In this document: piece by piece, positions 1 to 48,566 of the stretch
How positions within the stretch are numbered: position 1 is the stretch's first letter
Layout: the number at the start of each line of letters is the position of its first letter
IMG/VR virus record: IMGVR_UViG_3300014496_000004
Location: 1 to 48,566 of that record
From: a virus
Reading direction: 5' to 3' (one strand)
Length of the DNA: 48,566 nt
Notes under the pieces: model-generated
The model's input: the letters and a program-made list of their open reading frames with translations, nothing else
Told to the model about the DNA's origin: nothing
Database searches by the model: none
Position numbers and translations under genes: made by a program

Positions 1-93
1 AGACATCAGTCCCTCCAGCGCAGTTGCCTCCACAAAGTCAGCCTGTGCCGTCAAATTTGCCTCCAAAATAGCAGGCAATGTTTTAGCACCCAT
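1..93 (-). other. possible start of a flanking open frame
   Basis: On the minus strand an ATG inside the tRNA-like sequence opens a 31-codon frame (MGAKTLPAILEANL...) that runs off the left edge without a stop. An in-frame TGA lies two codons upstream of that ATG. No ribosome binding site is evident and the start lies in tRNA sequence, so this may be chance or a host gene whose 5' end was changed by integration. Nothing else is visible in these first bases. Confidence 0.15.
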
Positions 94-132
94 GGCTCAA
101 TTGGTAGAGCAACTGACTCTTAAGCGGTCAGT
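86..132 (+). other. tRNA-Lys(CUU)-like 5' half, probable attachment site
   Basis: Bases 86-123 read as the 5' half of a tRNA: a 7-base acceptor strand (gcaccca), T8, a perfect D arm (GCTC-AATTGGTA-GAGC, 95-110), the anticodon stem strand ACTGA and a loop CTCTTAA with anticodon CTT (Lys, 119-121). After the loop the sequence leaves the tRNA. The expected TCAGT strand is present only after four extra bases (GCGG), and no T arm or matching 3' acceptor strand follows. Tyrosine integrases often recombine in tRNA anticodon loops, and the integrase gene is the next gene. I infer that this is an att site; whether it is attL, attR or attP cannot be told from one end. Confidence 0.55.
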
Positions 133-160
133 GAAAAAGTGGTTTCATAGACACACAACA

Positions 161-198
161 AAAAACCCTCAGAATGTTGACGTTCTGAGGGTTTTTTT
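161..198. terminator. bidirectional intrinsic terminator
   Basis: A stem AAAAACCCTCAGAA / TTCTGAGGGTTTTT with an 8-base loop has a T run on both strands (A run at 161-165, T run at 192-198). On the minus strand it ends the integrase/repressor transcript; on the plus strand it would block entry from the flanking tRNA side. Confidence 0.85.
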
Positions 199-205
199 GT
201 TTTCC

Positions 206-221
206 CGCGCAACGTTGCGCG
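206..221. repeat. palindrome CGCGCA-ACGT-TGCGCG
   Basis: A perfect 16-base palindrome, CGCGCAACGTTGCGCG, between the terminator and the integrase stop. It is one of nine copies in the window of the pattern CGCGCA-N4-TGCGCG. Confidence 0.8.
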
Positions 222-241
222 ACGATGTGACTAAATTGTGA

Positions 242-1372
242 CTACTTTCGCACGAGTCTGAGATTCGCTGTCCTTGGAGACGGAATAGTCTCCCTGGAAT
301 CGAGTGCGGCCTGTTTCGCTTTGAGTCGCAGGAGCGCCGCTTCGTCCGCTGCATCCTGTTTCCCTTTGATATTGTCAACGTCAAACCAGGTGTAGTATTT
401 TAATGTCGTCGCGAAATCTTTGTGATGGGCAAGAAAGTGAACATCGGTCTGAGAATACTCCTTGCTTTTTATTAACCTGGAAACGTAGGTCTTCTTAAAT
501 GTATGAATCGAAAAGTCGTCGGTCCTCGACGTTCCTTTCGGTGTGACTAGGTTAATAGACCGTAAGACTTTTATGAATTCGTGGTCGACAGAACTTTTCA
601 ACTGATACCCAAAGACATGAGGACTGTAGGTCTTTGGGAGTGTTTTCATAAATGATAGAAGCGCCGCTCGGAGTGGATAAGGACTCCATCGTTTTCCTTT
701 TTGGTTGTGATGTCGAATTACTCCCGAGTCGAAGTCTACTAAATCCCAGGTCAACTGACAGCTTTCGTCTAATCGGAATCCGGTCAATAAGAGAAATTGA
801 CACTGATCTCTCAACTTAGGATTACATGCCGCGAGAATTTTCTCAACTTCGTCGTCAGTGAAAACGACGATGGGTCTGTCCTCCGGTTCAAAGTCTACTT
901 TTCTAAATGGATTCTTTGGCAGTATATCAATATCGACAGCCCAGCCAAAGAGAGCCTTAAGCATCCGTAAATAGATTGCGGTATTTTGGTCTCCCTCGGC
1001 TGCCCGCATTTTATCTCTCAAGTCAAAGATGTCCTGTTTTGTAACAGCTCCAACGGGTAAGTCTCCAGCGTATTGGATAAACTTCTTGACGGCGAGAGCG
1101 TAGAATGAAAGGGTGGAGGCTTTTTTATTCCTTCCCTCTTCTTGCTGAAACTGTTTCCACAGTTCACCGACATTCATCTTTGTCTTTGACATTCGAGAGA
1201 GAACGCCTACCGGGTCAATGGCGAGGTCGGCCTCAATCTTTTTCTGAGCCATCTTCGCCTGATTGCGTCCCTCGCGGTCATCTTTCAATTTGAGACTTTG
1301 ACGAACCTGCTTACCGCCTACCGTATAGAATTTAATCCACAGAATTCCGTTACGTGAATAGATACATGCCAT
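242..1372 (-). CDS. int: tyrosine-family integrase
   Basis: A 376-residue site-specific recombinase, expected to integrate and excise the element at the adjacent tRNA-like site. The order is an N-terminal arm-binding region (about 1-60), a core-binding SAM-like domain (about 65-150) and a catalytic domain (about 165-335). Visible active-site residues are R200 (TGFRLDE), K227, H290, the LAHH box at 314-317 and nucleophile Y326 (TTLKYY). The second arginine of the family's H-x-x-R box is a lysine here (HTFK, K293), and the LGH-to-Tyr spacing is one residue longer than usual. A helical 40-residue tail follows. The start lies four bases after the stop of the upstream repressor-like gene, so the two are probably cotranscribed. 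The fold is certain; activity with K293 is not. Confidence 0.92.
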   Translation of the reverse strand: MACIYSRNGILWIKFYTVGGKQVRQSLKLKDDREGRNQAKMAQKKIEADLAIDPVGVLSRMSKTKMNVGELWKQFQQEEGRNKKASTLSFYALAVKKFIQYAGDLPVGAVTKQDIFDLRDKMRAAEGDQNTAIYLRMLKALFGWAVDIDILPKNPFRKVDFEPEDRPIVVFTDDEVEKILAACNPKLRDQCQFLLLTGFRLDESCQLTWDLVDFDSGVIRHHNQKGKRWSPYPLRAALLSFMKTLPKTYSPHVFGYQLKSSVDHEFIKVLRSINLVTPKGTSRTDDFSIHTFKKTYVSRLIKSKEYSQTDVHFLAHHKDFATTLKYYTWFDVDNIKGKQDAADEAALLRLKAKQAALDSRETIPSPRTANLRLVRK

Positions 1373-1374
1373 AA

Positions 1375-1797
1375 TTAATCACCAAACCCGTAAGTTTTTC
1401 TGTCTCTCCAATACTCTTCAATTAGCGAAGCGTCTTCGCCGCAGTATCGGAAGAACTGCTCGAACTTTTCTCGAAGGAATTTTTCATCCTTCGCTAACTG
1501 ATAACCGAACAGCGTTTCAAAACTGCTTTTGAAGTTCTCCCAAAAACGCTGAGACCTTGTTGCGTACCTGTTCTCCGTGTCTCCGTGTGCCTGAAACAAA
1601 TCAGGCAGTGGAACTCCGAGAGCTTTCGCGATCTGTGAGACGTTTCCAAGGGTTACGTTGCGATTGGGATCGTTAATCACTGCGTTCAGGGTCGCAAAGT
1701 GAATCTGAGCGCGATCAGCCAGGTCTTGTTGTGTCATCCCCAAGTGGTTTCTGTAGTATTCGATATTTTTGGCTAAGATGATTTTTTCTTGAAACAT
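1375..1797 (-). CDS. XRE-family helix-turn-helix regulator
   Basis: A 140-residue protein with an N-terminal HTH domain (about residues 8-65). The sequence MTQQDLADRAQIHFATLNAVI is the helix-turn-helix, followed by the usual ...ISQIAKALGVPLPDLF-like ending of XRE domains (here NVSQIAKALGVPL). The C-terminal half is charged and aromatic and I do not recognise it. A GGAGG ribosome binding site overlaps the end of the upstream repressor-like gene, and the integrase starts right after the stop, giving a three-gene leftward operon. It could be the second component of the lysogeny control or a regulator of integrase. It has no LexA/CI-type protease motif. Confidence 0.8.
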   Translation of the reverse strand: MFQEKIILAKNIEYYRNHLGMTQQDLADRAQIHFATLNAVINDPNRNVTLGNVSQIAKALGVPLPDLFQAHGDTENRYATRSQRFWENFKSSFETLFGYQLAKDEKFLREKFEQFFRYCGEDASLIEEYWRDRKTYGFGD

Positions 1798-1800
1798 TGC

Positions 1801-2109
1801 TTACGCCTCCTTTTTAGGTGGAATAGCCGACTGAATAACTTCGATGACTCTCTCTAGCTCTGAAATCCTCTTTCGCAATTTATCTGCGTCGTCGATTGGA
1901 GTTGTGTCTCCAGTGAGTAACCAATTAATGTTGCAGCCAGCCTCTCGAAATCTCTTTAGGACTTCGTAACCAGGATGACGTTTTCCGCCTAAATACTGCG
2001 AGAGATTAGAATATGTCATACCCAGTTTCCCGGCAGCTTCGGTTGCACTCTTAAAATTCGAGTTAACCCATTCTCTCATACGCTCTACCATCGGGTCTAC
2101 TTTGCCCAT
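1801..2109 (-). CDS. CI-like HTH repressor
   Basis: A 102-residue protein with an HTH domain (about 14-65, KLGMTYSNLSQYLGGKRHPG as recognition region), ending in the NWLLTGD-type motif common in phage repressors. A C-terminal coiled coil (about 75-95, LRKRISELERVIEVIQ) is suitable for dimerisation. It is the first gene read from the leftward switch promoter and has a good AAGGA site six bases before its ATG. I infer that it is the repressor binding the mirror-symmetric operator region next to it. There is no autoproteolysis domain, so induction would need an antirepressor or degradation. Confidence 0.78.
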   Translation of the reverse strand: MGKVDPMVERMREWVNSNFKSATEAAGKLGMTYSNLSQYLGGKRHPGYEVLKRFREAGCNINWLLTGDTTPIDDADKLRKRISELERVIEVIQSAIPPKKEA

Positions 2110-2166
2110 ATATGTCCTTCTTTCCAGTTGGCAAGTGTATCGGCTAAAATGAATTAAAAATAGGTA

Positions 2167-2195
2167 TTGACTTTACACAATCATTTGATTATATT
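2167..2195 (+). promoter_or_regulatory. rightward early promoter
   Basis: TTGACT (2167-2172), a 17-base spacer and TATATT (2190-2195); the start is expected near 2202. It reads into the excisionase-like gene at 2297 and the replication genes. An ACACAAT...ATTGTGT pair brackets the -10. Confidence 0.85.
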
Positions 2196-2259
2196 TATTG
2201 TGTTGAAAATGAACAATTGATTGCAAAACATTTACAATAAATTCAAAATCAACACAATA

Positions 2260-2288
2260 AATATAGTATTTAAACAATCAAAAGTCAA
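2260..2288 (-). promoter_or_regulatory. leftward repressor promoter
   Basis: On the minus strand: TTGACT (2288-2283), a 17-base spacer and TATATT (2265-2260), with the start expected near 2253. It reads across the rightward start region into the repressor-like gene at 2109, giving a leader of about 140 bases. Confidence 0.85.
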
Positions 2289-2296
2289 TAGCGATA

Positions 2297-2527
2297 ATGT
2301 TAAGCAGCGAAAATAATATACGCGGAGAAGAAGAGGAATTACTAACGATTTCACGGCTTGCCGCAGTGATGGGAGTTGATCGAAGTTGGGCTTCACGGAA
2401 GGTTAATAGTGGCGAAATACCTTCTATCCCTGTAGGATCACAACGACGAGTGCCGAGATGGGCGCTAAAAGAGTGGCAACAAGGCGAGACGAAAAGGGTT
2501 TTAGCTCTTGCGGGTGACTTGGTGTGA
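2297..2527 (+). CDS. excisionase-like / HTH DNA-binding protein
   Basis: A 76-residue protein with a MerR/excisionase-type winged HTH (about 16-62: LTISRLAAVMGVDRSWASRK, then a R-R-V-P-R wing and WALKEWQ). This fold is found in phage Xis and in Cro-like early regulators. It is the first gene from the rightward switch promoter, divergent from the integrase operon. The ATG chosen has no clear Shine-Dalgarno sequence, and a shorter product starting a few codons later is possible. It is likely a directionality factor or anti-repressor; the sequence does not decide between them. Confidence 0.65.
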   Translation: MLSSENNIRGEEEELLTISRLAAVMGVDRSWASRKVNSGEIPSIPVGSQRRVPRWALKEWQQGETKRVLALAGDLV

Positions 2528-2654
2528 TATACCTGGAATCAGGGCGATTACATACCTTGTAAACTATTTCAAGAAATAACCACAATAACAGAATCAAAAC
2601 CTTCAAAATGGGCAAAAAACGGATACATATACTACGTGGGGAGACCCCTTGGTA

Positions 2655-2846
2655 ATGGACTTCATCGTTGAATACCGCGATTCTGACCAAAAGCTAAGAA
2701 CGAAAGTTGTTTCTAGTGCATCGGAAGCGGCCATCCCTATAAAACTGCATAAACTCGACCGGCGATTTAATCACATCGTCCACATAACCCAGGCAAACAT
2801 TCCTGCGGTCTCAAATTCTCAAACTGAAAATGAAAGAGTATCGTAA
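2655..2846 (+). CDS. small unknown early protein
   Basis: A 63-residue protein of no recognised family, mixed alpha/beta in appearance with basic patches. GGGGAG at 2638-2643 is the only ribosome binding site. It is 11 bases from the ATG used here and 5 bases from a TTG at 2649, so the start could be two codons earlier. Its stop overlaps the start of the nuclease gene (TAATG), indicating translational coupling. The 120 bases upstream, between it and the excisionase-like gene, show no other feature. Confidence 0.55.
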   Translation: MDFIVEYRDSDQKLRTKVVSSASEAAIPIKLHKLDRRFNHIVHITQANIPAVSNSQTENERVS

Positions 2847-4000
2847 TGGCGAAAACAGCGCAGGCGGTATATGTGCCGCAATGGTATGAAGATGCTTCTA
2901 TTCTCAACCGAGTTATAGCTTACACGGTTGGCCGTCGCAAGTTGACGGAGTTCGCTCAACTGAATGACCTCGTAGAGCATCCCGAGAAATATAGTTATCT
3001 CTATACGGACTACCAAGAATCACTTCTCAATCAGATCAATCCCAACAACCCGGTTACGGTTGAATTCTTCGACTCAAGGTTCTATCGAATCGGCAGTCGG
3101 TGGCTGGAGTCAAATACGACAGTCCTTTGGGCTTATCCAGCGCCAGGACTCGTGCAGTTCATTGGCAATGTCGGCGGAGAACAAGCCGAACTGCGGAAGA
3201 TCATCGCGGGCGACAGAGGTACCAAAGTCCACGATGCACTCCAGAGAAACCGTCCAGTCAATCGCTCAGACTTCGCAGATGATGAGTGGTTGCTCCTTAT
3301 GAACGCTCAAGCATTCTTCGACGAAGAGAGACCAGAAATGATCCTCAATGAAGAGGCGGTTTGGGACATAGAACGAGGATACGCCGGTCGCATAGATCGA
3401 CTCGTTTCAATGCGCGGTGGGAAAGTCACGCTGATCGACTTCAAGACTGGCCACGTAGGACGAGAAGCATGGTTGCAGACGGCTGCAAACAAGAACTCGG
3501 TACAGAAGACGAAGGGAATTCATGTCGATTCATGGGGTATTCTTTCGTTGAATGCCAAGACAAAGGCAGGTTGGAAATACTATTGCATCGAGGAACGCTC
3601 AGACGTAAAAGATGAGGGACTCAGCAATGAACAGGCGTTTGAAAGGGACATGGTAGTCTTCGACGCAGTTCATACAGTCTGGAGAGACGCTTTCAAGTCG
3701 TTGAAGCCGAAACACTTTCCCTACGCTCCTCCTGAGACTCTTAAGTTAATGATCCCGGTTAAGTTGATGGTCGGTCAAGTACAAGACGAGAGCGAGTCGT
3801 TTCCTGTGATCGGAGAAAACGCAGAAAAGGCGATTCAATTACCAGCCGACCAAACACAGTCGACAGATGAGAGTGAAGACTTTGGACCAGTTGCACCGCT
3901 TGAGGAAATAGCCGCCCCAGCCAAGAATTCTGAGGATACACCCCCGGCAAAGCCGAAGCGTTCGCGCAACGTTGCGCGGAAAGAAGAGACGACAAAATGA
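2846..4000 (+). CDS. RecB/Cas4-type PD-(D/E)XK nuclease
   Basis: A 384-residue protein with all signature residues of the RecB/lambda-exonuclease-like superfamily: H129 (GTKVHDAL), E169/E170, G-x-x-D (D184 in AGRIDRL), D198-F-K200 (LIDFKTG) and Q211 (QTAA). Such phage nucleases degrade DNA ends for recombination or process replication intermediates. The SSB-like gene lies one small gene downstream, as in phage recombination modules, but I see no annealing protein. The C-terminal 70 residues are acidic and Pro-rich and then basic, probably unstructured. One copy of the CGCGCA-N4-TGCGCG palindrome is embedded in this tail (3963-3978), encoding RNVAR. Confidence 0.85.
   Translation: MAKTAQAVYVPQWYEDASILNRVIAYTVGRRKLTEFAQLNDLVEHPEKYSYLYTDYQESLLNQINPNNPVTVEFFDSRFYRIGSRWLESNTTVLWAYPAPGLVQFIGNVGGEQAELRKIIAGDRGTKVHDALQRNRPVNRSDFADDEWLLLMNAQAFFDEERPEMILNEEAVWDIERGYAGRIDRLVSMRGGKVTLIDFKTGHVGREAWLQTAANKNSVQKTKGIHVDSWGILSLNAKTKAGWKYYCIEERSDVKDEGLSNEQAFERDMVVFDAVHTVWRDAFKSLKPKHFPYAPPETLKLMIPVKLMVGQVQDESESFPVIGENAEKAIQLPADQTQSTDESEDFGPVAPLEEIAAPAKNSEDTPPAKPKRSRNVARKEETTK
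3963..3978. repeat. palindrome CGCGCA-ACGT-TGCGCG, in coding sequence
   Basis: The same perfect 16-mer as at 206-221, but inside the disordered C-terminal tail of the nuclease gene, 20 bases before its stop. Confidence 0.8.
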
Positions 4001-4236
4001 CACACACTGTACTCTCAATTAGCGCTGTCCTTTTCTCGGTAGCCGAAATTGGTTTTGCCTACTTTTCACCGGCAGGCAGTCAAAACATAGCCCCTCATCA
4101 GATCAAGGCGAGGGCGTTAAGTTCAATCGGAATTTGTCGCGAGGAATGCGTGACATGCAGACACACAACAAAGTGCCTCACTGAGGCCAAACTATCACTC
4201 GAACAACAACTTAGGAAAATCTCTAATGGGTCTTGA
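3997..4236 (+). CDS. small cysteine-rich unknown protein
   Basis: A 79-residue protein that starts in an ATGA overlap with the nuclease stop and ends 11 bases inside the SSB-like gene, so it is translated as part of this cluster. The N-terminus is hydrophobic (LSISAVLFSVAEIGFAYF). The middle carries C-x3-C-x2-C-x5-C (about 47-60), which could bind a metal such as zinc or an iron-sulphur cluster. Its position between the nuclease and SSB genes suggests an accessory role in recombination or replication. No family is recognised. Confidence 0.6.
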   Translation: MTHTVLSISAVLFSVAEIGFAYFSPAGSQNIAPHQIKARALSSIGICREECVTCRHTTKCLTEAKLSLEQQLRKISNGS

Positions 4237-4771
4237 ACAGCGACAAGATTTACTCTTTTTGAATGTTTCATGTGGCAATCTTATCAACAAAGGTAAGGGT
4301 TTGAAGGGCGCGGCATACACCGGCAGACTCACGAAGATCGAGCGCGTCGAGGACATCTACGAGAAAAAGCCCTCTCCGAAAATCAAAATAAGAATGCAGG
4401 ACGCGGGCGGAGAAGTGGCGCAGATCACTTTCACGCTTAAAGGCTACTTCACTCTTGAATTCTTCCAGCGCATCGGCGCAATCAACCTTGCGAAGCCCTT
4501 CACATTAAGTGTCTATGGCAGCAAGAACAATGACAAGGTTTCCTACTGTTCATTACGCCAGTTTGGAAAGAAGATCGAGCCGGACAAAGGGTTCCCTGAG
4601 CCGACGAAAGTGAAAGTGGACGATGCAGACATCACTGACTGGTCGTCAATGACGGCTGCTGTAACGAAAGCAATTGCGGAGATCACGGAGAAACTAACAC
4701 CTCTCGTCAATGCGGCAGAGACAGCTCCACTCGACGAACCCCCGGCAAAAGAAGACGATTTACCCTTCTAA
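4226..4771 (+). CDS. ssb: single-stranded DNA-binding protein (SSB-like)
   Basis: A 181-residue protein. Residues about 25-120 have the beta-rich pattern of an OB fold (YTGRLTKIERV ... KIKIRMQDAGGEV ... FTLSVYGS). A less ordered linker follows and the protein ends in KEDDLPF. That acidic tip, ending in Pro-Phe, is the hallmark through which bacterial SSB recruits partner proteins. I infer coating of phage single strands and recruitment of replication and recombination proteins. The OB domain is diverged from cellular SSB, so the call rests mostly on the tip, the size and the neighbours. It has no good Shine-Dalgarno sequence and is probably coupled to the preceding gene. Confidence 0.75.
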   Translation: MGLEQRQDLLFLNVSCGNLINKGKGLKGAAYTGRLTKIERVEDIYEKKPSPKIKIRMQDAGGEVAQITFTLKGYFTLEFFQRIGAINLAKPFTLSVYGSKNNDKVSYCSLRQFGKKIEPDKGFPEPTKVKVDDADITDWSSMTAAVTKAIAEITEKLTPLVNAAETAPLDEPPAKEDDLPF

Positions 4772-4809
4772 GCTACAACTCTAGTAATATCCTACCTCAT
4801 CCAAAGAAG

Positions 4810-4836
4810 GCGCTCCCGGCAACCTGCCGGGGGCGC
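4810..4836 (+). terminator. strong hairpin after the SSB-like gene
   Basis: A 12-base-pair stem GCGCTCCCGGCA / TGCCGGGGGCGC (one G-T pair) around an ACC triloop, 40 bases after the SSB-like stop. No T run follows, so it may be an RNA-stability element or a weak or factor-dependent terminator rather than a classical intrinsic one. Confidence 0.5.
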
Positions 4837-4869
4837 ATCCAAGGACTACGCTTAATCTAATCGAGGCGC

Positions 4870-5019
4870 ATGAAACAAATTACTGCGGACGACCGCAATT
4901 TTATTATTACGTTCGATTTTGAACGTGAAATCTACCTGATCGTGAAAGCGTATCGCTCGGACATCAACTCAACGACAAATATCGCAGGTAATAGCCGAAA
5001 TGGTATTCTAAATGGATAA
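4870..5019 (+). CDS. small unknown protein, 49 residues
   Basis: A 49-codon frame starting with ATG after GAGG (4863-4866, only three bases away) and overlapping the start of the replication protein by eight bases (ATGGATAA). This suggests that it serves partly as a translational lead-in. The sequence MKQITADDRNFIITFDFERE... gives no family. The TTGCGG-type hairpin (4884-4897) lies within its first ten codons, unlike the other copies, which lie between genes. Confidence 0.5.
   Translation: MKQITADDRNFIITFDFEREIYLIVKAYRSDINSTTNIAGNSRNGILNG
4884..4897. repeat. stem-loop TGCGG-ACGA-CCGCA
   Basis: A member of the second repeat family (TTGCGG-N4-CCGCAA). The tetraloop ACGA is the same as at 42219 and 44278. 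It lies just inside the 49-codon frame. Confidence 0.65.
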
Positions 5020-5935
5020 TGGCTGGATTAAACAGTATCGCAAGATAAGGGAAAAGGGGTGGTATAAGAAGTCCCAATACGTTCATCTTTGGGATCACTT
5101 ATGCCTGTCCGTAAACCACAAGGCGGCAGAGTTTTTAATGAATGGCAAGATAGTTCACGTCGAGGCCGGGCAGTTTGTTACGGGCAGAAAGAGGATTTCA
5201 GAAGAGACCGGGATTCCAGAAAGCACTGTTGAAGACATCTTAAAAGTGTTTGAAAATGAACATCAAATCCAACAACAGAAAACTCGAAAATTCCGGTTTA
5301 TTACAGTGGTCAACTGGAAAAAATACCAATGCTCCGACAGCACTTCCGACGACAAAGCAACAACTGAGCAACAACTGGCCGACACAAACAAGAATGATAA
5401 GAAGGATAAGAATGAGAAGAAGAAGAGAAAAGATACTAGCTCTGAGGCTATCGCCTCAGACTCCAAATCTGCTACACGTTTATTGGCAGGTGAATCTTTG
5501 AGTGAGCCTAAAGAAGAAACGAGTACCCCTGCGCCAAAAGTGGTGGCTGGCGAATCGGTGGCCGAAGAATACCGTCGACGCTGGAACAAGTTTGTTGACT
5601 ACGCCAACAGTGAAAGGGGGTCGAAGTTGCCGAAAGTGATGGTGCTGAGTGAAAAGTCTGTCGCGGGTGTTGGTCTCAGAATTAAACGGACTGGTTTCGA
5701 TTTCAGGGCAATTTGCAACAAGGTAATCCGTTCTGATTTCCTACTCGGACTAACACCAACGCCCGAAGAGGGAAGGGGAAAGAACTGGCAAGGAGTTACG
5801 TTCGACTGGATATTTATGTCACCTCATAACTGGGCTGCAATCCTAAACGGGAAATATGATGGCAAGAATCCTCAGCAATTCGCCCCGGCTGAACCGACGA
5901 AAGATATGTTTGAACAGTCAGCCAAAGTCCTCTGA
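5012..5935 (+). CDS. phage replication protein, O/DnaD-like
   Basis: A 307-residue protein. The N-terminal 110 residues have the winged-helix pattern of phage replication initiators (WIKQYRKIREKGWYK ... GQFVTGRKRISEETGIPESTVEDILKVFE ... ITVVNWKKYQ). A Lys/Asp/Ser-rich linker follows (about 120-175), then a C-terminal domain ending WIFMSPHNWAAILNGKYDG, resembling the terminal segment of phage helicase-loading proteins. It lies just upstream of the DnaB-type helicase, the usual initiator/loader-helicase arrangement. It probably recognises the phage origin, which I cannot locate, or loads the helicase. It has no Walker A motif, so it is not a DnaC-type ATPase. Confidence 0.75.
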   Translation: MDNGWIKQYRKIREKGWYKKSQYVHLWDHLCLSVNHKAAEFLMNGKIVHVEAGQFVTGRKRISEETGIPESTVEDILKVFENEHQIQQQKTRKFRFITVVNWKKYQCSDSTSDDKATTEQQLADTNKNDKKDKNEKKKRKDTSSEAIASDSKSATRLLAGESLSEPKEETSTPAPKVVAGESVAEEYRRRWNKFVDYANSERGSKLPKVMVLSEKSVAGVGLRIKRTGFDFRAICNKVIRSDFLLGLTPTPEEGRGKNWQGVTFDWIFMSPHNWAAILNGKYDGKNPQQFAPAEPTKDMFEQSAKVL

Positions 5936-5963
5936 ATTCCGAGGGACTGATATTTTTTTGTCC

Positions 5964-5977
5964 AAGCGGTACCGCTT
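5964..5977. repeat. palindrome AAGCGGTACCGCTT
   Basis: A perfect 14-base palindrome in the 69-base gap before the helicase gene, preceded by a T7 run (5953-5959). It resembles a regulatory or hairpin site and is distinct in sequence from the two N4-loop families. Confidence 0.5.
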
Positions 5978-6004
5978 AAAAACGATAATAATTGAAAGGA
6001 AACA

Positions 6005-7348
6005 ATGTCGAAATTCACGGCAGAGGAATACGAACAAAGACTACTGGGGAGGGTTCTTAGTGATCCCGTCGTATTTCCCGATGTCTACGCGATAATTCGC
6101 ACTGAGACCGTTTTCTCGGTGAAACGACACCAAGTTGTCTACCGGGCGATGTGTGATAGCTATTTCAAAAGACATTGCGACCCCGATACCGTCGCAGTGG
6201 CTCAGGCTATGCCGAAAGAGGTTGCCGATCCCGTTTACCTGAGCGATCTGTCAATTTTTGGTTCAAAAAACCTGACAGACATAACGACTCTCGCAAAGAT
6301 GGTACTCGAACAACATCTCATTCGCGCTGTCGGTGATGTCGCCCGCGATACGCAGCGACGGGTAGGAGAAGGAGAAGAGATTCTTGAGATCGCCGAACAG
6401 TTCAACGAATCAATGGCAGAGGTCTACGGTCAACTTCCACAGACTTCTACGTTAGGGATGGGAGAGGTCGTCGATAAGATGATGGAACTTATCGACATGC
6501 TTCAGTCGCCCGAAACGTCACTCATAACAACCGGCCTTGCTGCTGTAGATGCCGGTATCGGTGGTTTCATTCCGGGAAATGTGATCGTAGTTGGAGCGAA
6601 AGCTAAGACCGGAAAGACAACTTTCGCGCTCAAGACTAGTTTCCACAATGCCAGCGCAAGACAGATACCCGTGCTCATTTTCTCACGAGAGATGACAGTG
6701 GCCGAACTCGGAACTAGACAGGCATTTATCGACGCGAAGATCGACTTCTCTAGGCTCGTTAGCAAGACATTGACAGCCGATGATACGAAAAATCTGTCCG
6801 AGTCGCTTTCTCGATTCAGACAACTTCCAATCTATATCAACGACACACTATCAAGTATGACCGATATCGTCTTCGAGACGAAGAGGATGGTTAGAAAACA
6901 TGGCGTGAAGTTGTTAATGATCGACTACATACAGCTTATCGAGACGAGCGCCAATAAGAGGACAGATCGAGAGCAATACATCGCCGACATATCTCGGACA
7001 ATTAAGAAGCTGGCGGGTGAGATAAAAATCCCAATAATCATCCTAGCCCAGTTGAACGAAGATAACAAGTCACGGGAGAGTCGCGCCATTGAACAGGATG
7101 CAGACAAACTTATCTACTTGGACTCGCGAGAAGACTCTAAAGATGCAAACCTCCAACCCGAGGAAGATGCGGATGTCCGCACTATCTTCGTAAAGATCAA
7201 ACAGCGATTCGGCGGCTCAGGTAGGTTTGGGGATGTAAAGATCAGCATGGACAAACACTACGGCGGGCTTATCGACTACGTGCCTCCGGGAAAATTAAAT
7301 CCAAATTTCAAACAAGGCGATTGGTCTAAAGGCATAGAAAGGATATAA
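6005..7348 (+). CDS. dnaB: DnaB-type replicative helicase
   Basis: A 447-residue protein with DnaB layout: an N-terminal helical domain (about 1-110), a linker, then a RecA-like motor. Visible motifs are Walker A GAKAKTGKTT (197-206), catalytic E229 in FSREM (the SLEM position), Walker B LLMIDY (303-308) and AQLNED (348-353, the SQLNR position). A hexameric 5'-3' helicase for phage forks is expected. The length and motif spacing are close to bacterial DnaB. A clear GAAAGGA site lies five bases before the ATG. It follows the O/DnaD-like gene directly. Confidence 0.93.
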   Translation: MSKFTAEEYEQRLLGRVLSDPVVFPDVYAIIRTETVFSVKRHQVVYRAMCDSYFKRHCDPDTVAVAQAMPKEVADPVYLSDLSIFGSKNLTDITTLAKMVLEQHLIRAVGDVARDTQRRVGEGEEILEIAEQFNESMAEVYGQLPQTSTLGMGEVVDKMMELIDMLQSPETSLITTGLAAVDAGIGGFIPGNVIVVGAKAKTGKTTFALKTSFHNASARQIPVLIFSREMTVAELGTRQAFIDAKIDFSRLVSKTLTADDTKNLSESLSRFRQLPIYINDTLSSMTDIVFETKRMVRKHGVKLLMIDYIQLIETSANKRTDREQYIADISRTIKKLAGEIKIPIIILAQLNEDNKSRESRAIEQDADKLIYLDSREDSKDANLQPEEDADVRTIFVKIKQRFGGSGRFGDVKISMDKHYGGLIDYVPPGKLNPNFKQGDWSKGIERI

Positions 7349-7351
7349 AAC

Positions 7352-7747
7352 TTGAAAGCAACACTCATCACACGAGAAACACGGGTAGATGTTGAAGATT
7401 CACTTGAGAAACAACTCGGATTTAGGATCGTCGGAGAGGGGAGTATGCGATTCGTTCGCGTCTCCGGCATAGCAAAAGGACGGATGCTAGTCCGACCGGC
7501 GCACACGGAAGAGACAAGACTTTGGGACTCGCTCGTCAAGGCTCATAAGGCAATGCAACCAAAACTTAAAGGTCGCACGGCCTTCCAGGTCGAGGGATTT
7601 CTTACTGGGTATGTCGACAGAAATAAAAACGAGCTTCATATCCGAGACACCTTCCACGAAAAGTATCTCGACGCGATAAAAGAGTCCGACATCGAGGACT
7701 TGAATCCAATTCGAGTGATGATCGTCGCTGTTACTGATATACCGTGA
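7352..7747 (+). CDS. unknown protein after helicase
   Basis: A 131-residue protein with a TTG start four bases after the helicase stop, preceded by AAAGGA at 7338-7343. Its own TGA stop overlaps the GTG of the nuclease gene. The composition is ordinary soluble alpha/beta (for example FQVEGFLTGYVDRNKNELHIRDTF), and the C-terminal half is rich in Asp/Glu. No family is recognised. Overlaps on both sides place it in the replication operon. Confidence 0.7.
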   Translation: MKATLITRETRVDVEDSLEKQLGFRIVGEGSMRFVRVSGIAKGRMLVRPAHTEETRLWDSLVKAHKAMQPKLKGRTAFQVEGFLTGYVDRNKNELHIRDTFHEKYLDAIKESDIEDLNPIRVMIVAVTDIP

Positions 7748-8130
7748 GACTTGCAGCAAGGGTAGACGAAAATCAGGTCGAGATCACACGCGGCTTATCG
7801 AAGTTGCCCGGAATTGGTTACTGGGTAACTTCGATGCTCGGCAAGGGCTTTCCTGACCTCATCGTCGCGCACCGTTGCGCGAACTACTTCTTCGAGATTA
7901 AGAACCCGAAACAGCCCCCGTCGAAAAGGAAACTTACGCCGGATGAACAAAAATTCCACGACACTTGGCCGGGACAGGTCGCAGTTGTCGAAACACTCTC
8001 TGAAATACTTAAAATCATAGGATATGTCAATGTCACTGAGCGACAAAGCAGCGAAAGAACGAGCAAATCTGTATTACGCAATCGAACGGTACCGGGACGA
8101 AATCGGATGCTCACAAATAGAAGCGTATGA
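7744..8130 (+). CDS. VRR-NUC-type PD-(D/E)XK nuclease
   Basis: A 128-residue protein. The nuclease core occupies about residues 10-93: D38 in GFPDLIVA, E51-I-K53 in FFEIKNP and Q69 in PDEQKFH. This is the arrangement of stand-alone phage VRR-NUC proteins, thought to cut structured or branched DNA. The start is GTG, coupled by GTGA to the gene before. The last 30 residues are basic, low in hydrophobics, and share 107 bases with the next gene in another frame, so the tail looks like an extension forced by overlap. A CGCGCA-N4-TGCGCG palindrome (7866-7881) sits in the core, coding AHRCAN. Confidence 0.82.
   Translation: MRLAARVDENQVEITRGLSKLPGIGYWVTSMLGKGFPDLIVAHRCANYFFEIKNPKQPPSKRKLTPDEQKFHDTWPGQVAVVETLSEILKIIGYVNVTERQSSERTSKSVLRNRTVPGRNRMLTNRSV
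7866..7881. repeat. stem-loop CGCGCA-CCGT-TGCGCG, in coding sequence
   Basis: A copy of the first repeat family with loop CCGT, located in the codons for AHRCAN between the PD and EIK motifs of the nuclease. Confidence 0.7.
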
Positions 8131-8551
8131 ATTCTGTGAAGCCCACGCCTTAGAGGTTTACAAACGGCCTATTTTCGCAACCTACAAGGACTTCAAAAAC
8201 TTCAAACTCAACAATCCGAGAGTAGTTGAGGACGCGCGCGAGAAGTTGCATCCTAGCCCACCTAGCCCAATTTCCGGCGAAATCAGAGAGATTTTCGCGA
8301 TTCTTGCCGAAAACATATCCTCCATTGCAGAGATATGCAGGCAAGAAGGTCTAACGATTCTCGACAAAGAAGGTGACACTCTGAAAGCGGACGAAGCAAT
8401 TCGTTTCGCTACCGATGTCGTTAAGACCTACAAAGGACACTTGCCGCAGAAAGTCGCTGACGGTTTGTCGGCGCGTCTCCAAAAGTTGAATAAGGGCAAG
8501 GCAGGACATGAAAGAGAACGAAATTGGAAATCCAGACGGGCGACCCGCTAA
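8024..8551 (+). CDS. unknown protein before terminase
   Basis: A 175-residue soluble, helix-rich protein (ATG at 8024; a second ATG six bases later is possible). It overlaps the nuclease gene by 107 bases and the terminase small subunit gene by 44. The N-terminal part (YYAIERYRDEIGCSQIEAYEF) looks like a short helical DNA-binding or adaptor region, and a Pro-rich hinge (HPSPPSPIS) separates the halves. The family is not recognised. Its position suggests a late-early junction protein or a packaging accessory. Confidence 0.65.
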   Translation: MSMSLSDKAAKERANLYYAIERYRDEIGCSQIEAYEFCEAHALEVYKRPIFATYKDFKNFKLNNPRVVEDAREKLHPSPPSPISGEIREIFAILAENISSIAEICRQEGLTILDKEGDTLKADEAIRFATDVVKTYKGHLPQKVADGLSARLQKLNKGKAGHERERNWKSRRATR

Positions 8552-9182
8552 GGACGCTCAGGTAATCCGGGAAAAACACCGGCGCTTTATAGCTCAGTGT
8601 TTCGTTCACGGTTACAATGTACCGGACGCACAGAAGATGCTGAGTCGCGAGTATGGCCTTGAGGTTACTTACAACTCGGTCAATTACTGGTATCTCATCT
8701 TGGCGAAATATGGTCCGGCCGTATACACATATTTCCCGTTGGGAACGGAAGTCAATCTTGAGACAGTGGCGAAGGTTTTAATCGAACTGAAACCACGGTC
8801 GAAGCAGTGGGTGGGGATGTTCCATGATTACATCGCGGAACTCCGCAAAATAGAAGATGATCCTAATCATGGCATCCCCTACGCTGACAAACGGAAACGT
8901 GCATTAAAACTCTCTCAGAATATCGACGAACTCGATAAAGAGAAGTTGACCGCCAAAGGGTCTTATCCGACTTCACGCAATGAAGACGGTGTAATGACCT
9001 TTGAGAAGTTTGAGATTAAGAATAAGGATCACGGAGAGCAACGCAAGACGATTGACGCTCTCGGCGGTCTTGTCGATGGAGTAACTTCGTCGCAGGTCAT
9101 CGTCAACATCATTGACCACTCCAAAGACGCAGATGAAATTCCCCCAGACGGGGAAGTGAAGCCCAGTGAGGACGGAAAGTAG
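8508..9182 (+). CDS. terminase small subunit (probable)
   Basis: A 224-residue protein. The N-terminal region has the NPDGRPAK-type opening and helical DNA-binding pattern (FVHGYNVPDAQKMLSREYGLEVTYNSVNYW) seen in phage small terminases and HTH recognition proteins. The middle is helical and the C-terminus is acidic. It lies immediately upstream of the large subunit (three bases). It is expected to bind the pac/cos site and load the large subunit. The assignment is by position and HTH look, not by a specific family match. Confidence 0.65.
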   Translation: MKENEIGNPDGRPAKDAQVIREKHRRFIAQCFVHGYNVPDAQKMLSREYGLEVTYNSVNYWYLILAKYGPAVYTYFPLGTEVNLETVAKVLIELKPRSKQWVGMFHDYIAELRKIEDDPNHGIPYADKRKRALKLSQNIDELDKEKLTAKGSYPTSRNEDGVMTFEKFEIKNKDHGEQRKTIDALGGLVDGVTSSQVIVNIIDHSKDADEIPPDGEVKPSEDGK

Positions 9183-9185
9183 TAA

Positions 9186-10529
9186 GTGAAGATAAATCTC
9201 TTTGAGGACTTCCGTCCTCACCCTGGGCAATTAAGGGTAATGCGCTCCCGCTCTCGGTTCCGGAACATCGTGGCCGGTCGACGCTGGGGAAAGGATTACG
9301 TCGGCGCAAGAGAGTTCATCGGGAAGGCGTTCAAAGAAGATTACCCGGCTGTGGCTCATATCAAGATGCCGACCGGGAGATTCGTCAAGTACTCGAAGCC
9401 ACTACTTCATTACTGGGCTGTAGCTCCCGATTATCCGATAGGAAAAATTCAGCAACGCGAAATCTTCTCAATCTTTCCTCCTGAGTTTCAGTCGAGTGAG
9501 GCGCATTTCTCCTATGATGACAATAAAAAGGAATTGCGACTCTTCGGCAATAGGATTCTGATTGAGTTTAAGTCTGCTGACAGACCTGACTCTCTGGTCG
9601 GCGTAGGCTTGAATGGTGTTTATTGCACAGAGTTCGCTCGTTTCAAAGAGTCTGCTTGGAGCGCCAACATTCGCCCGACGCTTACCGATAAGTTGGGCTG
9701 GGGTATCTTCACAACGACACCATTGCCGAAAAAGTGGTTTCTCGACTTTATCGACATGGGGAATCCGAAACACGAAAAGTATCATCCGGCGCACGAGAAC
9801 TTCTACGGTAGAACGTTAGACAATATCCGGCTGCCGCACATTATCGAAGAGGTTGAGGTCGCACGTAAGACTCTTCCTGAGAAGTGGTTTCGCCGTGAAT
9901 ACGAAGCGTCCCTAGAATGCTTCGAGGGGCAGGTCTACGAAGAACTTACGCTTACAACGCATTGTCCTGACGAATTCCCGGACAATGTAAGATACGACAT
10001 GGTGATCGCCGGGGTTGACTGGGGTTTTGCAAAGCCCGGAGTCATCCTTGTCATCGGTGTAAAGAATCGCCCGAACAATCAAATCCCAAAGTTCTACGTC
10101 ATCGACGAGATTTACGAAAAAGGGGTAATGATCGCAGGGAAAGACGATTCGTGGGTTAAGCGGGCTTGGATGCTCAAGTCGATTTACGAGATCAAGGCTT
10201 TCTACTGCGACACGGCTGAACCTGGCTACATACAGGCGTTTCGAGATGCAGGTCTTCCAGCTTTCTTTGCTGATAAGAGTGTAAGTGACGGCATTCAATC
10301 TGTAGCGACCGTCCTCCATATCTCAGGCATTGACAAAGAGACTTCGCTTCTAATAAACAAGTCGAAGTGCCTCAATCTTCCTCGGGAGCTTTTACAATAC
10401 CAATACGATGAAGACGAGAAGCCGCTCGATGAAGACGATCACACTTGCGACGCTCTGCGCTACGCAATTCACACTCACTTGAAATATGGTGGAGTTACGC
10501 AATATCTGCGAACTACCTCGGACAAATAA
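9186..10529 (+). CDS. terL: terminase large subunit
   Basis: A 447-residue packaging motor. The ATPase domain shows Walker A VAGRRWGKD (29-37, with Asp where Ser/Thr is usual) and a Walker B-like GVYCTE (144-149). The RNase H-fold nuclease shows D278 in GVDWG, D342 in YCDTAEP and D418/D422 in DDHTCDALRY. The length is typical. The start is GTG. It is followed four bases later by the portal gene. The GKD variant of Walker A should be kept in mind when searching by profile. Confidence 0.92.
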   Translation: MKINLFEDFRPHPGQLRVMRSRSRFRNIVAGRRWGKDYVGAREFIGKAFKEDYPAVAHIKMPTGRFVKYSKPLLHYWAVAPDYPIGKIQQREIFSIFPPEFQSSEAHFSYDDNKKELRLFGNRILIEFKSADRPDSLVGVGLNGVYCTEFARFKESAWSANIRPTLTDKLGWGIFTTTPLPKKWFLDFIDMGNPKHEKYHPAHENFYGRTLDNIRLPHIIEEVEVARKTLPEKWFRREYEASLECFEGQVYEELTLTTHCPDEFPDNVRYDMVIAGVDWGFAKPGVILVIGVKNRPNNQIPKFYVIDEIYEKGVMIAGKDDSWVKRAWMLKSIYEIKAFYCDTAEPGYIQAFRDAGLPAFFADKSVSDGIQSVATVLHISGIDKETSLLINKSKCLNLPRELLQYQYDEDEKPLDEDDHTCDALRYAIHTHLKYGGVTQYLRTTSDK

Positions 10530-10532
10530 CCA

Positions 10533-12065
10533 ATGCGAAACGATTCTCCAGTAATCGACATCTACCCGTTTCTCTTTAAGAAACGGGTACCGAACACCCT
10601 CGACCGCATCGCGATCTCTGTGAATTGGGTTCCCGACGAACATCAGCGAAGGTTGGACGCATACACAGTCCTCGCCGCCTATACAGCGAACCTTTCACAC
10701 GCAGTCAGACACATCAAGGAAGAGGACAACAAGGAATACGGCGATGCAAACTTTGTTTGCGGCGCTCTCGCTTCATCACTGATTGGTGACGACATACGAA
10801 TTGTCGCTCCGAAATATCCCGAGATCGAAACCTTCTTTACGGACTGGGCTTCGGATGAACTTTTCTTTGCTGAGGTTGCGGCCAATGAATACAAGGCCAG
10901 TAATCTTGGCGATGAAGTCTACAGACTTAGCTGGTCGAAGACAGCCAACCGGGTAAAGGTAACATCGTTTGACCCCGGCTTTTGGTTTCCACAAAACTTA
11001 GGAAAGGCCAATGAAGAACACTACATCGCCTGGGAAGAACTCAACCCAAGCAACGACGAAACCGAAATCTACGTCCAGCACTACTACCGTCCGAGTGGTA
11101 ACACGAAAGGCGGGAGTGGACAACCTAACATTCGACTTACCGCCGGATGGTACAAAAAGGGAAGGAAACCTGGACTTACAGACCTCACCCTTATTCGTTA
11201 TGAAAGAGACGAGGCCAATAAAGAACTTAATAATGTTGACCTCGGAATCGACTTCTTCCCAATAATCTACATCCCGAACATCTACAGACAGGGATATGAT
11301 TTTGGAGAGTCAGACTTAACCGGCGTATGGCAGGTGTTGGACGCGCTGACGAATACCTACACCGACCAATCCAAGAATACTGATTTCATGGGTTTGGTTC
11401 AGATGTATGTTGAGCTTGCAACGTTCGACAAGATTCCACTGAGCACGACAGGTAATGGTGCGAAGACGATACAGATTGGTGAAGGGTTAGTCATCCCAGG
11501 GAAAGCGGGAATCGTCGACAACTCAACCATCAACAAGGCTCTTACCGACCATCAGCACGAGCTTGAAACGAAACTCTACACGAATACAATGCTCGGCTCT
11601 CTCGGCACAGGCGCGAAATCAGGAAGCGGCGATCGCACCACAGGAATCTTTATGATGAAGGGCGGACCGCTTGAAAGATTTATTTGGACGAAGCGGTTAA
11701 TGCGGCAGCCGAAATATGACAGACTTTTAAAGTATGTCGCTCGATTCACGACACTCTTCGGAGACCCAGACAGCAAGAAACTCTTCAAGGGTCGCTCAAA
11801 ACTCGACTTGACGAAGGTTGCTCATATTCAGTTCGGGAATATACTCCCAATAGATCAGACAGCGCTCATTGACAATATCCAAAAGATAATGACCGTGCTC
11901 TCTGATAACGACCTGAAAGACAACCTACAAGAGGCTGGTCTGGTAATGAATGATCCCGTCAAACAACCCGTTCCGGTTGTCCCGGCGACACCGCCAGAGC
12001 CTACGGCAAAACCTGGAATCGTGTCAAAGCAAACGAAACAACAAAAAACAACGCAAGGAGCATAG
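10533..12065 (+). CDS. portal protein
   Basis: A 510-residue protein of portal length, placed between terminase and scaffold. The wing/stem pattern is recognisable: YRLSWSKTANRVKVTSFDP, GYDFGESDLTGVWQVLDALTN and the long helical region near 370-430 (GGPLERFIWTKRLMRQPKYDRLLK). The C-terminal 40 residues are Pro/Lys-rich and disordered. Twelve copies would form the DNA channel at the capsid vertex. It resembles the SPP1 gp6-like portal group by appearance. Confidence 0.85.
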   Translation: MRNDSPVIDIYPFLFKKRVPNTLDRIAISVNWVPDEHQRRLDAYTVLAAYTANLSHAVRHIKEEDNKEYGDANFVCGALASSLIGDDIRIVAPKYPEIETFFTDWASDELFFAEVAANEYKASNLGDEVYRLSWSKTANRVKVTSFDPGFWFPQNLGKANEEHYIAWEELNPSNDETEIYVQHYYRPSGNTKGGSGQPNIRLTAGWYKKGRKPGLTDLTLIRYERDEANKELNNVDLGIDFFPIIYIPNIYRQGYDFGESDLTGVWQVLDALTNTYTDQSKNTDFMGLVQMYVELATFDKIPLSTTGNGAKTIQIGEGLVIPGKAGIVDNSTINKALTDHQHELETKLYTNTMLGSLGTGAKSGSGDRTTGIFMMKGGPLERFIWTKRLMRQPKYDRLLKYVARFTTLFGDPDSKKLFKGRSKLDLTKVAHIQFGNILPIDQTALIDNIQKIMTVLSDNDLKDNLQEAGLVMNDPVKQPVPVVPATPPEPTAKPGIVSKQTKQQKTTQGA

Positions 12066-12071
12066 TAAGCA

Positions 12072-12635
12072 ATGGTTGTAAAAGACGCATCCGGTAAGGA
12101 CATCGAGATTGCTGACGAGCTTGTCAAGAACGGCGCACAGATTCTCGCCGATCTCAAGGCCGCACAGCAGGCAGCGATTGACCTTGCCACACTCAAGAAA
12201 CAAATCTCTGACGAAAAGGCGAACGCTGCCACGAAGGAGAAGGAGGCGAAGGGAGAATACGAAACCCTCTCCGCGGAGGCAAAGGTAAAGGTCGCTCAAC
12301 TCGAAACAGAGAAGAAGGAATTCGCCACAAAGAAGGCTCTGACGCTGGAGTCTATCAAGGCGAAAATCAAAAAGGAAAACTACCTGAGCCTTATCGACCG
12401 CTCGGAACTCGAATTCGACAAAGACGGCAACGTGACGAACGCGGACAAAGTGATGGAGAAATTCGTCAAAGCAAATCCTGATCTCTTCGGAGAAGAGGGC
12501 GACCCGGGACCGTCGACGGGTAGCAATCGAACGCCAGCAGCCAAAGTCGGCGACAAGACGTTCGTTCAGAAGCAAATCGAGAAGCAAGAAGCAAAGAGAA
12601 AACCTCGCTTTCCGGCTGGCTGGCCGACAGCTTAA
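12072..12635 (+). CDS. capsid scaffold (GP20-like)
   Basis: A 187-residue, highly charged protein with a long coiled coil (about 25-100; Ala/Lys/Glu-rich) and a short C-terminal basic segment (KQEAKRKPRFPAGWP). These are the features of internal scaffolding proteins that line the procapsid and leave before or during packaging. It has a good AAGGAG site and lies between portal and capsid genes. No protease gene is present in this operon, so the scaffold is probably released intact. Confidence 0.75.
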   Translation: MVVKDASGKDIEIADELVKNGAQILADLKAAQQAAIDLATLKKQISDEKANAATKEKEAKGEYETLSAEAKVKVAQLETEKKEFATKKALTLESIKAKIKKENYLSLIDRSELEFDKDGNVTNADKVMEKFVKANPDLFGEEGDPGPSTGSNRTPAAKVGDKTFVQKQIEKQEAKRKPRFPAGWPTA

Positions 12636-12680
12636 AAGTTAGCGGGAATTAACCAATCACCAACTAGGAGACACAGTATA

Positions 12681-13073
12681 GTGGAACACAATTTCCAACC
12701 CAAAGAACACGACTACGCAGCGATTCCGAACATCCTGTTTAACGAACATCAGGTGTTCAAGCCGGAAGGCGTGACATTCGACGCTTCCTTGTTCGCGGCT
12801 GACAATAAGGGGAACAAGAACATCCCCGTCGGACAGTTCATTGCGAAGATTACCGAAACCGGTCTTTACGGTCCCTATGATATCGGAACGGAACTCGCTC
12901 CGAAGACAAACGGACAAGAGAAGGTCGCTGGTATACTGACCTATGCCGTTGACGTTACGGACGGGAACAACCTTGGCAACTGCCTGATTCACGGTTTCGT
13001 GAAGACTGCATTGCTTCCTGTCGCCCCGACTCCCGCGGTCATCGCAGCGCTTCCGTTAATCTGCTTCCTCTAA
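12681..13073 (+). CDS. head decoration protein (probable)
   Basis: A 130-residue protein, GTG start after AGGAG. The middle has the pattern of lambda gpD-like decoration proteins (NIPVGQFIAKITETGLYGPYD ... KVAGILTYAVDVTDG), which cap capsid three-fold axes after expansion. It is positioned directly before the major capsid gene, the usual place. The hydrophobic end (AVIAALPLICFL) fits the same group. Confidence 0.7.
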   Translation: MEHNFQPKEHDYAAIPNILFNEHQVFKPEGVTFDASLFAADNKGNKNIPVGQFIAKITETGLYGPYDIGTELAPKTNGQEKVAGILTYAVDVTDGNNLGNCLIHGFVKTALLPVAPTPAVIAALPLICFL

Positions 13074-13101
13074 GCAGATCGTTTCAAATAGTTTGACCCT
13101 G

Positions 13102-13133
13102 CGGAGCAAGATAAGTGGCAGCTCCGATTTTCT
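13102..13133 (+). terminator. weak hairpin before the capsid gene
   Basis: CGGAGC / GCTCCG with a 13-base loop, followed by ATTTTCT. It may attenuate or process the transcript so that capsid message differs from upstream genes. Confidence 0.35.
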
Positions 13134-13153
13134 AACCTCTAAATAAGGAAACA

Positions 13154-14194
13154 ATGGATACAGTAAAAACGATCTTTGATTTCATTGACAACAAGGAAAT
13201 CCTGAGCTACGCTCGGACGTTGAAGACCGATAGCTATTTCGGCTTCTCGCTTTTCCCGATCAAACAAGTCTCTGAGATCAATTACGAATACATCAAAGGC
13301 AGCTACGGCCAAAAAGCCAACATCATGGCGGAAGTAGTTGCATACGAGTCCAGTTCGCCGGTTGTCGGTCGCGACGGTCTCGTGAAGGTCAGTGGCAAAT
13401 TGCCCCCGATCAAACAGAAATCCCGTATCGGAGAGCAGGAGATAATCAAACTCTTCTCGCCCCGGTCAATCCTCGAACGTGAGGAAGCAAAGTCGCAGTT
13501 GTATAACGACGTCGCGGATCGCGTCGACGGCGTTTACTCGCGCTTGAATCGAATTATCTGCGACTCACTGGCCTACGGCTCTGTGACATTCGCAGGTGAG
13601 GGTGTGAAGTTGAAAGTCGATTGGAATGTCCCTGCTGGACACAAGACGACCGTTGCAAAGTCGTGGAGTGACACGACATCCGATCCTGTCAGCGATATCA
13701 TGGCAGCCGTTCAGACGATCATCGACGACACTGGCGTTCGCGTCAATCGTGGACTCACGTCGACATTAGCTATTACGAACCTGTTGCGAAACGAGAAGTT
13801 GCAATCAGCCATCTTTGGTTCTGCAAACACAGCGCGGAACTTGACCTCGGCGATAGTAAACGAATACCTCGTTTCCCTCGGTCTGCCCGCACTCTTCGCG
13901 TTCGACGAAGTTGTTCGGCGCGTGGATCCCGCGACTCAAGCAGTCGTGACGGAACGATACTTTCCGCAGACACAGTTGACGATGTTCAGCAGCAATGAAA
14001 CGCTGGGCGAGACGTTGATTGGTCCGACCGCAGAAGGAATCGTCGGAGTCGGTACAGAGGAAGCCCCTGGAATATGGGCTGAAATCATGCAGACGAAAGA
14101 CCCGGTGAACATCTACACTATGGCAACGGCCGTCGGCTTCCCGACCTTCCCTGGCTCGGAAGCAGTTGCAATGTTGAACCTCGTAAAGCCGTAA
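13154..14194 (+). CDS. major capsid protein (lambda gpE-like)
   Basis: A 346-residue protein resembling the E-type major capsid family. It has an N-terminal arm, the KLPPIKQKSRIGEQEI segment typical of this family's central hairpin, the DVADRVDGVYSRLNRIICDSLAYG spine helix, and the C-terminal half that ends in short strands. It carries no obvious cleavage site after a delta domain, matching a separate scaffold gene. A strong AAGGAA site lies upstream. Confidence 0.85.
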   Translation: MDTVKTIFDFIDNKEILSYARTLKTDSYFGFSLFPIKQVSEINYEYIKGSYGQKANIMAEVVAYESSSPVVGRDGLVKVSGKLPPIKQKSRIGEQEIIKLFSPRSILEREEAKSQLYNDVADRVDGVYSRLNRIICDSLAYGSVTFAGEGVKLKVDWNVPAGHKTTVAKSWSDTTSDPVSDIMAAVQTIIDDTGVRVNRGLTSTLAITNLLRNEKLQSAIFGSANTARNLTSAIVNEYLVSLGLPALFAFDEVVRRVDPATQAVVTERYFPQTQLTMFSSNETLGETLIGPTAEGIVGVGTEEAPGIWAEIMQTKDPVNIYTMATAVGFPTFPGSEAVAMLNLVKP

Positions 14195-14197
14195 CGG

Positions 14198-14533
14198 ATG
14201 CTCACAGCCGACGACATAAAGACGAAAAGTAGCAAGGAGGGGGTGAAAGCCCTCTCCCCGCTACAACTGCAAGCCCTGGTCGATACTTGCTACGCTGTCT
14301 TAGACGGGATGGGTCTTAACGCTCAAGCCCCGAATTACAGCAGGATATACGACCAAGCCGCAGTCGCATTGTTTGACTGGTACGTCGGCAATCCTTCGAT
14401 GCTGTCTTCGTTTCAACAAGGTCGATGGATTGAAGCATACGATACAGGCATACCGCCTACCATTCAATTAATTGTGCGGCCTATTCTCGGTTCACCTTTC
14501 GCGAAGATGGAGACACGGAGGAGAGAGAGATGA
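14198..14533 (+). CDS. head-tail connector protein (probable)
   Basis: A 111-residue protein immediately after the capsid gene, ending in an ATGA overlap with the next gene. It is helical (ALSPLQLQALVDTCYAVLDGMG) with an aromatic centre. The size and position fit a neck adaptor of the gp6/gp15 type. There is no motif, so the role is inferred from order. Confidence 0.5.
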   Translation: MLTADDIKTKSSKEGVKALSPLQLQALVDTCYAVLDGMGLNAQAPNYSRIYDQAAVALFDWYVGNPSMLSSFQQGRWIEAYDTGIPPTIQLIVRPILGSPFAKMETRRRER

Positions 14534-14877
14534 AATACTTGCGATGCAAACGCAAGTCTTCTACTCAGAACAACAATACGGGAGTTCTGACAGATACACC
14601 GACGAACCTTTGGGACTTATGGGTCAACCTCTTACCTGTCGACGATCCGTTCCTGGGACACGAGACAGTATTGCCGACGCAGACCGAAAAGAGAAAGCGG
14701 GCAATGTTCACGAGTCTTGATCCTAGTCTCGACATTCAAGAAGGCGACTTAGTAGTTGAGTTGGTAATTGGTGACGATGGAATTACTTATGTCGAATCGA
14801 CTCAAGAGTGGTTTGTCGGCGGAGTCAATAACTGGTCGCGTTCGGTAGAAGTCTTACTGCGCGAGAACGTGGATTAA
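14530..14877 (+). CDS. head closure/stopper protein (probable)
   Basis: A 115-residue, beta-rich protein with a Lys/Arg-rich start. Its place between connector and tail terminator genes, and the C-terminal small barrel-like pattern (GDLVVELVIGDDGITYVES), suit the stopper that closes the connector after packaging. Start in an ATGA overlap. Confidence 0.45.
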   Translation: MKYLRCKRKSSTQNNNTGVLTDTPTNLWDLWVNLLPVDDPFLGHETVLPTQTEKRKRAMFTSLDPSLDIQEGDLVVELVIGDDGITYVESTQEWFVGGVNNWSRSVEVLLRENVD

Positions 14878-14880
14878 ACT

Positions 14881-15297
14881 ATGGACGCGGGTTACAAAAT
14901 ACAGTCAACGGTTTGGCAGACACTTAAAGTCGACCCTGAATTATCGAGCCTTGTAAAAGGAGTTTTCGTGCAGGATGGGAAACCGCTGAAAGCCAGTTAT
15001 CCCGTCATACTACTGCACATCAGGTCTGCGGCTAAAAGCGTCTCTATACCGATGTTGCAAACGGTCTTCATTGAGATAGTCGCTCGAAGTAAGTTTCCCG
15101 ATGGAGAAGGTACCGAGTTGGAGAAGATATGCACTCGGGTAGACACCCTACTTGACGAACAATACTTCGCTAATGGTGGATATGGAGGGAAGTTGAGACG
15201 TGCGGGTCTACCGATTCCGAACGGACTCTATGACGTAAATCAACAGGACTATTTCAAAACGTGGCGATACAAAGCTAACGTGAAACAATTCACTTAG
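14881..15297 (+). CDS. tail terminator/completion protein (probable)
   Basis: A 138-residue protein with the order of tail-terminator folds: an N-terminal helix (IQSTVWQTLKVDPELSSLVKG), a strand, then a helix with a long C-terminal strand region. It is directly upstream of the tail tube genes. It would cap the tail tube at the head-proximal end. The call depends on gene order and size. Confidence 0.5.
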   Translation: MDAGYKIQSTVWQTLKVDPELSSLVKGVFVQDGKPLKASYPVILLHIRSAAKSVSIPMLQTVFIEIVARSKFPDGEGTELEKICTRVDTLLDEQYFANGGYGGKLRRAGLPIPNGLYDVNQQDYFKTWRYKANVKQFT

Positions 15298-15309
15298 GAA
15301 AGGATTTTG

Positions 15310-15909
15310 ATGAATCAAGTAACTCAGGATTACGGAACTGGTCAGAAGGCCAAAGAGATTATCATGGCCGGTGGCAACCTTGAGGTTGCAACCCTCGTGG
15401 CGACCGGCGACGTAACTGGCGCAGCCTTTACCGGGCTTGGTTATACGGCCTCGGATACGGGCGGAGTGCTGACAGACAAACCCCCGACCTTTAAAGAAGT
15501 AAAGGTTACGGGTCAGAACGATCCGGTGAAACGCAAAGCCGGTGATCGAGACGTGCAGTTCAAGGTCGTGCTCTCACAGGCAACGGCTAAGAACTTAATG
15601 TATGCCTCGGGCGGAGCGGATGCCGATTGGAACGTCGCGGGATACTTTCTCGGCGGTAAATCGCAGGATGCACCTCTTCGGACATGGCGTTACACCGTGC
15701 AGAATGACGACGACAATACCCAAGATCAGCGGGTTTACATTCCCGCAGGTCGTGTCGTAGATGCCGTTGAAGTCAAATATGCCGATGGCGACGCCGTTGG
15801 ACTTGCACTGACGATTAAGGCATACGAAGTAACTGGCGCAGTCACGCTGGGTGCTGCAGGACCATCGCTTATCGGTTTCCGGTACGCAATGCAAGCTGGC
15901 TCATTCTAA
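15310..15909 (+). CDS. tail tube protein, paralogue 1
   Basis: A 199-residue protein. The ATG at 15310 is preferred over the TTG just before it because the paralogue downstream begins with the same MNQVTQDYGT and the AGGAAAGG site is well placed. It shares long blocks with the next gene (FKEVKVTGQND, DRDVQFKVVLSQAT, YFLGGKSQDAPLRTWR, QNDDDNTQDQR, DAVE-KYADGDA-GLALTIKAYE), so the pair is a clear tandem duplication. The beta-rich composition fits a major tail (tube) protein. This shorter copy lacks the inserted domain of its partner. Confidence 0.78.
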   Translation: MNQVTQDYGTGQKAKEIIMAGGNLEVATLVATGDVTGAAFTGLGYTASDTGGVLTDKPPTFKEVKVTGQNDPVKRKAGDRDVQFKVVLSQATAKNLMYASGGADADWNVAGYFLGGKSQDAPLRTWRYTVQNDDDNTQDQRVYIPAGRVVDAVEVKYADGDAVGLALTIKAYEVTGAVTLGAAGPSLIGFRYAMQAGSF

Positions 15910-15923
15910 TATAGGAGAACTGA

Positions 15924-16823
15924 ATGAATCAAGTCACCCAAGACTACGGTACTAACAACAAGAGCAAAGAGATTATCCTCTCCGGTGGAAACCTTGAGTA
16001 TGCGGGTCTTATTGCCGGTGAGCTTAATCTTCAGATTACGGAAGCAGGAGATGCGAGCGCTCAGTTGTCGAACTGGGCGCTGAGTGGCTTAACGACTGCA
16101 AATCAGAACGGCGGACTTCTCTACTGGACGCTTCGCCAGGTAACTGGCGTAACGACGGTCAGCCTCTACAAGGAATCAGCGCACACGAATCTTGTAGCTG
16201 CTGGTTCTTGTCAGGGGAATGGAGTCATTCACTTGCTTTCACAAAATGCAAGTGGAATATCGGGCGCTGTCACTGTCGCTTATACAATAGACGACACAGA
16301 CGCTCCTAACCAACTCTCGTTCGCAACAATTCCTACCTCTCCTGCATGGGTAGGTGTTGGATATACAGCCGCAGACACAGGCGGGACGCTGACAGACAAA
16401 GCTCCCTCGTTCAAAGAAGTCAAGGTTACGGGTCAGAATGATGCAGTGAAACGCAAGGCGTTGGACAGAGATGTTCAGTTTAAGGTTGTTCTGAGCCAAG
16501 CGACACTTGCAAATATGAACCTGGCAACTGGTGGTAATGATGCGACCGACGTAGCCGCTTCTTACTTCCTCGGCGGAAAATCTCAGGACGCTCCACTTCG
16601 GACGTGGCGATTCACTGTCCAAAATGATGATGACAACACGCAGGATCAACGTCTCATTATCCCGGCAGGAAAAGTCATTGACGCGGTTGAAGCGAAATAC
16701 GCTGACGGCGATGCCATTGGACTTGCCTTGACGATTAAGGCATACGAAACACCATCCGGTGTTACGTTTAATGGCGTGAGTCTCACCGGCTTCCGCTACC
16801 TGATCTCCGCAGCTTCTTACTAG
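15924..16823 (+). CDS. tail tube protein, paralogue 2, with inserted domain
   Basis: A 299-residue protein with the same start and C-terminal body as the 199-residue copy just upstream. About 107 residues (roughly 31-138) are inserted after GGNLE, ending near PAWVGVGYTA where the homology resumes. The insert is beta-rich and Thr/Gly/Ser-rich (LNLQITEAGDASAQLSNWALSG ... VTVAYTIDD), like the Ig/carbohydrate-binding decorations often attached to tail tubes. A terminator follows, as expected for the most heavily expressed tail gene. Both copies may co-assemble, or one may be a minor, decorated subunit. Confidence 0.78.
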   Translation: MNQVTQDYGTNNKSKEIILSGGNLEYAGLIAGELNLQITEAGDASAQLSNWALSGLTTANQNGGLLYWTLRQVTGVTTVSLYKESAHTNLVAAGSCQGNGVIHLLSQNASGISGAVTVAYTIDDTDAPNQLSFATIPTSPAWVGVGYTAADTGGTLTDKAPSFKEVKVTGQNDAVKRKALDRDVQFKVVLSQATLANMNLATGGNDATDVAASYFLGGKSQDAPLRTWRFTVQNDDDNTQDQRLIIPAGKVIDAVEAKYADGDAIGLALTIKAYETPSGVTFNGVSLTGFRYLISAASY

Positions 16824-16845
16824 ACACACCGAATTACCCTTCAAA

Positions 16846-16880
16846 GAGGCGGTCAATCTATCGACCGCCTCGATTCTTTT
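16846..16880 (+). terminator. intrinsic terminator after tail tube genes
   Basis: GAGGCGGTC / GACCGCCTC with an 8-base loop, followed by GATTCTTTT. Partial termination here would make tail tube message exceed that of downstream tail genes. Confidence 0.75.
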
Positions 16881-16900
16881 ACTAACCCAATAGGAAAACA

Positions 16901-17455
16901 ATGGTAGAAACTACCCCCAGCGGGCAATCATCCGCAACGTACCAGCTCGTCGATGACTCGAAAGTCTATCAACGGGTTCTTGTAGCTGGCCAGGAAGTCG
17001 AAATCATTCGACTGTTAGCTAGTGTCTTTAATCAACTTCTCTCGTCTGGAAAAAAGATTGAAACGCTCGACCCAACGAATCTCGTCAACCTACTCTCAGG
17101 TGATGCGTTGGCCAATTTCTTCGGTGTCGTCCTTATCAAAGAGAACGAGACCCCGATGTCACTCGCTCGCGTCAAAGACTTCGTTGCGAGAGGAAAGGAA
17201 TTCCTTTTCGGTATGCAGAACGGCGATGAAGAGAGTGTGTTAGTTGATTTTTTTCAATTAAACAAGCCGAAAATCGCGACTCTTTTACACCGGTTCGGAA
17301 TCGAGATCGACGACTTGACCAAAACACTCTCCGCAATGTTGAACGAAGCCTTACCCGCATTTCAGAGTTCTTCGCCCACAGATGGGGACAAGACCCAACA
17401 ACCGTCCTCTGGAGTTATACAGTCGGCGAGTTCAACAAGTTCGTTACAATCTTAA
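16901..17455 (+). CDS. tail assembly chaperone, short form (G-like)
   Basis: A 184-residue protein directly after the tail tube genes, the place of the lambda gpG-like chaperone. The central part is helical (QEVEIIRLLASVFNQLLSSGKK ... LHRFGIEIDDLTKTLSAMLNE). The last 35 residues turn into a Ser/Thr/Gln-rich run with no structure, as expected where a second frame overlaps. It would coat the tape measure protein during tail assembly. A strong AGGAAAAC site lies upstream. Confidence 0.72.
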   Translation: MVETTPSGQSSATYQLVDDSKVYQRVLVAGQEVEIIRLLASVFNQLLSSGKKIETLDPTNLVNLLSGDALANFFGVVLIKENETPMSLARVKDFVARGKEFLFGMQNGDEESVLVDFFQLNKPKIATLLHRFGIEIDDLTKTLSAMLNEALPAFQSSSPTDGDKTQQPSSGVIQSASSTSSLQS

Positions 17456-17547
17456 ACGAAGAGAAAAAGAAAGATAAGAACGCTGGATCGACAGAACAAA
17501 TCTCGGTTCAGGATTTCCTCAACAAGCGCTCGGTGATGCTGGGATAA
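17248..17547 (+). CDS. -1 frame extension of the tail chaperone (GT-like)
   Basis: In the -1 frame relative to the short chaperone, an open stretch runs from 17248 (just after a TGA at 17245) to TAA at 17545-17547, with no ATG, GTG or TTG to start it. The C-terminal half (SEFFAHRWGQDPTTVLWSYT, then GEFNKFVTILNEEKKKDK) reads as real protein, and the stop overlaps the next ATG (TAATG). A ribosomal frameshift is therefore inferred. T-TTT-TTT at 17248-17254 is a canonical slippery heptamer in the right phase. However, the product-like sequence begins only near 17360, so a later, non-canonical slip is also possible. Confidence 0.6.
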   Translation, partial: FFSIKQAENRDSFTPVRNRDRRLDQNTLRNVERSLTRISEFFAHRWGQDPTTVLWSYTVGEFNKFVTILNEEKKKDKNAGSTEQISVQDFLNKRSVMLG

Positions 17548-17858
17548 TGGAAACACTCATATACACTATTGTGGCTGCGGTTTTTGGTGCGCTTCTCGGC
17601 GTCATCGGTTACATGATTAAGGAACGATTCAAGGAGCAACAGAGTAAGATCGTTGCCCTCGAAGGTAAGCATGAAAGTAATATGGTAGAAATGGGCGCAA
17701 TAAAGTCCAACTACCTCACGCGATTCGCAGACATGAAAGCCGACATCGAGAGACTTCGCGGCGGTCTCATTATGGTCGAGTCAAATATTATTCAGGTTGT
17801 CGGTAAAGAGATTGGCGATCTCAAGACTACAATCATCAGAATACAAGGAGAGCGATGA
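17547..17858 (+). CDS. small membrane protein, holin- or spanin-like
   Basis: A 103-residue protein with one N-terminal transmembrane segment (LIYTIVAAVFGALLGVIGYMI, about 4-24) followed by a coiled-coil-like helix and a second helix, facing one side of the membrane. Overlaps on both sides (TAATG, ATGA) put it in the tail/lysis cluster three genes before the tape measure. It is two genes upstream of the lytic transglycosylase, so a holin/XhlA-like or inner-membrane spanin role is plausible, but it is unproven. Confidence 0.55.
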   Translation: METLIYTIVAAVFGALLGVIGYMIKERFKEQQSKIVALEGKHESNMVEMGAIKSNYLTRFADMKADIERLRGGLIMVESNIIQVVGKEIGDLKTTIIRIQGER

Positions 17859-18589
17859 ACAAACTCTTAACTGGGATGGTGTTCGGCGATCTGCATAGTC
17901 CTTGGCAAGACAACCTCATGGTGAGACTTGCACGGAAAGTTATCGACGACATCAAACCAAAACAGATCGTCTTGGTGGGCGATCAGTTGAATTTTGCGGC
18001 CTACTCATCGCACGGCGCAAGGAAGAACGAAGTCCCTGGTGAGAACGTGAAGAAGGATTTCAAGGAGTGCGAAAAGACTCTCGACACCCTCTTCGATGGA
18101 GTTAAGGCTGAACTCGTTTGGATGGATGGAAACCACGACGCTTGGCAGGATGACTACTTTACAGAATATCCCGCCTTCTACGATGAAGCGATTCACCGCT
18201 ACAACAAGCTCAAACTTGCAAAGAGAGGTTTCAAACGGATCATTCCATTTAAGGGAGTCTTTAAGTCGGGTAAATTGCACTTCACACATGGTTGGAGAGC
18301 CGGTGTCAACGCAGTAAGGACTCATCTCGTGAATGACTACAAAGCTAGTTTCGTAATGGGTCACATTCACAAGTCAGACACGGCGACAAGTTCCAACATT
18401 CAGGGCAACATCATCCAAGGTTACTCTGTGGGCTGTATGTCGAAATTAAACTTCCGGTATGCAGCACAGCCGACATCGAATCACGGGTTTGGAATCTATT
18501 ACGTGCTGCCCAATGGAAATTTCAGTTTCCATAACATCGTAGCAATCAACAGATCATTCATTTATCAAGGACAACTTTACACGCCATGA
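17855..18589 (+). CDS. calcineurin-like metallophosphoesterase
   Basis: A 244-residue phosphoesterase with all metal-ligand motifs: GDLH (11-14), GDQ (D43), GNHD (92-95), H145 and GHIH (169-172). The substrate is unknown; relatives hydrolyse nucleotides, nucleic acid ends or phosphoproteins. There is no signal peptide. It is located in the tail/lysis cluster between a membrane protein and the transglycosylase, with ATGA overlaps on both sides. This is an unusual place for such an enzyme, which may act on nucleotides together with the fused nucleotide protein two genes on. Confidence 0.88.
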   Translation: MNKLLTGMVFGDLHSPWQDNLMVRLARKVIDDIKPKQIVLVGDQLNFAAYSSHGARKNEVPGENVKKDFKECEKTLDTLFDGVKAELVWMDGNHDAWQDDYFTEYPAFYDEAIHRYNKLKLAKRGFKRIIPFKGVFKSGKLHFTHGWRAGVNAVRTHLVNDYKASFVMGHIHKSDTATSSNIQGNIIQGYSVGCMSKLNFRYAAQPTSNHGFGIYYVLPNGNFSFHNIVAINRSFIYQGQLYTP

Positions 18590-19257
18590 TAAAACACAAA
18601 CTAATACGGCGATTACTACTGATAGCATTACTCTTCATGCCCTTGGGTATGGCGTTGCCTGGGGAGACAGCAGCGAAGAAAATCAGTGACGAACTCGCCG
18701 TAGGGAAGTATGCGACACTCTTTCAAGAGACATCGACAAAGTATCACATGGATTGGCGTGTAATCGCGTCGATTGCACTCAGGGAGTCTCGCTGCAATCC
18801 GCACGTCAAACCCTTGAAAGAAAAGGCGTGGATTTATTATACGGATAGGCACGGCAAAGCCCTACACATTAAGGGACATGGCGTTGCCGATATACAAGCC
18901 CAGGCAGAAGCTATCCTTGGCGGTGACGAATTTGAATTTCAGACGCACGCTCACGGCATCACACAACTCGTCGGCAGTGTCCTGCGGGAATTAGGATATA
19001 CTAAAAAATATCCTCCCGTGACGGTCGAGGAACAGATTTACTACACCGACCTCCACTTAACTCGACTCATTCAATCCTTCACAGCCAAATACAATCGCCC
19101 GCCGAATCCAGTTCAAATCTTTGCTCTCTACAACGGAGGTTATCGGTCAGTTACAGAGTTCGGAGTTCAACCCTGGGTCGAAGCATACGCGGTTCATGCG
19201 ATGCTCTATTACTACAAAGTTCAACTCATGCAATCAATTTACATACCGATCCAATGA
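18586..19257 (+). CDS. secreted lytic transglycosylase (endolysin candidate)
   Basis: A 223-residue protein with a signal peptide or signal anchor (IRRLLLIALLFMPLGMALPG, about 8-27) followed by a goose-lysozyme/Slt-like domain. The catalytic Glu is E67 in ALRESRCNP, GITQLV lies at 124-129 and an ALYNGG-type motif near 175-181. It would cleave peptidoglycan. The signal sequence and the neighbouring membrane protein suggest a holin-regulated or SAR-like endolysin. A virion-associated tail lysin is the alternative, because it sits in the tail operon. Confidence 0.82.
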   Translation: MIKHKLIRRLLLIALLFMPLGMALPGETAAKKISDELAVGKYATLFQETSTKYHMDWRVIASIALRESRCNPHVKPLKEKAWIYYTDRHGKALHIKGHGVADIQAQAEAILGGDEFEFQTHAHGITQLVGSVLRELGYTKKYPPVTVEEQIYYTDLHLTRLIQSFTAKYNRPPNPVQIFALYNGGYRSVTEFGVQPWVEAYAVHAMLYYYKVQLMQSIYIPIQ

Positions 19258-19264
19258 GGACTCA

Positions 19265-19909
19265 ATGCTAGTCTACGTTTCAGGAAAATACTCAGCGTCG
19301 ACAAAAGAAGGAATTGCTGCAAATATCAAAGCAGCCGAAGAGGTTGCTCGTTATTTATGGTCATGCGGACACGCGGTAATATGTCCACACACGAACACGG
19401 CCTTCTTTGACGATATCCCAGGAGTCGGCTATGAATCCTTCATTCAGGGAGACCTTCAAATCGTTCGACGTTGTGACGCTATGGTGATGGTGCCCGGATG
19501 GGAGACGAGTCTCGGAGCTAACAGGGAGCGTGACTACGCAATCGAACTTGGGATTCCTGTCCATCAATATCCATGCGTCTTAGAACTTCATCCGGTAGAA
19601 GTTCGCTGCCCGGTGCAAGTACAGGCGTTTATGGAACAACTGATGCTCCAGTATCGAACCCATCTCAAGAAAAATAAAGACTATTCACCCGCAAACATCG
19701 CCGGGACCGGAGAGATCGGACTTGTCACAAGGCTTTGGGATAAAATGGCTCGTCTTATGTCGCTTACCGGTTTCAAAATTACGATCACAGAGAGCGAGTT
19801 CACTCAGCCTCAGACCCCGGAGAATGAAAGTATCGAAGATACTTTTCTTGACCTCTCGAATTACGGCATCATCGCGAAACTCTATCACAATGGAAAGTGG
19901 GGCAAGTAG
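19265..19909 (+). CDS. fusion: DUF4406 (deoxyribosyltransferase-like) plus DUF1599-like domain
   Basis: A 214-residue protein. The ATG at 19265 follows GAGG; an earlier in-frame ATG lies inside the previous gene. Residues 1-105 match the DUF4406 / nucleoside 2-deoxyribosyltransferase-like pattern (YVSGKYS ... AAEEVARYLWSCGHAVICP ... CDAMVMVPGWETSLGANRE). Residues about 125-214 match the DUF1599 (nucleotide-modification-associated) pattern (KNKDYSPANIAGTGEIGL, RLWDKMARL, DTFLDLSNYGIIAKL). Both domains occur in phages near nucleotide metabolism or DNA modification genes. The fusion suggests consecutive steps on one nucleotide, but the substrate is unknown. Confidence 0.72.
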   Translation: MLVYVSGKYSASTKEGIAANIKAAEEVARYLWSCGHAVICPHTNTAFFDDIPGVGYESFIQGDLQIVRRCDAMVMVPGWETSLGANRERDYAIELGIPVHQYPCVLELHPVEVRCPVQVQAFMEQLMLQYRTHLKKNKDYSPANIAGTGEIGLVTRLWDKMARLMSLTGFKITITESEFTQPQTPENESIEDTFLDLSNYGIIAKLYHNGKWGK

Positions 19910-20449
19910 ATGCAAATACAATTCGGAGGCGGAACGTTATTTGTCAACCTAGCCGATCAAACCTACAACAACGTAGGAATCTTTACTTCTGTCGGCGGCA
20001 CAGACAAAGAAAACGGCGGAGTAATGCGGATAGGCCAGCCGCGAGTCAAACAGGTTTTTACTGAGAACGATCACGATGAACCCTCGGCAGAGTGGACAGA
20101 GGGACGAGATATCTACTTCGACGTAACACTCGCAGAGATGACGCTCAACAATTTCGCCCTCGCTTTAGGTCTCAACCCCAACATTATTGGCTCTGACGAT
20201 TCAGCGACATACCTTACCGTGGTTGGCTCAGAGCCTATTGTTTATTTTCCGGCCATCTATCAAGTCCCTCAGTTTGAACTGACGAACAAGTTCTACTGGC
20301 TCACACTCCCAAAATGTGAGATTCTTAACGCGGTCGAAGTCGGATTTAAGGATGACGAACCAGTTCAGTTAAAACTTTCTCTTAAGGCGCACAAAGCAAC
20401 ATCGGGGACGTTGGCTGGGATGAAGTTTCAGATTAAAAAGGACAAGTAA
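19910..20449 (+). CDS. third tail-tube-like protein
   Basis: A 179-residue protein starting immediately after the previous stop. It shares the order of the two tail tube paralogues at lower similarity: GGVMRI...VKQVFTENDHDEP, then GRDIYFDVTLAEMTLNNFALALG (compare DRDVQFKVVLSQAT), then NAVEVGFKDDEPVQLKLSLKAHKATSGTLAGMKF (compare DAVEAKYADGDAIGLALTIKAYETPSG). I infer the same tube fold, perhaps a tail-tip or tube-initiator variant, since it lies next to the tape measure. Confidence 0.6.
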   Translation: MQIQFGGGTLFVNLADQTYNNVGIFTSVGGTDKENGGVMRIGQPRVKQVFTENDHDEPSAEWTEGRDIYFDVTLAEMTLNNFALALGLNPNIIGSDDSATYLTVVGSEPIVYFPAIYQVPQFELTNKFYWLTLPKCEILNAVEVGFKDDEPVQLKLSLKAHKATSGTLAGMKFQIKKDK

Positions 20450-20946
20450 TGTCTCAATATACTTACGAGACTAACTTTCCAGAAGTAATAGCGGCTATTG
20501 AGAACGCAGCGCAAAGAGGTCTCGCCCGTATCGTTTCGGAGTTAGCGGAACAGGCTCGAAGAAGTGGATCGTATGACGATCGGACCACGAATCTCCGGAC
20601 GCTGATAACCCCAAACATTGAGCGTTCCGACGACGTACCAGAGAATCAGTATACCTGTCTCCCGGTCACTTATTTTGACAACTTCCTAGGCGTGGAGGTT
20701 GCCGATATAAAATACCTGCCTCCCGAAGACTTCTATATCCCAAAAGTCGAGGCGATGGGAGTAGAAATTACTGCTCGCGTTTCCGCTCTTATGCCTTACG
20801 CTGCTGCGGTCGAGTCGAGGGGTTACGATGTCCTTTCACAGGTCTTCACTGGATTTATTTCCAATCCACAACAATACTTTTCTGAAATACAAGACGAGAT
20901 AGCGCGGAACGAAGTAGCTTCGTCGCTAACCGTCAGACAAGGTTAA
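20449..20946 (+). CDS. minor tail protein (probable)
   Basis: A 165-residue protein between the third tube-like gene and the tape measure, start coupled by TAATG. The N-terminus is helical (EVIAAIENAAQRGLARIVSELAEQARR) and the end contains PYAAAVESRGYDVL. This resembles HK97 gp10-like neck proteins, which bear a similar YA..lE.G motif. The evidence is weak beyond that motif and gene order. Confidence 0.45.
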   Translation: MSQYTYETNFPEVIAAIENAAQRGLARIVSELAEQARRSGSYDDRTTNLRTLITPNIERSDDVPENQYTCLPVTYFDNFLGVEVADIKYLPPEDFYIPKVEAMGVEITARVSALMPYAAAVESRGYDVLSQVFTGFISNPQQYFSEIQDEIARNEVASSLTVRQG

Positions 20947-20948
20947 TT

Positions 20949-23900
20949 ATGCCAGGTGTAGGTGCAATGAGCGGTCAGAGTCTAGGACGACTCTTTTTTG
21001 AAATGTCCATTGTAGACAATGGAAGATTCAGCGCCGTTCTAAAGAAGGCACAGGAACAACTTGACGCTGTAAATACGAGACTTGGTATAACTGCGTCCTC
21101 TTCGACGGACGTGGTGCGATCGCAAGGAGCTATAGTTAAGGAATTGGACGCGACCAATGCGAAACTAGCCTTAGCAGAAAAAGCTCACAAGTCTCTTGCT
21201 GATTCGGTAAGACTGTCGGCTGAAAAAGGTGACGCTGCTTGGGCGCACTCCACCGCGAATCTCGAAGTCGAGATAAAGAAACAGAAGGACATGCTTGCTC
21301 AGTTGCAGCTCCGCTACGATGCGATGAATGCCAACAAGCAAGCATCGCTTTCCGGGGTTGTATTGGCCGGACAGATCGGTAAAACGATCAACAATAAGAA
21401 TTATGCAGAGGAACGACTTGGTATTCTCGGACCGAGCGCTCCCGGCGTTTCGGCTGTAGACGAAGAGAGAATAACTCAAGCGGATGCGAAAGTTCAACAA
21501 TTACGTGCATCTCAAAGTGCTCTCCAGGCAGAATTGGCAGCCTCGACTGCCGCAGTAGGTCTCGCCGGCGTTGAAACTGTCGACGTTCTCGGAAATCAGA
21601 TCGTCGCGGCTGGAATAAAGTTGGACATGCTCTCAATGAAGATGCAGTCCTTCGGTCGAACCTTCATGTTTCAGTGGTCGATTGCCGCAGGAGTTGTGAC
21701 GGGCTTTATTGAGAAAATGGCCATCGACTTCGACAAGAATATGGGCGAAGTTCGGCGCACGACTCAGATGACTCGCGTGGAGATAAGTGGACTCGGAGAC
21801 GACTTCCTTAAGATGTCGAAAGACTCTCCAATGGCGAACGCGGCCAATGGTCTTGCGGAGATCGCTGGGGTAGCCGGTGCGTCCGGTGTTAAGGGGCGTG
21901 AAGAGATCGGCAAATTCTCGGACTCAATTCTGCGGCTGACCGCAGTATCAGACGGTCTCGATGCGAAAGAGACTGCTAAGAAGATGATTGAGATTACGAG
22001 AGCCTTCGGAGATACTACTGACAAGGTAGACCGTTACGGCGATGTCATCTCTCGCGTTGCGAATGAGTCTTCGGCTTCCTATGAAGACGTTATCAACTTC
22101 ATTCAGATTTCCTCGGGCGCTGCACAGGCGTTACATATTACATTCGGCGAGGTTGCTTCCCTGGGTTCTGCTCTAGTCGGTTTAGGAATACCGGCACAGA
22201 AAGCAGGCACCGCTCTCACGAACTTGTTTACGAAGATGCTCACTGAGCCGCAAGTGTTCGCCGCTCAAATGGGAATCTCGACAGCAAAGTTCGAGCAATC
22301 AGTAAAAGATAATGCCGTAGGAGCATTAGTTAGCTGGCTGGAAGCCATGAAGAACGTCCATGACGAATTTGAACTCGGCAAGGACTTCGACGAACTTGGA
22401 ATTAAGGGAGTGCGGACGGGCGCAGTATTACTCAAGTTAAAGAGTGAAGGTCTCGAACCGTTGCAGAGGATGTTGGGAATCGTTCAAGACACAATGGCGA
22501 ATGGCGGGTACGTCACCGATCAATACAACGTCAAAGCTCAAACGATGTCCGGGCAGATGTCGGAAGCAGCCAACCAAGGTAAGGAGTTGGCGATTCGCAT
22601 GGGTTCTGATTTATTCCCCGTGCTCAAGAGTTTCCTTTCAATCTTTGAAGAGATATTCGCCGCTCTCCGTGAGGCCGGACCGTTGAAGGACATCATTCTC
22701 GCTATGGCGATGATGACGACTCTCGCCGGTCCTCTTGCACTCGTCTTTGGAAACCTCGGACGATTCGTCGCCGGGTGGATAACGAAGATAGGAGAGGCAA
22801 GAATAGCCGTTGCCGCATTAGGAACTGAAAGCGTGACGATGGGAGAAAAGATGTCTGCCGCAGCCGGTGCGATCGGTACGGCAAACCTCTGGATAGCTGG
22901 TCTGGTAATTGGTTTGACCGCTTTAACGGCGATCATGTCTTATTACTCCGAAGCGACTTACAAGGCACAGCAAAATCAGAGTGCCTTTAACGATGAAATG
23001 ACTGAGACGCTGAGAAAACGGAAGGACGAGAAAGAGCAAGTCGTCCAGACTTTAGCGTCGATGCAGACTCTCGCAGAGAAACAGAATCGCACGAAAGAGG
23101 AACAAGCCCAATTCAACAAACTCGCTGACGATCTCAACCGACTGGCTCCCGATTACATCGACAAGAATAAACTCTACGGCGATTCATTGAAATACATTGC
23201 CGACAAAGCAGTCCTAGCGAAAAAAGGATTGTCGGATGCGGCTGACGCTGTAGATGACTTTGCGCGAAGGGCTAGATTCTCGGCTCTCGGAGGAAAAGGC
23301 GGAGAAGTAGCACAGGCGAGTGATAAACTCGGCGATCTCTTCTATGGAGAGGGTGGAAGTTCTACCGCAGACCTCACTAAGAGACTCCAATTCCTGACTC
23401 AGATGAATCAGGGTTCTGATAATAGGGCAGCCGGAGCGGCTAACTTGCGAGACTCGCTTAACTCGTCGATGGCCGGTATTCGAGATGCAATTCAAAACGG
23501 CAAAGGTGAACAAGCCGCTTCGATGATTCAAGCGCTCGGAGGCTCTCTTGAGGGTTACAACAATGGAATCCTGAGTCGAGCACAGGCAGGCAAGGCAGAC
23601 AAGACAGATGAGGAAATTTCCAAGTCGGTCGAGAACGAAATAGCCTTCCTTGGGAGACTTGAAGCAGCGTTAAAACTCTTAATGGATAAGCGCAAAGAGT
23701 TGGATGACTTAACGAAGGCTGGTGTATTTACAAAGCCAACTCCTTCTAGTTCGGGATCCGGTTCCGGAACCACTCGTGTCACACTGAAAGACCTCCAAGA
23801 AGAGTTTGACGCTCAGAAGGTCTTGAATGATGGAATTCGACAGGCTATCAAGGACAAACAAGAAGCTGTGGCTGCTGAAGGTGTTACGACTACAGCGAAA

Positions 23901-25208
23901 CAGAAAAAGAACGAGCTTCAAATCTATTACGACAGTATCGCCGGAACTATCGACGAAAGAAATGCCGCAATGGATGCGATTCTCGCGAAAGTTAGGACGT
24001 TCGCCGCGAGGGAATACGGATACACAAAGGACATCGACGAACTCACTAAGAGCATCATCAACAATCACAATAAGGCTCTCACTGGGAATTCAATAGCGCT
24101 CTTAGGTTTCATCCATGATGTCGACGGGAGTAGAATTAAAGACCCGAACGCACATCTAAACGCTCCCCCGGATGAAACGGCTTTCATTAAACTCAAAACC
24201 CAGCTTCAACTGTATCAGTCTTTACTCGACGACTTCAACGCCAAATACAAAACGAAAAAGGATGAGGCGTCTGACGAAGGAATGCTTTCTAAGTTCCTAG
24301 TCGGCGATGGTGTAAAGATGAAGCAAGACATCTTGGACATGAAAGCGGCTGTAATTAAAACGCTCCAGGACATCATTGCTGAACTCGTCAAAGATTCGCC
24401 GGAGGCGGCTACTCTTTGGGGTAAAATCAAGGGAACGACTGACGCGGAAGGTTATCAGAAATTCGCCCAGGCAATCCTTAGTAGCACGGCTCTCACGGCT
24501 GACCAGCAAAAAGAGATAGCCTTAGCTCTTGCTCAACTCTCCAAAGCTCAAGGTGTAGTTCCAAACGATAACGCTTCAAAGAAGAATCAGAACCCATACA
24601 CTGTCTTCGCTGAAAATGTAAGTCAGATGGGGGTAACAAACAGAAACACTTTAGCTATGATGCAATCCGGTTGGAGTCGTTTCAATTCTCAGATTGTTGC
24701 GATGGCGTTCGGCACTAGGACTTCACTGAAACAGGTATGGCAGGGCATTGAACAAGACTTCCTTAAGGACGTGCTCGACGAAATCTATAAGAGATACATT
24801 GCAAAAGGTCTTATGGGCTTCATTGGGTCAATCTTTGGCGATCCTACTAGCATCCTTAAGACCGGAGAAGACTTGCTTTCGGGTGGCGGAGATGACGGTG
24901 CGCTTCACGGTGACTTTATGGTAAGGAAGAACGGAGGCGTTACATCATTCTCTCCTGACGACAACGTGATTGGCTTCAAACACGTCACCGACTTAATCGG
25001 TAGCATTCTGCCCGGCGTTGTTGGATCAAATTTCTCAACGATGCCGTCATCGAATGTCTTAGTAGGTTCTCCAAAGGTGGACGTTCACAATAGGCCACCG
25101 GAAGTTTCTGTCTATATAGATCACACTTTGGACGGACAGAAATTTCAACAGAAGACAGCTCCACGTTACGCTATCAACACGGCAGCGAGAAAGGTGAAGA
25201 ATGGTTAA
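20949..25208 (+). CDS. tail tape measure protein
   Basis: A 1419-residue protein, the longest complete gene. Order: an N-terminal coiled coil (about 20-200), a TP901-type tape-measure core (about 260-420; ANAANGLAEIAGVAGASG ... YEDVINFIQISSGAAQALHI), two hydrophobic segments (about 575-605 and 635-660) expected to enter the host membrane during DNA ejection, then long helical and Ala/Lys/Glu-rich regions. Its length would set a tail of roughly 200 nm at the usual 1.5 Angstrom per residue, consistent with a siphovirus. No lysozyme or peptidase domain is visible within it. Confidence 0.9.
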   Translation: MPGVGAMSGQSLGRLFFEMSIVDNGRFSAVLKKAQEQLDAVNTRLGITASSSTDVVRSQGAIVKELDATNAKLALAEKAHKSLADSVRLSAEKGDAAWAHSTANLEVEIKKQKDMLAQLQLRYDAMNANKQASLSGVVLAGQIGKTINNKNYAEERLGILGPSAPGVSAVDEERITQADAKVQQLRASQSALQAELAASTAAVGLAGVETVDVLGNQIVAAGIKLDMLSMKMQSFGRTFMFQWSIAAGVVTGFIEKMAIDFDKNMGEVRRTTQMTRVEISGLGDDFLKMSKDSPMANAANGLAEIAGVAGASGVKGREEIGKFSDSILRLTAVSDGLDAKETAKKMIEITRAFGDTTDKVDRYGDVISRVANESSASYEDVINFIQISSGAAQALHITFGEVASLGSALVGLGIPAQKAGTALTNLFTKMLTEPQVFAAQMGISTAKFEQSVKDNAVGALVSWLEAMKNVHDEFELGKDFDELGIKGVRTGAVLLKLKSEGLEPLQRMLGIVQDTMANGGYVTDQYNVKAQTMSGQMSEAANQGKELAIRMGSDLFPVLKSFLSIFEEIFAALREAGPLKDIILAMAMMTTLAGPLALVFGNLGRFVAGWITKIGEARIAVAALGTESVTMGEKMSAAAGAIGTANLWIAGLVIGLTALTAIMSYYSEATYKAQQNQSAFNDEMTETLRKRKDEKEQVVQTLASMQTLAEKQNRTKEEQAQFNKLADDLNRLAPDYIDKNKLYGDSLKYIADKAVLAKKGLSDAADAVDDFARRARFSALGGKGGEVAQASDKLGDLFYGEGGSSTADLTKRLQFLTQMNQGSDNRAAGAANLRDSLNSSMAGIRDAIQNGKGEQAASMIQALGGSLEGYNNGILSRAQAGKADKTDEEISKSVENEIAFLGRLEAALKLLMDKRKELDDLTKAGVFTKPTPSSSGSGSGTTRVTLKDLQEEFDAQKVLNDGIRQAIKDKQEAVAAEGVTTTAKQKKNELQIYYDSIAGTIDERNAAMDAILAKVRTFAAREYGYTKDIDELTKSIINNHNKALTGNSIALLGFIHDVDGSRIKDPNAHLNAPPDETAFIKLKTQLQLYQSLLDDFNAKYKTKKDEASDEGMLSKFLVGDGVKMKQDILDMKAAVIKTLQDIIAELVKDSPEAATLWGKIKGTTDAEGYQKFAQAILSSTALTADQQKEIALALAQLSKAQGVVPNDNASKKNQNPYTVFAENVSQMGVTNRNTLAMMQSGWSRFNSQIVAMAFGTRTSLKQVWQGIEQDFLKDVLDEIYKRYIAKGLMGFIGSIFGDPTSILKTGEDLLSGGGDDGALHGDFMVRKNGGVTSFSPDDNVIGFKHVTDLIGSILPGVVGSNFSTMPSSNVLVGSPKVDVHNRPPEVSVYIDHTLDGQKFQQKTAPRYAINTAARKVKNG

Positions 25209-26583
25209 TATCACGATCAACGGTCAGGACTTCACAAAATACCTCCAAACCGTCGAGATTCAACGCGACTCAGAGGACACCGACAATGACAATGTTGTCG
25301 GTGTTGCGAATATAACAATATCCGATATCGACAAAGCGGTGTCGGATATTCTTTCACTTCCTCTTCCTGATTGTCCTAATCGTATACCGGTAGTTGACAT
25401 GCCGGTATACATATCAAAAGACGGAAACCCTCTATTCTCTGGATGTTTTGACTTGACCAATATTGACTCGCCATATCTCGACAATGACAATATAACGGAT
25501 TCTCGATCACTCCAATTGATCGCTTATGACAACCTGAAGACCATATCAACGGTGTGGAGTCAAAATAAACCGATTCCAATAAGTAGTATGCAAGACAATC
25601 TTTTCCCGAACTCAAGTTTGTACCCGCTATTAAACTTCCATCTAATGCCTACTCAGGATTTTTTATTTGAGGCGACGAGGGTTCAGCAGTATGTTTCGGC
25701 GCCCCCCGTAAATGGTATAAGACAAAGAACGGGAACTACCTCAACATTTTTCAGCCAAAAGAGTCTTTGGTTGCCCTGCACGATGTATTCATTGATAAAT
25801 GCTTATTGGGCACAAGCGCAATATATCAACATAGACCTGTGGAACTCACAACAATCGGCCTACGCGATTAGAGGTGTTGGTCCTAGCCGTGGCACCGATG
25901 TTCCTGATTATGCAAGTTGCACGATACTTGATGTTGTGTCGGCGATCTGTCAATACCGCGACGGTCGCGTCCTTTGTCTCCCGAATGGAGAATTGATTTA
26001 CGCTGAGAAATGGCAACCACAACCACTAGGGTCATTATTCCCGACCGCAACCATCCCGACTTATACGACAATTGGGATTCAGACGTTTCCGACAAAGAGT
26101 TTTATTAAATATAATGCCTACAATCCTAATGGCGACCCGCAATTCTCTCCAAATTACTATACTCAGGGGAGTGTCCCCGGAAATGTAGGTTCTCAGTCTA
26201 ACTCTCCGGGAAATGGTTATACCGTTATAGATTTATCGCAAGGCATCTTTGCAAAGACTCCGTGGACACTTTTCTGTAGTGCTCCCCCTAAACCCGGAAA
26301 CGCTGGTGCGTATGGATATGCTACATGGGAGTTTCTCTCCCCAACCACCTGTAGTTGGTGGCAGGATAGTCAAAGAGTAATAAAGATCGTCAATGCAATA
26401 TGTTTGCGCCCCCCCGTTAGATTCAAGATACTCACATCGGGGTATAATTATTTTCCGTTGCAACAAGCATTCCTCGCGGGAAACTATTATACAATCCTAT
26501 CGACGACAATCCGACCAATTGAGGATGAAGCAGAACTAATTGTCGAATTACAAAATCCAAACATGCTCACCCCGGAAGACTAA
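25201..26583 (+). CDS. distal tail / baseplate hub protein (probable)
   Basis: A 460-residue protein overlapping the tape measure stop by eight bases. The N-terminus (VNITINGQDFTKYLQTVEIQ) and the strand-rich repeats that follow look like the distal tail protein or hub of siphoviruses. The remainder is Tyr/Pro/Asn-rich with many aromatic strands. It should form the ring at the tail end that joins tube and fibres. Confidence 0.6.
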   Translation: MVNITINGQDFTKYLQTVEIQRDSEDTDNDNVVGVANITISDIDKAVSDILSLPLPDCPNRIPVVDMPVYISKDGNPLFSGCFDLTNIDSPYLDNDNITDSRSLQLIAYDNLKTISTVWSQNKPIPISSMQDNLFPNSSLYPLLNFHLMPTQDFLFEATRVQQYVSAPPVNGIRQRTGTTSTFFSQKSLWLPCTMYSLINAYWAQAQYINIDLWNSQQSAYAIRGVGPSRGTDVPDYASCTILDVVSAICQYRDGRVLCLPNGELIYAEKWQPQPLGSLFPTATIPTYTTIGIQTFPTKSFIKYNAYNPNGDPQFSPNYYTQGSVPGNVGSQSNSPGNGYTVIDLSQGIFAKTPWTLFCSAPPKPGNAGAYGYATWEFLSPTTCSWWQDSQRVIKIVNAICLRPPVRFKILTSGYNYFPLQQAFLAGNYYTILSTTIRPIEDEAELIVELQNPNMLTPED

Positions 26584-26592
26584 AAGGAAAAT

Positions 26593-27159
26593 ATGGTAAT
26601 TAATGGACAAGGGAAGCCGAGACTCATCGTTCTGAACTCGGTCAATCCCAATATGACTGACCCCGCAGCAGTTATCGACTTACCCTACTGCAATAAATTG
26701 ACAGAAACTTTTACACCGGTAGTCATTATTCACAAGGTTCAGGGTGGAAAATTAGCACTTGAGTGTGGTCACGACTACTCATGCAAACTCGACTACTCTG
26801 ACTTAATTGACGGGCAAGACTTACTCAACCTTCAACCAGCGCTCACATTTTCCACCCCGAGCGGCACCAATCTAGGAACGCAACTCGTTCTCATTCCAAG
26901 ACTCGATTGCTTTGGAAGGAACTTCAATGTATGTCTTGCAGACGAGATAAATCTTTCGACAGTCTTCGCGAACGGATCGAATGCGGGACATAGCGATCTC
27001 ATTCTAACGTTCACTGGACTTGACAGACTTGGCACCGTCCCAATGAAGCGGAGTGGTTTTTGGTCGAACTACGGAGGACGGACGCGAGTTAATGATGTCC
27101 TTTGGAAGGGACTTGGTTACGGATTTAATGCTGGATTCATACCTACCGGACCGGCGTAA
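26593..27159 (+). CDS. tail tip protein, unknown
   Basis: A 188-residue beta-rich protein with four scattered cysteines in the middle (CGHDYSCKL and others) and a Gly/Asn/Phe-rich end. It has its own AAAAGGA site and lies between the hub and a fibre gene, so a tail tip or adaptor role is likely. No family is recognised. Confidence 0.55.
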   Translation: MVINGQGKPRLIVLNSVNPNMTDPAAVIDLPYCNKLTETFTPVVIIHKVQGGKLALECGHDYSCKLDYSDLIDGQDLLNLQPALTFSTPSGTNLGTQLVLIPRLDCFGRNFNVCLADEINLSTVFANGSNAGHSDLILTFTGLDRLGTVPMKRSGFWSNYGGRTRVNDVLWKGLGYGFNAGFIPTGPA

Positions 27160-27188
27160 TTTAATTTAATAAGGAGCAAAAGAATATA

Positions 27189-28379
27189 GTGGCAGGATTA
27201 AAGGTTCTCAATTTCTTAACGTTCTTCGATGAAGGGGATGACGTAGGCGCGGGTTCAAAGGACTACGCCTCGCAACTTGCATCCGGGACAGGTTTCAATC
27301 AAAACCTCGCGCAGATAACTCGCAAGTTCAGTCTTCTCTTTTCCGTGGTTGGTGGCGGCCTGACTGATACGTTGAACTCAAATATAATCGGTGCAGATCA
27401 GATACAGACCAATTCGATTACGCCCGACAAATTCAATTCTTCTGTAGCCTCGGTCTATAGTTTGGCCTCAGATGTCGCAACCAGTCAGGCAGCTCAAGAT
27501 GCTGCGACCGCCGCCAGTCAAGCGGCTCAAGACGGTGCGGTCGCTGCCAGTCAGGCAGTTCAAGACCTTGCGTTGGCAACACACAAAACGAGTGGAGATC
27601 ACGATTCTAGATATCTGAGTGTAAGTTATCTTAGTTCACTCGTCAGGACATCCTTCAATCTTACAATTGACGGCATTAAGACCTTTCTGAAGAATGTTCT
27701 GATTTCCAATGCAGCGCCAGCCTTAGAACTTCGTGATACATCAGGTAATGCCCTTGCTCGTATATGGGCTGCAATAGGTAGTCCAAACGTCATGCGCCTG
27801 AGCATTGGCGAGAGTGGGTCGTGGAAAGAATTGTTAGAGGTGTTCGCTGGACAGACGCAGGTAAACTTTCCCAATCATAATGTCGCAGCCAAGGGACTTC
27901 AGCTTGCGACGCAAGCGTATGTTGATGACCAAGTTGCGTCAGTTTCCAGTAGTTCGTCCGGTAACGGCAGTCCTACTTTCGCTATGGCGAATTCGATATG
28001 GGTCGATCCTATTCCATCGACATGGCCATTCACTATCACGCTAATGCGACCCACGATGACTCTTCCGTTCTCAGTCCTTTCCGAAGTGCGTTATGCACAC
28101 TTCACAGAAGATCAGATAGTAGACACCAAGCACTTTCCGTGTTCTGTCCAGTTCGCAGACGCGACCTACAATATGATAAAGGTGGAGTTAGGCATAGGGA
28201 CTGAAGGCGAGGCAACATTAACAGTGTCCGCTACTCACGTGGCGCTTAATTCAACGAGTGGCACGCCGCCAACTTGGACGGCAATTGCAAACAATGTCAT
28301 TACCGAGGGGGGAACTTATGTTGCCCTTGGTGGTGCAGAAGGATTTTTGGTGACATTGAAATTCGGAATGGCGGTATGA
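27189..28379 (+). CDS. tail fibre protein with Ala/Gln repeat
   Basis: A 396-residue protein, GTG start. Residues about 65-80 (ADQIQTNSITPDKF) resemble the fibre N-terminal attachment motif. Residues about 100-130 are a coiled-coil repeat of 11 residues (SQAAQDAATAA, SQAAQDGAVAA, SQAVQD), coded by tandem 33-base units near 27483-27560. A linker (KTSGDHDSRYL) follows, then beta-rich domains containing AKGLQLATQAYVDDQVAS, a phrase common in tail fibres. Trimeric receptor binding is inferred. Confidence 0.72.
   Translation: MAGLKVLNFLTFFDEGDDVGAGSKDYASQLASGTGFNQNLAQITRKFSLLFSVVGGGLTDTLNSNIIGADQIQTNSITPDKFNSSVASVYSLASDVATSQAAQDAATAASQAAQDGAVAASQAVQDLALATHKTSGDHDSRYLSVSYLSSLVRTSFNLTIDGIKTFLKNVLISNAAPALELRDTSGNALARIWAAIGSPNVMRLSIGESGSWKELLEVFAGQTQVNFPNHNVAAKGLQLATQAYVDDQVASVSSSSSGNGSPTFAMANSIWVDPIPSTWPFTITLMRPTMTLPFSVLSEVRYAHFTEDQIVDTKHFPCSVQFADATYNMIKVELGIGTEGEATLTVSATHVALNSTSGTPPTWTAIANNVITEGGTYVALGGAEGFLVTLKFGMAV
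27483..27566 (+). repeat. 33-base in-frame repeats in fibre gene
   Basis: Two and a half diverged copies of a 33-base unit, starting CAGTCAGGCAGCTCAAGA, code for the SQAAQD... coiled coil. Copy number could vary and would lengthen or shorten the fibre shaft. Confidence 0.6.
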
Positions 28380-28786
28380 TATTTCAAACGGACAGCACTT
28401 ATGAAATACTCTTTGACGAAGAGACTCAAGCCGTCTCTGTAAGTCTTTCGTGCAGCGCGGAGGTTGTCATCTCGGCGATCTTGCACGATCTAGGAGACTG
28501 GCATTATCTTCCGCTCTGTCAAACTGTTAATTGCGATGGAGTCGTTTCCGTGTTTCCAATTTCTCTTGCGCCGGGAGATCACTCCATATATTTCGTGGAA
28601 GCAACTCTCGATGATTTCGCAATAGCTTTCGAGGGAAGTGGTCTCGGTTCGGTCACGAAAATGATCCTTGCAAATGTGCCGATACCCCGACAACGCGCTC
28701 CAATCTTGAACGAGCCACCCAGTAATTGGTATATGGATGACGATACCTGGTTTTGGGACGATGGCACTATTTTTTGGGATGAATAA
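28376..28786 (+). CDS. tail-associated protein with acidic aromatic end
   Basis: A 136-residue protein. The ATG at 28376 overlaps the fibre stop (ATGA), and no better start exists. It is beta-rich, and the C-terminus is strikingly Asp/Trp-rich (WYMDDDTWFWDDGTIFWDE). It lies between two fibre genes, so a fibre adaptor or chaperone is plausible. I do not recognise the family. Confidence 0.6.
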   Translation: MIFQTDSTYEILFDEETQAVSVSLSCSAEVVISAILHDLGDWHYLPLCQTVNCDGVVSVFPISLAPGDHSIYFVEATLDDFAIAFEGSGLGSVTKMILANVPIPRQRAPILNEPPSNWYMDDDTWFWDDGTIFWDE

Positions 28787-28804
28787 AACAATGAGGACTA
28801 TGTT

Positions 28805-30379
28805 ATGCCGCAACAGACTTTAGCACACGACAATGGGACAACGGGCGAAGGCAAAATTAATACCATGTTTACCGAGATTTATGCGGTCTTGTCATCGTTT
28901 GCCACATTTATGGCATCACTGGTAAACGTTACCAATGACGCCCAAGTGAAACGTTCGGAAATGGGTGTGGCGAATGGCGTTGAAACGCTCAATACGAATA
29001 GTAAACTCGTTCACATGCCGACAAAGACAGATGTCGGACTGGGGAATGTTGACAATACTTCCGACGCCTCAAAAAACGTTTTGTCTGCTTCTAAATTAAC
29101 CACTCCTAGGAATATCAATGGTGTTAGTTTTGATGGCACCTCACCCATCACTATTCCTATCCCCGTAACTTCTGTCAATGGGCAAACTGGAGACATAGTT
29201 CTCACTGGTAGCGGCGGCACTATGCCGACAAAGACAGATGTCGGACTGGGGAATGTAACCAACGACGCGCAGGTGAAACGCTCTGAAATGGGAGCGGCTA
29301 GTGGGGTTGAAACGCTCGATGTGAATAGCAAGCTCGTTCACATGCCGACGAAGTCGGACGTGGGGCTTTCGGCTGTCACGAACGACGCACAAGTGAAGGC
29401 TTCCGAGAAAGGTGCAGCGAGTGGTGTGGCTACGCTCGACTCGGATAGTAAGCTCGTGCAGATGCCGACGAAGGCGGATGTCGGACTTTCAAGTGTTGAC
29501 AATACCGCCGACAACTCAAAAAATGTCTTATCCGCTACTAAATTAACTAGTCCTCGCGCTATTAATGGTGTTAATTTTGACGGGACGGCTCCCATTACTA
29601 TTCCTATACCAGTAACCTCCGTGAATGGTTTAACGGGCGACGTGACCGTAGGGGGCAGTGATCCCATAAATGCGTTTGATCTATATGACGATTTTTTTAC
29701 GTTTCGTGACGACATGACAATGGCGAACGGGTCATTAAATGATAAGTTTGCGAGATATGCTGACAATCAAGTCTATTTTGTAATATCCAAAATCGCCGCC
29801 GACTCTGTAGCCTGGGTTGGTTCAAAGCGTCCTAGCGGCGTAATACTTTGGAAAGCTCAGGGGACCGCACTGGTGATGTTTACAACAGGCGTGACACAAG
29901 ACATGACAAATAATTCAGTTTTCCCGTCAGCGGCAGGTGTCGACTTTACAGTTATTATGGCTCCCATAATCGGCATACCAGTGCTTCGTGAACCGAGTTT
30001 TTGGTTTGGAATAAATAATAACGGAGGTTCAATCCCGAATAAGGGCGGAGACACTCTATATGCGGTCATGTTCCGCCGATTAGCCAATGCAAATTGGTTC
30101 GCCGTGACGAGAAACAATGGTACGGAAACCAGCGTTGATACCGGGATACCGGCGACAGACTCAAAATTCATAAAATTACATTTCATCGTAGCTGTTGATA
30201 ATTCAAATGTAAAGTTTTATATCGACGATGTCTTAGTAACTACAATTACCACGAACATCCCGCCGACCACGGTCTATTTTTCTGGATTTTTAACAGCACA
30301 GTACAACTACACTTCGTCGCAAAATTGGATTATGTATTTGGACTTTTGGAGGGTAAAAAAAGACGGGTTGGGACGATAA
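28805..30379 (+). CDS. tail fibre with tandem modules and lectin-like end
   Basis: A 524-residue protein. Residues about 35-280 consist of repeated blocks of two kinds: (V/K)TNDAQVK-SE-GAASGV-TL-S and MPTK-DVGL--V, plus a longer block NVLSA-KLT-PR-INGV-FDGT-PITIPIPVTSVNG. The C-terminal half (about 290-524) is beta-sandwich in pattern (FWFGINNNGGS ... FIKLHFIVAVDNSNVKFYIDDVLV), like concanavalin/LamG lectins. It is probably the receptor-binding tip. It is the last gene of the late operon. Confidence 0.75.
   Translation: MPQQTLAHDNGTTGEGKINTMFTEIYAVLSSFATFMASLVNVTNDAQVKRSEMGVANGVETLNTNSKLVHMPTKTDVGLGNVDNTSDASKNVLSASKLTTPRNINGVSFDGTSPITIPIPVTSVNGQTGDIVLTGSGGTMPTKTDVGLGNVTNDAQVKRSEMGAASGVETLDVNSKLVHMPTKSDVGLSAVTNDAQVKASEKGAASGVATLDSDSKLVQMPTKADVGLSSVDNTADNSKNVLSATKLTSPRAINGVNFDGTAPITIPIPVTSVNGLTGDVTVGGSDPINAFDLYDDFFTFRDDMTMANGSLNDKFARYADNQVYFVISKIAADSVAWVGSKRPSGVILWKAQGTALVMFTTGVTQDMTNNSVFPSAAGVDFTVIMAPIIGIPVLREPSFWFGINNNGGSIPNKGGDTLYAVMFRRLANANWFAVTRNNGTETSVDTGIPATDSKFIKLHFIVAVDNSNVKFYIDDVLVTTITTNIPPTTVYFSGFLTAQYNYTSSQNWIMYLDFWRVKKDGLGR
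29015..29256 (+). repeat. exact 35-base repeat inside fibre gene
   Basis: The stretch starting ATGCCGACAAAGACAGATGT at 29015-29049 recurs exactly at 29222-29256, with diverged copies near 29342 and 29462. It encodes the MPTKTDVGLGNV block and offers sites for recombination that changes fibre length. Confidence 0.7.
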
Positions 30380-30476
30380 AGGCCACGGACAATACCCTCT
30401 CCAGGCGCACTCACGAATGTCCGTTGCGACAACGATATACCAGCCGCTAATACTTCTAAATTCAAAGAACCTCATT

Positions 30477-30514
30477 CAATAGCTAAATTGCGGTCGCCCG
30501 CAAAATAGCTATTG
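30477..30514. repeat. 38-base inverted repeat ahead of promoter
   Basis: CAATAGCTA-aa-TTGCGG-TCGC-CCGCAA-aa-TAGCTATTG: a nearly perfect palindrome whose core is the second hairpin family (TTGCGG-N4-CCGCAA, 30488-30503) and whose right end forms the first bases of the next -35 box. It may end the late transcript and may also be an operator. Confidence 0.75.
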
Positions 30515-30540
30515 ACTTTACACAATCTTTATCGTATATT
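30512..30540 (+). promoter_or_regulatory. promoter of the post-tail operon, repressor-linked
   Basis: TTGACT (30512-30517), a 17-base spacer and TATATT (30535-30540). The 18 bases TATTGACTTTACACAATC (30510-30527) are identical to the rightward switch promoter (2165-2182), including the ACACAAT half site. It drives the gene starting at 30586. The 200 bases between the fibre stop and this gene hold only the palindrome and promoter. Confidence 0.85.
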
Positions 30541-30585
30541 AACTATATTCAAAGAATAAAAACAATAAATATGAAAAGGATTTAA

Positions 30586-31140
30586 GTGCCTAAGTCAGTT
30601 CAAAATTTCGCATGGTCGCTCTTATTCAGTGCGGTGATACTGGTTGTCTACTTACTCGTGTGTAAGTTGGCCGACACCTCACCGGCTGCAAGGTCTCGGC
30701 GGTTGGTAAGTTCGGACACTACGACTCACCAGGACTCTACAACGCAGAAAATCATCGTAACCGGGGTAAAGATTCCTGGTGTTACGGTGAGGGCGGAGGG
30801 GAAGGCCGATACAATGAAAAGATACATCGACTCACTCATCGCCAGGGCGAAGAAGGCCGACACACTCGAAGCTCTTATGCGTCATACGGCTGCACCCTAC
30901 AGAGTAGCCTACGAAGATACTAACATAAGAGCCGTTGTTTACTGTGAACCAATAACTCACAGCGCTCGATTCGACACGCTCATCATTAAGCCGATCCACT
31001 ACGCTGAGAAGATTATCACGAACACGGTCGAGATAGAGAAACCTGTCCCCTGGTATGATACACCTACGGCTGTAGTCTTTGAAACACTCGGAGCGGTTTA
31101 CCTCGTCTCCGAGGTCTCCACAAAACTGCGTGGCCAGTAA
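30586..31140 (+). CDS. membrane-anchored unknown protein
   Basis: A 184-residue protein, GTG start after AAAGGA. One N-terminal transmembrane segment (SLLFSAVILVVYLLVCKLA, about 12-30) is followed by a Ser/Thr-rich stretch and a soluble domain with a helical middle (about 75-110). The C-terminal end is again moderately hydrophobic (AVVFETLGAVYLV). It is the first gene of an operon whose promoter resembles the switch promoter, so a superinfection-exclusion or lysogenic-conversion role is conceivable. An i-spanin is another option. The family is unknown. Confidence 0.65.
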   Translation: MPKSVQNFAWSLLFSAVILVVYLLVCKLADTSPAARSRRLVSSDTTTHQDSTTQKIIVTGVKIPGVTVRAEGKADTMKRYIDSLIARAKKADTLEALMRHTAAPYRVAYEDTNIRAVVYCEPITHSARFDTLIIKPIHYAEKIITNTVEIEKPVPWYDTPTAVVFETLGAVYLVSEVSTKLRGQ

Positions 31141-31417
31141 TTTCAAGCAGAAAGTCCCCCGAGATAAAAAATACCTAGCATGGATTCGCACACTCCCTTG
31201 CTGTGTTCGGAATGCGGATTGTTCCGGACCGATATCACCGCATCACACAGCGAGGGCATTCGGGGGTTTGAAGGGAAGTGATTACTCGTGCGTTCCGATT
31301 TGTTTCCATCATCACAACCTTGTGCAATACTATCAATGGAAGTTCAAGGAGAATTTCAATTTCATTCTCGACGAGGACTATGCAAAAGAAAACTACTTTA
31401 CCCGTTATAACCAATGA
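31130..31417 (+). CDS. HNH-like nuclease (DUF968-like)
   Basis: A 95-residue protein. The GTG at 31130, overlapping the previous stop, is preferred; an in-frame TTG 17 codons upstream lies inside the previous gene. The body reads WIRTLPCCV ... CSGPISPHHTARAFGGLKGSDYSCVPICFHHHN: paired cysteines, an HH doublet and a C-terminal CFHHHN box, the pattern of small phage HNH proteins often found near recombination genes. It probably cuts structured DNA. The target is unknown. Confidence 0.75.
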   Translation: MASNFKQKVPRDKKYLAWIRTLPCCVRNADCSGPISPHHTARAFGGLKGSDYSCVPICFHHHNLVQYYQWKFKENFNFILDEDYAKENYFTRYNQ

Positions 31418-32009
31418 TACATTCTTTAATGGACTGGCGCAGCTCCAATCGAATGCGGAGGTCTTCCGACAGACACTTGAGAAGTATGACGACGACCAAC
31501 TCAACGTGATCTTTCACGGTCTCGAAGAGGCTACGTCGGTAGCCTGGATGTTACAGGCCGATATCATAGCGAACCTTCACGCAAGGGGGCGCTATGGAGA
31601 TAACGTCATAAAGGGAATCGCTCAATTCCTCAAAGTCCCTGAGAGACGTATCTACGAACTCTATCAGATTCACAAAGAGATTCTTTCACAGAGTCCCGAG
31701 TTGCGAAGTCTTCCACTTGAGAAGTCGCACTTCGTCAATGCACTCAGAGCAAAGAAGCATGGACAAGACCCGGTACACGTCTTAGAAGCTGCCGCCGATG
31801 ATCTTATGGGTGCGAATGCGATGCGTCGAAAGATCGAAGCGAGGCCGCGAGTTACAGATACAACGTTCTACGAACTCACAAAGTCTCGGCCTGACTGTAA
31901 GCAGGAAGACTTAAAACAAGTGCTCTACCTTTCCCCGTCTGCAAGGATAGTCGAATATGATGGTGTAAACTACCTTGAAGTGTTCGGAAAAGAAATCTCA
32001 CAAAACTAA
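31380..32009 (+). CDS. unknown helical protein
   Basis: A 209-residue protein whose ATG at 31380 has a GAGGA site inside the HNH gene, overlapping it by 38 bases. It is helix-rich (about 25-140), with a repeated pattern of the type EKYDDDQLNVIFHGLEEATSV and PERRIYELYQIHKEIL, the latter resembling an HTH-like stretch. It is soluble, has no motif, and no family is recognised. Confidence 0.65.
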   Translation: MQKKTTLPVITNDTFFNGLAQLQSNAEVFRQTLEKYDDDQLNVIFHGLEEATSVAWMLQADIIANLHARGRYGDNVIKGIAQFLKVPERRIYELYQIHKEILSQSPELRSLPLEKSHFVNALRAKKHGQDPVHVLEAAADDLMGANAMRRKIEARPRVTDTTFYELTKSRPDCKQEDLKQVLYLSPSARIVEYDGVNYLEVFGKEISQN

Positions 32010-32018
32010 GGACTATCC

Positions 32019-32699
32019 ATGAAGCAATGGTTTCACAATTTCTACCTCGCTACCCGTGCGGACATGGTTACATTCATTACTCTCGCGGCCTGCGTTCTCT
32101 TTACGATGTCGCTATTCTTTAATCCATTCATCGGAGTCTTCGACAAGATCACGATTACTGTCGTCTGTCTTCTCGTTTTACATCTCCAGGGTATGGGGTT
32201 GGAGATTCAATCACACGAATACGCCGGATTCCATCTTCTTGAGATCAATAGATCGTATGCGATTATACTGGGTTGGCTTACAATAGCAGTCACCACAAAA
32301 GATATGTATGACGGTATTATGGATGCACTTCGTTTTCGGAAAGAGAACATCGCGCATTGTTGCGCGGCGTTTGGGTCGATAGCGGTCGACGAGTGTGGTT
32401 TCGTAGGAATCATAATGCACAACCGCGAACGAATGGTAGCGGAATACGACAACGAAACAGTTGTTCCCGGCTTTCAGGGAGTTCAGATGTTCAACGACAA
32501 GGGAAGTTATCTGACACACGCCCTCAACAAGAAGGGTGAACGGAAGACGAAACGTCTTCACGTCAAGGCTGGAAGTCGCTGGATGAGTAACCGACCGCAG
32601 ATAATCGGCAGTGTTCGAGTCGGTCAGATGCCTTTCGTGACACCATTCGCTGAACCGTGGCCGTTGATCCGCAAGGCGCTCGTTGACAGTCAGAGGTAA
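32019..32699 (+). CDS. membrane protein, unknown
   Basis: A 226-residue protein with an AAGGA site. Two transmembrane segments (about 17-37 TFITLAACVLFTMSLFF and about 44-60) and a weaker third (about 80-95) are followed by a basic soluble C-terminal part (KKGERKTKRLHVKAGSRW). A CGCGCA-N4-TGCGCG palindrome (32351-32366) lies in codons for AHCCAA. Role unknown. Confidence 0.6.
   Translation: MKQWFHNFYLATRADMVTFITLAACVLFTMSLFFNPFIGVFDKITITVVCLLVLHLQGMGLEIQSHEYAGFHLLEINRSYAIILGWLTIAVTTKDMYDGIMDALRFRKENIAHCCAAFGSIAVDECGFVGIIMHNRERMVAEYDNETVVPGFQGVQMFNDKGSYLTHALNKKGERKTKRLHVKAGSRWMSNRPQIIGSVRVGQMPFVTPFAEPWPLIRKALVDSQR
32351..32366. repeat. stem-loop CGCGCA-TTGT-TGCGCG, in coding sequence
   Basis: A member of the first family inside the membrane protein gene, with loop TTGT. 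Confidence 0.7.
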
Positions 32700-33903
32700 T
32701 AGTCTCTACTACCTTCCGACCCATCCTGAGAAGAGTGTTCAACTGTGCGTGACAAGTCCGCCTTACTTTCAACTTCGTAACTACGGAACACCCCCGGCCA
32801 GGTTTGGCGGTGATCCTAATTGCGGACATAGATGGCACCAAACGAAAGCGACTCTTTTACATGACAACAGAAACGCTCTTCACGGGAAACAAGATGAAGT
32901 GATCGGAGAGCGCGGGCAGACGCATATCAATTCAAAGACGCTGCTCTTTTCGTCGACCTGTGAAATATGCGGAATGTGGGAAGGTCAACTCGGATTAGAA
33001 CCCACGGTCGATATGTTTGTCGATCATTTGCTTCAAATCTTCAAAGGTGTGAAGCGAGTGCTTAAGGATGATGGGGTTCTCTTCGTAAATATGGGAGACT
33101 CCTACGGCAATGGTCGGAAGGGGATGGCGAATAAATCGCTTCTCATGGTACCCGAGCGATTCGCAATAGCGATGTGCGAAGATGGATGGACGCTCAGGAA
33201 TAAAATCGTTTGGGCTAAACAGGAATATAATGGCAAAGACAACAAGGTCTACGGCAAAGCCCTACCAAGTTCAGCCACTGATCGACTCTCTTCGGCATGG
33301 GAGATTGTATATTTTTTCAGCAAGACGAGTAGGTGTAAATCACGCATTGCAAGCGTTGGGCTTCCATATACTGAGGAAACCATCGGCAGAATCAATCGAG
33401 CATTCAAACTCATCGAAAAGACCGGGGCTGCTTGCACGGATGAAAACAAAAGCGAATGGGATAAGCCTTGTGAAACTGGGAGCGATGGATTAAGACATCG
33501 TGTCTATTCCAAGTTCCTGAAAGACAAAGCGCCGATAGAGATGGCGAGGAAACAAAGACGGAAGCTGCCCGATCTGTGGAGGATTAACACACAGTCGTTC
33601 CGGGGCGCACACTACGCAACATATCCGCCGCTCTTGCCGTTGCTACCGATTCTAATGTTTACCGATCCTGGAGATGTCGTTTTAGACCCGTTTGCCGGTT
33701 CTGGAACCACTCTTAAGGTAGCTGACTCGCTTAAAAGAACTTCATTGGGCGTTGAGATTGGAGAAGCGAACGTGGAAATCATAAACAACAGAATGAAAGA
33801 GGACGCTGAGACGCATTTCATCCGAAATATCGTCAAGGAATCCTTTCCAGATGTCTACGCAGAACTTTTCCCGGCTGATTCAGTTCAGTTGAGTTGCCTA
33901 TGA
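32683..33903 (+). CDS. orphan DNA methyltransferase, beta class
   Basis: A 406-residue site-specific methyltransferase with a TTG start overlapping the previous gene. Motif IV TSPPY (24-28) precedes motif I DPFAGSGTT (335-343), the order of the beta class. SPPY is usual for N4-cytosine but also occurs in N6-adenine enzymes. A cysteine-histidine pair (NCGHRWH, CEICGMW) lies between. No restriction gene is adjacent, so it probably protects phage DNA or alters gene expression. The recombinase-like gene overlaps its stop (ATGA). Confidence 0.9.
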   Translation: MTVRGNSLYYLPTHPEKSVQLCVTSPPYFQLRNYGTPPARFGGDPNCGHRWHQTKATLLHDNRNALHGKQDEVIGERGQTHINSKTLLFSSTCEICGMWEGQLGLEPTVDMFVDHLLQIFKGVKRVLKDDGVLFVNMGDSYGNGRKGMANKSLLMVPERFAIAMCEDGWTLRNKIVWAKQEYNGKDNKVYGKALPSSATDRLSSAWEIVYFFSKTSRCKSRIASVGLPYTEETIGRINRAFKLIEKTGAACTDENKSEWDKPCETGSDGLRHRVYSKFLKDKAPIEMARKQRRKLPDLWRINTQSFRGAHYATYPPLLPLLPILMFTDPGDVVLDPFAGSGTTLKVADSLKRTSLGVEIGEANVEIINNRMKEDAETHFIRNIVKESFPDVYAELFPADSVQLSCL

Positions 33904-34727
33904 AGCAATGGTTGACGATTGACACGCCTCGCGACGAAGCGCACACACGAAAACTCGTCAGAATGTCGGATAACGTGACATTGGGTTACGTCGCGCGGTC
34001 GTTTGTCGCTTCAAAGCGCCGGTCCGGAGCGAAACCGGAGTACCGAAAGAAGCTGAAACAGTCTCTAGACATTCTTAAACCTCTCTGGAACGAACCGATA
34101 AAGGAATTGAGTCAGAGAAACATAAGAATCTGTTTAGAAGACCAGGTAAAGCGAGTGAGTTGGGAGACATATATACGGCAGAGTCATATCCTGGCAGACT
34201 TCTTTGCATTCGCTAAGGGTAAATCCTTAGTTCTGTATAATTTTGTAAGGGCGCAGCCTTACAAACGGAAAGAGAGATTGAGATTCTTTACAAGGGGTCA
34301 GCTCGACCTGATCTTCAAAGCGTTGCCACAGGGACGGCTTAGAGACGCTTGCTTGTTGATCTACCATACGGGCATGAAGACGGTCGAGTTGAATCAAATC
34401 AAGGGGGTGCGGTCGATGTTTGGCGCGACACTCTTTCTCAAGAGGCGTTCGCTCCCGTGCTCGCCGCATCTCCTTGGTATGATCGAAAGGTACCCGAGAT
34501 ACAATCCACGCAGGATCCCGCACGAGTTCCGAGTGTTCATGTTTAAGATGGAATTCGCCGGAGATATAAGTTACTTGCGAAACTCACACTTCATGCGACT
34601 CTACGTGAACGGTACACCGCACGAGATAATTTCAAAGATTCACGATATAAAGATGGTTGAGAATAAGTTCAAGTTTATGTCGCCATCGAAATTTCATCCT
34701 AATATCGACTTCACTGATTACCTATAA
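33900..34727 (+). CDS. degenerate tyrosine-recombinase-like protein
   Basis: A 275-residue protein (ATG at 33900 in an ATGA overlap). A core-binding-like N-terminal half (about 20-115) is followed by a catalytic-domain-like half. TRGQLDLIFKALPQGRLRDA and YHTGMKTVELNQIK (156-168) match the family's first arginine box with Lys (K160) in place of Arg. SHFMRLYVNGTPHEIISKIHD (229-249) keeps H230-x-x-R233 and a histidine at the LGH position (H248). The nucleophile position, nine residues on, is Phe (F257). Binding without cleavage is inferred. Confidence 0.6.
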   Translation: MKQWLTIDTPRDEAHTRKLVRMSDNVTLGYVARSFVASKRRSGAKPEYRKKLKQSLDILKPLWNEPIKELSQRNIRICLEDQVKRVSWETYIRQSHILADFFAFAKGKSLVLYNFVRAQPYKRKERLRFFTRGQLDLIFKALPQGRLRDACLLIYHTGMKTVELNQIKGVRSMFGATLFLKRRSLPCSPHLLGMIERYPRYNPRRIPHEFRVFMFKMEFAGDISYLRNSHFMRLYVNGTPHEIISKIHDIKMVENKFKFMSPSKFHPNIDFTDYL

Positions 34728-34735
34728 GGAACTAC

Positions 34736-34957
34736 ATGGCAACAGATTCAACGAAAGAAACAGAAAAGGCTACCGAGGACAAGCACTGCATAAATCAAGT
34801 GAAAGGCATCCTGGATTACATCGAGGAGCACGTCAGCGATCTAACGGTGCCGATTAAACACCGGGCGGAAGTCGTGAAGATGGTTTCCGATAGTGTTGTT
34901 AGGATGAGCGCCGTGCTTGTCACCCACGCCGACCTATTAAGGACGAATCCGAATTGA
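34736..34957 (+). CDS. small unknown protein
   Basis: A 73-residue acidic, helical protein (HCINQVKGILDYIEEHVSDL ... VVKMVSDSVVRMSAVLV), with an AAGGA site and a four-base overlap with the next gene. It could be an oligomeric adaptor. No family is recognised. Confidence 0.6.
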   Translation: MATDSTKETEKATEDKHCINQVKGILDYIEEHVSDLTVPIKHRAEVVKMVSDSVVRMSAVLVTHADLLRTNPN

Positions 34958-35175
34958 CGAAAAAAGAAGATGCGATAAAGGCGACGCGGCTGTTAATCAA
35001 TGGCTGCGCCATTCACCCGAGTTACCGAGCAAAGAAAGCTCCTCGGACTGAATGTAAGGATTGTGCTGAGGTATGGAGAGCGGCTTTAACGGTGATGTCA
35101 TACGCCGACGAAAAGAAATTCAGGAGACCTATTGCTACTGAAACGGATCATAGTTCTACTATGGAAGTTGGATAA
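34954..35175 (+). CDS. small protein with C-x2-C pair
   Basis: A 73-residue protein, TTG start in an overlap with the preceding stop. It contains GCAIHPSYRAKKAPRTECKD with CKDCAEVW, so one Cys-x2-Cys plus an upstream Cys and His could hold a metal. It shares 44 bases with the next frame. Function unknown. Confidence 0.5.
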   Translation: MTKKEDAIKATRLLINGCAIHPSYRAKKAPRTECKDCAEVWRAALTVMSYADEKKFRRPIATETDHSSTMEVG

Positions 35176-35377
35176 CTTTCAGTTCTACCAGTTCCGGCGA
35201 ATGCTCGACGTTTACGTCAAGAGACTCTACGACCTCCGAGACGTTTCCGATCGGACCGCTCAACTCGGTTACTTGCTTCCACGAATTTACACAGACCTAC
35301 TTTCCTACATTCGGCGAGAAGAGGAAAGAACGAAAAACCCAAACCATTTCATAACGGAGACCAAGAAGAAGAAATGA
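35132..35377 (+). CDS. small basic helical protein
   Basis: An 81-residue protein; TTG start is the first possible and the true start may be later (ATG at 35201). The amphipathic helix (FRRMLDVYVKRLYDLRDV) and a Lys-rich end suggest nucleic acid or membrane contact. Its stop overlaps the next ATG (ATGA). Confidence 0.45.
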   Translation: MLLKRIIVLLWKLDNFQFYQFRRMLDVYVKRLYDLRDVSDRTAQLGYLLPRIYTDLLSYIRREEERTKNPNHFITETKKKK

Positions 35378-35586
35378 CTCGCAGAGAACAAGTGCTCGAC
35401 CTGTTGAAAATCACGAAAGAACGCTTCACGTTCCAAGAGATAGCACAGGTGTTGAGTATGTCGGTGAATCAGATCACTGGCCGCATAAACGAATTAGTTA
35501 AGAGTGGCCTTGTTGAATTGGCCGAAAGACGGCGATGCTCTATTACCGGCAGTCCAAACGTTAAGACATGGAGGGCGGTTCAATGA
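35374..35586 (+). CDS. winged-helix DNA-binding protein
   Basis: A 70-residue protein with a complete winged HTH (about 4-60: VLDLLKITKERFTFQEIAQV, SMSVNQITGRINELVKSGLV, with a basic wing ERRRCSITGS). It is likely a regulator of the small-gene operon or a replication accessory. ATGA overlaps on both sides. Confidence 0.72.
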   Translation: MTRREQVLDLLKITKERFTFQEIAQVLSMSVNQITGRINELVKSGLVELAERRRCSITGSPNVKTWRAVQ

Positions 35587-35840
35587 CGACCGAATATGAA
35601 TACTTGGAATTCATCCAATGTCCATCGACAGGAAAGACGACGATCTGGTCCTGCAGAAATAAAAGGTTCGGAGATCAACTCGGAGTAGTTAAGTGGGATG
35701 GCAGATGGAGGCAGTATTGCTATTTCACCGGCTGCGAGAACGAACTAGGTGTAGTATACTCGACCGGGTGTCTCAACGATATCTCTTCATTCGTAAAACA
35801 ACTGAACGACGAAAGGAAACTATGCAAGAAGTCACACTAG
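35583..35840 (+). CDS. small phage protein with RQYCYF motif
   Basis: An 85-residue protein; ATG at 35583 chosen because GGAGG (35570-35574) is eight bases away and it overlaps the upstream stop. It has the phrases CRNKRFGDQLGVVKWDGRW and RQYCYF ... GCLNDISSFVKQL, which I recall from a widespread small phage protein of unknown role. Three conserved-looking Cys and aromatic residues suggest a compact fold. Confidence 0.6.
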   Translation: MTTEYEYLEFIQCPSTGKTTIWSCRNKRFGDQLGVVKWDGRWRQYCYFTGCENELGVVYSTGCLNDISSFVKQLNDERKLCKKSH

Positions 35841-36088
35841 GTGTCAAAGTGAAAGAGGGCGGTGAGTGCTGGGTTCGTAACTACCGAAGGAAGGGAAAAC
35901 CCTGGGAAGTTGGGACGGTGAAAATAGTAACAGGCACGATATACAAGGATAACTCATACAGGCTTTCGTATTACGTGAAGTTGGTTCGGGTATCAGAGCC
36001 TCGCAGGAGAAACAGTCACAAGATCAACGATCTTTGGTTGACGGTGGGCAATCGGGACATCGAGCCATTCCAGCCGGAGGTGCAATGA
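35822..36088 (+). CDS. small unknown protein
   Basis: An 88-residue beta-rich basic protein (ATG at 35822, GAAAGGA site), overlapping the previous gene by 19 bases and the next by four. The Arg/Lys/Tyr content (RNYRRKGKPW ... RRRNSHKINDLW) suggests nucleic acid binding. No family recognised. Confidence 0.55.
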   Translation: MQEVTLGVKVKEGGECWVRNYRRKGKPWEVGTVKIVTGTIYKDNSYRLSYYVKLVRVSEPRRRNSHKINDLWLTVGNRDIEPFQPEVQ

Positions 36089-36282
36089 AAGACCACACAG
36101 ACCGAAGGCAAGAGCTTTTCAATTACGTGGCCGATGAGTTCAAGGTGTTGCTACTCGAAAGCGACATAGACGAGATCGAACGCATCGTCTTGGGCTGTCC
36201 GAAACAAAGTCTTCTCTCTCGATTTATGGGATGGGTGAAATCGCTCGATATTTACGTTCCAGCATTCCCGGTGTTTGAATGA
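36085..36282 (+). CDS. small acidic unknown protein
   Basis: A 65-residue protein starting after GGAGG and overlapping the next gene by four bases. It reads DEFKVLLLESDIDEIERIVL followed by LSRFMGWVKSLDIYVPAF. Function unknown. Confidence 0.55.
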   Translation: MKDHTDRRQELFNYVADEFKVLLLESDIDEIERIVLGCPKQSLLSRFMGWVKSLDIYVPAFPVFE

Positions 36283-36509
36283 ACGAACTCAACCACAGGG
36301 TAGACGCTATCAGATATGCGCTTATGTATGCGCCGAGACGGATCAAGAAGAGGTTCTCGTGGAAACTCTTTGGAATGTGGGTGTGGCTCAATTTGAATTT
36401 TAATACACGTAATGAATACAAAACAATGGAAACGGGCATAGTTAGTGATGTTGCAATTCACAACCAGAAAACATACATTTGGATAGCACAAGACACTTCT
36501 CCCCCTTAG
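36279..36509 (+). CDS. small protein, possibly truncated at cargo junction
   Basis: A 76-residue protein beginning in an ATGA overlap. The first 38 residues are basic and typical of neighbouring phage genes. From about residue 39 (base 36395) the sequence becomes A/T-rich and less coherent (LNFNTRNEYKTMETGIVSD), like the cargo genes that follow. I suspect that the insertion replaced its original 3' end. Confidence 0.45.
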   Translation: MNELNHRVDAIRYALMYAPRRIKKRFSWKLFGMWVWLNLNFNTRNEYKTMETGIVSDVAIHNQKTYIWIAQDTSPP

Positions 36510-36525
36510 ACATAACTCTATCGAC

Positions 36526-36975
36526 GTGAAGAGTAAAGTTGAATTTCCATCCCTGTTGTCTGCTGGAATCCATGATGTTCAATTATCTGATCTCCAAAGC
36601 AGATTTGTTTTCCCATTTGCAAACCAAGTTCAAAGACAATATGTACTAAGCAGGTTTCTTGTTTTTTACCATAAGCTTTTATCTTTCGGGATCAGCCTTG
36701 AGATATGGATAAATGGATCATTTACCACTCAAAAAGAAAATCCAGACGATATTGACACTATTATTTTTGGTGATCCGGTTGAAATTAATAAACTACCGCA
36801 TGATAAGCAGGTTGAATTGTCTCTTCTTTTGAATAATAGTGAATCTAAAATCAGATATTCTTGCGATGTATATTTTTCTTTGAGTAATGACGTTATTAAG
36901 CGTAGTTATTGGCGCGGTTGGTTTGGTTTCACGCGGAATGAAGAAGCCAAAGGTTTTGTTCGTTTAGTAAGATAG
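36526..36975 (+). CDS. DUF6932-type nucleotidyltransferase-like protein
   Basis: A 149-residue protein, GTG start. It follows the DUF6932 outline: AGIHDVQLSDLQSRF near the N-terminus, the nucleotidyltransferase signature INGSFTT...ENPDDIDTIIF (about 62-81; G-S, then D-x-D), and the ending YWRGWFGFTRNEEAKGFVRL. Single-domain nucleotidyltransferase-like proteins of this type are found in toxin-antitoxin and phage-defence settings. Its codons favour T/A in third position (gat, att, ttt), unlike the gac/ctc/tac preference around. Eleven bases separate it from its partner. Confidence 0.72.
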   Translation: MKSKVEFPSLLSAGIHDVQLSDLQSRFVFPFANQVQRQYVLSRFLVFYHKLLSFGISLEIWINGSFTTQKENPDDIDTIIFGDPVEINKLPHDKQVELSLLLNNSESKIRYSCDVYFSLSNDVIKRSYWRGWFGFTRNEEAKGFVRLVR

Positions 36976-36985
36976 GCATTTAATC

Positions 36986-37915
36986 ATGAGTATTATTACG
37001 AATCTTGAAAAACAGATTGAATCCGCAGATGCGGCAATTCAAGCCATTGAAAAAGACTTGAAAGGTGGAAAGGAAGATTTTTCTCTTTCTCTCACGCTGG
37101 ATAGTTTGAAACAACATAGAGATGAGCTTCATTCCCAGTTGCGAGATGAAAAGACTATTCGCAATTTTGAGATAATTGAGTTAAGATTGCGCGGCAAGTC
37201 TGTGAACAATGGCAGCATACCACTTGGGATTGTCGGAGACTTATCTCATGCTTGGGGAAATGCAATAATTGCGGGCGCAAATCAAATGAAACTTGGATTG
37301 AAAGCAAAAAGGAAAGTCCCCAAAGAAATCGTTGATACGTTAGATTTGAGATTAGCCGGAATAAGTTCTGGCTCGTCGAGGTTGTTCATTACGGGTAAAA
37401 GCTCCCCCGATCTATTTGGAAACAGTCTTTTACAAAGCACCCTTCAAGAAGCTTTTGAATTACTCTCCTCGGATTCGGGAGAGAAACTTACAGAAACGGT
37501 GGGGCGCCTTGGAAAAAGAACAGCTGATTCAATAGATCAATTTCTCAAGACCATAACCTCACATGATTTAGAGGTTGATATATCTTGGAACTCACCTTCC
37601 GATAAAAGCTATATGTGGGAGGGGAAGACTGATAAAATCTTGCAACTTTCAAGCTCTCTTGAAAGCTTGGTTGAGGGTGAGCCAGAAGAAATAAATTTCA
37701 ATGGTGAATTGATAACGATTAGCATGAAAGGGACATTTGAGATCAGCGATGATGCCGGGATTGCCTACCGAGGAACGTTTCCCTCAGAACTGCTAAAGGA
37801 GATGAAAGAGTTTCACATTGGACAACGTTGTAAGGGGGTACTAGCGAAAAGAACAATGATCAATCGTATTACGGGATACGAAAAGCCATTTTTTGAAATA
37901 AAGACAATAAGGTAA
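36986..37915 (+). CDS. unknown partner of the DUF6932-type protein
   Basis: A 309-residue soluble protein. The N-terminal coiled coil (about 1-55: LEKQIESADAAIQAIEKDLK, then KQHRDELHSQL) is followed by a mixed domain containing RLAGISSGSSRLFITGKSSP (about 125-145). The C-terminal beta-rich domain (about 205-309) includes EINFNGELITISMKGTFEIS and ends FEIKTIR. There is no membrane segment or classical catalytic motif. It shares codon use with the nucleotidyltransferase-like gene and is terminated by two hairpins, so the two form one transcription unit. Family not recognised. Confidence 0.7.
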   Translation: MSIITNLEKQIESADAAIQAIEKDLKGGKEDFSLSLTLDSLKQHRDELHSQLRDEKTIRNFEIIELRLRGKSVNNGSIPLGIVGDLSHAWGNAIIAGANQMKLGLKAKRKVPKEIVDTLDLRLAGISSGSSRLFITGKSSPDLFGNSLLQSTLQEAFELLSSDSGEKLTETVGRLGKRTADSIDQFLKTITSHDLEVDISWNSPSDKSYMWEGKTDKILQLSSSLESLVEGEPEEINFNGELITISMKGTFEISDDAGIAYRGTFPSELLKEMKEFHIGQRCKGVLAKRTMINRITGYEKPFFEIKTIR

Positions 37916-37957
37916 AAATAGTAAAGATTTAACTTGACAAGGTATAATCCTGGGCAT

Positions 37958-37999
37958 TGCCCCTGGCGTAGATTCTTACGTCGGGGCATTTTTGTTGTT
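37958..37999 (+). terminator. intrinsic terminator after cargo pair
   Basis: TGCCCC ... GGGGCA with an inner CGTA/TACG pairing, followed by TTTTTGTTGTT, 43 bases after the stop of the cargo partner gene. Confidence 0.75.
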
Positions 38000-38082
38000 G
38001 ACAAAAGGTATCCGGCTTCCTATATTGAGATGTCGTAAAAGGTGGAGGCTGGTTACTTGCACCTATGAATTTATCGACAATT

Positions 38083-38115
38083 CCCCGGTAGCTCCCCGCT
38101 CCGGGGTTTTTATTT
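38083..38115 (+). terminator. second intrinsic terminator
   Basis: CCCCGG / CCGGGG around a 12-base loop, followed by TTTTTATTT. Together with the terminator 100 bases upstream it isolates the cargo module from downstream genes. Confidence 0.75.
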
Positions 38116-38345
38116 CCATCAAACTTTGTGGTAAAAGTCGAAAATACCACGCATCCTTGGTACCGCAGAAACGCCCTCAATGTTTTCAGGGGTTTACGAG
38201 CGTCGCTTTTCTGAATTTGCGATATGAGCGACGATAAATCCCCAGGCATCCAATCTATCATTCTATAGAGAGATCGCCCGAATACGCCCCATCCTTGCCT
38301 CAGTGTATACCATTCCTAGCGTATATTCTATTTTGCTTATGCTTC

Positions 38346-38363
38346 ATACGATATTTATCGTAT
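38346..38363. repeat. palindrome ATACGATATTTATCGTAT
   Basis: Perfect 8-base arms around TT, followed by GATAAAAATCAATTGATTG-type A/T-rich DNA. It looks like a dimeric operator or part of an origin. Confidence 0.5.
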
Positions 38364-38540
38364 CTACGACAAAATAAGTCCGAGATAAAAATCAATTGAT
38401 TGCGTATTTCCGCATTATTCATTTTTCAGACCCCGGATTTTGGCCGATATTCAGTTTGGGAGTCTGATCTAGCGATAGGGGAGGATGAAATGACGTGGCT
38501 AGCTTCCCCCCATCCATTCCTTGAAAAATGACCTTGTTTT

Positions 38541-38571
38541 TACTTGTGATAATATAAGATTATCACAAGTA
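38541..38571. repeat. 13-base-arm palindrome
   Basis: TACTTGTGATAAT (38541-38553) and its exact complement (38559-38571) around ATAAG. It is preceded by a T run and has no long T run after it. It suits a high-affinity operator, or a terminator read leftward. Confidence 0.7.
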
Positions 38572-38731
38572 AGTAGTATTTTTCGGGTCTTGTCACTATG
38601 TTTTTCTTATTTTCTTTTGTTACCTATGTATATATATCTTTTTATTGTTTTCTGCACACACTTCCCGTATCATTTTTTCACTGCATATATCCGCAAAACA
38701 TCGCTTTTGTTTTATCTTTACTGCCTACGTT

Positions 38732-38747
38732 CGCGCACCATTGCGCG
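38732..38747. repeat. stem-loop CGCGCA-CCAT-TGCGCG
   Basis: An intergenic copy of the first family, about 90 bases upstream of the promoter at 38838. Confidence 0.75.
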
Positions 38748-38837
38748 AGAATCAATTCACTGTAAAAAAATAAAGTTTATGTCATTGCAACACTATGTAT
38801 ATAGATAGCTTATATTCTATGAATATAGTGACTATAT

Positions 38838-38866
38838 TTGACAAGTTGCTATCTATTGATTATATT
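38838..38866 (+). promoter_or_regulatory. strong promoter
   Basis: TTGACA (38838-38843), a 17-base spacer and TATATT (38861-38866), near consensus. Arms ATAGATAGC (38801-38809) and GCTATCTAT (38848-38856), the latter inside the spacer, form an inverted repeat that could be an operator. Confidence 0.85.
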
Positions 38867-38919
38867 GTATGAGTAATTAATGAACAAACAAACGAAAACC
38901 AATATAAGGAATTAATTAT

Positions 38920-39681
38920 ATGAAAACAGTCGAATTGTCACCCGAAGTCATGAAGTCAATGAATGATCTTCGAGCTGAATATACCGCAAAGTCTTTCGTT
39001 TTCAATTCCTCAGTGTTCAAAGGTATGTATGAACTGGGAGAAATTGCAAACAAGGCCAAGTCTATCGGGTCGAAAGAGTTCAAAGAGTTTTTGGCGGGCA
39101 AGCTGAATGAAGGGGCGGTTAATAATCAGATTCTAGTCTTCAAGGGCTTTAATGAGGACGTGACAAAACAAGGATTGGACGTTGTTTCCGCTATTCTCAA
39201 GGAGTCGGATTACACCAAAATATTGGAAGTCGCAAGAATGCGGGCAAAAAGCGATACAATAAAGCCCGTCGAATGCGTGAAAGCATTACAAGTGCTATCT
39301 CTTCCGGCTATTCAAGTCATTCGCAAGTCATTGGACGGGTCGGAAAATGCGGGTATTGCTTCGGCGGTCAAGGCTGGGGACTATGAAAAAGTAAAGACCG
39401 ATAGCACGGCGGTTGTCGAGGTTCGGCGGGCGAATGCGCAAGAATCGAAAGAAAAAATCGAATCGGCGGCGGCATCATCGACCGTAAACGCAAGCGAGAA
39501 CGAAAACTTGCAAAAATTGCTTGCGCAAGCTGAAAAAGAGCGTGACTTTTTCCGTGATACGGTTCGTGTGCTCTTGCGTAATGCTGAATTCTCAGAGTTA
39601 CCAGCATTCAAGGCGCAAAATCACTTAGACTTTGCAAAGTTCATCGTGAACACTATGAAGAAACAAACCGCAAAGGTTTAA
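38920..39681 (+). CDS. unknown helical protein, monocistronic
   Basis: A 253-residue soluble protein with an AAGGAA site, its own near-consensus promoter and its own terminator, hence probably abundant and independently controlled. It is all-helical in pattern. The N-terminal domain (about 1-140) has regular helices (FKGMYELGEIANKAKSIGSK), and a Ser/Ala/Glu-rich linker follows. A coiled coil occupies about 190-225 (ENENLQKLLAQAEKERDFFR) before a short C-terminal helix. It may be a DNA-binding or structural cofactor. No family recognised. Confidence 0.75.
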   Translation: MKTVELSPEVMKSMNDLRAEYTAKSFVFNSSVFKGMYELGEIANKAKSIGSKEFKEFLAGKLNEGAVNNQILVFKGFNEDVTKQGLDVVSAILKESDYTKILEVARMRAKSDTIKPVECVKALQVLSLPAIQVIRKSLDGSENAGIASAVKAGDYEKVKTDSTAVVEVRRANAQESKEKIESAAASSTVNASENENLQKLLAQAEKERDFFRDTVRVLLRNAEFSELPAFKAQNHLDFAKFIVNTMKKQTAKV

Positions 39682-39713
39682 CCCGCTCAATATCCTCGCT
39701 CCATTACTTCTTT

Positions 39714-39738
39714 AAAAGCCCGTGAAAACGGGCTTTTT
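39714..39738 (+). terminator. intrinsic terminator
   Basis: AAAAGCCCG-TGAAAA-CGGGCTTTTTT, 33 bases after the stop of the 253-residue protein. Confidence 0.85.
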
Positions 39739-40009
39739 TATTGCCCTTTTTTGTAACTATTCCAGCACTTTTCAGCCCCTCTTTCGATTGTCTTCCCGCC
39801 AGCCTTGACCTTGCTCAATCCTAATAAGCTCAGACAGAGTTCACGCATTGGGGCGGTTTTTTATTCGCTATGGCGATTCATTTTAGCCTGGGGCGATCTT
39901 CACTCTTTTTGGTACAAGCCCGGTCCGAATTCAAGAAAATGGCCAAAACTTGACTCCTATTGGCAAATGAAATTGTGCTGCAATCAAATGAATTCTTGAG
40001 TGCAATCTA

Positions 40010-40038
40010 TTGACAAGCTTTCCATCATGTATTATATT
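40010..40038 (+). promoter_or_regulatory. promoter of the right-hand operon
   Basis: TTGACA (40010-40015), a 17-base spacer and TATATT (40033-40038). It shares CTATTGA and TTGACAAG with the promoter region at 38838. It is expected to drive the chain of small genes through at least 48566, since no terminator is seen after it. Confidence 0.85.
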
Positions 40039-40081
40039 ATATATACGCTAAAACAATTATATAAGCGATAAACAACCAACC

Positions 40082-40097
40082 CGCGCAACGATGCGCG
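40082..40097. repeat. stem-loop CGCGCA-ACGA-TGCGCG
   Basis: A copy of the first family in the leader of the right-hand operon, 35 bases before its first ATG. Confidence 0.75.
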
Positions 40098-40132
40098 AAA
40101 ACCCTCAAAACAAACTATAAACGGAGATTCAA

Positions 40133-40309
40133 ATGACAGCAACAATCGAAGGAACTGACTTAGTGGTACGTATTCCAATGACAGAGCCGACACTCAGCCC
40201 GACAGGGAAAACTTTCAGCGTCGCCTCAAGTCACGGCAACACGCCGACGACAGCAATGGTCGAAGGCAAGCCGATCATCATTGGTCTCAATGCCTATATC
40301 AAAAAGTAA
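40133..40309 (+). CDS. 58-residue unknown protein
   Basis: A 58-residue protein with ATG eight bases after GGAG (40122-40125), the first gene of the right-hand operon. It is Thr/Ser/Pro-rich and beta in pattern (MTATIEGTDLVVRIPMTEPT ... KPIIIGLNAYIKK). The position after a strong promoter and hairpin suggests high expression. No family is recognised. Confidence 0.65.
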   Translation: MTATIEGTDLVVRIPMTEPTLSPTGKTFSVASSHGNTPTTAMVEGKPIIIGLNAYIKK

Positions 40310-40403
40310 CACCGTTTTCCTGGGGCTGAATTTCTAAGTTCGAGGATTGCATCCTCTCAGCCCCGCAATCTATACCCTATCTATTCTCTTCAATAACGAA
40401 ACC

Positions 40404-40419
40404 CGCGCAACGGTGCGCG
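40404..40419. repeat. stem-loop CGCGCA-ACGG-TGCGCG
   Basis: Intergenic, 32 bases before the next ATG; first family, loop ACGG. Confidence 0.75.
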
Positions 40420-40451
40420 GACACCTTCAACGAATAATCTACGGAGCAAAT

Positions 40452-40757
40452 ATGAGAACCTTCCAACCCACAGCGACAGTAAAGAGTTTCAATACGGTAG
40501 CAGTTCACGCCATCGGCGACGAACGGCACAAACGACTCCAGGCTTACCTCACTATCGTTCTAACCAATCGGGAAACAGGCCAAACAAAGATCGTCAAGAA
40601 TCGGCAGGGCAAGCCGGTAGTGGCGACGGTCGAAGCCAACTCGATCATTCAACTCGACCATATCCTTCGTGGTTACTTCGGCAACGGTGACGTTGACGCG
40701 ATCATCCAGTCCATCGAAAAGCTCGACGAGTTCGAGGGAGTTCCTTATGTCAACTAA
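40452..40757 (+). CDS. 101-residue unknown protein
   Basis: ATG at 40452 follows GGAG by six bases; an upstream in-frame extension would run through the hairpin and is rejected. The protein is beta-alpha (VHAIGDERHKRLQAYLTIVLTNRETG), basic in the middle and ends in an acidic helix. No family. It overlaps the next gene by 11 bases. Confidence 0.65.
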   Translation: MRTFQPTATVKSFNTVAVHAIGDERHKRLQAYLTIVLTNRETGQTKIVKNRQGKPVVATVEANSIIQLDHILRGYFGNGDVDAIIQSIEKLDEFEGVPYVN

Positions 40758-41172
40758 CCCAACAACCTGTGCGGACATCGTTAAGATGCTTCGCGACGGC
40801 AAGGCTGTAGCGTTCAATCGAGCGCTCACACCAGCCGAAATAAAAGTAGCCTCAGAGGACAACAAATATGTGTACGGACTGCGACACGACGAAAGCGACT
40901 TCTCTCTCCCTGTAACAGTCGAACCGTTCGCCGTAGTCAATCGCTATGGAATGCTCGTCACGGATGAAATAATTCGCTTTCCCGACGACAAAGACAAAAT
41001 GATTCCACTCACCGAGCGGGCGGCTCAAACCATCGACTGTTTTGCCGATCACACCTTTCAGTCTCCAGACTTAGGCGACTGTGCTGGGGATTGCGAACGC
41101 TGCCTTTATGTTCACGAGTGCTGGACAGAAGAGAACGAAATGCAGCCTTGGAAAACCGAGGAGGCCGTATGA
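40747..41172 (+). CDS. cysteine-rich unknown protein
   Basis: A 141-residue protein (ATG at 40747 after GAGGGAG). The C-terminal part holds five cysteines (IDCFADH ... GDCAGDCERCLYVHECW), a probable metal-binding knuckle. The middle phrase SLPVTVEPFAVVNRYGMLVT is strand-like. It ends with GAGGCCGTATGACG, a 14-base junction that is repeated exactly at the end of the next gene. Confidence 0.62.
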   Translation: MSTNPTTCADIVKMLRDGKAVAFNRALTPAEIKVASEDNKYVYGLRHDESDFSLPVTVEPFAVVNRYGMLVTDEIIRFPDDKDKMIPLTERAAQTIDCFADHTFQSPDLGDCAGDCERCLYVHECWTEENEMQPWKTEEAV

Positions 41173-41429
41173 CGCTATATAATCTGCTGACTGCTGAGAT
41201 CACGTTTTACCTCTCAAGAGCGAGAGCGAACATAATGGCTGGCGACTCTCAGTTCCGACAACTCGTGAGACATCTTGAACTTGAAGAAGTGGAAGTGTTA
41301 AGGACTCAGTGTTGCCAACAATATATCCTTGTTATCCAATTAACGAACGTCTTCTCAATTGACGAGGAAGTGGAACGGGTAGGTCGGTTAATCGACTTAT
41401 TCTGCAAAAACCACAAGGAGGCCGTATGA
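41169..41429 (+). CDS. 86-residue unknown protein
   Basis: It starts in an ATGA overlap and ends in one. A helical protein (LLTAEITFYLSRARANIMAG ... EEVERVGRLIDLFCKNHKE). Both its ends carry the sequence GAGGCCGTATGACG, suggesting that this gene was inserted or duplicated by recombination at the repeat. Function unknown. Confidence 0.6.
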   Translation: MTLYNLLTAEITFYLSRARANIMAGDSQFRQLVRHLELEEVEVLRTQCCQQYILVIQLTNVFSIDEEVERVGRLIDLFCKNHKEAV

Positions 41430-41650
41430 CGATTCAACGCGCGAAAGACTATTTCGATCATCCGAACGAATGCCCGTTTTGCTATAGCGAGGAAATCGAA
41501 TCACAGCACAGCATTCACGAAAAGCATAATGACGTAGTGCATTGCAATAAATGTCTCAAGGTGTGGTACGTCGTAGGTCAATTGGTGGACGATATCGTTG
41601 AGGCGAATTGGCTATGGACTCCAGGACAAACCGAACCGGAGCCACAATGA
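41426..41650 (+). CDS. zinc-ribbon protein
   Basis: A 74-residue protein with CPFC (about 16-19) and CNKC (about 40-43), the two knuckles of a zinc ribbon, around a His/Glu-rich spacer. Small phage zinc ribbons of this type bind nucleic acid or proteins. ATGA overlaps on both sides. Confidence 0.72.
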   Translation: MTIQRAKDYFDHPNECPFCYSEEIESQHSIHEKHNDVVHCNKCLKVWYVVGQLVDDIVEANWLWTPGQTEPEPQ

Positions 41651-42144
41651 TAACACAATTTCAACCCATAACGTCTACGCCTCAGCGCGTAAGTTATTCG
41701 AGACTCGCATTGCGCACAGTGGTATGGAAGTTTCGAGAGGTAGAGGACGTTCCGATTACATTCAAACGCGAACCGATTCGCTGTCCTGCCGACCTCTTCG
41801 GAAACTATAGGTTCATGTTTGACGATGAAACAGTGGAAAAGTTCGTCGTCTTTGCACTGAACTCGGGAAATGTCGTGCAAGTCGCTGAAACGATCAGCAC
41901 TGGACTCCTGAATACGTCTCTTGTCCATCCACGAGAAGTTTTCCGGTATGCGGTCGTCAACAGCGCGGCGTCGATTATCTTGGCGCACAATCACCCGTCA
42001 GGCAACCCTGACCCGAGTCAGGAAGACATCCATATCACCAAACAACTCACGGAGTCCGGAAAAATTCTTGGTATCCCGGTCCACGACCATATAATTTTCA
42101 CAAAGGGCGGGTTTGCATCGTTCGCGGAAAGGGGATTACTATGA
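41647..42144 (+). CDS. radC: RadC-like JAB-domain protein
   Basis: A 165-residue protein. The MPN/JAB+ metalloprotease-like signature is complete: E62, H114-N-H116-P-S-G, then S124-x2-D127 (HNHPSGNPDPSQED). The N-terminal helix-hairpin-helix of cellular RadC is absent, and about 55 other residues precede the domain. Phage and integrative-element RadC proteins are common; despite the name their role is unknown and may concern DNA repair, mobile-element transfer or anti-defence. The start lies in an ATGA overlap. Confidence 0.85.
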   Translation: MITQFQPITSTPQRVSYSRLALRTVVWKFREVEDVPITFKREPIRCPADLFGNYRFMFDDETVEKFVVFALNSGNVVQVAETISTGLLNTSLVHPREVFRYAVVNSAASIILAHNHPSGNPDPSQEDIHITKQLTESGKILGIPVHDHIIFTKGGFASFAERGLL

Positions 42145-42218
42145 AACCCTTCCATACGCTCGTAAGGCTGGGCTACGTATGTCGCGGCGAAAAACTCAAA
42201 CAGAAATCTACCAACTAA
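42141..42218 (+). CDS. possible 25-residue peptide
   Basis: A 25-codon frame (MKPFHTLVRLGYVCRGEKLK...) with a good site (AAGGGG) and an ATGA overlap with the RadC stop. Its stop directly abuts the TTGCGG hairpin, as other genes do. It may be a leader peptide coupling translation across the hairpin, or chance. Confidence 0.35.
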   Translation: MKPFHTLVRLGYVCRGEKLKQKSTN

Positions 42219-42234
42219 TTGCGGACGACCGCAA
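42219..42234. repeat. stem-loop TTGCGG-ACGA-CCGCAA
   Basis: Second repeat family; it begins on the base after a TAA stop and lies 20 bases before the next ATG. Confidence 0.75.
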
Positions 42235-42253
42235 ACTCGAAAGGAGACATGGA

Positions 42254-42970
42254 ATGTTATCGCAACCCGCACACAGAATTATCGAAGTCGATAAAGACTA
42301 CGACATCAGCGTTGATGACGGGGACTACTTCGTGGTTAGTGTCAGCTTTACGGCGAATCATCGAAGCGCTCATTTCACTCACCCAAACATAGCTCGAACA
42401 CTGGAGAGGATTCTGGAATTCAAGCACTATCATAACGACGGAAGCAAACACTGGGAGCAGAAGAAGGGCGGCTCTCACTACTTCGTCGTTCCGCAGAAGT
42501 TCGTCGAGTTTCCTCTCGAAAAGGGGTATTCGTATGTCGCTGCAATAATTAACGGCGAGAGGATTGTCTTCAACGTCTCGGGCGGTACAAGTGAAAAAGG
42601 ATGGCGCGACTGGGTTGGAATCAAGGTCAGCACATGCGTCAATCAAAATATCAAGACGTTACAAGCTATCGCTGCGGTATCGGTCAGAGGGACTACACAC
42701 GAACCGATTAAGACCAATGAGGAACTGGAAGAAGAATTCTATGCAACGCACAGGAATCACTACCTCGTCAACTCGGCTTGGGGCGACTGGCAAAAGGGCG
42801 TACCAAGAGGAATGGTAGGCGTGGTTGCGAGAATCGGCGGACATAGGGGAGACCCTGCGACCGGTGAGAAGTGGTTTTTTATTCCAGAAGCGGAATATGA
42901 CGAACGGCAGCATCAATTCGTTGTCGACCCGACCAGGCATCAAGAAACAACTGACTTCATTCACACCTAA
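42254..42970 (+). CDS. unknown 238-residue protein
   Basis: ATG at 42254 is seven bases after AAGGAG; earlier in-frame codons run through the hairpin and are rejected. A soluble alpha/beta protein with YVAAIINGERIVFNVSGGTS (about 94-113) and WVGIKVSTCVNQNIKTLQAI. The C-terminal part contains GGHRGDPATGEKWFFIPEAEY. It is the largest unknown in this operon. No family recognised. Confidence 0.65.
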   Translation: MLSQPAHRIIEVDKDYDISVDDGDYFVVSVSFTANHRSAHFTHPNIARTLERILEFKHYHNDGSKHWEQKKGGSHYFVVPQKFVEFPLEKGYSYVAAIINGERIVFNVSGGTSEKGWRDWVGIKVSTCVNQNIKTLQAIAAVSVRGTTHEPIKTNEELEEEFYATHRNHYLVNSAWGDWQKGVPRGMVGVVARIGGHRGDPATGEKWFFIPEAEYDERQHQFVVDPTRHQETTDFIHT

Positions 42971-42981
42971 GAGAGAAGACT

Positions 42982-43230
42982 ATGCGACCACAAACGACGA
43001 AGGATATTGAAAAACATCTGCGGATGATGGGAGAGAACGCTATTGCAGATCAAATCGAGCATGTCCGCAGCACTTACCAATTCAAGACCTACGATGAAAT
43101 GCACAACTTTTATCGGCAGGGAGTCCTCACGGAAGATCAATGGGAGGCATATAAATACTGTTGGCGCAACCTCGCGCCTCGTATCTCGAATGTTGCAGAG
43201 GAATACGACATCGAACTCATATCAAACTAA
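42982..43230 (+). CDS. 82-residue unknown protein
   Basis: A helical protein with AGAGAAG site (IEKHLRMMGENAIADQIEHV ... LTEDQWEAYKYCWRNLAPRI). It is followed at once by a CGCGCA-type hairpin after its TAA. It may bind nucleic acid; family unknown. Confidence 0.6.
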   Translation: MRPQTTKDIEKHLRMMGENAIADQIEHVRSTYQFKTYDEMHNFYRQGVLTEDQWEAYKYCWRNLAPRISNVAEEYDIELISN

Positions 43231-43232
43231 CT

Positions 43233-43248
43233 CGCGCAACGGTGCGCG
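43233..43248. repeat. stem-loop CGCGCA-ACGG-TGCGCG
   Basis: It starts two bases after a TAA stop and lies 20 bases before the next ATG; first family, loop ACGG as at 40404. Confidence 0.78.
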
Positions 43249-43268
43249 ACAAGAAAGGAATATTCAAT

Positions 43269-43451
43269 ATGTCTAGCTCACAGATTTACTTCGCAAGGGA
43301 ACTCGCCAAAGAGCTTTCCTTCTCGTCAGAAGCTCACAAGATGCACAAGTTTTCTCACTTCGTCCACGTTGTTCGGGAAAGACTCGATGCGGCTGTGTGT
43401 CCTCAGCGCGTTGTTGTCACGGCCTATTACAAATTCATCTCACTGGTGTAA
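43269..43451 (+). CDS. 60-residue unknown protein
   Basis: ATG at 43269 with an AAGGAA site (43255-43260). It is rich in His and aromatic residues (HKMHKFSHFVHVVRERL), with a basic helix and a hydrophobic end. Function unknown. Confidence 0.55.
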   Translation: MSSSQIYFARELAKELSFSSEAHKMHKFSHFVHVVRERLDAAVCPQRVVVTAYYKFISLV

Positions 43452-43453
43452 TC

Positions 43454-43801
43454 GTGAACTCAACTCAATTAACGAAGGGACTCGACGTATTGAGCGAGTT
43501 GGCCGTCGCAGCAGTCGTCGAGCAAGTCAAGCGGCTCACCGAAGAAACATCACTCGGAGATCGGTTCATTGATCTGTCAGATGGAAAAGAAGACTGGCAT
43601 TTAGGACTCGAAGAAGAATCGGACGACGTGACTGCAATTAACACGCAAGAGGCCATCGTCAACTCTATAACCGGCGAACACACGGTACCGCTTACAGTTC
43701 TCACGATGGACAAAGTTATCGGCGCTCTCATCGAGTTGGAACGCATAGAACCTCGCAAACTCAAACTCCGATTAGCGGAAGGAGTGAATGAGTATGCGTG
43801 A
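43454..43801 (+). CDS. 115-residue acidic unknown protein
   Basis: GTG start two bases after the previous stop; there is no strong binding site, so coupling is likely. The first 50 residues are helical (GLDVLSELAVAAVVEQVKRL), and the C-terminal half is acidic with a final amphipathic helix. It overlaps the next gene by 14 bases. Confidence 0.55.
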   Translation: MNSTQLTKGLDVLSELAVAAVVEQVKRLTEETSLGDRFIDLSDGKEDWHLGLEEESDDVTAINTQEAIVNSITGEHTVPLTVLTMDKVIGALIELERIEPRKLKLRLAEGVNEYA

Positions 43802-44276
43802 CCTAACTCCAGAAGAAGAGGCGCGAATCAAAGCCCATGCTGTGAAAATGTGCGGAGACAATAAACTCCCGAACCGTTTCTGGGTTTCGGCTCATGCAGA
43901 CTACCTCACCAATAAGGCCAACTATAGGAGTAAGCAGAGCAACTGTTACGACTGGGCGGGCGACACCTACAAAGACCTTCCCGAAAAATATAGGATGCTC
44001 GGCGAGTTCCGAAAGTTTGAGGACGCTCTCAAGTGCGCCAACGAATTCCTTGAAAGCGGAGGAGTTCCGTCTCCCGAAGACACCTGGGACGACTTTCATT
44101 CGATTCAGATTGAAGACCGTTTGACTGGAACGCTTTGGGAGGCGGTGTGGTCGGAGTGTCATCGACGCTTCGGAGATAAAAAACGCTTCCACAAGGTCAG
44201 TTTTGACTTTGAATATAACGACGACACTAAATACACTCGCGAGACAATGCAGGAACGCGGTTTTGAATTCATCTAA
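43788..44276 (+). CDS. 162-residue unknown protein
   Basis: ATG after GGAAGGAG. Highly charged and aromatic (SNCYDWAGDTYKDLPEKYRM, WDDFHSIQIEDRL), with four Trp and four Cys. It starts and ends in well-spaced junctions with a hairpin after its stop. It reads like a soluble early phage protein, but I know no family. Confidence 0.62.
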   Translation: MSMRDLTPEEEARIKAHAVKMCGDNKLPNRFWVSAHADYLTNKANYRSKQSNCYDWAGDTYKDLPEKYRMLGEFRKFEDALKCANEFLESGGVPSPEDTWDDFHSIQIEDRLTGTLWEAVWSECHRRFGDKKRFHKVSFDFEYNDDTKYTRETMQERGFEFI

Positions 44277-44277
44277 T

Positions 44278-44291
44278 TGCGGACGACCGCA
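44278..44291. repeat. stem-loop TGCGG-ACGA-CCGCA
   Basis: Second repeat family, directly after a TAA stop and 14 bases before the next ATG, with an AAAGGAAA site between. Confidence 0.72.
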
Positions 44292-44305
44292 GAAAGGAAA
44301 ATAAC

Positions 44306-44587
44306 ATGAGCAACCGAGCGCACAGAATTGTAAAGATAGTCCACGCCAAACAGGTATCGTTTCAGGCGGAGGGGATTATAGGTCATAAGCTACTCTTCTT
44401 AGAGACACTCAACCTGGGTGGGGGCGGATATGTGACGCTCCAGGTCGACGAGATCGAAGAACTTCTTGAGGAGGCGAAGGACGACAAGGGGAATCAATAC
44501 GATCCCGACGAATTAAAAGCTCTCGCCGCCGATGTTAAGGCCGCCCGCAAGCGCGGGGACGATTCCATTGATTACGATATTTTCTGA
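44306..44587 (+). CDS. 93-residue unknown protein
   Basis: An N-terminal beta domain (RIVKIVHAKQVSFQAEGIIG) and an acidic helical tail (IEELLEEAKDDKG ... DDSIDYDIF). It could be a small DNA-mimic-like or adaptor protein, since the C-terminal 45 residues carry a strong negative charge. This is inference only. Confidence 0.55.
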   Translation: MSNRAHRIVKIVHAKQVSFQAEGIIGHKLLFLETLNLGGGGYVTLQVDEIEELLEEAKDDKGNQYDPDELKALAADVKAARKRGDDSIDYDIF

Positions 44588-44595
44588 GGTAGAAC

Positions 44596-44841
44596 ATGAC
44601 AAAACTCATTGTCGAAATACGCGGCGGCACAATCCAAAGCATAGTTAAGTCAGTGCTCGACGGCGACGTGCAGGTTTTCGTCCTTGACTATGACGACCTC
44701 GACGCTGGATCGCCGCCAGACAACGCTCTCAATCCATATCCGATAACTCATGTCATACTCCCTGACGTTACAACATTGCTAGTAAAGAACCTTCGAGACT
44801 ATCAACCTGGAAAGGGTAAGGGCAAGCACAATGGTAATTGA
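44596..44841 (+). CDS. 81-residue unknown protein
   Basis: A beta-alpha protein (LIVEIRGGTIQSIVKSVLDG, VQVFVLDYDDLDAG) with a Lys/Gly-rich end (KGKGKHNGN). The first half resembles a small Rossmann-like or anti-restriction fold only vaguely. It is nine bases behind the previous stop, with a GAGG site. Confidence 0.55.
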   Translation: MTKLIVEIRGGTIQSIVKSVLDGDVQVFVLDYDDLDAGSPPDNALNPYPITHVILPDVTTLLVKNLRDYQPGKGKGKHNGN

Positions 44842-44850
44842 GGTCGGCGC

Positions 44851-45099
44851 ATGACGTTCTCTGTAATCGCAAAACTGTTTGGGAGGAATTCTAAGTATAT
44901 CTCGGACGCTAAGGTCTCATTTAAGGCGATGAACTTTGGTAACGCTCTGCGGATGATTGACGATGGAGAACTCAATCAACGTGGCAGAGCACTTAGGATG
45001 GACTTCGATAAGAAGACTCTTAAGATGTGTGAAGACGCTCCGCCAGTTCGGGGGGCTTACCAAGTAGAACTACTACCAACAAAAAAGGAAAGATTATGA
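44851..45099 (+). CDS. 82-residue unknown protein
   Basis: A basic helical protein (SVIAKLFGRNSKYISDAKVS) with GAGG upstream and a four-base overlap with the next gene. Function unknown. Confidence 0.52.
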   Translation: MTFSVIAKLFGRNSKYISDAKVSFKAMNFGNALRMIDDGELNQRGRALRMDFDKKTLKMCEDAPPVRGAYQVELLPTKKERL

Positions 45100-45698
45100 A
45101 CGACATCGACAAATACACCCAACAAGTAGGACTCGCTCTTGGTCCGGAGTGGCAGTTTGAAGAGAAGGACGATCACTGGGGATGCCTCCACACGAAGGAG
45201 CTTAACCTCAGCGTTCATGGGTCGCGGGATCCACAGAAATATAATCTCCATCTCAGCCTCAACAATGAACTGAACGAACACAGACCATGCGCCGCGACTC
45301 AGTATGCGGAGATCGGCGTAGCGAGGACGAAAACGCCTCAACAGGTCGCGGGCGAAGTTAGAAAGCGACTTCTACCGCAGATGGAGGAAACTGTTCGAAA
45401 GTCCGTTCTCAATCTTATCGAGTTCAACCAGGCGAGAAAGAATGCAGACCGGATTGCGCTCTTACTCAAAGAGGCGTTGCCCGCTCTGAAAATCGACGAG
45501 CGAAATGAAAAACTCTCAGACTCTTCACTCTCTATGCCTTACGATTCTAAAATAACGCTCGACATAGATGTCAACGGGTACGCAAAGGCTCGTCAGGTCG
45601 AAATCAAGGTTGGACGGGTCTCGACAGAAATGGCAGTCGCCATTCTAAAAGCTATCGGTACGATCGGACTGCAAACAGGAGAAGATGATGAAGATTAA
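45096..45698 (+). CDS. 200-residue unknown protein
   Basis: A soluble alpha/beta protein (ATGA overlap, AAGGAAAG site). The N-terminal part has strands with Trp/His (HWGCLHTKELNLSVHGSRDP). A long charged helix follows (about 85-130: VAGEVRKRLLPQMEETVRKS), then a C-terminal domain and an acidic end. No family recognised. It overlaps the zinc-finger-like gene by 14 bases. Confidence 0.58.
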   Translation: MNDIDKYTQQVGLALGPEWQFEEKDDHWGCLHTKELNLSVHGSRDPQKYNLHLSLNNELNEHRPCAATQYAEIGVARTKTPQQVAGEVRKRLLPQMEETVRKSVLNLIEFNQARKNADRIALLLKEALPALKIDERNEKLSDSSLSMPYDSKITLDIDVNGYAKARQVEIKVGRVSTEMAVAILKAIGTIGLQTGEDDED

Positions 45699-45918
45699 TG
45701 TATGCGATGTATGTATGACGCAAGGAAAGGTCACACCAACCAGGACACGGTTGACCTGTAAGCATGGTGGCCTTTCTGTGGCCGTTCATGCTTGCGAGTC
45801 TCACGTTCGAGAGTTAAAAGCTCAGAATGTCGGCATCGAAGCGCTGACAAAACTCTTAAGGGACTCACAGGACAATGAAGTGTTCGTGACAGGACACACC
45901 TTTATCAAACAGAACTAA
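45685..45918 (+). CDS. zinc-finger-like small protein
   Basis: A 77-residue protein with CDVC (about 7-10), C26/H28 and C38/H41 forming a plausible treble-clef-like zinc site, then an acidic helix. It lies just before the intergenic hairpin and the giant fusion gene. Confidence 0.6.
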   Translation: MMKINVCDVCMTQGKVTPTRTRLTCKHGGLSVAVHACESHVRELKAQNVGIEALTKLLRDSQDNEVFVTGHTFIKQN

Positions 45919-45920
45919 CT

Positions 45921-45936
45921 CGCGCAACGTTGCGCG
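45921..45936. repeat. palindrome CGCGCA-ACGT-TGCGCG
   Basis: The perfect 16-mer, identical to 206-221 and 3963-3978, two bases after a TAA stop and 29 bases before the fusion gene ATG. Confidence 0.8.
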
Positions 45937-45965
45937 GCAACAAACAAAAAGGAAACCTTACCATC

Positions 45966-48566
45966 ATGGAAACGAAAGGACAGCAAGTCACCGAAAAGTT
46001 ATTGGAGAATATCGGTGATGCAACTACGAATATCAATCTCAAAAAGGGGCTACAGCAATACTACACGCCTCAAAGGTTCGCTGAGTTCTTATGCAAAGTG
46101 TTCGCAGGTCACGACTCGGAACATCTCAGCATCCTCGACATCACTTGCGGCGCAGGTTCGCTCTTACTCCCGTTCACAAGTCGCAATGTCACGAATCGAA
46201 CTTGGAACGGCAAGGAATATGAGACGGAAGAGATGCCAGCGCACGAGGTCTATGGTGTGGAGCTGGACAAGGAAAATATTCCAGGGAAAGAAGTCCCTGG
46301 CAACTTTCTACATGCAGACTTCACTCAGTTCTACAAATACCTCAAAGCGGTTCAATTTGAAGCGGACATATTCGCACTCAATCCGCCGTTCGGATTAAGT
46401 TGGGACGTTTCGGAGGATGTTCCGAAGAACTCAGTCGAAGCAACGATGGCAATGGCTTATGAACTCAGTCACCAATATAGCGGTGGCTATATCATCATGT
46501 CAGCCAGGAATGCAGAGATCATAACGGAAAGCCATCCCGAGTTACTTGAGAAGGTCTTCTTTCGACTCAACGTCAAGGGACTTTTCAAACCGTTCTCAGA
46601 TGTCGATAGTGTAGTCCTCTTCTTTGGAAAAAGCTGCCGACACTATCGCGACAGAGTTTTTGATATCGACTTTCAAACGGCCAAGGATAGCGAATACGAC
46701 GCGATCATAAAAGATATTTCCCATGTCACATACTACGACGTTTCAGTCACTAGTCGTTCGTCATTAGCTGAACGTCGTCAAAACAGACAACTTTGGCTGG
46801 CTGCTGTTGACCGATACAAACAGGACAAGGGAGCGCGTAAACAGAAGTTCTCCGTCGAGTTAAGAGGCGGAAAGCTGCGGTGTGCTTTCACGCTCTATGA
46901 GGAATTTACACTCGCCAAGCAGTTGAAGGGCGACGAAATATCTGTGTTCCGGCAGATGAATGGAGTAGCGCCGACGTATTTCAGTTTCAACTCCATCGCT
47001 CGACGAACGCTCATGCTTCTGTTGGCCAAAGGCATGACAATTCAACCTGCGGCGAAAGCGGCAATCGACAAGGGACTCCAAGACTCTGCGTTTCTCAATG
47101 CGCCATTCTACGACCTCAAGCCTCAGCAGCGATTGGGATGGTTAAACGATCTTACTCAAATCAAATGCGTAAAGGGCGGCGACTGGCGCGGCATTACCTA
47201 CGTCCAGGATACGATGTATGAGATATGGACAACGAGTAAGGTTTTGAGCACCTACTACGGCAAAGAAGACAAGGAGGGAGAGTTTCAGAAGCAGCAGCGA
47301 GTTCTCCATGTTACGATCGGACCGGCTGAATTCGATGAATCGCCGGATGACATTGCATTCTTGATTAAACACTTCGACGTACCGAATCCGTCAAACGTGC
47401 GAGACTTGAAACCGGAACTTTATGCGGTCATCCGCAAGATTATTGAGTCATCCGTGTTCAAGGACTTCACTTTGACAGAATTCCAAGTCGAAGACCTTTC
47501 TCGTGCCTGCATGAAGGATGCTTTCGTCCTGGCCTGGGAACAAGGTACCGGGAAGACGCGCGGCATAACGGTTTGGGGTGTGGTTAAAGCGATTCTAGAA
47601 GACACCGAACTGACTACCGACATCGTGGCCGGAAAAGAAGTCACCTTGGCTCACGTCATCAAGAAGATCAGGAAACGCTTCCTTATCGTGATGCCGAAAA
47701 ACATCATGGGACAGTGGCAGAAGTTCCTGACCGATATGGGAATTCACGCCACAGTCCTCAGCGATATCATTCAAGCGAATAAGTTGCGACGGATACACGC
47801 AAGCGAACTCGAATTCTACGCGACTGATTACGGAATTATTAAGTCGAGCAGAAGATTCCCGAATCAGTCACCATGCGAAACGGAAAGGGTGTCAGAGTTC
47901 TACCTCGACCACTACCTTAAACTTGAATCAAGTGAGACGTTTTGGGAGAAGAAGAATCACACTCAGACCGAACAATGGAGAAATTACCTCGACATACGAC
48001 GTATGCAACTCTTCCCATCGTCCTGCAAAGAGTTCTGCCCGAAATGCAAAACCGTAAAGGGCGAGGGATGGAACGGGTACGCTTGCAAGAAGTGCTCCAC
48101 GAATACTTACGGGAAGCGATTCAAGGGCATGGCCTATGTTCTTAAGCATGTCTTTGACATCATTGCCCTGGATGAATCGGAACGAATCAAGAACAAAGAT
48201 ACATTGGTCGGCAGAGCGATTCTTGGAATGAGGGCAAAGTATAAATGCTGTTCATCCGGGACACCGATTAAGGCATATATTCGAGATATGTATTCGGTAA
48301 TGCACTGGGTTCTCGGCAACGCATCGCCGCGATTCCCCTACGATTACGCTAATGGAGGTATGGACAAGTTCTTAACCGACTACGGCGTTTGGGAAACTCG
48401 GATGGAGGACCGTAGGAAAGGACTCGCGAAATCCTCTCCGAAGCTCTTACCGGAGATCAGCAACTTAGCTCTTTGGTGGAAGCTATTCTTTCCGGCAGCG
48501 ATTCGTCGTCGCCAGGAAGAGATCGACGAGGAATTCGTGAATATCAAATTCCACTATACGGCCGTA
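45966..48566 (+). CDS. N6-adenine methyltransferase / SF2 helicase fusion, cut by window end
   Basis: An open frame of 867 codons with no stop, running off the right edge. The ATG at 45966 follows AAGGAAAC. Residues about 25-260 are a gamma-type methyltransferase: LDITCGAGSL (57-66, motif I) and NPPF (139-142, motif IV). A 250-residue middle region follows. The helicase part shows Walker A QGTGKT (526-531), motif Ia IVMPKNIMGQW, a zinc ribbon CPKC...CKKC (from 691), motif II DESE (736-739) and motif III SSGTP (763-767). SNF2-like motifs V and VI would lie beyond the window. The architecture recalls DarB-like antirestriction and DISARM/type ISP proteins; which one it is cannot be decided here. 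Confidence 0.85.
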   Translation, partial: METKGQQVTEKLLENIGDATTNINLKKGLQQYYTPQRFAEFLCKVFAGHDSEHLSILDITCGAGSLLLPFTSRNVTNRTWNGKEYETEEMPAHEVYGVELDKENIPGKEVPGNFLHADFTQFYKYLKAVQFEADIFALNPPFGLSWDVSEDVPKNSVEATMAMAYELSHQYSGGYIIMSARNAEIITESHPELLEKVFFRLNVKGLFKPFSDVDSVVLFFGKSCRHYRDRVFDIDFQTAKDSEYDAIIKDISHVTYYDVSVTSRSSLAERRQNRQLWLAAVDRYKQDKGARKQKFSVELRGGKLRCAFTLYEEFTLAKQLKGDEISVFRQMNGVAPTYFSFNSIARRTLMLLLAKGMTIQPAAKAAIDKGLQDSAFLNAPFYDLKPQQRLGWLNDLTQIKCVKGGDWRGITYVQDTMYEIWTTSKVLSTYYGKEDKEGEFQKQQRVLHVTIGPAEFDESPDDIAFLIKHFDVPNPSNVRDLKPELYAVIRKIIESSVFKDFTLTEFQVEDLSRACMKDAFVLAWEQGTGKTRGITVWGVVKAILEDTELTTDIVAGKEVTLAHVIKKIRKRFLIVMPKNIMGQWQKFLTDMGIHATVLSDIIQANKLRRIHASELEFYATDYGIIKSSRRFPNQSPCETERVSEFYLDHYLKLESSETFWEKKNHTQTEQWRNYLDIRRMQLFPSSCKEFCPKCKTVKGEGWNGYACKKCSTNTYGKRFKGMAYVLKHVFDIIALDESERIKNKDTLVGRAILGMRAKYKCCSSGTPIKAYIRDMYSVMHWVLGNASPRFPYDYANGGMDKFLTDYGVWETRMEDRRKGLAKSSPKLLPEISNLALWWKLFFPAAIRRRQEEIDEEFVNIKFHYTAV

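Follow-up and report, generated by a model that had tools for sequence, protein, structure and literature searches.

What does it mean when the two promoters of a phage switch face one another as near mirror images? The question comes from a 48,566-nt stretch of viral DNA (IMG/VR record IMGVR_UViG_3300014496_000004, positions 1 to 48,566; hereafter the window), where two promoters with the same hexamers and the same spacing point at each other between a repressor gene and an excisionase-like gene. Searches of IMG/VR with the repressor, the second helix-turn-helix (HTH) protein and the excisionase-like protein gave just one relative at useful identity, IMGVR_UViG_3300028666_000039, along with one 22-residue repressor fragment. 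All that we say of conservation refers to this single relative, whose DNA is about 81% identical to the window.

Genes around the control region

The order of the genes is that of a temperate phage: an attachment site in a tRNA gene, an integrase, an HTH protein, a repressor, the face-to-face promoters and an excisionase-like gene.

86–126, + strand: att core, the 5' part of a tRNA-Lys(CTT) gene and the predicted integration site; about 40 bp identical in the relative
242–1372, − strand: tyrosine integrase, gene 3 of the leftward (lysogenic) operon; PF00589 (E 1.4e-13), phrog_1 (E 8e-42)
1375–1797, − strand: HTH_3 regulator of 140 aa, gene 2 of the leftward operon; PF01381 (E 2.5e-12) and phrog repressor families
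1801–2109, − strand: probable immunity repressor of 102 aa, a Cro/C1-type HTH with a long C-terminal helix
2297–2527, + strand: excisionase-like HTH_17 protein of 76 aa, first gene of the lytic operon (the Cox/Apl position)

Homology between the window and the relative starts at the att core. Its 38-mer has exact matches in 47 contigs, nearly all of them Ignavibacteria or Bacteroidota metagenome-assembled genomes, and it is these tRNA matches that point to Ignavibacteria as the likely host group. A search of genome contigs with the integrase gave no further relatives, the excisionase profile found nothing in 391 genomes of a host-candidate class, and the repressor profile, run against 46 host-candidate genomes, returned just distant HTH genes in unrelated contexts.

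Gaps of 2–3 bp separate the repressor, second HTH and integrase genes of the leftward operon, which starts from the promoter PL. The repressor gene comes first with the integrase downstream of it, as in phages of the P2/186 type. We take the 102-aa protein, and not the other HTH protein, to be the immunity repressor; it matches repressors of phrog_8, phrog_4 and phrog_3037 (E 2e-9 to 5e-8) and its AlphaFold model is helical (pLDDT 83.5). It is 88% identical in the relative, against 94% for the 140-aa regulator, 84% for the integrase and 91% for the excisionase-like protein. This last protein scores 34.2 bits with TIGR01764 (cut-off 28.8) and also matches PF12728 (E 2.6e-9) and phrog_66, 'excisionase and transcriptional regulator'. 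The first lytic gene is therefore predicted, again as in the P2/186 type, to encode an excisionase-type HTH regulator, and rightward of it lie a PD-(D/E)XK nuclease-like gene, a DnaB helicase gene, a terminase gene and the virion genes. AlphaFold models of the repressor and the excisionase-like protein, built on alignments of two rows each, had no significant fold match in the Protein Data Bank. The repressor ATG is preceded by a Shine-Dalgarno sequence, AAGAAGGA; the excisionase-like gene (ATG at 2297) has no evident one in either phage. The original prediction had read this region as a phage switch with converging promoters. The genes on both sides, repressor, HTH protein and integrase to the left, excisionase-like and replication genes to the right, fit that part of it, with a lytic and a lysogenic promoter of a temperate phage facing each other.

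A promoter pair and its partial mirror

2167–2195, + strand: PR, predicted rightward lytic promoter, TTGACT-17-TATATT (−35 at 2167–2172, −10 at 2190–2195)
2260–2288, − strand: PL, predicted leftward lysogenic promoter, TTGACT-17-TATATT (−35 at 2288–2283, −10 at 2265–2260)
2190–2213, + strand: left mirror arm, TATATTTATTGTGTTGAAAATGAA, holding the conserved GTGTTG at the predicted start
2242–2265, − strand: right mirror arm, 88% complementary to the left arm
2221–2237, no strand: central near-palindrome, TTGCAAAACATTTACAA, fully conserved in the relative

The same TTGACT, the same 17-bp spacing, the same TATATT, a shared 16-mer and a common dyad had all been described for this pair, and all are present, on both strands. 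The 16-mer, TATATTTATTGTGTTG (TATATT and the same ten bases after it), lies at 2190–2205 (+) and 2250–2265 (−), and the dyad falls exactly at 2227.5. Transcription is predicted to start at about 2202 from PR and 2253 from PL, 51 bp apart, which agrees with the overlap of about 50 nt expected of the two transcripts. Where the description went too far was in calling the symmetry exact. That word suits the region around the −10 elements but not the pair as a whole, in which PR and PL are identical at 34 of 61 positions. Even so, the palindrome at 2227.5 matches at 37 of 65 half-positions, the best of its size in the window (the next independent centre reaches 32).

How much of this is informative? 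The hexamers and their spacing say little, since TTGAC[AT]-17-TATATT occurs six times in this phage (2167, 2260 on the − strand, 30512, 37998, 38838 and 40010), and near-equality is what one would expect of any two such standard promoters. Outside the hexamers 22 of 49 positions agree between the arms (shuffle p = 0.04). What is significant and informative in the symmetry is an identical run of 11 bp, TATTGTGTTGA, immediately after the −10 element, a length reached in 10 of 100,000 shuffles.

In the relative, TTGACT-17-TATATT is found exactly, and in the same place, at both PR and PL. Four multi-base blocks are identical in all four arms of the two phages: TTGACTTT, TATATT, GTGTTG and TGA. In the four bases that separate TATATT from GTGTTG, the relative's arms differ from each other and also from the window, and the relative's mirror identity beyond the hexamers is at chance (16 of 49, p = 0.34). 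What has been kept is the promoters with a short element downstream of each, and not the perfect mirror.

A candidate operator and a third promoter

2175–2181, + strand: candidate half-site ACACAAT in the PR spacer, also in the segment shared with P3
2197–2203, − strand: candidate half-site ACACAAT (ATTGTGT on the + strand) at the PR start
2252–2258, + strand: candidate half-site ACACAAT at the PL start
30512–30540, + strand: P3, TTGACT-17-TATATT, sharing the upstream half of PR (TATTGACTTTAYACAATM)

ACACAAT occurs seven times in 48.5 kb, counting both strands, and four of the seven copies are within the three TTGACT promoters (2175, 2197 on the − strand, 2252 and 30520). The motif was picked after the fact, with p = 0.0005 taken alone and about 0.10 once corrected for any 7-mer, and as an operator it is a lead. 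The copies at 2175 and 2197 (−) form an inverted pair flanking the PR −10 element, 22 bp from centre to centre, an arrangement like that annotated in P2, whose operators O1 and O2 flank the −10 of Pe at the same 22-bp distance. PL has no copy in its spacer, and at two sites the relative's counterparts are looser (ACACTTA and ACACTAT). For the excisionase-like protein we looked between the promoters for direct repeats of the Cox/Apl type, with 10–11 bp periods; the best chains were no better than shuffles in window and relative (p 0.31–0.61). A 10–11 bp periodicity of CAA, seen by eye, was dropped for the same failure to beat shuffles.

The upstream half of PR is repeated at 30502–30553, where it forms part of P3. 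This third promoter has an orthologue at 32858 in the relative, and in both phages a gene downstream of it encodes the same predicted single-TM protein. PR and P3 both carry TTTACACAAT in the window and both carry TTTATACAAT in the relative, the same C-to-T change, and this parallel change, in a comparison of two genomes, is suggestive of one shared reader. The two phages also agree on which of the six promoters have which −35: the same three read TTGACT in both, and the other three read TTGACA. When TATTGACTTTAYACAATM was searched for in IMG/VR, eight matches came up beyond the relative's two copies, none with TATATT at promoter distance. The relative also has an extra 151-aa gene (L013:1585-2040) between P3 and the single-TM gene, which in the window follows P3 directly. 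One could go further and see the two equal convergent promoters and the distant P3 (30.5 kb) as a single regulon, in which one small repressor, reading the same half-site, would need no Cro-like partner to govern the lytic and lysogenic genes and the late region alike. We think this unlikely.

Three features lie away from the control region. At 37998–38111 there is a candidate small RNA, with a TTGACA-17-TATATT promoter followed by some 85 nt that include a stem and an intrinsic terminator (stem at 38083–38106, then a T run); it is 97% identical in the relative, and an Rfam search of the window, this candidate included, found no match. A GC-rich palindrome, GCGCAACGTTGCGC, is present in 10 copies with up to two mismatches, where 0.18 would be expected (207, 3964, 7867, 32352, 38733, 40083, 40405, 43164, 43234 and 45922), and in nine copies with up to one mismatch in the relative. 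It is near control level in four genomes of the host group, and so is phage-specific. Finally, a second, shorter integrase-like protein (33894–34727; phrog_1 E 2.8e-12, Phage_int_M below cut-off) is encoded downstream of a DNA methyltransferase gene.

Comparison with known switches

The convergence of PR and PL had been thought unusual enough to suggest a new principle. This is not supported: P2 (Pe and Pc), 186 (pR and pL) and HP1 (PR and PL) all have convergent promoters, and further phages have symmetric pairs that converge. In P2-like phages the lytic and lysogenic promoters face each other 40–60 bp apart, a range that includes our predicted 51 bp; in those phages the repressor's operators cover the lytic promoter, and the sites for Cox or Apl lie either between the two starts or over the lysogenic one (PMC7498355). 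The annotated records of P2, 186 and HP1 also give the same order, from att and integrase through the repressor (C or CI) and the convergent promoters to the Cox/Apl gene, so that order, convergence and an excisionase-type gene in first place are all common ground. The mirror is not. Against 34 of 61 here, identity is 17 of 52 in P2, 17 of 67 in 186, and 27 of 68 and 12 of 55 in HP1; these are background values, so symmetry is not part of that class. Searches of a phage collection found no homology to P2 C or Cox for the repressor or the excisionase-like protein, and the capsid protein (MCP) is nearest to Marinitoga viruses (Marinitoga camini, 33% identity), and also to Firmicutes siphoviruses. 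The locus thus appears to fit the P2/186 type by layout and distance rather than by descent, and the phage to lie outside the Peduoviridae lineage. Lambdoid CI/Cro switches resemble it in that one intergenic region controls both the repressor and a lytic promoter, but the lambda promoters PR and PRM stand back-to-back (PMC6593788) and those here converge.

If not from P2 and its kin, where might the symmetry come from? A scan of IMG/VR for TTGACT-17-TATATT pairs facing each other at 40–70 bp gave six loci, the relative among them, and none of those with readable flanking genes looked like a switch region. Face-to-face pairs with the perfect consensus, TTGACA/TATAAT, gave 71 loci. In 16 of these 71, from about seven lineages, mirror identity beyond the hexamers reached p ≤ 0.01, where 0.7 would be expected. 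Several symmetric pairs adjoin Cro/C1-type HTH genes and have the same palindrome in both spacers, AGTAC-N8-GTACT or TTAC-N8-GTAA. One group of uncultured phages (IMG/VR L110, L113, L127, L147 and others) is like the present locus in having identical convergent promoters 40–70 bp apart, extra mirror identity and small HTH regulators, and unlike it in its TTGACA/TATAAT hexamers, in a palindrome that sits within each spacer instead of downstream of the −10, and in unrelated repressors, which are akin to those of Flavonifractor phage Castelnaud and of Streptococcus prophages. Divergent consensus pairs share extra sequence too (19 of 119 among the matches listed). Symmetry of paired promoters therefore probably arises repeatedly, in either orientation, as a side effect of a regulator site that both share.

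Weighing the explanations

The arms could also have been made alike by replication itself, if the polymerase switched templates within an imperfect inverted repeat (quasipalindrome correction); the extra identity would then mean nothing for regulation apart from the promoters themselves. Such an origin would suit the absence of a total mirror excess in the relative, and it would suit positions 2196–2199 and 2206, where the arms of the window agree and those of the relative agree at one of the five, both differing from the window. It sits badly with GTGTTG and TGA, identical in all four arms, and with the extra sequence so commonly shared by paired phage promoters in both orientations, and we consider it unlikely. 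Control at the level of RNA, each leader forming a 5' hairpin or pairing with the opposite transcript, is very unlikely. The first 59 nt of the PL leader do fold somewhat better than shuffles (z = −2.3), but the PR leader does not (z = 0.2), and in the relative the PL leader falls to z = −0.8 while the PR leader takes a different fold; on these scores we rejected RNA hairpins as the main explanation. An invertible DNA segment was also set aside, with 28 bp between the inner arms and no invertase noticed. That spacing is shorter than in the invertible promoters known to us.

There remains the mechanism first proposed for this locus, in which RNA polymerases from two equal promoters meet head-on, and their collisions, together with the antisense overlap of the transcripts, produce a bistable choice. 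The promoters do converge, with a predicted overlap of about 50 nt, and interference of this kind is real in 186, where the sitting-duck route accounts for most of a 5.6-fold reduction of pL by pR, and where the repressor activates pL by silencing pR (PMC6593788). Sitting-duck interference, however, is least between promoters of equal strength, and collisions become fewer when the separation is short (PMC6593788). In a Monte Carlo simulation that placed the starts 51 bp from each other and used generic parameters, not those of this phage, equal promoters interfered with one another just 1.3–1.8-fold, while a 10:1 pair imposed about 3–8-fold on the weaker promoter. Moreover, interference alone, without feedback, carries no memory. 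Bistability from interference between equal promoters is on these grounds very unlikely. Should the apparent equality of PR and PL be real, we would expect the decision to lie with the repressor and the excisionase-like protein and not with collisions.

How the switch might work

In our preferred reading, this locus probably controls the choice between lysis and lysogeny in an uncultured, temperate tailed phage of Ignavibacteria. Its layout is face-to-face like those of P2, 186 and HP1, and its memory would lie mainly in proteins. The mirror would arise because both promoters fit the phage's common consensus and each has, immediately after its −10, a copy of one regulator site. PR would drive the excisionase-like gene and the replication genes, and PL the repressor, the second HTH protein and the integrase. 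The repressor would bind in and near PR, at sites that recur in part at PL and P3; this would shut off lytic transcription and lift interference from PL. The excisionase-like protein may in turn repress PL, tipping the balance back. Two promoters of nearly equal strength at 51 bp should hinder each other little by direct polymerase interference. Memory would then come mainly from the proteins, and we think repressor binding a likelier source of it than polymerase collision. Promoter activity, start sites, operator identity and the direction of control are all, in this account, read from the DNA.

We know of no studied phage switch in Ignavibacteria. The locus would extend the convergent layout of the P2/186 type to a siphovirus-like phage of that group, and its near-equal promoters may offer a natural case in which to measure how much interference is left when strengths are matched. 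It also suggests a rule that can be tested, and whose pattern turns up again in about seven other phage lineages: mirror symmetry of paired promoters would mark a regulator site common to both.
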